NCBI GenBank assembly: GCA_017450105.1
Contig: JAFSXC010000114.1
Coordinates: forward strand, 1 to 32,908
DNA from: Lachnospiraceae bacterium
Lineage (GTDB): Bacteria > Bacillota > Clostridia > Lachnospirales > Lachnospiraceae
DNA: 32,908 nucleotides
Direction: 5' to 3'
Program-made: the position numbers and the translations under genes
Shown here: positions 1 through 32,908 of the stretch, piece after piece
Position numbering within the stretch: the first letter of the stretch is position 1
Layout: every line of letters starts with the position of its first letter
The notes under the pieces: generated by a model
Database searches by the model: none
What the model was told of the DNA's origin: nothing
Seen by the model: the letters and a program-made list of their open reading frames with translations, nothing else

Positions 1-375
1 ATGGCGGGTCAGAATCTGGACGAGAGCATTTTAGACAGCGAGGGGCTGACCGCCGGCTTATGTCTTGCCTCTCTGGACGAACAGAAGAAGCCGGTGGCCT
101 GTATTCTCGGCCGGGTACATAAGAAGGAGATCGCAATTCTTTATCTGGTCAATTTTTCAAAGGACCCGATGATGCTTACGGAGCTTCTGCGGGCCTTCCG
201 GGATGCGGTCATGGAGGTAAGCTACCGGGACAGTGAGCTCATTTTTGTTACAATGGATGACAAAATGAAGAGGTTCGCAGAAATGCTTCTGGAGGATAAA
301 GAAGCCCTGGTATGGGAAGGAAAAGTGATAAGTGCGATAAGGATGATTCCGGAGGAAGATGACAATGGAAAATGA
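1..375 (+). CDS. Unidentified small protein or C-terminal part of a larger one; weakly GNAT-like
   Basis: The frame is open from base 1, so the first ATG may be internal and the gene may start before the window. The 124 visible residues alternate strand and helix: a segment around residues 30-50 with a beta-strand look (CILGRVHKKEIAILYLV), a helix with LTELLRAFRDAV, then strand LIFVTM and another helix. This layout resembles the C-terminal half of a GNAT acetyltransferase, but I see no clear acetyl-CoA motif, so this is a guess from texture only. Its 3' end overlaps the start of the giant kinase-like gene by 11 bases, and the GGAGG at 351-355 inside it is the ribosome binding site of that gene, so the two are probably translationally coupled. 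Confidence 0.5.
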   Translation: MAGQNLDESILDSEGLTAGLCLASLDEQKKPVACILGRVHKKEIAILYLVNFSKDPMMLTELLRAFRDAVMEVSYRDSELIFVTMDDKMKRFAEMLLEDKEALVWEGKVISAIRMIPEEDDNGK

Positions 376-3300
376 AACAGAACTGAGAATTAAGGAAAAA
401 CAGAATCCGATACCCTATGAGTCCCGGCTCGTTGAGGACCTTGAGAAACGTGCCGCGATCGGAAAAATGGAGCAGACCCTCCAAAATGACAGGCGCCTTC
501 GGGGGGCGTTCGCTTTTAAACGCCATACCGATGACGTGGATGCGAACATTCAGGCGCTGAAGGAACGGACCAGGACGGATAGCCTCGGAGCTTATCTGGA
601 GAAGAAGACCCATGTGAATCTGGAGTCCTCCGGCTGGCTTTCGCAGCAGAAATTCCCGACGGAGGAGGATTTGAACAAGGAGATGGATCAGGCGGCCGAG
701 ACGGTCTTCGGAACCGCCAATGTCAGTCTGTCCCAGAGAACCAAACGGGGAAAGAAGTTTAAGGAAAAGGCGAAGCTGCAGGCGAAGATGATGAATCAGA
801 TGAACGACTTCGTCTGGAAGCGGGATGCGGCCATGGATGCGGCGCTTTTGGTGGGGAAGAACCTCTTCCTCGGGAAGGACGAGACCATACAGAACGACAC
901 CGAGGGAGAGCGAGATGTATTCGGACGCAATAAGACCGCCTTTTCCTTCTTCCATCAGATCAGCGGGAACATGGAGAGAAACGAGCGCTTCGGGACCATG
1001 GCGAAGGACATGGCCATGTTTTCTCTTTTCCGGGAAGCAGAAGAAAACTGGTCGAGGGAGGACTATCTGAAAAAGGCAAAGGATACAGCCCTCCTTCTTT
1101 CGAACATGTACAACAAAAAGGAGACGTACCGGGAGGAAGCGGTAAAGATCTTAAGGGACCTGAAGGAACTGGATCTTTCTCAGTTTGAATATGCCTCCAA
1201 TGAGGAGTTTGCCCAGGGAGAGGGCGCCCGGTCCTTCTCGAGAAGATTTGCCGCGCTCCGGATGTATTCCCATGGGATCACGCTTCTGGAGGAGGTAAAG
1301 GACGTTCCCGAGATCGCGGAGCAATATGATTTTCTGCGCAAAAAAGCAGAGCTTATCCGGGAGATCGCTGAGGATTATGAAAGCCGCGCGCTTCTGATCC
1401 AGTCTCCTTATTTTGCGCTTCTGGCATCGAAGGATTTTGACAGTATTCCTACGGAGGAGCTGGAAAAGCGAAGGGATATCACAGACGATGAAGCGGCAAA
1501 GCTCTATCTGACCGAGGTGATCCATCAGAGACGGCGGAAGGGCTTCGGCAGGGGAAGGAAGACGGATGAGCTTTTGGCCCGGCCGCTGGAAAAGCGCGAA
1601 GAAACGACAAAACAAACGGTTGAGGAACGGACCGTAGAGACCTGGAAGACCCACGAGGACAGGGCGAAGGAGCTGTTTGAAAGCAAAAAGACCTTTGGGG
1701 ACAGCTCTCTTATGAAGGCCGTAAAAGAGAACGTGGGCAAGGTGGAAGCACAGCTCCTGGAACGGGTGAATAAGGACAATTACCGGGGGAAATTCGGAGA
1801 AGCTCTTTTGGCCTATCAAAAAGCGATCGAAAGCTGCGACCGGTATCTTGAAGAGCGCACGTCCGATTCCGAAACCGCGGCAAAGCGGAGACGGCTTGTG
1901 ATCGAAAACCGGGACCAGATGCTTTCGGATATGGAGACCCTGGCCTCGGCGGAGGAGCTGGTAAACAACGGGCAGATCGATGTGGATGCCACAGACCTGC
2001 CGCTGAACTTTATTCTGTCCAGCGCAGCCGTATTGCTCCTTCCGGGGGTGGAGACTGCGAAGCGTGAGGAGAAAACCGGATCGCAGAAGGAAAATCTTAT
2101 CCCGCTGTCCGAGGCCCAGGGCTTTACCGGGCTGAACCTTCTTTTCCGGCCGGATACGAAAACCGTAAGGAAGGAGGAGGAAGCAAAACGCTATGCCGAT
2201 GAGATCGGAAAGCTTCGCCGCTTTCTGAAGGAGCTTTCTTTGGAGAAGGGAAGAGTCTCCTCGTCCTATACAAGGGTGTTCGGCAGGCAGCTTCTGGTTA
2301 CGAAGGATGCGTCGGGCGGCGTTACCTTACGTACCGGGGATCAGAGGGTAAGCTTAAAGGAGAGCCTTTCCGACCTTATTCACCTTCTGGATACCAAGAT
2401 GATCGAGGAGCAGGCCATTCTGAACCCGGAGGACATCAAGGATGTGATCTGGGATCAGGACATTACAATCGAATTTTTGCTGAATGACGATGAGGAGAAA
2501 TCCGTAAAGCATATCCTTAGGGATATGGGAGATGTCCAGAGAACCTCGAAAAATCTGGCCCGGTTTTTAGAGCTGAAGACCGGAAAGAGCACGGTATTTT
2601 TCTCCAATCTGGAGCCGGCGTATTTACGCTGGATCGCTTTAGACATCGTACGCGGTGTCGATATGGAGGTGGTCATCAAGCAGCTGGAACGCGTTTCTGC
2701 GGCTGTAAACAGAGAAGAGAGGACCATCAATACCAGAGAGACGCTGCAGCTCATCAAAGAGGCAGAGAAGAAAAAAGAGGAGATAGACGAAAAAATCGTC
2801 TATCGGACAAAGATGGAGCAGGAGGAACGAAAGGGATGGCAGCCTGAGGAACAGGAGACGATCCATTTTCTGTCCGATCTATTCTTTTCCCGGGAAACCT
2901 GGAAGGCGGATGAGAGCGTAAATGACCCCGGAGAACGGCTGCGGCTCATGCTGGATTCGCATCTGGACGTATTCACACGCTTTGTTATGGACACGAAAGA
3001 CGTAAAAAAGATCGGCCTTTTGCCCACCGTCATCGGAAAGCTCCCGACCGACGTGGGAAAGGTGATGACTCCGGTTCTGTTCCTCGTCAACAATCTGATC
3101 CTGGAGGCCGGAAAGCTGGCGGGAACTACGGCCGATGAAAAGCAGCTCAAAGCGAGGCTGAAGGAGCTGATCGACCAGAAGAACGAGGGCCTTATGAACT
3201 TGCTGAAGTCCACGGACGGCATTCTCGGGAATGTGGTGGAGCAGATCATGGGGCAGATCCAGGATCAGATCAATACCCATGCGGACCACCTTTTCGGTAA

Positions 3301-6300
3301 TGAAGAGAATACGGCGGAAAACGAAGACGGCGTAGAGATCATCACGCCGGAAGCCATAAGGGAGGCTGCAGAGCGGAAAAAGGAAGCGAAGAAGCCCAAA
3401 ACCAAAGAGGATATCGTAAAGGAGGGGGAGGAAAAGCTGAAGAGCATGATGGAGGATTCCATCAAAGGAAATTCCGGCCAGGGTCTTTTTATCAAGCTCA
3501 TCTTCAAGGATTATTTTAAGCGATCCTCTATGATGGATAAGCGCAGTATGCTCGCCTCCGCGATCCGGAACGCTGCGGTAAAGGAGGAGCAGATCCTTGT
3601 GCCGGAGGAAGCCGGGGAGGAGGAACGGCTTCTGGCACAAAAGATAAATGAAGACATAGAGAAACAGGAGCAGGGCGACTTTTTGGGCGGGATCCTGAAG
3701 GGTGCCGGCCCACTCTTCCAGAAAATCCTGCAGGGACTTCCTACGGATGGCGTGGAGGAACACATCCGGGCCGCGCTGGAGGACATGAAATCAAAGCTTG
3801 CTCCGATCCCCGAGGAGATTGTGAAGGCCCAGCTCTTCGGTATGGTCGAGCGGTCCGGCGGAAGGATTACAAGGATCGAGGTGGAGAAGGCCCTTGGCGC
3901 CGCTTCGGTGGGACAGACCTTCCTTTGCAAAATGTACGGTCCCGACCTCCCCGAGGAAGGACGGGACGTGGTGGTAAAGCTTTTAAAGCCGGATGTCCGG
4001 AACCGTATGATGCGGGAGAAGCAGATCCTTCTGGACTGCGCGAGACGTACAGACACCTCCGGCGGTATGGAGGCGACCTTCCTCGGCCAGCTCTCCCGGA
4101 TTGAGGAGGAGCTGGATCTGACCATTGAAGCCAGAAACGTGAATCTGGGAAAGATCTACGATAAGTCCGTGATCGAGGGACAGGATTCGGACGGCGTACG
4201 CTCCATGAAGCTCGAGACCCTGGTCGATCCGACCGTGAACGCGATGATGCTGGAAATGGCGCCGGGGATCACCGTGGACCGGTATAAAAAGGAGCTGATC
4301 CAAAAGAGAGAGGAAAGAGAAAAGGAATTTGAACGAAGACCGGAGGAGATCGCGGATATCAAAAAGCTGAAGGCGCCGACGGAGCCGAAATGTAAACGAA
4401 ACGGTAAGGACCTGACCTTCCGGCAGCTCAGAAAGCTCCTGGCAGACGTTTCCGCCAAGATCATCTCAAAGGAGGAGCTTACGAACCTCGAGCCGGATCT
4501 GGAGGAGCTTCAGAGGCAGATGACAGAGTATAACAGGGAGCTCGGGATATACAACGTCGAAGCCACCAATCTCCCCGGGGAAGCGCAGAGAAATTATCAT
4601 CTGAGACTTCTGGAGCTTCGAAAGGATATTTTAAAGGACTTAACCCAGCTCGAAAAACGGGAAGCCTTTCTGGCAAAGCTTGCAAAAAAATGGGTCACCG
4701 AGGGGATCTTTGGGGAAGGCTTTTATCACGGGGATCTTCATGCCGGAAACATCATGATCAGTGACGAAGGGGCTACGATCATCGACTTCGGAAATGCCAC
4801 GAAGCTGACGGAAGCCCAGCAGAAGGAGGTGACCCGTATGGTTGCCGCTGCGGCGGCGGGAGATTGGGGTACTTATCAGGAGGGCCTGCACGCGTTAATC
4901 AATCCGGAGTTCGAGGGCGTCTATCAGGAAAAGAAGAAGGCGCTCAGTGAGGAGCTGAAAAAAATATTTACTCTGGCAGACGGAAAATCTGCCGGCCTTC
5001 GGATCGCGGCCTCTCTTCTGAAGGCGCAGGAGCTGGGGATCGAGGTTCCGTCCTCCATCCAGAACTTTTCACAGTGCCAGCTCCGGCTTCAGAATACGAT
5101 CGATGACATGATCAAGGAGATCAATGCGTTGAGGGGAGATCTCGGAAAGCTGGATGACCTTTTGAAAAATTCGGATCAGGGCCTCAACAACAATGATATC
5201 CTGAGCAACTTCCTGGTAATGGTCTCCGAGGGCAGAGACAGGGAGGAGAGCCCGGAAACAACGGCGAAGCGGAGCCATTTAGACCTGACGAGATGCTATC
5301 GGAAGATCTGCTATGAGGATCCGGAGCTTTACAGGGACGCGATAAAGAAGGGGGACTTTTATCGCTGGCGGCTGGAAGAAATGGAGAAAAAGGACGGAAA
5401 GGAAATGGCTCTGGACAAGGCCAGAAAGGAGATAAAAGCCGGGCTGGAGAAGATCAGGGAGAAGCTTGAGAAGACAAAAGAGGAGCTGAAGAAAGATCCG
5501 GAGTACCAGAACGCGGAGGAGATCATGAAGATGATGCTCCGAAAAAAGGAAATGGCCGCGCTTGTGTCCGAACTGGACAGCTCTCTTAAGAGCTCCTTTG
5601 GCCAGCTGAAGGAGGTCGCCTGTACCGATGCTCTTTCCAGGCTTCTTACGAAAACGCTGGAGTCGTATATAGAGAATCAGGATCCCGCAAAGATCGACGC
5701 GTTCAGGGACAGCCTGGACAGCTATCTCGCGCAGAGGATCGAGCTCGCAAAGCCCGTGCTCAAGGCTTACCATGAAACCGAGAAGGTACTGAAGGACAAG
5801 AAGAAAAAGGAAGAGGAGAAGGACCAGGCGATCGTAAGCTTTCTGGGTCAATACAAAAAGCTCGGCTTTATTTATGCGCAAACGTCCAAGGGCAGCTTTG
5901 AAAGCATGGAAATGTTCCGGATCAATTTAAGGGACAGCTCCGTGGATGAGATGCATACGGGCTATGCAAGGCATGAGATCGAGGAGATGGCGAAGCTGGA
6001 TCCGGAGCTGGGGGCAAGGCTGAAGGAGCTCTTTGCAGAGTATCTGGAGAAGGAGAAGGCGGAGCCGGAGAAATTCCTGGATCGGCTTCCTTTGGTGGAT
6101 CAGATGACGGAGCTCATGTTTGAGATCACGGTGAAGGTGATAAAACCCGTTTACGAGGCAACGAAAGAGAGCATGGGTATCCCCGTCCATGATTTTTTGG
6201 ATTCCATGGGCGAATCGATCGGAGAGAATTTCTACACCTCTCTCGGCAGGCTGGGAATCTTTACCGCGCTGAAATACCGATACACAACAGATATGGGGAT

Positions 6301-6304
6301 TTAA
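365..6304 (+). CDS. Giant (about 1979 aa) protein with an ABC1/UbiB-type atypical kinase domain
   Basis: The start is placed at the ATG at 365 because GGAGG at 351-355 is nine bases upstream; the ATG at 359 would leave only three. The first ~1100 residues are mostly charged helical sequence rich in E, K and R. Around residues 1130-1500 lie ABC1/UbiB signatures in order: the Ala-rich loop GAASVGQTF (about 1175), a candidate nucleotide-binding lysine in VVVKLLKP (about 1205), the catalytic-loop motif YHGDLHAGNIM (about 1455), and the metal-binding IIDFGN (about 1472). About 130 residues of charged helix are inserted between the ExD-like region and the catalytic loop. The C-terminal ~480 residues are again helical. 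Known ABC1/UbiB proteins are about 450-550 residues and often support quinone metabolism, but nothing here suggests quinone synthesis. No signal peptide is seen. Function unknown; kinase or ATPase activity is inferred from the conserved motifs. Confidence 0.85.
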   Translation: MENETELRIKEKQNPIPYESRLVEDLEKRAAIGKMEQTLQNDRRLRGAFAFKRHTDDVDANIQALKERTRTDSLGAYLEKKTHVNLESSGWLSQQKFPTEEDLNKEMDQAAETVFGTANVSLSQRTKRGKKFKEKAKLQAKMMNQMNDFVWKRDAAMDAALLVGKNLFLGKDETIQNDTEGERDVFGRNKTAFSFFHQISGNMERNERFGTMAKDMAMFSLFREAEENWSREDYLKKAKDTALLLSNMYNKKETYREEAVKILRDLKELDLSQFEYASNEEFAQGEGARSFSRRFAALRMYSHGITLLEEVKDVPEIAEQYDFLRKKAELIREIAEDYESRALLIQSPYFALLASKDFDSIPTEELEKRRDITDDEAAKLYLTEVIHQRRRKGFGRGRKTDELLARPLEKREETTKQTVEERTVETWKTHEDRAKELFESKKTFGDSSLMKAVKENVGKVEAQLLERVNKDNYRGKFGEALLAYQKAIESCDRYLEERTSDSETAAKRRRLVIENRDQMLSDMETLASAEELVNNGQIDVDATDLPLNFILSSAAVLLLPGVETAKREEKTGSQKENLIPLSEAQGFTGLNLLFRPDTKTVRKEEEAKRYADEIGKLRRFLKELSLEKGRVSSSYTRVFGRQLLVTKDASGGVTLRTGDQRVSLKESLSDLIHLLDTKMIEEQAILNPEDIKDVIWDQDITIEFLLNDDEEKSVKHILRDMGDVQRTSKNLARFLELKTGKSTVFFSNLEPAYLRWIALDIVRGVDMEVVIKQLERVSAAVNREERTINTRETLQLIKEAEKKKEEIDEKIVYRTKMEQEERKGWQPEEQETIHFLSDLFFSRETWKADESVNDPGERLRLMLDSHLDVFTRFVMDTKDVKKIGLLPTVIGKLPTDVGKVMTPVLFLVNNLILEAGKLAGTTADEKQLKARLKELIDQKNEGLMNLLKSTDGILGNVVEQIMGQIQDQINTHADHLFGNEENTAENEDGVEIITPEAIREAAERKKEAKKPKTKEDIVKEGEEKLKSMMEDSIKGNSGQGLFIKLIFKDYFKRSSMMDKRSMLASAIRNAAVKEEQILVPEEAGEEERLLAQKINEDIEKQEQGDFLGGILKGAGPLFQKILQGLPTDGVEEHIRAALEDMKSKLAPIPEEIVKAQLFGMVERSGGRITRIEVEKALGAASVGQTFLCKMYGPDLPEEGRDVVVKLLKPDVRNRMMREKQILLDCARRTDTSGGMEATFLGQLSRIEEELDLTIEARNVNLGKIYDKSVIEGQDSDGVRSMKLETLVDPTVNAMMLEMAPGITVDRYKKELIQKREEREKEFERRPEEIADIKKLKAPTEPKCKRNGKDLTFRQLRKLLADVSAKIISKEELTNLEPDLEELQRQMTEYNRELGIYNVEATNLPGEAQRNYHLRLLELRKDILKDLTQLEKREAFLAKLAKKWVTEGIFGEGFYHGDLHAGNIMISDEGATIIDFGNATKLTEAQQKEVTRMVAAAAAGDWGTYQEGLHALINPEFEGVYQEKKKALSEELKKIFTLADGKSAGLRIAASLLKAQELGIEVPSSIQNFSQCQLRLQNTIDDMIKEINALRGDLGKLDDLLKNSDQGLNNNDILSNFLVMVSEGRDREESPETTAKRSHLDLTRCYRKICYEDPELYRDAIKKGDFYRWRLEEMEKKDGKEMALDKARKEIKAGLEKIREKLEKTKEELKKDPEYQNAEEIMKMMLRKKEMAALVSELDSSLKSSFGQLKEVACTDALSRLLTKTLESYIENQDPAKIDAFRDSLDSYLAQRIELAKPVLKAYHETEKVLKDKKKKEEEKDQAIVSFLGQYKKLGFIYAQTSKGSFESMEMFRINLRDSSVDEMHTGYARHEIEEMAKLDPELGARLKELFAEYLEKEKAEPEKFLDRLPLVDQMTELMFEITVKVIKPVYEATKESMGIPVHDFLDSMGESIGENFYTSLGRLGIFTALKYRYTTDMGI

Positions 6305-6333
6305 GGCTTTGGCCGTAAAATGCGGATTTACAC

Positions 6334-6363
6334 TTGACAATAAAGCGATTGATGTCGTAGAAT
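6334..6363 (+). promoter_or_regulatory. Sigma-A type promoter of the rplU-prp-rpmA operon
   Basis: TTGACA at 6334-6339 is a perfect -35 box and TAGAAT at 6358-6363 is a one-mismatch -10 box, with an 18-base spacer. It begins 30 bases after the stop of the giant gene and puts the transcript start near 6370, leaving about 95 bases of leader before rplU. Confidence 0.8.
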
Positions 6364-6367
6364 TACG

Positions 6368-6465
6368 GAGTATGCCGCGCGGCGAGGCTTTCAAGTCTGA
6401 CGAAGGGTTCAGCGCCACAGCCGGCGTGCACCAACGAATCATTTGTAAAAGGAGGTGCCAGAAGG
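6368..6465 (+). ncRNA. Probable ribosomal protein L21 leader (autoregulatory 5' UTR)
   Basis: This untranslated leader lies between the promoter and rplU, where Firmicutes commonly carry an L21 leader RNA. It contains a GC palindrome at 6374-6383 and other short complementary stretches. The segment GCACC at 6428-6432 can pair with GGTGC at 6454-6458, which overlaps the Shine-Dalgarno GGAGG at 6451-6455, so one fold would hide the ribosome binding site. A short frame at 6309-6569 crosses this leader and is not a believable gene. Assignment to the L21 leader family rests on position and structure, not on a covariance model. Confidence 0.55.
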
Positions 6466-6774
6466 ATGTATGCAGTGATTGCAACCGGAGGAAAGCAGTA
6501 CAAGGTCAGCGAGGGAGATGTGCTGAAGGTGGAAAAGCTCGCGGCCGAGGATGGAAAGGTTACGTTTGACCGGGTTCTTGCTGTCGGAAAGGATGACGGA
6601 CTCGTGGTCGGAACGCCTGTTGTGGACGGGGCGACGGTAAATGCTTCCGTGGTTTCGGAGGGCAGAGGGAAAAAGGTCGTAGTCTATAAGTATAAGGCCA
6701 AGACCGGCTACCACAAAAAGAACGGTCATCGCCAGGCCTATACCGAGGTCAAGATCGAAAAGATCAACGCCTGA
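6466..6774 (+). CDS. rplU: 50S ribosomal protein L21
   Basis: A 102-residue protein of normal L21 length. It opens with the typical [14 protein letters not shown] and ends with the conserved [11 protein letters not shown] region that binds 23S rRNA. GGAGGTG at 6451-6457 gives a strong ribosome binding site eight bases before the ATG. It is the first gene of a three-gene unit with prp and rpmA, an order conserved in Firmicutes. Its likely autoregulation through the leader is noted in that entry. Confidence 0.97.
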
Positions 6775-6779
6775 CCGGT

Positions 6780-7112
6780 ATGATATCGGTAACGATCCGA
6801 AGGTCCGTAAAAGGAGATCTTATGGGCTTTTCCGTAAGCGGACATGCTCTGTATGACCGAAAGGGAAAGGATATTGTCTGTGCGGCGGTTTCCGTTCTGA
6901 CCATCAATACGGTGAACGCCGTGGAAATGCTGACAGAGGATCTGTTTTCCGCGGAAAGCGACGAGAACGGAGGAAGGCTTTCCTTCCGGTTTCTCGGGGA
7001 TGAGATCTCGGATAAGGGAAGGGTGCTTTTGGAGGCTCTGGTGCTCGGCTTGAACGGGATCAGAGAGGAATACGGAGAGGAATATCTTTCCATTGTTGAA
7101 AAGGAGGAATAG
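6780..7112 (+). CDS. prp: Ribosomal-processing cysteine protease Prp
   Basis: 110 residues, the usual size of the YsxB/Prp family. The catalytic pair is visible: His22 in SGHA and Cys34 in DIVCAAVS. In Firmicutes, Prp removes the N-terminal extension of L27 before the protein enters the ribosome, and the next gene encodes exactly such an L27. The start at 6780 has a poor ribosome binding site and lies five bases after the rplU stop, which suggests coupled translation. A strong AAGGAG at 6809-6814 precedes an internal ATG at 6822, but starting there would remove the family's first strand, so I keep the upstream start. Confidence 0.95.
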   Translation: MISVTIRRSVKGDLMGFSVSGHALYDRKGKDIVCAAVSVLTINTVNAVEMLTEDLFSAESDENGGRLSFRFLGDEISDKGRVLLEALVLGLNGIREEYGEEYLSIVEKEE

Positions 7113-7115
7113 ACG

Positions 7116-7400
7116 ATGCTTCAGTTAAATCTTCAGTTTTTCGCTCATAAAAAGGGAGTCGGCTCCACAAAGAACGGCCGTGACTCCGAAGCTAAGAGAC
7201 TCGGTGCGAAGCGGGCGGACGGCCAGTTTGTAAAGGCCGGAAATATTCTGTACCGCCAGAGAGGGACGAAAATCCATCCCGGAGTGAATGTGGGACGCGG
7301 CGGCGACGATACACTGTTTGCCTTAAAGGACGGGGTCCTTCGTTTTGAACGGGTCGGAAGAGACAGAAAACAGGCTTCGGTGTACGAAAAGACCGAGTAA
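7116..7400 (+). CDS. rpmA: 50S ribosomal protein L27 with cleavable N-terminal extension
   Basis: 94 residues. The N-terminus [18 protein letters not shown] has the Firmicutes extension, with the Prp cleavage site expected between the second Phe of QFF and AHKKG. The mature N-terminus reaches toward the peptidyl transferase centre, so the extension must be removed. AAGGAGG at 7101-7107 is an ideal ribosome binding site eight bases upstream. It is the last gene of the unit and is followed by an intrinsic terminator. Confidence 0.97.
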
Positions 7401-7414
7401 GAACCAGATAATCT

Positions 7415-7441
7415 GGGGCTGCCGAAACGCAGCCCCTTTTT
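7415..7441 (+). terminator. Intrinsic terminator after rpmA
   Basis: GGGGCTGC (7415-7422) pairs perfectly with GCAGCCCC (7429-7436) across the loop CGAAAC and is followed at once by five T. It separates the ribosomal genes from the obgE unit. I see no strong separate promoter between it and obgE, so some read-through is possible. Confidence 0.9.
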
Positions 7442-7465
7442 CGCATTTTACGGATAGGTATCAAT

Positions 7466-8758
7466 ATGTTCTGTGATAAAGCAAGGATCATACTCCGCTC
7501 CGGGAAGGGCGGGGACGGCCATGTCAGCTTCCGAAGGGAAAAATACGTGCCGTCCGGCGGACCCGACGGCGGGGACGGAGGAAAGGGCGGGGACGTCTAT
7601 TTTGAAGTGGACCCCGGAATGAATACCCTGAACGATTTCCGGCATAAACGGAAATGGGCGGCCGGGACCGGAGAGGAGGGCGGGAAGAAAAACCGCCATG
7701 GAAAAAAGGGCGAGGACCTTGTGGTGAAGGTGCCGGAGGGGACGATCCTCAGGGACGCCGAGACCGGAAAGGTCATCATGGATATGTCCGGGCCCCATAA
7801 AAGAGAGCTCATCCTTCCCGGCGGCCGGGGCGGCGTCGGGAACCAGCATTTCGCGACCTCCCGGATGCAGGCGCCGAAATACGCGAAGCCCGGGGGAGAG
7901 GCCGTCGAGCTCGAGGTGGTGCTGGAGCTGAAGGTGCTGGCGGATGTGGGGCTGGTAGGCTTCCCCAGTGTCGGAAAATCAACGCTTTTGTCTCGGATCA
8001 GCAACGCAAAGCCGGAGATCGCGGCCTACCCCTTTACGACGCTCCATCCGATCCTCGGCGTGGTGGACCTGGGCGACGGAAACGGCTTTGTCTGCGCGGA
8101 TATTCCGGGACTGATCGAGGGAGCGAGCCGGGGAGCGGGACTCGGCCATGAGTTCCTTCGGCATATCGAAAGGACAAGGGTTCTGATCCATCTGGTGGAT
8201 ATCGCCTCGGTCGAGGGAAGAGATCCGATCGAGGACATACAAACCATCGAACAGGAGCTTGCCTCCTTTGATGAGGAGCTTCCGAAAAAGCCCGTGGTCC
8301 TGGCCGCCAACAAAAGCGATCTGCTGCCGGAGGAGGATCCGGTAAGAGAAAAGCTCAGAGCCTTTGCCGACAGGCGTAAGGCGCCCCTGTACTTTATCTC
8401 GGCGGCGACGGGACAGGGAATTAAGGAGCTCCTTGGCGGGGTATCCGACCTGCTTTCCCGCGTGAAGGAAAAGGCGCCTGCGGTTTATGAACAGGAGTTT
8501 TTCATTAACCGTAAGGAGGACGAAACCGAGGAAGGCTTTACGGTGGGACGCGCCGATGACGGGGCCTTTACGGTGGAGGGCCCGAAGATCGAGAGGATGC
8601 TTGGCTATACCAACCTGGAATCCGAGCGGGGCTTCCTGTTCTTCCAGAAGTTTCTGAAGGAGCAGGGGATCATAAAGGAGCTGGAAAAACTGGGCATGGA
8701 GGAGGGAGATACGGTCCGCCTTTATGCGTTGGAATTTGAATATTTGAAGGATGAGTAA
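7466..8758 (+). CDS. obgE: Obg family GTPase (ribosome assembly, growth control)
   Basis: 430 residues. The first ~158 form the glycine-rich Obg fold (GGDGGDGGKGGDVYF). The GTPase domain follows with G1 GFPSVGKST, switch II DIPGLIEGAS, G4 NKSD and G5 SAATGQG. The last ~90 residues form the OCT domain found in Gram-positive Obg proteins. It acts in late 50S assembly and links to the stress response in relatives. The ribosome binding site is weak (GGATAGG, about nine bases from the ATG). It heads the obgE-yhbY-nadD-yqeK-rsfS unit and overlaps the region before yhbY. Confidence 0.96.
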   Translation: MFCDKARIILRSGKGGDGHVSFRREKYVPSGGPDGGDGGKGGDVYFEVDPGMNTLNDFRHKRKWAAGTGEEGGKKNRHGKKGEDLVVKVPEGTILRDAETGKVIMDMSGPHKRELILPGGRGGVGNQHFATSRMQAPKYAKPGGEAVELEVVLELKVLADVGLVGFPSVGKSTLLSRISNAKPEIAAYPFTTLHPILGVVDLGDGNGFVCADIPGLIEGASRGAGLGHEFLRHIERTRVLIHLVDIASVEGRDPIEDIQTIEQELASFDEELPKKPVVLAANKSDLLPEEDPVREKLRAFADRRKAPLYFISAATGQGIKELLGGVSDLLSRVKEKAPAVYEQEFFINRKEDETEEGFTVGRADDGAFTVEGPKIERMLGYTNLESERGFLFFQKFLKEQGIIKELEKLGMEEGDTVRLYALEFEYLKDE

Positions 8759-8759
8759 T

Positions 8760-9068
8760 ATGGAGCTGACGAGTAAACAGAGAGCATATTTAAAGAGCCT
8801 CGCCCAGAAGGAGGAGCCCTGCCTGATTATCGGAAAGGCCGGGTGTACGCCCGAGGTCGCGGAGGCGGCAAGGGAGGCCCTTTTGGCGCGGGAGCTGATC
8901 AAGGCCAATGTCCTTAAAAACTGCGAGGAGGAGCCGAAGGAGATCGCAAGGCTCCTGGCTGAGAGGACAAACGCGACCCTGGTGCAGGTGATCGGAAGAA
9001 AATTTGTCCTGTTTCAGCAGGCGAAAAAGGACTCGAAAATAACGCTGCCGAAGGGGAAATGGGAATGA
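8760..9068 (+). CDS. yhbY: YhbY-type CRM-domain RNA-binding protein
   Basis: About 102 residues forming one CRM (CRS1-YhbY) domain: it starts ELTSKQRAYLKSLA and carries the domain's signature loop IIGKAG plus the basic VIGRKFVLF strand. Relatives associate with pre-50S particles. I choose the ATG at 8760 because GAAGG at 8746-8750 is nine bases upstream; the ATG at 8751 sits directly against that motif. The obgE stop at 8756-8758 is immediately upstream, so translation is probably coupled. Confidence 0.9.
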   Translation: MELTSKQRAYLKSLAQKEEPCLIIGKAGCTPEVAEAAREALLARELIKANVLKNCEEEPKEIARLLAERTNATLVQVIGRKFVLFQQAKKDSKITLPKGKWE

Positions 9069-9667
9069 AGATCGGGATTCTGGGAGGCACCTTTGATCCG
9101 GTGCACAACGCGCATCTTGTTCTGGCAGAAGCGGCCTATCAGGAGCTTTCTCTGGATACGGTCTGGCTCATGCCGACCGGAAATTCGCCGCATAAGAAGG
9201 AGAATGAAATTACGCCGCTTTCGGACAGGCTGAATATGCTGTCCCTTGTGGTGGAGGAGAATCCCCATCTTACGCTGTCGCGGTTTGAGGTGGATTCGGG
9301 AGAGGTAAACTATACCTTCCGTACCGCGGAGCAGTTGACGAAGCTGCATCCCAAGGATGCCTTTGTGTTCCTGATGGGAGGGGATTCCCTGCTCATGTTT
9401 GATAACTGGGTCCATCCCGAGATCATAGCGCGCCATTTTACCCTGGCGGCGACGGTGCGCAGCATTGTCGATGAGCGAAAGGCCGCGGAGCGGATCGGCT
9501 ATCTGAAGGAAAAATACGAGGCGGATATCGTATTCTTTCCGGCGCCCTCCTTTGACATCTCCTCGACGATGATCCGGGAAAGAATTAAACAAGAAAAATC
9601 CATTCGATATCTTGTGCCGGAGAGCGTTAGGGAGTATATTGAAAGAGTGGGTTTATATCTTGGATAA
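9065..9667 (+). CDS. nadD: Nicotinate-nucleotide adenylyltransferase
   Basis: About 200 residues. The nucleotidyltransferase motif GGTFDPVHNAHL is at the N-terminus and FDISSTMIRERI near the C-terminus matches the second nucleotide-binding motif. The enzyme adenylates nicotinate mononucleotide in NAD synthesis. The start at 9065 makes a four-base ATGA overlap with the yhbY stop and lies eight bases after AAGGGG; the ATG at 9059 fits less well. Confidence 0.96.
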   Translation: MKIGILGGTFDPVHNAHLVLAEAAYQELSLDTVWLMPTGNSPHKKENEITPLSDRLNMLSLVVEENPHLTLSRFEVDSGEVNYTFRTAEQLTKLHPKDAFVFLMGGDSLLMFDNWVHPEIIARHFTLAATVRSIVDERKAAERIGYLKEKYEADIVFFPAPSFDISSTMIRERIKQEKSIRYLVPESVREYIERVGLYLG

Positions 9668-9686
9668 ATTTTTGAATTAAGAACCG

Positions 9687-10280
9687 ATGAATGACGATTT
9701 AAAAGCGCTCAGGAAAAAAGTGAAAAAGGCTCTGGATAAGGAGCGATGGGAGCATACGAAGGGAGTGACCTATACGGCGGCCGCTCTTGCGATGGCGCAC
9801 GGCGTAAATATCGAGGATGCGATGACCGCCGGCCTGCTCCACGACTGCGCAAAGTGTATTCCGAACGAAAAAAAGCTTTCGCTGTGTAAGGAATATAAGC
9901 TCCGTCTGAAGGAGGTGGAAAAAAAGAACCCCTCCCTGATCCACGCGAAGCTGGGCGCGTTTCTGGCGAAGGAAAAATACGGAATAACGAAAAAATCGAT
10001 TCTGAGCGCCATTGCCTGCCATACGACGGGGGCGCCCAAAATGAGCCGTCTGGATAAAATTATCTTTATCGCCGACTATATCGAACCGGACCGTGTAGAG
10101 GCGCCGAATCTGATGGCGGTAAGGAGACTTGCGTTCCGGGATCTGGACCGGTGCATGTACCGGATTTTATCGGATACGCTGACGTATCTGAAGGGAACCG
10201 ACCGGGAGATCGATCCGGTTACAAAACAGACTTTCCAGGTATATAAGAGCCTGGTCGATGGAGAAAAGCATGGAGCTTAG
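9687..10280 (+). CDS. yqeK: YqeK-family HD-domain hydrolase (likely Ap4A hydrolase)
   Basis: 197 residues with an HD metal-dependent hydrolase domain: WEHTKGV supplies the first His, LLHDCAK the HD pair, and FIADYIEPDR is the family's C-terminal signature. YqeK enzymes in Gram-positives split diadenosine tetraphosphate symmetrically. The gene sits in its usual place between nadD and rsfS. The ribosome binding site is weak. Confidence 0.9.
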   Translation: MNDDLKALRKKVKKALDKERWEHTKGVTYTAAALAMAHGVNIEDAMTAGLLHDCAKCIPNEKKLSLCKEYKLRLKEVEKKNPSLIHAKLGAFLAKEKYGITKKSILSAIACHTTGAPKMSRLDKIIFIADYIEPDRVEAPNLMAVRRLAFRDLDRCMYRILSDTLTYLKGTDREIDPVTKQTFQVYKSLVDGEKHGA

Positions 10281-10623
10281 TGCCGCCAAAATGGCGAAAT
10301 GCGCCTATGAGGCGCTCGCGGAGAAGAAGGGTGAGGATATAACGATCGTGGATATTTCCGAGATCTCCCCGATCGCGGATTATTTTCTGATCGCCGGCGG
10401 CAGCAGCGCCGTTAAGCGGAACGCCATGACGGACGCGGTGGAGGAGGCGATGGCGCGGCTCGGAGCCGAGGGCGCCCGTAAGGAAGGAAACGGCCAGTCC
10501 ACCTGGATCCTTCTGGATTACAAGGAGATTATCGTTCATATTTTTTCGGATGAGGACCGGAGCTTTTACGACCTGGAGCGGGTCTGGAGAGACGGAAAAC
10601 GCATATCCCCGGAGGAGCTTTGA
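10270..10623 (+). CDS. rsfS: Ribosomal silencing factor RsfS
   Basis: About 117 residues with the Oligomerisation/RsfS fold: motifs ISPIADYFLIAGG, GNGQSTWILLDY and IVHIFSDEDRSFYDLERVW are all present. It binds L14 and blocks 30S-50S joining in starvation. The ATG at 10270 has GGAG six to seven bases upstream inside the end of yqeK; the ATG at 10258 is possible and would extend the overlap. The next gene starts directly after its stop. Confidence 0.94.
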   Translation: MELSAAKMAKCAYEALAEKKGEDITIVDISEISPIADYFLIAGGSSAVKRNAMTDAVEEAMARLGAEGARKEGNGQSTWILLDYKEIIVHIFSDEDRSFYDLERVWRDGKRISPEEL

Positions 10624-11652
10624 ATGAGCGAATGGGTGCTTGTAGTAGATGACGATGCGGCGAATCTTCGAATGGCCAGCCATATCCTGGTGGGAGAGGG
10701 GATGCGGGTAAGCTGTGTGAAATCCGGTGCGGAAGCCCTTTCCTTTCTGATGAATAACCGGCCGGACATTATCCTGCTGGATGTGCATATGCCGGGAATG
10801 GACGGCTTCGAGACGCTTCGAAAAATAAGAGAAAACGAGGATTACCGGAAGATCCCGGTGATCTATCTGACCGCGGATGAGGATACGGAAACCGAGAAGA
10901 CGGGCTTAAACGCCGGCGCGATGGACTTCATCAAAAAGCCCTTTGTCCCGGAGGTCATGCTGATCCGTGTCCAGCACATCATCCACCTGATCCATCTCCA
11001 GAAGAATCTCGCTATGGAGGTGGAGGAAAAGACCAGTGAGGTGGTCCGCCAGCAGGAAAAGCTGGCGAGGATCTCTCTTGAGATCGTACAGGCGCTTTCC
11101 GGAGCCATTGACGCCAAGGATACCTATACGAACGGCCATTCCACGAGAGTGGCGGAATACGCCAGAGAAATTGCCAAGCGGACCGGGTATTATTCTCAGG
11201 CGGAGCTGAAAAACATATACATGATGGGGCTTCTGCACGATGTGGGGAAGATCGGCATACCGGACTCCATCATAAACAAGCCGGCCAGACTCTCGTCCGA
11301 TGAGTTCGAACAGATCATGAACCACCCGGTCCTGGGAGCCAGGATCCTGCAGAATATCCGGGAATTCCCGGAGCTGAAAACCGGCGCAAGATGGCATCAT
11401 GAACGCTACGACGGGAACGGCTATCCGGATGGACTGAAGGGAGAGGAGATTCCGGAAAAGGCCCGGATCATCGCGGTGGCGGACGCCTACGACGCGATGA
11501 CCTCGCGTCGGAGCTACCGGGACATCCTGTCCCAGGAAACCGTACGCAGTGAGATCGAAAAGGGGAAGGGAACGCAGTTTGATCCGTTTTTTGCCGACAT
11601 CATGCTTCTTATGATGAACGAGGACCCGAACTATAAAATGAGGGAGCATTAA
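10624..11652 (+). CDS. Response regulator with HD-GYP domain (predicted c-di-GMP phosphodiesterase)
   Basis: 342 residues. A receiver domain at about 1-120 has VVDDD at the acidic pocket and LLDVHMPGMDG around the phospho-acceptor Asp. A coiled linker leads to an HD-GYP domain at about 150-335 with HSTRVAEYA, LLHDVGKIGIPD and HHERYDGNGYPDG; the metal ligands and the GYP motif are intact, as in RpfG-type enzymes. The gene starts immediately after the rsfS stop with GGAGG eight bases upstream, so it is probably co-transcribed with the housekeeping unit. Seven bases after its stop comes a hybrid kinase, which is the likely source of its phosphate. Activity on c-di-GMP is inferred from the family. 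Confidence 0.93.
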   Translation: MSEWVLVVDDDAANLRMASHILVGEGMRVSCVKSGAEALSFLMNNRPDIILLDVHMPGMDGFETLRKIRENEDYRKIPVIYLTADEDTETEKTGLNAGAMDFIKKPFVPEVMLIRVQHIIHLIHLQKNLAMEVEEKTSEVVRQQEKLARISLEIVQALSGAIDAKDTYTNGHSTRVAEYAREIAKRTGYYSQAELKNIYMMGLLHDVGKIGIPDSIINKPARLSSDEFEQIMNHPVLGARILQNIREFPELKTGARWHHERYDGNGYPDGLKGEEIPEKARIIAVADAYDAMTSRRSYRDILSQETVRSEIEKGKGTQFDPFFADIMLLMMNEDPNYKMREH

Positions 11653-11658
11653 AGCTGC

Positions 11659-14406
11659 ATGAATCTGAAGGAGGGGGAAAAAGAAATACAGAAAACCGTA
11701 CATCTGGTGATCGTCCTTGTGGTGACCGGTATGGCGGCCTGCCTTTCTGTTCTGACCTTTGTCTGGAACTGGGAGCTGTTTTCGCTCCCCTTGTTTGGTG
11801 TACTTACCTTTGTGACCTGGTGGCTCCACGTTACCGAAACCGCGCCCCCCAGAACCCGGACGCTTCTGTATGCCGCCTTCGTCGCCTTCGGAATCTTTTT
11901 CTATGGGATCCACCGCGATACCTTCTATGACGTCGCGATGCTTACCATCTTCTCGATCCTTTTGTTTTCCATTACCTACGAAAAGTATGCCCTGAACCTT
12001 GTGTTCTCGGTCTATGTCTTATATATGGCCTATATCATGATCCTCCATGTAACCGGCTATCGGTCGGGGGATTTTGTTTTGGGAAAGGTCATCATCCAGA
12101 TCGCTGCGGTCGCCTTCGGCTATTGGATCGGCCTGTTTGTGCTGCGAAAGCATGAGGACGAACGCCGGCTCCACGACCGGATAATCGAGGAGCTTTCGGA
12201 TGTGAACCGTCGGACGGAGGATTTCCTTACGAACGTATCGCATGAGCTCCGTACGCCGATCAACGCGGTGACCGGTATTACCTCCGTTATGCTCGGGAGC
12301 GAGGACGATCCGGAAAAACAGCAGGACCTTTTATCCATTCAGAAGGCTGGAGACCGGCTCATGGGCCAGATCGGCGACATTCTCGATTATTCCGAGATCG
12401 ATACGGACCGCCTTATCTTATCCGAGGAGGAATATCAGGTATCCTCCATCATCAACGACCTTGTGACCGAGCTTCGTGTAATGGAGCAGACGAGCATGCT
12501 GGACATGATCTTCGACCTGGATGCCCGGGTGCCCCAGAAGCTGATCGGGGACGGCCGCAGGATCAAAAAGATCCTTCGTCATCTTTTGGACAATTCGATG
12601 AAATTTACCCGTGAGGGCGGCATTTACGTCCGCGTGGAAAGCTACGCTAAGGACTATGGCGTGAACCTCATCATCAAGGTCCGGGATACGGGAATCGGCA
12701 TTTCCGGAGAGGAAATGGCCCGTATCATCCACGGCTTCTACCAGTCGGATTCCAGCCGGAGCAGAAGGGCCGGCGGGATCGGGCTCGGCCTGCCGATCGT
12801 CTATGGCTTTGTAAAGGCCATGGGCGGCTTTGTTCAGATGGACAGCCGGGAGAACGAGGGGACGCTTGTAACCATCAGCATCCCGCAGAAGATCGCGGAT
12901 GATAAGCCGAGCCTTGTCGTGAAGGATATCGAGTCTTTGTGCAACGTCTGTTATCTGAAAACCGAGAAATACGAGGTGCCGGAGGTCCGTGATTTCTACG
13001 ACAGCATGATCAAGAACCTCGTCAAGGGCCTCGGGCTCACCGTACACCGCACCGGCAGCGCCGACAGCTTCAAGGCCATTCTCGATACCTACCATGTAAC
13101 CCATGTATTTACCGCGAAGGAGGAGTACCTGGAGAACCCGGCCATGTTCGAGACCATGGACCCCGAGATCAAGGTGATCATTATCTCCGACGAACCGCTG
13201 GATCTTCGGCCCGGGAAGAATTATGTTCTGGTTCGGAAGCCCGTCTTCTCGCTGGCTGTGGCGAATACGATGAACTATGGGGAGAATGTGGATGAGAGCC
13301 TGGCTCTGGAGGGCAGAAGGCTGGTCTTCCCGGGTGTCAAGACCCTTGTCGTGGACGATGAGGATATGAACCTCTTCGTGGCCAACGGAATCTTCAAGAG
13401 CTACCTGATGGATGTGACCACGGCCATCAGCGGTATGGAAGCAATCCGGCTCTGCGAGCAGACCGATTTCGACATTATCTTCCTGGATCATATGATGCCG
13501 GAGATGGACGGCGTGGAAACCTTAAAGCTTCTGAAGAAGGAATACGAGGAGCGAAAGCTCCCCGCCTTTGTGGCGCTGACGGCCAACGCGGTCTCCGGGG
13601 CCAGAGAGATGTTCCTGCGGGAGGGCTTCGATGAATTCGTTTCCAAGCCCGTGGAAAATCTGGAGCTGGAGCGGGTCATGCGCAAGGTCCTGCCGTCGCA
13701 TTTCATCCGTTATGCGATCGCGGATCTGAATGAGGAGGCCTTTATTATGGCGGCCAGAGATCAGTTGGCCGGTATGACCGTGGACCCGATCCGCCTCCTG
13801 GCCGCCCAGGGGATCAATACCTCCGAGGGAATCAACTACTGCCGCGGAGACCGCGCCTTTTATGTGGATCTTCTGCGCAAGTTCAACAGCACCGCCAAAA
13901 AGAAGATCGAAGAGCTGAAGGAGGACTACGAAAAGAAGGACTGGTCCGATTTCCGTATCCGTGTCCATGCGATCAAGAGCTCCGCGCGGATGGTCGGCGC
14001 GGACGAGCTCTCCGCCATGGCGTTTGAACAGGAGAACGCGGCCAGGGATGAGAATGAGGAGCTGATCGAGCAGGGCTTTGACGATCTGATTCTGAATTAC
14101 ACCGCCGTTTCGGAGATGATCGGGGAGGCGATTTTACCGCATATCGAAGCGGAGGAGGGAGAGCTTTCGCCTCTGGATCCCGAGGTCTTTGCCGAGAAGC
14201 TTTCGGAGGTGATCTCCGCTCTCGGAACCTTTGAGGGCGAAAAGGCCGAACGGATATTGTCTGAGCTGTCCCGTTACTCCTACGGAGAGACGCCGATCAG
14301 CGCGATCCTTCAGGATGCGATGGCTCTGATCGAGGACTTCGATATGACCGCGGCAGCGGAAATCATTCAGAAAATCTACGATGACGTACAGAAGGGGGGC
14401 AGATAG
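11659..14406 (+). CDS. Membrane hybrid histidine kinase: 6 TM, HisKA, HATPase, pseudo-receiver, receiver, HPt
   Basis: 915 residues. About six hydrophobic segments fill residues 13-165 with almost no loop, so there is no large outside sensor. HisKA follows with phospho-acceptor His195 (SHELRTPINAV), then HATPase_c with DNSMKF, DTGIGI and GIGLGLPI. Residues about 430-545 look like a receiver that has lost its acceptor Asp. A canonical receiver (VVDDEDMN, acceptor Asp610 in FLDHMMPEMDG) comes next, then an HPt with His770 (HAIKSSARMVGA). The C-terminal ~75 residues are helical. The ribosome binding site is weak, so coupling to the HD-GYP gene is likely. The layout supports an internal His-Asp-His relay that could pass phosphate to the adjacent HD-GYP regulator. 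Confidence 0.92.
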   Translation: MNLKEGEKEIQKTVHLVIVLVVTGMAACLSVLTFVWNWELFSLPLFGVLTFVTWWLHVTETAPPRTRTLLYAAFVAFGIFFYGIHRDTFYDVAMLTIFSILLFSITYEKYALNLVFSVYVLYMAYIMILHVTGYRSGDFVLGKVIIQIAAVAFGYWIGLFVLRKHEDERRLHDRIIEELSDVNRRTEDFLTNVSHELRTPINAVTGITSVMLGSEDDPEKQQDLLSIQKAGDRLMGQIGDILDYSEIDTDRLILSEEEYQVSSIINDLVTELRVMEQTSMLDMIFDLDARVPQKLIGDGRRIKKILRHLLDNSMKFTREGGIYVRVESYAKDYGVNLIIKVRDTGIGISGEEMARIIHGFYQSDSSRSRRAGGIGLGLPIVYGFVKAMGGFVQMDSRENEGTLVTISIPQKIADDKPSLVVKDIESLCNVCYLKTEKYEVPEVRDFYDSMIKNLVKGLGLTVHRTGSADSFKAILDTYHVTHVFTAKEEYLENPAMFETMDPEIKVIIISDEPLDLRPGKNYVLVRKPVFSLAVANTMNYGENVDESLALEGRRLVFPGVKTLVVDDEDMNLFVANGIFKSYLMDVTTAISGMEAIRLCEQTDFDIIFLDHMMPEMDGVETLKLLKKEYEERKLPAFVALTANAVSGAREMFLREGFDEFVSKPVENLELERVMRKVLPSHFIRYAIADLNEEAFIMAARDQLAGMTVDPIRLLAAQGINTSEGINYCRGDRAFYVDLLRKFNSTAKKKIEELKEDYEKKDWSDFRIRVHAIKSSARMVGADELSAMAFEQENAARDENEELIEQGFDDLILNYTAVSEMIGEAILPHIEAEEGELSPLDPEVFAEKLSEVISALGTFEGEKAERILSELSRYSYGETPISAILQDAMALIEDFDMTAAAEIIQKIYDDVQKGGR

Positions 14407-14409
14407 ATT

Positions 14410-17085
14410 ATGGCGAAAAGGTTTATGTCCTTTATTCTGGATCCGAACCGTGACCTTACTGACCGTACCTTCCTCCTGATGTCTACGATTACCTACATCG
14501 TTCTGGGCGTTATTTTTATTTGGGATATTATCATCGGAGAAACTGCTCTGAAGCTTGCCTTTCTGGGGGGAGCGCTTGTTATAATGGCCATCTTTATGCT
14601 CATCGCCGTGACAAGAAAGCTGGTGCAGCCCATCGCCACATTGATCTGCGTGATCATGATCTTCATTCTGCTGCCTGTGGAGTTTTTTACCGGCGGCGCG
14701 GTAAACGGCTGCACACCGATCTGGTATGCCTATTCCTTTATGTATGCGGGTGTGAACCTGAAGGGAAGAAAACGGATCGCCCTGATTCTGGCGATCCCGG
14801 TTTCGGCGATCATCTGCTACTGGCTGGCCTATAAATATCCCTATCTGGTGACTGTTCACGATCCGACGACCGGGTATCTGGATTCCATCGCCTCGTTGAT
14901 CGGTGTCGGGATTATGCTGTATTTTATCGTGACCTTCCTGATCCGGATCTTCTTAAAGGAAAATGAGATCGCGAAAAGCCAGAAGGAGGAGATCGAGGAA
15001 CTGAATAAGAGCCAGAGCCGGTTTTTCTCCAGCATGAGCCATGAGATCCGGACCCCGATCAATACCATTATCGGACTGAATGAGATCACCTTAAGGGATG
15101 AGGAGATCAGCCAGGACGTTGCGGAGAACTCCCTGAATATCCAGTCGGCCAGCAAGATGCTGCTGACGACGATCAACGATATCCTGGATATGAGCAAGAT
15201 CGAATCCGGAAAGATGGAGATCGTTCCGGTCGAATACGATGTGGGGAATATGCTCTCCGAGATCGTGAACATGATCTGGGCCAGGTGCCGCGAAAAGGGA
15301 CTGGAGTTCCACATCGATGTGGACCGGAATATGCCGCGGCGCCTCTTCGGCGACGAGATCCGGATCAAGCAGATCCTGATCAATATTTTAAACAATGCAA
15401 TAAAATATACGGACAAGGGCTCCGTTACGCTCCAGGTTCAGTGTACGAACACGGAGTCGAGAGAGAGGGTCCGTCTGAACTGCTTTGTTGAGGATACGGG
15501 CATCGGAATCAAGAAGGAAAACATCCCCCATCTGTTCGAGGCCTTCCGTCGTGTGGACCTGGAGCAGAACCGCCAGGTGGAGGGAACCGGCCTCGGCCTT
15601 TCGATTGTAAAGCAGCTCGTGGATCTGATGGGCGGCGAGATCTCGGTCAACAGTATTTATACCAAGGGATCGACCTTTATGATTACCCTGGAGCAGGGCG
15701 TTGTGGATTCCACGTCTCTGGGCGAGCTGGGTCTGTCCACCAGACATACCTTAAATGCCAGAGAGCATTACCGCGTCAGCTTTGAGGCGCCCAAGGGCAA
15801 GGTGCTGATCGTTGACGATAATGAAGCGAACCTGATGGTGGAGGCAAAGCTTTTGAAGGATACGAAGATCTCCATCGATACGGCGGACAGTGGAAGGGAA
15901 TGCCTGGAAAGGACGAGAACGACCGCCTACCACTGCATCTTCATGGACCATCTGATGCCCGGTATGGACGGGATCGAGTGCCTGAGGGCGATCCGCAGCC
16001 AGCCCGGCGGTCTGAACAGGGAAACGCCCGTGATCGTTCTTACGGCCAATGCCGGCATGGAAAATATGGAGCTCTATAAGAAGTCCGGGTTCGACGGGTA
16101 CCTTCTGAAGCCGGTGACCGGGCCCATGTTGGAGACGACGCTGGTCAAGCAGCTCCCGAAGGATCTGGTCCATCTTACTGATGCGGAATTTGTTTCCTCG
16201 ACGGGAGAGGAGGGCCTGTTCCGTGGCCATTCCGGAAAGCGCGCGATCCTGGTCACGACCGAAAGCGTCTGCGACCTTCCGAGGATTACGACGGAAAAGC
16301 TCAGCATTCCCGTGATCTCCTACCGGATCTACACGGAGGAGGGAGACTTTTTGGACGGGGCCGAGGTGGAGGCGGACGGCATCATCGATTACATGAAGGA
16401 AGGAAGCCGGAAGGTAAGCGCCAGAGAGCCTTCGGTTTCCGAATACGAGGAATTCTTCGCAAAGCAGCTTACACAGGCCCAGCAACTGATCCATGTTACC
16501 ATCTCGAGTCAGGTCGGGCATGGCTATGAAAACGCCTGTGAGGCAGCCAGAGCCTTTGATAATGTGACGGTTTACGATTCCATGCAGGTGTCCGGAGCGT
16601 TGGGGTTGATCGTGCTTCAGGCGAACCGTCTGGCCGCGAATGAAAAGACGGTGGAGCGTGTGATCGATCATCTGAATAAGATGCGTGAGCGGACCAGAAG
16701 CATTGTCATTACCAAATCTGCGGATCGTCTGGCAGCAGCCGGTTATATTTCCCCGCAGCTGAGAGGGCTTTCACGTGCCTTCCTTATGCATCCCGTGATG
16801 TCCGTAAGGAGAGGAAGGTACCGCCCTGTGCGCTTCTATCTCGGGAATCTCGAACGGGCCTGGGAACGGTTTTTGCGCCGGGAGCTTGCCTCCTTCCCGG
16901 AAATGGAGGATAAGCTTGCCATTGTGAACTTCGTGGGCTTAAGCTATGAACAGCAGCAAAAGATCGAGAAGCTCATCCGTACACATGCGCAGTTCAAGAC
17001 CCTGGTCTTCCAGAAGTCCAGTCCTGCGGTTTCCGCCCACTGCGGACCGCTGTCCTTCGGACTCATGTATACCATGAAGAAGTAA
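14410..17085 (+). CDS. Hybrid histidine kinase fused to a complete C-terminal DegV domain
   Basis: 891 residues. Five to six membrane segments lie within residues 18-180. HisKA has phospho-acceptor His211 (SHEIRTPINTI), HATPase_c has NNAIKY, DTGIGI and GTGLGLSI, and a receiver has acceptor Asp513 (FMDHLMPGMDG). From about 611 to the end, ~280 residues match a full-length DegV protein: the N-terminal strand ILVTTESVCDLP (usual form TDSTADLP), a REPSVSEYEEFF segment where DegV has SQPSPGEF, VTISSQVGHGYENA where DegV has ISSGLSGTYQSA, and VYDSMQVSGALG. DegV proteins bind fatty acids. This kinase has no HPt, unlike both neighbours; the DegV domain takes that place. It starts three bases after the previous stop, with GAAGGGGGG upstream. 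A fatty-acid-sensing role is inference. Confidence 0.9.
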   Translation: MAKRFMSFILDPNRDLTDRTFLLMSTITYIVLGVIFIWDIIIGETALKLAFLGGALVIMAIFMLIAVTRKLVQPIATLICVIMIFILLPVEFFTGGAVNGCTPIWYAYSFMYAGVNLKGRKRIALILAIPVSAIICYWLAYKYPYLVTVHDPTTGYLDSIASLIGVGIMLYFIVTFLIRIFLKENEIAKSQKEEIEELNKSQSRFFSSMSHEIRTPINTIIGLNEITLRDEEISQDVAENSLNIQSASKMLLTTINDILDMSKIESGKMEIVPVEYDVGNMLSEIVNMIWARCREKGLEFHIDVDRNMPRRLFGDEIRIKQILINILNNAIKYTDKGSVTLQVQCTNTESRERVRLNCFVEDTGIGIKKENIPHLFEAFRRVDLEQNRQVEGTGLGLSIVKQLVDLMGGEISVNSIYTKGSTFMITLEQGVVDSTSLGELGLSTRHTLNAREHYRVSFEAPKGKVLIVDDNEANLMVEAKLLKDTKISIDTADSGRECLERTRTTAYHCIFMDHLMPGMDGIECLRAIRSQPGGLNRETPVIVLTANAGMENMELYKKSGFDGYLLKPVTGPMLETTLVKQLPKDLVHLTDAEFVSSTGEEGLFRGHSGKRAILVTTESVCDLPRITTEKLSIPVISYRIYTEEGDFLDGAEVEADGIIDYMKEGSRKVSAREPSVSEYEEFFAKQLTQAQQLIHVTISSQVGHGYENACEAARAFDNVTVYDSMQVSGALGLIVLQANRLAANEKTVERVIDHLNKMRERTRSIVITKSADRLAAAGYISPQLRGLSRAFLMHPVMSVRRGRYRPVRFYLGNLERAWERFLRRELASFPEMEDKLAIVNFVGLSYEQQQKIEKLIRTHAQFKTLVFQKSSPAVSAHCGPLSFGLMYTMKK

Positions 17086-17118
17086 CTCAGAACAGTACAG
17101 GAAACACGGGAGTTCTGA

Positions 17119-20100
17119 ATGAATTTAGATATCGTTGAAAATTTGGTTATGCTGATAGCCGGCGTCATCGGGCTTCTTTCCAGTCTTTTCCACTACATCG
17201 AAAAGCCAAAGCGCGGCTGGCTGCTGCTTACGATCTTCTTCCTGGCACATATCTTAAGCGACTACTATTGGACTCTATACACCCTTGTGATGCAGGAGAA
17301 TCCGGATGTGTCCGCCTTCATGGCCTATTTCGGCTGGAATGTGGGCTATGTTTTCATGCTCCTTGCAGTCTTAAAGATGCGGCAGGGCCCGGCAAAGCGT
17401 TACTTTCATCCGCTGATGCTCCTGCCGATCCCGCTGAATATTCTTCAGTTCATCATCTACCTTCCCTTCGGCGGGATAGTAAACAACATCTGGCAGGAAA
17501 CGCTGACTACGATCTCGGCGGTTCTCTGCCTGCAGTCGATCCTGTATTATCTGAAGAACAGAAAGGAAGGTGCGCATTTCCCGCACCTGCACCTTCTGGT
17601 TCTTCTTTTCATTGCCTCGGAATACGGTATGTGGACCTCCTCCTGCTATTTCGATTCGACGGATCTGACCAATCCCTATTATTACTTTGCCTTTGCAAGC
17701 TACCTGGTCATGATCTTTTTCGCCTGGGCCGCCGGAAGAGACTACGAAGCGGAAGGTGAGGTGATTCCCGAAAAGACCTCGGCGGAAATGCGCTTCCAGA
17801 TGGCGCTGCGTGTTCTTGCCTCCGCGATCATCATCGGCGGCTGCATCGGCGGTTACATGGTCGCGCAGTGGATGAAGCAGAGCATCCCCGGGGGGATCGA
17901 GGACGACAGCGTCCATTATTTCATTGCGGTTACGCTTTTTGTCATCTCCATTATTCTGGTGGTCCTGATCCTCGGCGTTCTGTTCGTGATCACCTACCGC
18001 TACCGGAGCTTAGAAGCCGGAACGACGGCAAAATCGGGAGAGGTCAGGCGCCGCCGGTACGGGGCTGTTTTCGTACTTCTGATCACGCTGGGCCTGATGG
18101 TCTTTTCCGTGGGCTATACCTCCAACCTCTTCTATCAGGTCTCCGTGGCCGGCGTAAACAACAGCGGTGAGGATACGGCGGAGCTGGTGGCTACGGAGCT
18201 CAAACACTACCTTTCCGACGCGACCTCCACGCTCCAGGTGACCGCGGACTCCGTAGAGTTCATGCTGCAGAATGAGGAATCCCAGGAGAAGATCCTGGCC
18301 TATCTTACCAATCAGACAGAGAAGGAGTACGTTTTCTTTGGCGAAAACCTTACCGGTCTTTACGGCTATATCCGGGGAGAGTACATGGACGGCTCGGGCT
18401 GGGTTCCGCCCGGGGACTATAATCTTAAGGAGAGAGACTGGTACCTGGAGGCCTTAAGGGGCGGGGGCAGCACAGTGATCGTCCCGCCCTATGTGGATGC
18501 GCAGACCCATTCGGTGGTCATTACGATCTGCAGGCTTCTGCAGGAGAACACTCCCTATAACGGAGAAAACGTGGTGGCGCTGGATATGATCGTGAACTAT
18601 ATTCAGGAAATCATAGAGCGGGCGGACATCAACGGCAAGGGACATGGCCTGATCGTAAACCGGGATGGTCTGATCGTAGCGCATAAGGACCCCTCCTTTG
18701 TCGGAACGAGCTTTACGGAGCTCGCCGGCCAGCCCCTTCTGGATGAGCTGATCGATATGGAATACGGGACGCTGCAGGGGGAGATGGAGGGAGAAGAATC
18801 CACCCTTTTTGTCAGCCGGATCCTGGATCAATGGTACGTTGTGATCACGGTTCCGGAATCGGAGCTTCTTTCCGATATCCGCTCGCAGATGACCATCAGT
18901 ATTCTGGTCTCGGTCATTATCTTTGGCTTGATCTCCTTCTTCTACTATCTGGGCTACAAGAGCGAACAGACCTACAGCAAGCAGCTTGAGGAGATGCGTA
19001 TCGGGCAGAAGCAGAAGGAATATGAAGCCGAGGTACTGAGGCTGGAAAAGAAGACCTCCGATGAGGCCAACAAGGCCAAGAGCAGCTTCCTTGCCGATAT
19101 GTCCCATGAGATCCGGACGCCGATCAATACGATCCTCGGGATGAATGAGATGATCTTGAGAGAGGCGGATAAGGAGGAGCTTTTGGAATACGCCAGAAAC
19201 ATCGATGCCTCCGGAAGAAGCCTTCTCCAGCTTATCAACAGTATTCTGGATTTCTCGAAGATCGAGGACGGGAAAATGGAGATCGTACCGGTGCGTTATG
19301 CGGTCAGCACCATGGTTACCTATCTGGAAAATTCCGTCTCCGAACGGGCCCGGAAAAAGGGTCTGGAATTCCAGATCTGGGTGGATCCGGAGATCCCGTC
19401 GGAGCTTTACGGGGATGAGGCCCGGATCAATCAGATCATTGTCAATCTCCTGACCAATGCCGTAAAATATACCCATGAGGGGTCGGTGAACCTGCGGATC
19501 GAAAAACGGGATAAGAAGAACGGCAGCGTCCTTTTGTATGTGGAGGTCAGGGATACGGGCATCGGTATCCGCGAGGAGGACAGGGAAAAGCTCTTTGAAT
19601 CGTTTGAACGCCTCGATATGGTGAAGAACCGGAACATCGAGGGAACAGGACTCGGGATGTCCATTACCACGAACCTTCTTTCCCTGATGGACAGCTCCCT
19701 GACCGTGGAGAGCGTCTACGGAGTCGGCTCGAGCTTCTCCTTCCTGCTTTGGCAGAGGATCGAGGAGGAGACACCGGTCGGAGAGTATCGTCAGATGGTG
19801 CTGCCGGCGGAGGAGTCCGCCCTGACTACGGAGTATCTCTATGCTCCGGATGCGCATATCCTGGTCGTGGATGATACGAAAATGAACCTTTCGGTGGTCT
19901 GTAATCTGCTGAAGCGCACCGGCATCCAAATCGATACCGCCTCGGACGGGGAGGAGGCGATCGCGCTTGCGGATAAAACAGGCTATGACGTGATCCTGAT
20001 GGATCAGAGAATGCCGGGTATGGACGGAACCGAAACGCTGAAAAGGATAAGAGGGCTGGACAGCCAAAGGAACGGGGAAACGCCGGTGATCTGCCTGACC

Positions 20101-20659
20101 GCGGACGCGATCAGGGGAGCGAGGGAACGGTACATGGCCGAGGGCTTTACGGATTATCTGACGAAGCCCGTGACCGGACGGGAGCTCGAGCAAATGCTCT
20201 GTACCTACCTCCCGAAGGAGCTGCTTTTGACCGGGAAGGAAGAAAAGCCGGTAAAGAAAAAGGAGAAGGAACCGGAGAAAACAGAAGCGGCTTCTCTGCT
20301 TCCGGCGCTGGAAGAGGCAGGGCTTGATACCGGGGAGGGCATGAACTATTGCATGGAGGATGAGGAAACCTATCGGGAGATCCTGAAGGAATATGTTTTT
20401 GACTATGCCTCCAGAAGGGAAAGCCTGACGGCCTATTATGAGCAAAAAGACTGGAAAAACTACCTTATCTTTGCCCATTCCCCTGAAGGGAACCTCCAGA
20501 GTCATCGGAGCGACGAAGCTGACGGAGGCTGCGGCCGCGCTCGAAGCGGCGGCGCACGAGGAAAACGGAGGCTACATCGAGGAGGAGCATGAGAAGACCA
20601 TGCAGCTCTATGCAGAGCTTGTTGCGGTCCTGCAAAGGCTCCTGGAGCAGAGTACGTAA
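17119..20659 (+). CDS. dCache-sensing hybrid histidine kinase; C-terminal HPt split by a one-base frameshift
   Basis: Reads as 1157 residues to 20592, but the intact form would be about 1179 residues to 20659. N-terminal membrane segments fill about 1-300; an extracellular dCache-like domain spans about 340-585 (LKERDWYLEALRG, VVALDMIVNY, GLIVAHKDPSFVG), then a TM and a coiled coil. HisKA has His663 (SHEIRTPINTI), HATPase_c has TNAVKY, DTGIGI and GTGLGMSI, and a receiver has Asp962 (LMDQRMPGMDG). The HPt His1120 is followed in frame by SPEGN, but removing one C from CCCC at 20480-20483 gives HSLKGTSRVIGA and an open frame to 20659. Kinase and receiver are intact. A short hairpin (CAGAAC 17088-17093 with GTTCTG 17112-17117) touches the GGGAG ribosome binding site. 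Confidence 0.88.
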
Positions 20660-20697
20660 ATAAAAAAAATAATATAGAAAACGAAAGGAGAAAGAAA

Positions 20698-21996
20698 ATG
20701 AAGAAAAGCAAAGGAGTGCTGGCGCTGATGTTGGCTGTTCTGGTCCTGATCGGCTGTGTGAGGGTCCCGGAAAGGACGATGGCGGCGTTAAAGCTCAGTC
20801 AGACGGAGGCGGTTATGACGGTGGGAGATACGCTGGAGCTTAGCGTAACGGGAACGAAAAAGAAGGTCAAATGGATCAGCAGCGACCCTGAGACCGCTTC
20901 GGTGGATACGCAGGGCGTGGTTCGTGCCGTGAAGGAGGGGGATGCGGTAATTACCGCAAGGACCGGGAAAAAGAAGCTGAAATGCTTTGTGACGGTTGTC
21001 CCGCTTCCGTTAAGCGGATTCTGGACCGCGGATTCGGCACCGGCAGAGAGCCTGCGGGAATACGTGGCGAAGGTGACGGATGAAACGGACGAGGGCTTTA
21101 TCCCGGTCAGGGACCGGATCGCCGTCTTTGACATGGACGGAACGCTGACCTGCGAAACCTTTTATACCTATTACGACACCATGATGTTCATCGAATTCTG
21201 TCTGAAGGACCATCCGGAGCGTGTTTCGGAGGAGCTGAAGGAAGCGGCAAGGGAGATCAAGCCGGGCTATACGGCGGGAGAGGAGCTGGCCAGAAACTTC
21301 GCCAGGGCCTATAAGGGAATGACGATCGACGAGCTCTATGACTATGCGGTGGAATTCGGACAGAAGAAGACGGAAAGCTTTGAAAATATGCGTTATATTG
21401 ACGGCTTTTATCTGCCCATGGTGGAGGTGGTCGAATTCCTGTATGAAAACGGCTTCACCATCTACGTAGTCAGCGGAACGGAACGAACCACCAGCCGCGC
21501 CATAGTGGCGAATTCCCCGATCAGCGAATACGTTTCTCCGGCCCATGTGATCGGCACTGAATTCGAGGTAAAGCAGAAGGGGAATGAGGAGACAGCCTCC
21601 AACATGGATTATAAATATGCCGACGGAGACGAGCTGGTCTTTACCGGAGGCTTTATCCAGAAAAATCTGAACGCCAATAAGTCCATCTGGATCGAACGGG
21701 AGATCGGCCAGCGTCCGGTCCTTGCCTTCGGGAACAGCGGAAGCGATACCAGTATGATGAACTATTGTCTGGACCATAGAAACCCCTATCCGTCGCAGGC
21801 CTATATGGTGGTGGCGGATGATGGCGAGAGAGAATGGGGCAAACAGGACTGGACACAGAAGTCGGAGGAATACCTGGCCATGGGCTATGTGCCCGTCTCC
21901 ATGAAGAACGACTTCGCCGAGATCTATCCTGAGGGGATCAAGCCGGCAGAGAAGCAGTATACGGAGCCGGAGGAAGCACTTTTGAATGCAGCCTGA
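20698..21996 (+). CDS. Lipoprotein with Big_2-like domain and HAD phosphatase domain
   Basis: 432 residues. A lipoprotein signal peptide with lipobox LIGC (Cys20) anchors it outside the membrane. Residues about 30-105 look like a bacterial Ig-like Big_2 domain (KLSQTEAVMTVGDTLEL, VKWISSDPETASVD). The rest is a HAD hydrolase: motif I DMDGTLT with Asp145 and Asp147, motif II YVVSGTERT, and motif IV GNSGSDTSMM. The cap region suggests a phosphoserine-phosphatase-like member acting on an unknown extracellular phosphate ester. AAAGGAG seven bases upstream gives a good ribosome binding site. It lies 38 bases after the dCache kinase and may be co-transcribed with it. Confidence 0.88.
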   Translation: MKKSKGVLALMLAVLVLIGCVRVPERTMAALKLSQTEAVMTVGDTLELSVTGTKKKVKWISSDPETASVDTQGVVRAVKEGDAVITARTGKKKLKCFVTVVPLPLSGFWTADSAPAESLREYVAKVTDETDEGFIPVRDRIAVFDMDGTLTCETFYTYYDTMMFIEFCLKDHPERVSEELKEAAREIKPGYTAGEELARNFARAYKGMTIDELYDYAVEFGQKKTESFENMRYIDGFYLPMVEVVEFLYENGFTIYVVSGTERTTSRAIVANSPISEYVSPAHVIGTEFEVKQKGNEETASNMDYKYADGDELVFTGGFIQKNLNANKSIWIEREIGQRPVLAFGNSGSDTSMMNYCLDHRNPYPSQAYMVVADDGEREWGKQDWTQKSEEYLAMGYVPVSMKNDFAEIYPEGIKPAEKQYTEPEEALLNAA

Positions 21997-22132
21997 CCGC
22001 GGGGAAATGAAGATTTTCCCAGACTCTGTGCGCGGAGGCCCCGCGATAAAAACGGCCCCCCGGGAAAATAACGGTCCCCCCGTGCTCGGCCCGGGGCCCT
22101 CTTACTCGCGCTCCGAGGAAGGCTTTGGGCTT
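21997..22132. other. GC-rich intergenic stretch with several consecutive hairpins
   Basis: Directly after the lipoprotein stop there are at least three potential stems: 22001-22008 with 22013-22020 (eight pairs, GAAG loop), CGCGG 22031-22035 with CCGCG 22041-22045, and GGCCCCCCGGG 22054-22064 with CCCGGGGCC 22090-22098. The last could act as a terminator, but no long T run follows. No reading frame here looks coding. Confidence 0.45.
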
Positions 22133-22235
22133 AAGTTACTGACATTGGTTCACACTTGGCGGGGCTGCAGGTTTTTTGCGCCGGCCGTTGTGGAGAAACG
22201 CGGCCCGAGGAAGAGTTAGGCAATGTCAGTAACTT
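22133..22235. repeat. 15-bp perfect inverted repeat enclosing 73 bp
   Basis: AAGTTACTGACATTG at 22133-22147 is the exact reverse complement of CAATGTCAGTAACTT at 22221-22235. The enclosed 73 bases hold the first copy of the dispersed element described separately. It could be the closing stem of a structured RNA upstream of the GGDEF gene, or the ends of a small non-autonomous mobile element; no convincing target-site duplication is seen. Confidence 0.7.
22145..22226 (+). repeat. Dispersed element, copy A
   Basis: The segment shares two blocks with 30602-30664: GGTTCACACTTGGCGG (22147-22162; 13 of 16 identical) and the 39 bases from 22186 (31 of 39 identical without gaps), including GAGGAAGAG. 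The spacer between the blocks is longer here than in copy B. Identity unknown; a structured RNA or a remnant mobile element are both possible. Confidence 0.55.
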
Positions 22236-22282
22236 TATTGTAATTGCTTGTGTTTTTTTGCTGGAATAATCATAATAAAGGT

Positions 22283-24260
22283 ATGTGGAACAGAAGAAGC
22301 ATCGGAAACAGAATTGCAATGATCATAGGGCTGGTGGAGATTGTCGCGATGATGCTCCTTTTTCTTGTGATGAATCGAAGCCTCACAAATATCCTTGAGG
22401 TGAAGGCGATCCATGACATGAATGTGATCGCGCATGACAGGGCCCAGATCGTTGAAACCTATATTGCGGACTGCGTGGATTTCTTAAACGGCTACGCAAA
22501 GGCTTCGGAGAACCGGGAGGTCCTTGAGCATCCCGAGGATCCCTCCTTTATACAGGCCTCCAGAGAGTATACGAACCTGTATGCCGAAGGCTATACGGAT
22601 ATTGAAGGGCTGTATGTTGCCCAATGGGATACCTATGTGCTCGCGCATACAAATCCCGATTCTGTGGACCAGACCTTCAGAGACGCCGAATCTGCCAGGG
22701 CTCTGGAGGAAATGATCCGTCTCGAGGGGAAACCGTTCTGCACGGGGATCGTACAGGCTCCGGTTACGAAGAAAATGGTCATTCCCGTCTATGCCCCGAT
22801 CAACAATAAAGCCGGAGAACCGATCGGCTTCGCGGGGGCAGCGTTTTATTCGGATATGCTGGTTGACACGCTCAATGCGGTAAACGATGAGAAAATGCCG
22901 GGCGTTGGGTATTCGCTTATCAATGTCGCAACCGGTGTCTATATTTTTGACGATGATCCATCCCTTGCCGGCACCGAATGCAGGGACCGGGAGCTCCTAA
23001 ACCATGCGAGCGGCCTTCGCTCGGGCAATGCGGACAGCAACAGCTTCAGCTATTCCTACGGGGACAAGGTCATGTGCTGTTATTATATGCCGGACCGGGA
23101 CTGGGTATTTGTCGTTCGTGATACAAAGGCTGACATTTTCGGCGTGATCAATACCGTAAGGATTTGGCTCGTCATCATCTGTCTTGTGATTACCGTGCTT
23201 ATGGTTGTGATCTGTATGGTAAGCGTGAACCGGGCAGATGAAGCCTATGGCGGCGATCAACAGAGCGATCGAGCGGCTTAAGGCTAATGATTTTTCAAAG
23301 GACGCATTAATCGAAGACTACAGCAGACGAAAGGATGAATTCGGAACCATGGCCAATGCGGTACAGGAGCTTCATTATGCGCTGGCGAATCAGTATGAGC
23401 TCTTTTATGAGATGCTCGAGTCCCAGTCTGTGGGAACCCTTGTCCTTGGCGCGGAGGATGAAAATATCGTAATGATAAATCATATGGCGCTGGAGCTTTT
23501 CGGTTTAAAGGAGGAAAGCCGCGAAGGACTTAAGATAAGCGATATCCGTGCACGGTTTGATGAGGAGGAGAATGCGCATATCCGGGAAAAGCTCGATGAG
23601 GTGCGCAGTTCGAATAAAGAAATAAGCTTTGAAGAAAGAGTGAACCATGACGACGGAACAAAGCTGGTTCTCCTTGCCTGCGCAAAAGGAATCCTGCTTT
23701 CGAATCATGACAGGGTCATCATCGTATCGCTCACCGATATTACCGAGCAGAAAAAACTCGAGGAGAGCCTTCAGATCCTTTCGGAGACGGATTTCCTTAC
23801 CTCTATCTGTAACCGGAGAAGCGGAGAGTACAGGATCGAGGAGAACATGAAGGAGGGACAGCTCGGGATGTTCTGTCTCTTTGATGTGGACAAGTTCAAG
23901 TATGTGAATGATACTTTCGGCCATGCGGCGGGTGACGCCTTGCTGATCGGGATTGCCCGGACCATGCAGAAAACGTTCCGTACCTCCGACATCCTGATCC
24001 GGCTCGGGGGAGATGAGTTTGTCGTCTTCGCTGCGGGGATCCAGGATACGACCCTGGGATCGCGGGTCCTCGACCGGTTCCTTGGGAATATGTCTGCGCT
24101 GGACGTTCCGGAGCTTCAGGGCCACAGGATAACCATAAGTCTTGGCGCCGTAATCGTTACCGAGCCGGAAGGTTTTTCCTCGATGTACGAGAAGGCGGAT
24201 TCCCTGATGTATGAAGTAAAGAAAAAAACGGGGAATGCCTATATCTTCTTTGAAGAATAA
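22283..24260 (+). pseudogene. Membrane sensor-HAMP-PAS-GGDEF diguanylate cyclase, frameshifted near the second TM
   Basis: A first frame runs from ATG 22283 to 23281 and a second from before 23238 to 24260. The first has a TM at about 8-30, a Cache-like outside domain and a second TM; the second continues with KPMAAINRAIERLKAN (HAMP-like), a PAS domain and GGDEF. Removing one G from GGG at 23232-23234 joins them as VNRQMKPMAA and gives about 658 residues. The cyclase domain has an intact GGDEF and a RxxD inhibitory site (RTSD) five residues upstream, so it looked functional before the shift. The start at 22283 is chosen over a TTG at 22244 because the sequence there begins MWNRRSIGNRIAM before the TM; AAAGG lies close upstream. 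Confidence 0.85.
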
Positions 24261-24333
24261 GGAAAAGTTTCGTTAAACTGTTCTTTTGCGAATACATGGA
24301 TCCGGGACGAATGCTGCTTCTGCGGACAAAACA

Positions 24334-24376
24334 ACGGCCGGTTCAGCTACTTTACGCTGTACCGGCCGTATCTTTT
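24334..24376 (+). terminator. Intrinsic terminator between the convergent halves
   Basis: ACGGCCGGT (24334-24342) pairs with ACCGGCCGT (24361-24369), with a second inner stem CAGC/GCTG (24344-24347, 24356-24359), followed by TCTTTTTTA. It ends transcription of the GGDEF gene. The left side has AAAACAA, so it may also work for the opposite strand. Confidence 0.85.
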
Positions 24377-25006
24377 TTATCCCCACACAAGCTTCTTATA
24401 TTCCAGAATCATCTTCACACAGTTTTCATAGCCGAGCATTCCGCTGTCCAGACACAGGTGGTAGCCCTTGGCCTGGCCCCATTTTTTCGTCGTATAATAA
24501 TTATAGTAGCTGGCTCTTTGCTTGTCATTTTTCTGGATCAGATCCTTCGCTTTGGATTCCGAAATGGAAAGCGCTTCCATGACATGCTTCGCTCTGGCCT
24601 CTTCGCTGGCATGAATAAAGACGTTCATTGTATTCGGACGGTCCGTCAATGCGTAGTCCGCACATCGGCCGACGACGACACAGGATTCCCGCTCACAGAT
24701 CTTTTTGATCGCGTCGAACTGCGCCAGGAAGACCCGATGGTTTAACGGCATATCCAGGAACGGAACCGTGGAATAACCGCTTATGGAATAGGTATCCATA
24801 ACAAGAGAATACAGGAAGCTGTTTGTCGGCTTCTCGTCCTGATGCTCGAATATTTCTTCGCAAAACCCACTTTCCTTGGCGGCCTGCACAAGAAGCTCTT
24901 TATCGTAGCACTTGATCCCAAGCGCCTTCGCGGTAGCATCTCCGATATCCTTGCCGCCGCTGCCGAATTCACGGCCTATCGTGATGACAAAATGCTCGGA
25001 TCCCAT
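24377..25006 (-). CDS. Cytidylate kinase-like family protein
   Basis: 209 residues. The N-terminal ITIGREFGSGGKDIG is the P-loop of the cytidylate-kinase-like family common in Clostridia; CVVVGRCADYAL and a YYNYYTTKKWG segment near the end match its other conserved parts. The product is a cytoplasmic P-loop phosphotransferase whose true substrate is not settled. A strong ribosome binding site (AGGAGGGTATATT before the ATG) and its own promoter suggest single-gene transcription. Confidence 0.88.
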   Translation of the reverse strand: MGSEHFVITIGREFGSGGKDIGDATAKALGIKCYDKELLVQAAKESGFCEEIFEHQDEKPTNSFLYSLVMDTYSISGYSTVPFLDMPLNHRVFLAQFDAIKKICERESCVVVGRCADYALTDRPNTMNVFIHASEEARAKHVMEALSISESKAKDLIQKNDKQRASYYNYYTTKKWGQAKGYHLCLDSGMLGYENCVKMILEYKKLVWG

Positions 25007-25041
25007 AATATACCCTCCTTTCGCAAATCACACTCTCTTCT

Positions 25042-25070
25042 ATTATAGCTTTTTTGGGGTGGAAATCCAA
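25042..25070 (-). promoter_or_regulatory. Promoter of the cytidylate kinase-like gene
   Basis: On the minus strand a perfect TATAAT -10 box (25047-25042) is preceded after 17 bases by TTGGAT (25070-25065), a weak -35 box. It lies about 36 bases from the ATG of the kinase-like gene. Confidence 0.6.
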
Positions 25071-25151
25071 GAAATATCTGCCTGTTGATACGGTCAGCCA
25101 CGCCAAAAAGCTGCTTGCTGCCGCAGGGATAGTAGATTTAAAGAAGCTGGT

Positions 25152-26048
25152 TTATCCATTGGATAAGAGCCTGGAAAAATAGGCGGGAAGGGGGGCGTGA
25201 AACTCCATATAGGCGCCGGTGACCGGGTGCAGGAAACCAAGGGTCTCGGCGTGCAGCGTCTGGCCGACCAACCCCTTCTCTTCTCTTCCGTAGACCTCGT
25301 CTCCAAACAGAGGATGCCCCTGAGCGGCCATGTGGACGCGGATCTGATGGGTCCGGCCGGTTCTGAGGTGAAATTCCATATAGGTGGTTCTTGGAAAACG
25401 CTTTAGAACGGTAAACTCTGTGACGGCTTCCTTTCCGTCCGGACAAACGGCCATCCGCTTCCGATTCTTCCGGTCACGTCCGATCGGGAGGTCGATCACA
25501 CCGCTGTCCTCCTTTACAACGCCCGTAACAAGCCCGACATAGCGTCGCTTGATGGTATGCTCCTTAAGCTGCTCGGCCAGGGACCGGTGGGCCTCGTCTG
25601 TTTTACAGACCACCAGAGAGCCGGTGGTATTCTTATCGATCCGGTGCACGATCCCGGGCCTGAGCTCGCCGTTAATGCCCGACAGAGAGTCCTTGCAGTG
25701 GTACATGACCGCGTTGACAAGGGTGCCGGAAAAATGGCCGCAGGCCGGATGTACCACCATGCCCTTCGGCTTATCAACGACAAGCAGCGCATCGTCCTCA
25801 TATAAGATGGACAGAGGAATATCCTCCGGCAGGACGATGCTTTCCGCAGGATCCGGAAAGGTAATGTCCACAAGGTCCCCTTCATGCAGCGCCTGACCGG
25901 TCTTTTTCGCCGGAGCATCGTTTACAAGCACTGCCCCCTCCCGGATCAGCTTCTGCAGACCGGAGCGACTCTTCTCCGGGAACAGGGCCGAAAGGTAATG
26001 GTCCAGCCTCTCTTCCGCTTCGGACAGCCCTACCTCAAACACACTCAT
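25152..26048 (-). CDS. RluA/RluD-family 23S rRNA pseudouridine synthase
   Basis: 298 residues: an S4 RNA-binding domain at about 13-60 (RSGLQKLIREGAVLVND), then the catalytic domain with IVHRIDKNTTGSLVV holding the catalytic Asp, and the RTHQIRVHMAAQGHPLFGD motif. It turns uridine into pseudouridine in rRNA or tRNA; which site cannot be told from sequence alone. Its ATG overlaps the lspA stop in the form ATGA, so the two are translationally coupled, the usual arrangement in Firmicutes. Confidence 0.94.
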   Translation of the reverse strand: MSVFEVGLSEAEERLDHYLSALFPEKSRSGLQKLIREGAVLVNDAPAKKTGQALHEGDLVDITFPDPAESIVLPEDIPLSILYEDDALLVVDKPKGMVVHPACGHFSGTLVNAVMYHCKDSLSGINGELRPGIVHRIDKNTTGSLVVCKTDEAHRSLAEQLKEHTIKRRYVGLVTGVVKEDSGVIDLPIGRDRKNRKRMAVCPDGKEAVTEFTVLKRFPRTTYMEFHLRTGRTHQIRVHMAAQGHPLFGDEVYGREEKGLVGQTLHAETLGFLHPVTGAYMEFHAPLPAYFSRLLSNG

Positions 26049-26686
26049 GCCTCGTCCTCACCGGCTTTGCTTTTGTCAGCCTTGCTTTCCCCATCTGCGG
26101 AGCTTTTCTCCGATGCATCGTCCTCTTCTTTGCCTTTCTTCTTTTTCTCCGGAAACAGCTTCTCGTAAAGCTTCCCGAAGAACAGGAAGGAGATCACAAA
26201 GAGAACGGCCGCACAGACCACAAAGATATCCGCCACATTAAAGACCGGGAAATTGATCGCCTTAAAATAGAGAAAATCGATGACGGAATGATACAGCACC
26301 CGGTCGATAAAATTCCCGACCGTCCCCGCGAAAAAGAGGATCAATATGACCTGGAGAAGACGAAACTCCTTCTTCGGAGGTACCCGCATCATAAAATAGA
26401 TCAGCAAAGCAATGAACACTATGGAAAAGATGATGACCAGGGTATAGAAAAACTGCGGGAAGGATTTCCCGAGGTTAAAGGAGGCAAAGGGATTCCGCAG
26501 ATAGTAAATCTCAAACACCCCATCCACCAAAACGATGGACTCATGCTCCTCCAGACGGCCGCTGACCAGATGCTTTGTAAGCTGATCGATGAAAATCAGG
26601 ATGGCGGATATCGGAAGATAATATAATAATGATTTAACAAATAGTTTTGTGCGTTTTGCAGAAGAACTGCCTGTATTCTCACCCAT
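26045..26686 (-). CDS. lspA: Lipoprotein signal peptidase II with a charged C-terminal tail
   Basis: 213 residues with four membrane segments. The catalytic aspartates lie in GNFIDRVLYHSVIDF and FNVADIF. It cleaves prolipoprotein signal peptides, which would include the two lipoproteins in this window. The start at 26686 follows GGAGG by five bases; a GTG at 26698 overlaps that site and is rejected. The last ~45 residues are an unusual run of Lys, Glu and Asp after the final TM, longer than the typical 150-170-residue family member. Confidence 0.94.
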   Translation of the reverse strand: MGENTGSSSAKRTKLFVKSLLYYLPISAILIFIDQLTKHLVSGRLEEHESIVLVDGVFEIYYLRNPFASFNLGKSFPQFFYTLVIIFSIVFIALLIYFMMRVPPKKEFRLLQVILILFFAGTVGNFIDRVLYHSVIDFLYFKAINFPVFNVADIFVVCAAVLFVISFLFFGKLYEKLFPEKKKKGKEEDDASEKSSADGESKADKSKAGEDEA

Positions 26687-27309
26687 GAAAACCTCCACTT
26701 GCTATTGCGCGAATTGATCACACAAATTGGTCTAACTAAACAACTAAAACTTAATTCAAAATAATACTTTGTGCACGAATGTTATAAATATCATAAGTCA
26801 AATTAAGAATAAGAAAAAAATATTGTCAGATAGTTTATATTTTTAGGCATTTTAAAATCCTTGAATTTCTCAAAAACGACTATATCTGCCGCTCAAGCAT
26901 CAAAAAACATGGTGAAAAAATTCCACAAAAGAAAATGGCGATCTGGCATGTTATGGCGACACCTGACAGATCATACGTTCTTGATAAATTGTATGCAATT
27001 GAAAAAGTGCACAAAAATCGGTAGCATTAAATCAAGAATTAACAAAAGATCTATATTGTCAGCATAATCAAAACTTTCTGGACAATCAGGAAGTTGTATC
27101 TCAAACCGGAACAGTTTTATTCCCATATAAAAACCGGCCATTAGCGCCTTCTACAATATATCCCGTCAATAAAAATGGCAATAATCTATGTGCAAATACA
27201 TAAATTATTGACACCTTTTGTCTTCGCTTTTCAATTCACAAGCTGAAACTCTTTTTTGGGATTTTGTTTTGAAACACCCCGGAGTCAGGAAAACGAAGCA
27301 GCTTACGGG
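26687..27309. other. AT-rich intergenic island
   Basis: About 620 bases with base composition clearly more AT-rich than anything else in the window, between lspA and the end of sepF. It holds the lspA promoter region at its left end and a decayed plus-strand frame, but no intact gene. The composition suggests foreign origin. No transposase, tRNA or clear direct repeats were seen at its edges. Confidence 0.6.
26797..27203 (+). pseudogene. Decayed AT-rich reading frame, unidentified
   Basis: Two overlapping open stretches read like one broken protein. Frame one (26797-27024) gives FKILEFLKNDYICRSS and later DRSYVLDKLYAIEKVHK; frame two (from about 27006 to the stop at 27201) gives VALNQELTKDLYCQ and VLFPYKNRPLAPSTIYPV. 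A shift around 27006-27022 joins them. There is no clear start codon or ribosome binding site. I do not recognise the family, and coding origin is inferred only from the protein-like residue pattern. Confidence 0.3.
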
Positions 27310-27882
27310 CTAAAACTGTTTCCGACCCGGAGATGAGGCTATATCGAAGGATCCGATCATATCCTGATAGTCGCCTGAGATATCTACCCCCTTGGGAGTC
27401 AGGACAAAGATAAAATTGGATACCTTCTGCAGGTTTCCGGAGATCGCGAAGGTTGCGCCGCTGACAAAATCGATGATCCGCTGGGCGATATCGATATTCA
27501 GGCCCTCCACGTTCAGTAATACTGTGCGCCCAAGGAGAAGCGTTTCCGTAATTTCTCTCGCATCCTCTACGGATGTGGGCTTAAATACACATACTTCCAT
27601 ACCGGCTGAGCTTCCTTTCTTCGGATGAGAGATCGAGGTAATCTTTCCCGTAGAGCGCTGGGAGGAAGCGGGAGCTATTCTCTCCGGCGCCTGAGGCCGG
27701 ATCACGGGAGCCGGCTCGGGCTCGTCGTCATAAGCTTCTTCCTTCTGCTTCCTGGAAAACAGTCCCTTTCTGGGCTTCTTCTCTTCAGGTTCTTCTTCGT
27801 CAAAATCCTCATCCATGTAGTCGTCATCCTCGTCTTCAGGATTTAAACGCATGACGTTCATCAGATTGTCTATAATACCCAT
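27310..27882 (-). CDS. sepF: Cell division protein SepF
   Basis: 190 residues. An N-terminal membrane-binding helix (MGIIDNLMNVMRL) is followed by a long acidic linker rich in Asp and Glu (about 15-85) and the SepF core at about 93-175 (VCVFKPTSVEDAREI, VLLNVEGL, RIIDFVSGATFA). SepF tethers FtsZ to the membrane and supports septum assembly. It is 21 bases downstream of yggS, the typical order. The linker is longer than in Bacillus. Confidence 0.95.
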   Translation of the reverse strand: MGIIDNLMNVMRLNPEDEDDDYMDEDFDEEEPEEKKPRKGLFSRKQKEEAYDDEPEPAPVIRPQAPERIAPASSQRSTGKITSISHPKKGSSAGMEVCVFKPTSVEDAREITETLLLGRTVLLNVEGLNIDIAQRIIDFVSGATFAISGNLQKVSNFIFVLTPKGVDISGDYQDMIGSFDIASSPGRKQF

Positions 27883-27903
27883 TTTAAATCATCTCCTGCA
27901 GAC

Positions 27904-28599
27904 TTATCTGCTGTAATTTCGTTCTCCGAAGATGCCTGTACCCACCCGAACGATGGTAGCTCCTTCTTCAATGGCGGTTTCATAATCGCCGGACATACCC
28001 ATGGATAATACATCCATAGATACATTATCGATGTTTTCAGTATTGATGTCAACAGATAATTGCTTGATTTTGCGGAACACAGGGCGGTTTTCCTCAGAAG
28101 CTACAACATATGGGGCGACGGTCATGAGCCCGCGCACCTTCAGCCCCTTCAGCTCTGAAATCTGCTCGATAAGTGGCAGTGCGTCCTCGCAGGAGACGCC
28201 GAACTTCGACTCCTCTCCCGCTGCATTTACCTCGATCAGAATGTCCTGCAAGATCCTCCTTTTCAGAGCCTGGATATTGATCTCCTCGGCCAGACGGAAG
28301 GAATCCACGGAGTGGATGAGAACGGTCCTGTCGATGACCTGACGGACCTTATTCCGCTGGAGATGACCGATCATATGCCACCGGATATCCTCCGAAAGCA
28401 CAGGCGCCTTCTCCAGAATCTCCTGCACCTTGTTCTCCCCGAAATCCCGCTGACCGGCATCATAGGCCTCCTGCAGCATGGATAAGGGCTTGGTCTTGCT
28501 GACCGCAAGCAGGGTCACCTCCTTCGGATCCCGTCCCGCTCTTTGGCAGGCCGCCTCAATCCTTTCTCTTGTTTCCCTGATCGATTCCGCTACTGACAT
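27904..28599 (-). CDS. yggS: YggS/PLPBP-family pyridoxal phosphate homeostasis protein
   Basis: 231 residues with a TIM-barrel PLP-binding fold. The PLP lysine is in LLAVSKTK, and DFGENKVQEI, WHMIGHLQRNK, LSMGMSGDYETAI and VRVGTGIFG are the family's conserved blocks. It controls PLP balance rather than acting as a racemase. It lies 11 bases after the HlyD-like gene and before sepF, so the three are probably one transcript. Confidence 0.95.
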   Translation of the reverse strand: MSVAESIRETRERIEAACQRAGRDPKEVTLLAVSKTKPLSMLQEAYDAGQRDFGENKVQEILEKAPVLSEDIRWHMIGHLQRNKVRQVIDRTVLIHSVDSFRLAEEINIQALKRRILQDILIEVNAAGEESKFGVSCEDALPLIEQISELKGLKVRGLMTVAPYVVASEENRPVFRKIKQLSVDINTENIDNVSMDVLSMGMSGDYETAIEEGATIVRVGTGIFGERNYSR

Positions 28600-28610
28600 G
28601 GCTGACCTCC

Positions 28611-29993
28611 TTAGATCAATTGATTTTCGGTCACATCCGCCCCGTTCAGGGCAATGTGGTCGTACAGCGAAAGGCCGTAGGGCGTCCCGGTCTTTACGAT
28701 CGTATACTCCGCATTGGAATAGATCGGATCGATCTTCCGGAAGGCCGCATAGCCCTTGTTGACATTAAAGACCCCGGACAGCTTGGAGACTGTCTGGACG
28801 GGATAGGTATTGCCGGTACCGGGATCCTTGATCAGATCCCCCTTCTTTACCACATCCTCCTCAATATAGTAGGACTCTTCAGATTCAAAGAACAGGTCCG
28901 TCGGGACAAAGACATAGCTCGTCTCTCCCTCCTCGTTCACCGTGCGCTTCAAAAGCCCCAGGGAGTCCGTATTCCCGCCGTGGGTAAAGTATTGCTTCGG
29001 CACCAGAAAGAAGGTTTTGTCCACGATCGCCGTATTCGGGATCTTCAGACCCTCCTTCTGATCCAGAAGAAGCTCGACCTCCGTAAACCGCTCGCCGGCA
29101 TAGCGCACCATCGAGTGGTTCAGAGTAAGCACCAGAAGGTGCGCCCCTTCGGACTCAATGAAACGGTAGTTCGCCGCAGTTTTAAAATCATCACTTAAGA
29201 AACGAATTGAGAGCACACCGCTCTCCTCCAGGGCCTCCCGGACCGAATCCTCCACCTCCAGGACAAGAGACCAGTCCTCACTGTTTATCAGCTTATAAAC
29301 AGCGGAGCCGGCATTCACGGAGCCGGTATTGCGAAGCAGCGTTTTCTGGTAGTCGCCCTCGTTCAGCATGGAAGGGGTTACCGTTTCCGGGGTAATGGTC
29401 TCGTACCCGTCGGTATAGTATTCCACGATCCCGGGTTCCGGCGCATAGAGCATATGAAAACCTGCTCCGGCGTTCAGAGAGCCGGCTTCCTGGATACGGC
29501 TTAAGGCCTCCAGGTTTCTGGCCTCCATAACCCGGGACACGATGTCCTCCTTGAAGGGATAGACCCGGTAAAAGGAATTCCGGTCAAAGGAGGTGGTGAA
29601 GGCGGTAACCTGAGCCGAGATCTCGGACAGGCGCTCCTCCTTAAGCTCCTCGTCCTCCTCGGCGTTGTCTGTGATCATCGTGGATATGGTTCCGGTTTCG
29701 TCGACGGAGCAGACCAGGGTTTTTACCGAGGCCTTGCTGCCCTCCTTCAGATAGAAGTTCAGTTCGCCGGAAAGAGGGGTGTTGACGATCGTCTCTGATC
29801 TTAGGATCAGGCCGGGATAGGTATTGCTGGAAGCAATGGTTCCGTATTCGACCTCGTAGATTGCGATATGGACGGCACTTGCCCAGGAAATCAGATGATA
29901 GAACACATAAATAAGGATGACCAGAAAGATGATCACCCCGATGTTGATGTGCCGCCGTCTCGGATATTGTACGATTTTATGATTATTAGCCAT
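28611..29993 (-). CDS. HlyD-like membrane-anchored protein of the sepF cluster
   Basis: 460 residues. A basic N-terminus (YPRRRH) and one TM at about 17-38 anchor a large outside domain. Strand-rich sequence with IVNTPLSGELNF and KEGSKASV resembles the barrel-sandwich part of HlyD-type adaptors, though no partner transporter is nearby. Proteins of this kind are common just before yggS-sepF in Clostridia. No good ribosome binding site precedes the ATG, and a terminator-like hairpin ends only about 12 bases upstream. Confidence 0.75.
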   Translation of the reverse strand: MANNHKIVQYPRRRHINIGVIIFLVILIYVFYHLISWASAVHIAIYEVEYGTIASSNTYPGLILRSETIVNTPLSGELNFYLKEGSKASVKTLVCSVDETGTISTMITDNAEEDEELKEERLSEISAQVTAFTTSFDRNSFYRVYPFKEDIVSRVMEARNLEALSRIQEAGSLNAGAGFHMLYAPEPGIVEYYTDGYETITPETVTPSMLNEGDYQKTLLRNTGSVNAGSAVYKLINSEDWSLVLEVEDSVREALEESGVLSIRFLSDDFKTAANYRFIESEGAHLLVLTLNHSMVRYAGERFTEVELLLDQKEGLKIPNTAIVDKTFFLVPKQYFTHGGNTDSLGLLKRTVNEEGETSYVFVPTDLFFESEESYYIEEDVVKKGDLIKDPGTGNTYPVQTVSKLSGVFNVNKGYAAFRKIDPIYSNAEYTIVKTGTPYGLSLYDHIALNGADVTENQLI

Positions 29994-30005
29994 TGGTCAA
30001 AACAA

Positions 30006-30036
30006 AGTGCCTTAAGAAATACGCTCTTAAGGCACT
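30006..30036 (-). terminator. Intrinsic terminator of the small P-loop gene, just before the HlyD-like gene
   Basis: AGTGCCTTAAGA (30006-30017) pairs perfectly with TCTTAAGGCACT (30025-30036) across a seven-base loop. Read on the minus strand it is followed by TTTGTTTTG. It sits 22 bases after the P-loop stop and 12 bases before the HlyD-like start. Confidence 0.8.
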
Positions 30037-30058
30037 GGGAAGCTCAAACTGCTTAGAT

Positions 30059-30478
30059 TTAAAGAGAGACTACAAGTCTCGCCTTGGCGCATTCCGGCAG
30101 CTCCTTCGGATCGCAGGAAACGCTTAAAACGAATTTAATACCGTATTTTTCACTGATGATATCCAGCTTTTCAATCGCAGGAGTAAGATTCTGGGAATCG
30201 AGGTTCGCTATGGTCAGGAAGCTGTCCAGATACATTTCCTCCAGATCGTTATCCTGGGAAGCGATCCCGCAGATAAAGCCCATGAACTCATCACAGTTTG
30301 TAATGGGATAATCCGCAACATTGATCAACCTTACCCGATTATGAAGCTCATACATATGCTTCGCACTTTTATCGAGGAAGACGATATTTCCGGGAGCCTC
30401 TTTTACGGCAACCGCTACACGATCCAAAAGATGCTTTGTCTTCCCTTTCCCGTTCTCTCCTGCAATGATCTCAATCAT
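30059..30478 (-). CDS. Small P-loop NTPase-like protein
   Basis: 139 residues from the ATG at 30478, chosen because the protein then begins MIEIIAGENGKGKT, putting the Walker A motif right at the N-terminus; the longer GTG start at 30514 would add an unlikely basic leader. A strand IVFLD near residue 35 and FVLSVSC near 125 fit an ATPase core, but no clear Walker B is obvious. Function unknown. It has its own promoter and terminator. Confidence 0.75.
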   Translation of the reverse strand: MIEIIAGENGKGKTKHLLDRVAVAVKEAPGNIVFLDKSAKHMYELHNRVRLINVADYPITNCDEFMGFICGIASQDNDLEEMYLDSFLTIANLDSQNLTPAIEKLDIISEKYGIKFVLSVSCDPKELPECAKARLVVSL

Positions 30479-30531
30479 AGGCCTTTTCTCCCTCCCGTAG
30501 TTGATCCGTCTCACAAACGGAGCCTAGATAA

Positions 30532-30560
30532 ATTATAGAATATCTTCCCATGAAATACAA
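30532..30560 (-). promoter_or_regulatory. Promoter of the small P-loop gene
   Basis: On the minus strand TATAAT (30537-30532) is preceded after 17 bases by TTGTAT (30560-30555). An inverted repeat CAACCC/GGGTTG (30558-30563, 30571-30576) overlaps the -35 box and could be an operator. Confidence 0.65.
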
Positions 30561-30601
30561 CCCATTTTTCGGGTTGAATCGAATGAGATGCGGCGGCAGT
30601 T

Positions 30602-30664
30602 ATGGTTTATAGTTGGCGGCAACTACGTTGTGGTGGAGTGCGGCCAGAGGAAGAGACAGGCCAT
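30602..30664 (+). repeat. Dispersed element, copy B
   Basis: Second copy of the element near 22145-22226, in the same plus-strand orientation. It has GGTTTATAGTTGGCGG at 30604-30619 and the 39-base block from 30626 with GAGGAAGAG. It lacks the 15-bp outer inverted repeat of copy A; instead GAGATG (30585-30590) can pair with CATCTC (30662-30667). Confidence 0.55.
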
Positions 30665-30695
30665 CTCTTGAGGTGTGAAATTGATCAGACGTTGA

Positions 30696-30732
30696 AAATC
30701 CTGCTTTTAACATAAAATTAAAAGCAGGATTT
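30696..30732 (-). terminator. Hairpin terminator after the D,D-carboxypeptidase gene
   Basis: AAATCCTGCTTTTAA (30696-30710) is the exact reverse complement of TTAAAAGCAGGATTT (30718-30732). On the minus strand the stem ends in T residues (TTTTC), giving a terminator-like end 27 bases after the stop of the carboxypeptidase gene. Confidence 0.7.
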
Positions 30733-30758
30733 AAAATAAATCAGGAATAAAAAACAGA

Positions 30759-31763
30759 TCAACTTTCAGACGGAGCCCCATAATACCGCATCAACTGGTT
30801 CATGACGAGGTAGAGATTGATCTTCGCGTCGGATTTGAAGACGGATATAACCTCCTCCTCTCCCTTCGGATTCTCGACCAGAAGGATGAGGCAGTACCCG
30901 GCGTCATAGGTGGTGCCGGTTTTGCCGCCGAGAACCGTATAGCCCTCAGGCGCGGTTTCGGCTCCGGTTTTGTATCGGTTGGTGGTACTCCACGTTACGG
31001 TCTGCTCCTCTCCTGCCGCATTGTGGTAGGTAATGTCTGCGCTGGAGGCGGAAAAGATCTCCATGAAGAGCTCGTTCTTGCGGGCCTCGTTTAAGATCAG
31101 GTACATATCGTAGGCCGTCGTATAGTGTTCGTCGTCGTGAAGCCCGTGGGGGTTCACAAAATGGGAATTGGTAGCACCCAGAGAATTGGCCTTCTGATTC
31201 ATGAGCTCGGCGAAGCCTTCCACGCTTCCGCCGACATGCTCGGCGATGGCCACGGCGGCGTCGTTTCCGCTCCGCAATACCATGCCGTACATAAGATCCT
31301 TCAGCGTCAGCTCATCCCCGGGCCTCAGTCCGCAGATCGAGGAATCGGAGGGCTGGCTTGCAGCCGCCTCGCTGACGACCACCTTGTCCTCGGGATTTCC
31401 GTTTTCCGCGGCGACAAGGAGGGTCATGATCTTGGTGGTACTTGCGGGATAGACCCGTTCGAAGACATGGTAGGCAAAGGGCGTATCCAGGGTTTCGAGA
31501 TTAAAAAGAGAGGCCGAACGGCAGGTTTGTACATCCGTATTGGCCGTATCTGTATTTTCGTCGGGAAGAACACAAAGATCCTCGGAAAATCCGCGCACCT
31601 TCGAGATCTCGGTACGGGCAGTCCGCTTTTCCAGGGGCTCATAAACGGGATAGGGAGAAATGGATACGGTTCCCTCGATCCGCTGGGTACAGCCTGAGAG
31701 AACAAAGGCCGAAGCCAATAACGGCAGGAACACGCAGAGTCTTCGTTTATTTATACATTTCAC
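30759..31763 (-). CDS. D-alanyl-D-alanine carboxypeptidase, predicted lipoprotein
   Basis: About 334 residues. The three penicillin-binding motifs are intact: SxxK in YPASTTKIM, SGN in RSGNDAAVAIAEH and KTG in LGGKTGTTYDAGYC, so this is an active S11-type peptidase that trims peptidoglycan stem peptides. The N-terminus KCINKRRLCVFLPLLASAF ends in lipobox LSGC, so it is likely lipid-anchored. The start is uncertain: GTG at 31763 or TTG at 31772, both inside the end of mgsA with GAGGAG nearby. It completes a rodA-mgsA unit. Confidence 0.9.
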   Translation of the reverse strand: MKCINKRRLCVFLPLLASAFVLSGCTQRIEGTVSISPYPVYEPLEKRTARTEISKVRGFSEDLCVLPDENTDTANTDVQTCRSASLFNLETLDTPFAYHVFERVYPASTTKIMTLLVAAENGNPEDKVVVSEAAASQPSDSSICGLRPGDELTLKDLMYGMVLRSGNDAAVAIAEHVGGSVEGFAELMNQKANSLGATNSHFVNPHGLHDDEHYTTAYDMYLILNEARKNELFMEIFSASSADITYHNAAGEEQTVTWSTTNRYKTGAETAPEGYTVLGGKTGTTYDAGYCLILLVENPKGEEEVISVFKSDAKINLYLVMNQLMRYYGAPSES

Positions 31764-32142
31764 GCCACTCAAGATCTCCTCTGTCCAAAGATTTAATAAG
31801 AAGCTCCGCCGTGGCAAGATTTGTCGCCAGGGGGATGTTATGCATATCGCAGATCCGAACCACATTATTTACGTCCGGTTCATGGGATTTCTGGGTCAGG
31901 GGATCCCGGAGGAAAATCACGAGATCGATCTCGTTGGCCTCGATGGCCGCCGAAAGCTGCTGGGCTCCGCCGAGATGGCCTGCCAGAAATTTATGGATCG
32001 AAAGATTCGCCACTTCCTCCACGAGACGACCCGTGGTTCCGGTGGCGTAGAGCGTATTTTTATTCAGGATTCCCTGGTAGGCAATGCAGAAATTCTGCAT
32101 CAGCTTTTTCTTGGAATCATGTGCGATCAATCCGATATTCAT
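31747..32142 (-). CDS. mgsA: Methylglyoxal synthase
   Basis: 131 residues. The family signatures are present: IGLIAHDSKK at the N-terminus, TGTTG for phosphate binding, GGAQQLSA, and FLRDPLTQKSHEPDV with the catalytic Asp and His, then IPLATN. It turns dihydroxyacetone phosphate into methylglyoxal, a bypass of lower glycolysis. AAAGGGGG precedes the ATG. It lies 30 bases after rodA and overlaps the start of the carboxypeptidase gene by about 17 bases. Confidence 0.96.
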   Translation of the reverse strand: MNIGLIAHDSKKKLMQNFCIAYQGILNKNTLYATGTTGRLVEEVANLSIHKFLAGHLGGAQQLSAAIEANEIDLVIFLRDPLTQKSHEPDVNNVVRICDMHNIPLATNLATAELLIKSLDRGDLEWREMYK

Positions 32143-32172
32143 GAAAACCCCCTTTGTATGCCCCTTCTCCTC

Positions 32173-32908
32173 TTATCGTCGTTTCGGCCCTTCGTAGACA
32201 AAATCCCCTTTTTCCTGAACCACCCGGTTACTGTTCTTGACCTGCTGCAGACTCACGTTCAAAACGAAGCCGAGCCCGATAAACAGGGTTACAAGAGATG
32301 TAAGACCGTAGCTTACAAACGGAAGCGGCAGACCGGTATTCGGCATCAGACCCGTCGTAACCCCGATATTGACAAAGGTCTGGAAACCGATAAAGGCAGC
32401 CATCCCGCAGCAGATCAGCTTCCCGGCCAGATCCTTCGCCTTTCTGGCGGTCAGGATACATTCGAGCGTAATCAGAAGCTCCAGAACGATGATGGCAATG
32501 GAACCGATAAAGCCTGTCTCCTCTCCGGCCACGGCAAAGATGAAGTCTGTCTGGGGCTCGGAAATAAAGCCGCCCATCTTGACCGACGTAACATCCGTAT
32601 TGTTCAGCCCCTTCCCGAGGAGCTGCCCGGAACCGATGGCGGTAATGGAATTAAGCTGCTGGTAGGCAAGATCCGGGTAATCCTCCGGATGGAGCCAGCT
32701 CGCGATCCGCTTAAACTGGTAATCGTCGAGGATCGTCTGGCCCGGGCGCATGATCAGGCTGAAAAAGATCATCACACCGGGAACGCTGACCGCCAGCAGA
32801 CCTAGAATTATTTTATAACTTAATCCCGCAATAAACAAGAGCGCAAGGAAAATTAATGCGGTAACGATCGTCGTAGAAAGGTCGGGCTGCTTCAGGATCA
32901 GAAACAGC
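32173..32908 (-). CDS. rodA: RodA-type SEDS peptidoglycan polymerase, 5' end outside the window
   Basis: The C-terminal ~245 residues are present and the frame stays open to the window edge. LKQPDLSTTIV, AIGSGQLLGKGLN, PQTDFIFAVAGEETGF, and TGLMPNTGLPLPFVSYG are SEDS signatures in the right order with membrane segments between them. The close link to mgsA favours RodA (elongation) over FtsW or SpoVE. It polymerises lipid II with a class B penicillin-binding protein. Confidence 0.92.
   Translation of the reverse strand, partial: LFLILKQPDLSTTIVTALIFLALLFIAGLSYKIILGLLAVSVPGVMIFFSLIMRPGQTILDDYQFKRIASWLHPEDYPDLAYQQLNSITAIGSGQLLGKGLNNTDVTSVKMGGFISEPQTDFIFAVAGEETGFIGSIAIIVLELLITLECILTARKAKDLAGKLICCGMAAFIGFQTFVNIGVTTGLMPNTGLPLPFVSYGLTSLVTLFIGLGFVLNVSLQQVKNSNRVVQEKGDFVYEGPKRR

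Follow-up and report, generated by a model that had tools for sequence, protein, structure and literature searches.

We found that a membrane hybrid histidine kinase (HK) encoded in the window, i.e. the whole 32,908-nucleotide stretch of Lachnospiraceae DNA that was analysed, ends in a complete DegV domain and belongs to a conserved two-kinase unit that nearly always has a single phosphotransfer (HPt) domain and in which DegV marks the second kinase. We put the probability at roughly 0.5 that the DegV domain serves this paired two-kinase phosphorelay as a putative lipid-responsive input domain. The features on which the following sections draw are collected in Table 1.

Table 1. Features of the DegV kinase locus (positions in the window; Pfam spans in residues)
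Feature	Position	Strand	Basis
REC-HD-GYP response regulator, 342 aa, candidate relay output	10624..11652	+	Pfam Response_reg 5-116, HD_5 158-321
Partner kinase immediately before the DegV kinase, membrane HK-REC-HPt, 915 aa	11659..14406	+	Pfam HisKA 187-249, HATPase_c 297-411, Response_reg 563-671, Hpt 737-816
DegV kinase, 6TM-HisKA-HATPase-REC-DegV, 891 aa	14410..17085	+	ORF, Pfam, AlphaFold2
Six-helix membrane domain, residues 16-178	14455..14943	+	Likeness to adenylyl-cyclase 6TM receptor fold
HisKA, phospho-accepting His211 in SHEIRTPIN	15013..15210	+	Pfam 202-267, alignment
HATPase_c	15349..15693	+	Pfam 314-428; N329, D362, G364, G392 and G394 invariant (98-99 aligned rows with a letter)
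Receiver (REC), phospho-accepting Asp513	15802..16134	+	Pfam 465-575; Asp in 100/100 aligned rows
DegV domain, residues 613-888, pseudo-FakB	16246..17073	+	Pfam 613-888, AlphaFold2, Foldseek
Neighbouring dCache-HK-REC kinase, HPt split between two frames, outside the conserved pair	17119..20592	+	Pfam

A complete DegV domain follows the receiver of a membrane hybrid kinase

In the core of the DegV kinase, His211, the N box, the G1 and G2 boxes, Asp513 and Lys567 are all intact, and none varies among the 98-100 rows of the alignment with a residue there (for His211, 98 of 98 such rows out of 100), and the catalytic HK and REC residues are conserved in both kinases of the pair. Pfam found no HPt in the chain of the DegV kinase itself, which on that test is not BarA-like. 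The HK-REC core is what the protein has in common with the BarA/TorS/LuxQ-type kinases in the top NCBIfam rows; it scored far under the equivalog cut-offs of these families (318 of 890 bits for BarA), and we know of no DegV domain in the BarA, TorS or LuxQ families.

A preliminary description, made from the sequence alone, had proposed a complete DegV domain after the receiver, and Pfam, AlphaFold2 and Foldseek agree on this. A profile search of the C terminus gave a strong match over residues 613-888 (Pfam E 2.4e-35, 122.7 bits compared with a cut-off of 27, profile positions 2-278 of 280), and the NCBIfam model TIGR00762 scored 140 bits compared with a cut-off of 99.7. The AlphaFold2 model of residues 609-891 had a mean pLDDT of 95.2, and its top Foldseek match was FakB2 (4x9x; E 8.1e-26, TM 0.86/0.91); FakB1 with bound palmitate (5uto) and further DegV structures that bind lipids also headed the list. 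Both the profiles and the predicted fold thus place the domain in the DegV family (PF02645/TIGR00762). The structure alignments comprised 61 rows for DegV and 54 rows for the membrane domain, picked for diversity from 98 references. In a quick tree that took in 62 of the 99 fused domains, the fused DegVs formed one clade apart from all ordinary DegVs (SH-aLRT 100).

The HK-REC-DegV order was found in 104 ORFs, or 100 after leaving out four duplicate own-genome reads (L003, L005, L006, and L012), representing 97 distinct proteins. Because the same order recurs in 97 distinct proteins, we rejected chance and an assembly artefact, such as a local join of a kinase gene and a degV gene, as its origin. 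NCBIfam would label the C terminus 'DegV family EDD domain', so the fusion is implicit in databases; among the papers listed by open-access full-text searches we found no description of a DegV-histidine kinase fusion, although one may exist.

DegV kinases are centred on Lachnospiraceae

At E 1e-70 or better, a REC-DegV profile matched 71 of 397 genomes sampled within the taxonomic family. In the order, 26 of 392 genomes were matched (24 of the same family and 2 of one other family) and, in the phylum, 3 of 398, all three in the same family; these matches include a few contig-end fragments or proteins without the REC part. The best 80 named loci were mostly from Lachnospiraceae metagenome-assembled genomes and isolates, e.g. 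Butyrivibrio sp. LC3010 and XPD2006; a smaller number carried the label Oscillospiraceae or that of other Clostridia. In 21 relatives, the DegV ORFs fell, besides fragments, into two size classes of ~280-340 and ~890-1170 aa. When the whole protein was searched against plasmids, the matches, among at least 5000 records listed, lay over the kinase part only and none covered 80% of the query, and DegV gave only 10 weak matches (20-26% identity) to phage records.

The window's own genome has six DegV matches, three ordinary and three fused to hybrid kinases; the fused ones are encoded in the window (contig C81) and on contigs C128 and C7. Two relatives (L126 and L164) seem to have split HK-REC / DegV genes, which may be frame errors since the DegV frame begins at the position of the fused junction, and these were not used as evidence. 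Locus L166 (4751-10140) has a tandem of two HK-REC-DegV genes behind a single HK-REC-HPt partner, and L086 has two DegV kinases.

None of the fused DegV domains compared has both FakB arginines

According to PMC8892158, R205 of Staphylococcus aureus FakB1 is required for FakA binding and R173 for catalysis. We placed the FakB1 numbering through an alignment in which known residues land on the expected letters; the window's DegV domain has Ala at position 62, Gly at 95, Ala at 171, Tyr at 173, Leu at 205, and His at 270. It therefore has neither Arg173 (acyl-phosphate catalysis and latch) nor Arg205 (FakA binding and membrane contact), and it keeps one of the three residues of the FakB carboxylate network (Thr62, Ser95, and His270). 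We compared 99 fused domains (the count excludes L119, whose DegV is cut by a contig end) with 32 ordinary DegVs, namely three from the same genome and the 29 best-scoring located standalone matches from relatives; a 16-row ordinary set excluded L126 and the own-genome duplicates L001, L002, and L004. Arg173 was present in 32 of the 99 fused domains compared with all 32 ordinary ones, and Arg205 in a single fused domain (L061) compared with 30 ordinary ones, the other two having Lys. Both arginines together occurred in none of the 99 fused domains, as against 30/32 ordinary DegVs. The 96 distinct fused sequences gave the same picture (R173 in 30, R205 in 1, and both in 0), and after clustering of the fused domains at 70% both arginines occurred in 0 of 79.

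The preliminary description had linked the domain to FakA or to the acyl-phosphate state, and we regard it as very improbable that DegV works in the manner of FakB by feeding FakA or sensing acyl phosphate. One FakA-like protein is indeed encoded in the genome, but so are three ordinary DegVs that have both arginines and His270, and a canonical Fak route therefore exists apart from the kinases. As none of the fused domains has both R173 and R205, we rejected a FakB-type donor to FakA. The fused domains resemble S. aureus FakB1 and FakB2 in fold, in family HMM and, across the family, partly in carboxylate-site residues, but they differ in being joined to a kinase, in lacking the docking and catalytic arginines, in having mostly Asn in place of His270, and in forming a separate clade. 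As the tested defining residues are absent, we conclude from the sequence that the DegV kinase is not a FakB.

A hydroxyl residue at 62, another at 95 and Asn or His at 270 occurred together in 65 of the 99 fused domains and in 28 of the 32 ordinary ones, and H270 was replaced by Asn in 88/99 fused domains (the window keeps His). A domain that kept its pocket and dropped the FakA partnership would be expected to show this residue pattern across the fused family. The window's own pocket has diverged (A62 and G95, with H270), which speaks against lipid input there, and its DegV domain may therefore bind another ligand or none.

DegV and HPt coexist in one subfamily

We noted two forms of the fused protein. 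The SHORT form (~890 aa) ends with DegV, whereas the LONG form (~1140 aa) has DegV followed by an HPt; the 100 ORFs split into 65 SHORT and 35 LONG, although L125, listed as SHORT, is a LONG (DegV-HPt) gene interrupted by a stop codon ahead of its HPt. Pfam found Hpt after DegV in all 35 LONG C termini, and the HPt histidine is invariant there. The DegV kinase on contig C7 of the same genome (1158 aa) also has DegV and then an HPt, which scored 23.4 bits in the whole protein compared with the Pfam cut-off of 24.6 and 26.6 bits when the C-terminal piece was searched alone. On the quick DegV tree, the distribution of the two forms needs two changes, as one lone LONG branch (L057, whose partner is also without an HPt) is separate from the main LONG clade. 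Judged by the well-supported branches alone, however, the LONG form may have arisen only once.

Further, two relatives carry DegV at the N terminus, L163 before a 6TM domain and L162 before dCache segments. The partner of each of these kinases has no HPt; an HPt closes the L162 protein, and the L163 protein is cut by the contig end. Because the N terminus is the usual position of a sensor, we counted these proteins in favour of DegV being an input domain. The L162 gene (2-3544, with L168) encodes, in order, the N-terminal DegV, transmembrane and dCache segments, HK, REC, and HPt.

These arrangements bear on two other explanations. The preliminary description suggested that DegV replaces the HPt, and a version of this idea, in which DegV itself would be the phosphotransfer module through EDD-like chemistry, could draw on the placement of DegV after REC and on the reported occurrence of EDD folds in phosphotransfer enzymes. 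However, DegV and HPt share one chain in the LONG subfamily and DegV is N-terminal in two relatives, and we consider such a role scarcely credible. Replacement of the HPt was likewise given up, given the coexistence of the two domains in LONG chains and in the same-genome paralogue, and the two N-terminal DegVs. The second explanation is that a fatty acid stays in the DegV pocket for good and acts as a structural cofactor, with the domain being a spacer that senses nothing. The core of the DegV fold is kept, and apo-FakB proteins are reported to be unstable (PMC8892158), as this explanation would have it, but one would not expect a mere spacer to be retained throughout a family as a single clade, now at one terminus and now at the other, and we think a cofactor role quite unlikely.

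DegV kinases are paired with a second kinase that complements their HPt content

The gene neighbourhoods studied were those of the fused genes of loci L066-L145 and of the three own-genome fused genes, with a few further flanks fetched. Among 66 DegV domains, no pair was more than 90% identical (L119 lay outside this comparison). We examined 66 fused genes upstream, of which 60 could be judged, four being at contig edges and two having a broken upstream ORF. In all 60 readable cases the DegV kinase gene begins where an HK gene ends, with a 4-base overlap in 30; among 26 other hybrid kinases of the same loci, taken as the control, four are preceded by an HK in this manner, and two of the four stand behind a DegV kinase.

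The HPt of the window's partner matched Pfam Hpt with E 5.4e-9, and partners of the same type occur in other loci. Pfam detected Hpt in 38 of 42 partners of SHORT genes and in 0 of 20 partners of LONG-type genes (the latter count includes L125 and leaves out L081, which has a fragmentary partner). Our own HPt model found the domain in 41/43 SHORT and 0/17 LONG partners, the exceptions being L105, with a weak HPt of 13.8 bits, and L125; as the window's partner and the C7 protein served to build this model, which matches these two by construction, we repeated the counts with Pfam, and the SHORT figure went down to 38/42. Four of 42 SHORT partners have another residue in place of the HPt histidine, and 4 of 42 fall short of the Pfam threshold, so that not every pair has a demonstrable working HPt. 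An initial rule of exactly one HPt in every pair was accordingly softened to nearly all pairs.

The preliminary description had also stated that both neighbouring kinases carry an HPt. This is fully correct only for the upstream partner; in the downstream kinase the HPt coding sequence breaks into two reading frames right after its histidine. Pfam found no Hpt in that protein because the two halves are in different frames, and the split may be a sequence error or recent decay. The suggestion that a phosphorelay without an HPt of its own would obtain one from an adjacent kinase agrees with the upstream partner and with the conserved arrangement. By eye, residues ~420-555 of the partner, between HATPase and REC, look like a degenerate receiver; Pfam Receiver_CRE1 matched one of 42 such partners (E 1.1e-4).

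The pairing gives weight to the main rival of the lipid-input reading, in which DegV is a pseudo-FakB docking module that holds the two kinases together, or holds another protein, without sensing lipid, the former FakA and membrane face having become a hydrophobic interface. Position 205 is indeed mostly hydrophobic in the fused domains (Phe in 22, Ile in 20, Met in 18, Leu in 14, and Val in 8 of 99), the partner kinase adjoins in 60/60 readable cases, DegV is found at either end of the kinase, and the window's domain has lost pocket residues 62 and 95. Docking alone, however, has no need of the polar triad at the carboxylate site that is kept in 65/99 domains, and the replacement at position 270 is one specific residue, Asn, in 88/99. 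We therefore regard docking as unlikely, though a serious contender.

A regulator of c-di-GMP is a likely output of the paired relay

The REC-HD-GYP protein encoded before the window's pair has both the LLHDVGKIG and the GYP motifs. Of the own-genome paralogues, the C128 pair lies after a REC-HD gene, and C7 has a REC-GGDEF gene downstream. Among 52 genes scanned next upstream of a pair, 36 encode a receiver, 18 HD_5, and 12 GGDEF, and BLAST placed a c-di-GMP regulator within 5 kb upstream in 24 of 53 loci, compared with 0 of 9 control kinases with both sides counted. From these upstream counts, c-di-GMP appears to be a likely, though not universal, output of the paired relay. The 55 downstream genes scanned, led by 17 receivers and 5 Na/Ala symporters, had no lipid theme and shared nothing beyond receivers.

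A close known parallel is the RpfC/RpfG system of Xanthomonas, which responds to the fatty acid signal DSF and likewise has a membrane HK-REC-HPt and a REC-HD-GYP protein, as described in PMC5391125. This architecture is matched by the upstream partner and the REC-HD-GYP protein of the window rather than by the DegV kinase itself. The Xanthomonas system has a single kinase, RpfC, whose N terminus forms a 22-residue sensor and which has five transmembrane helices (PMC5391125), whereas the system described here comprises a kinase pair along with a DegV and a 6TM domain. By analogy, the logic that leads from fatty acid to c-di-GMP in RpfC/RpfG would be the one proposed here.

A proposed model with two inputs and one shared HPt

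The N-terminal domain of the DegV kinase (14410-14943) resembles the 6TM receptors of membrane adenylyl cyclases, with a predicted fold like that of Rv1625c that includes the coupling helix. The likeness is structural only (~10% identity), helical bundles readily giving high Z scores, and Foldseek returned no match to the membrane domain at E 0.001 or better (E 0.27). In Rv1625c/Cya and mammalian adenylyl cyclases the output of the 6TM domain is a cyclase, whereas here it is a histidine kinase; the quorum sensor CqsS is grouped here with these 6TM receptors (PMC12505454, PMC4821796). The membrane domain of Rv1625c confers inhibition by C18:1 fatty acids, according to PMC12505454.

We propose that the fused DegV domain descends from FakB-type fatty-acid carriers and was retired from fatty-acid delivery, and that it would no longer be able to dock FakA or take part in acyl phosphorylation. 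It would instead be a cytoplasmic ligand-binding input, most likely for an acyl chain, with the 6TM domain as a putative second input. Ligand binding would shift the kinase/phosphatase balance of the HK in one direction or the other, and the phosphoryl group would pass from His211 to Asp513 and then in trans to the pair's HPt, which in the window would be that of the upstream kinase. From the HPt it would reach a response regulator, here most likely the upstream REC-HD-GYP protein, and c-di-GMP would be lowered.

A broader reading, which we offer tentatively and think less likely to be right than wrong, is that these are Lachnospiraceae-centred fatty-acid-sensing phosphorelays built on an obligate kinase pair with one HPt on either chain, in which the second kinase would read lipids twice, through the 6TM domain and the pseudo-FakB, to set c-di-GMP, as a Gram-positive counterpart of RpfC/RpfG made from retired Fak machinery. 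If this is true, a lipid carrier would be the evolutionary source of a signalling domain, and in gut and rumen Lachnospiraceae free fatty acids would feed directly into c-di-GMP decisions. The pairs are a naturally occurring example of one HPt serving two kinases and located on either chain, and the signal of a large uncharacterised kinase family becomes directly testable with one soluble domain.

Other open reading frames of the window

Elsewhere in the window, a 1981-aa ORF (359-6304) encodes a protein with an ABC1 atypical kinase-like domain, its best stretch being residues 1431-1504; the protein has four Pfam matches, none with its best stretch within the first 1379 residues. The ORF at 20698-21996 encodes a HAD hydrolase carrying a bacterial Ig-like (Big_2) domain at its N terminus. 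Finally, the ORF at 22244-23281 (weak dCache) overlaps that at 23238-24260 (weak HAMP/PAS-GGDEF), and the two together (22244-24260) may represent a single gene for a diguanylate cyclase receptor, interrupted by a frameshift.
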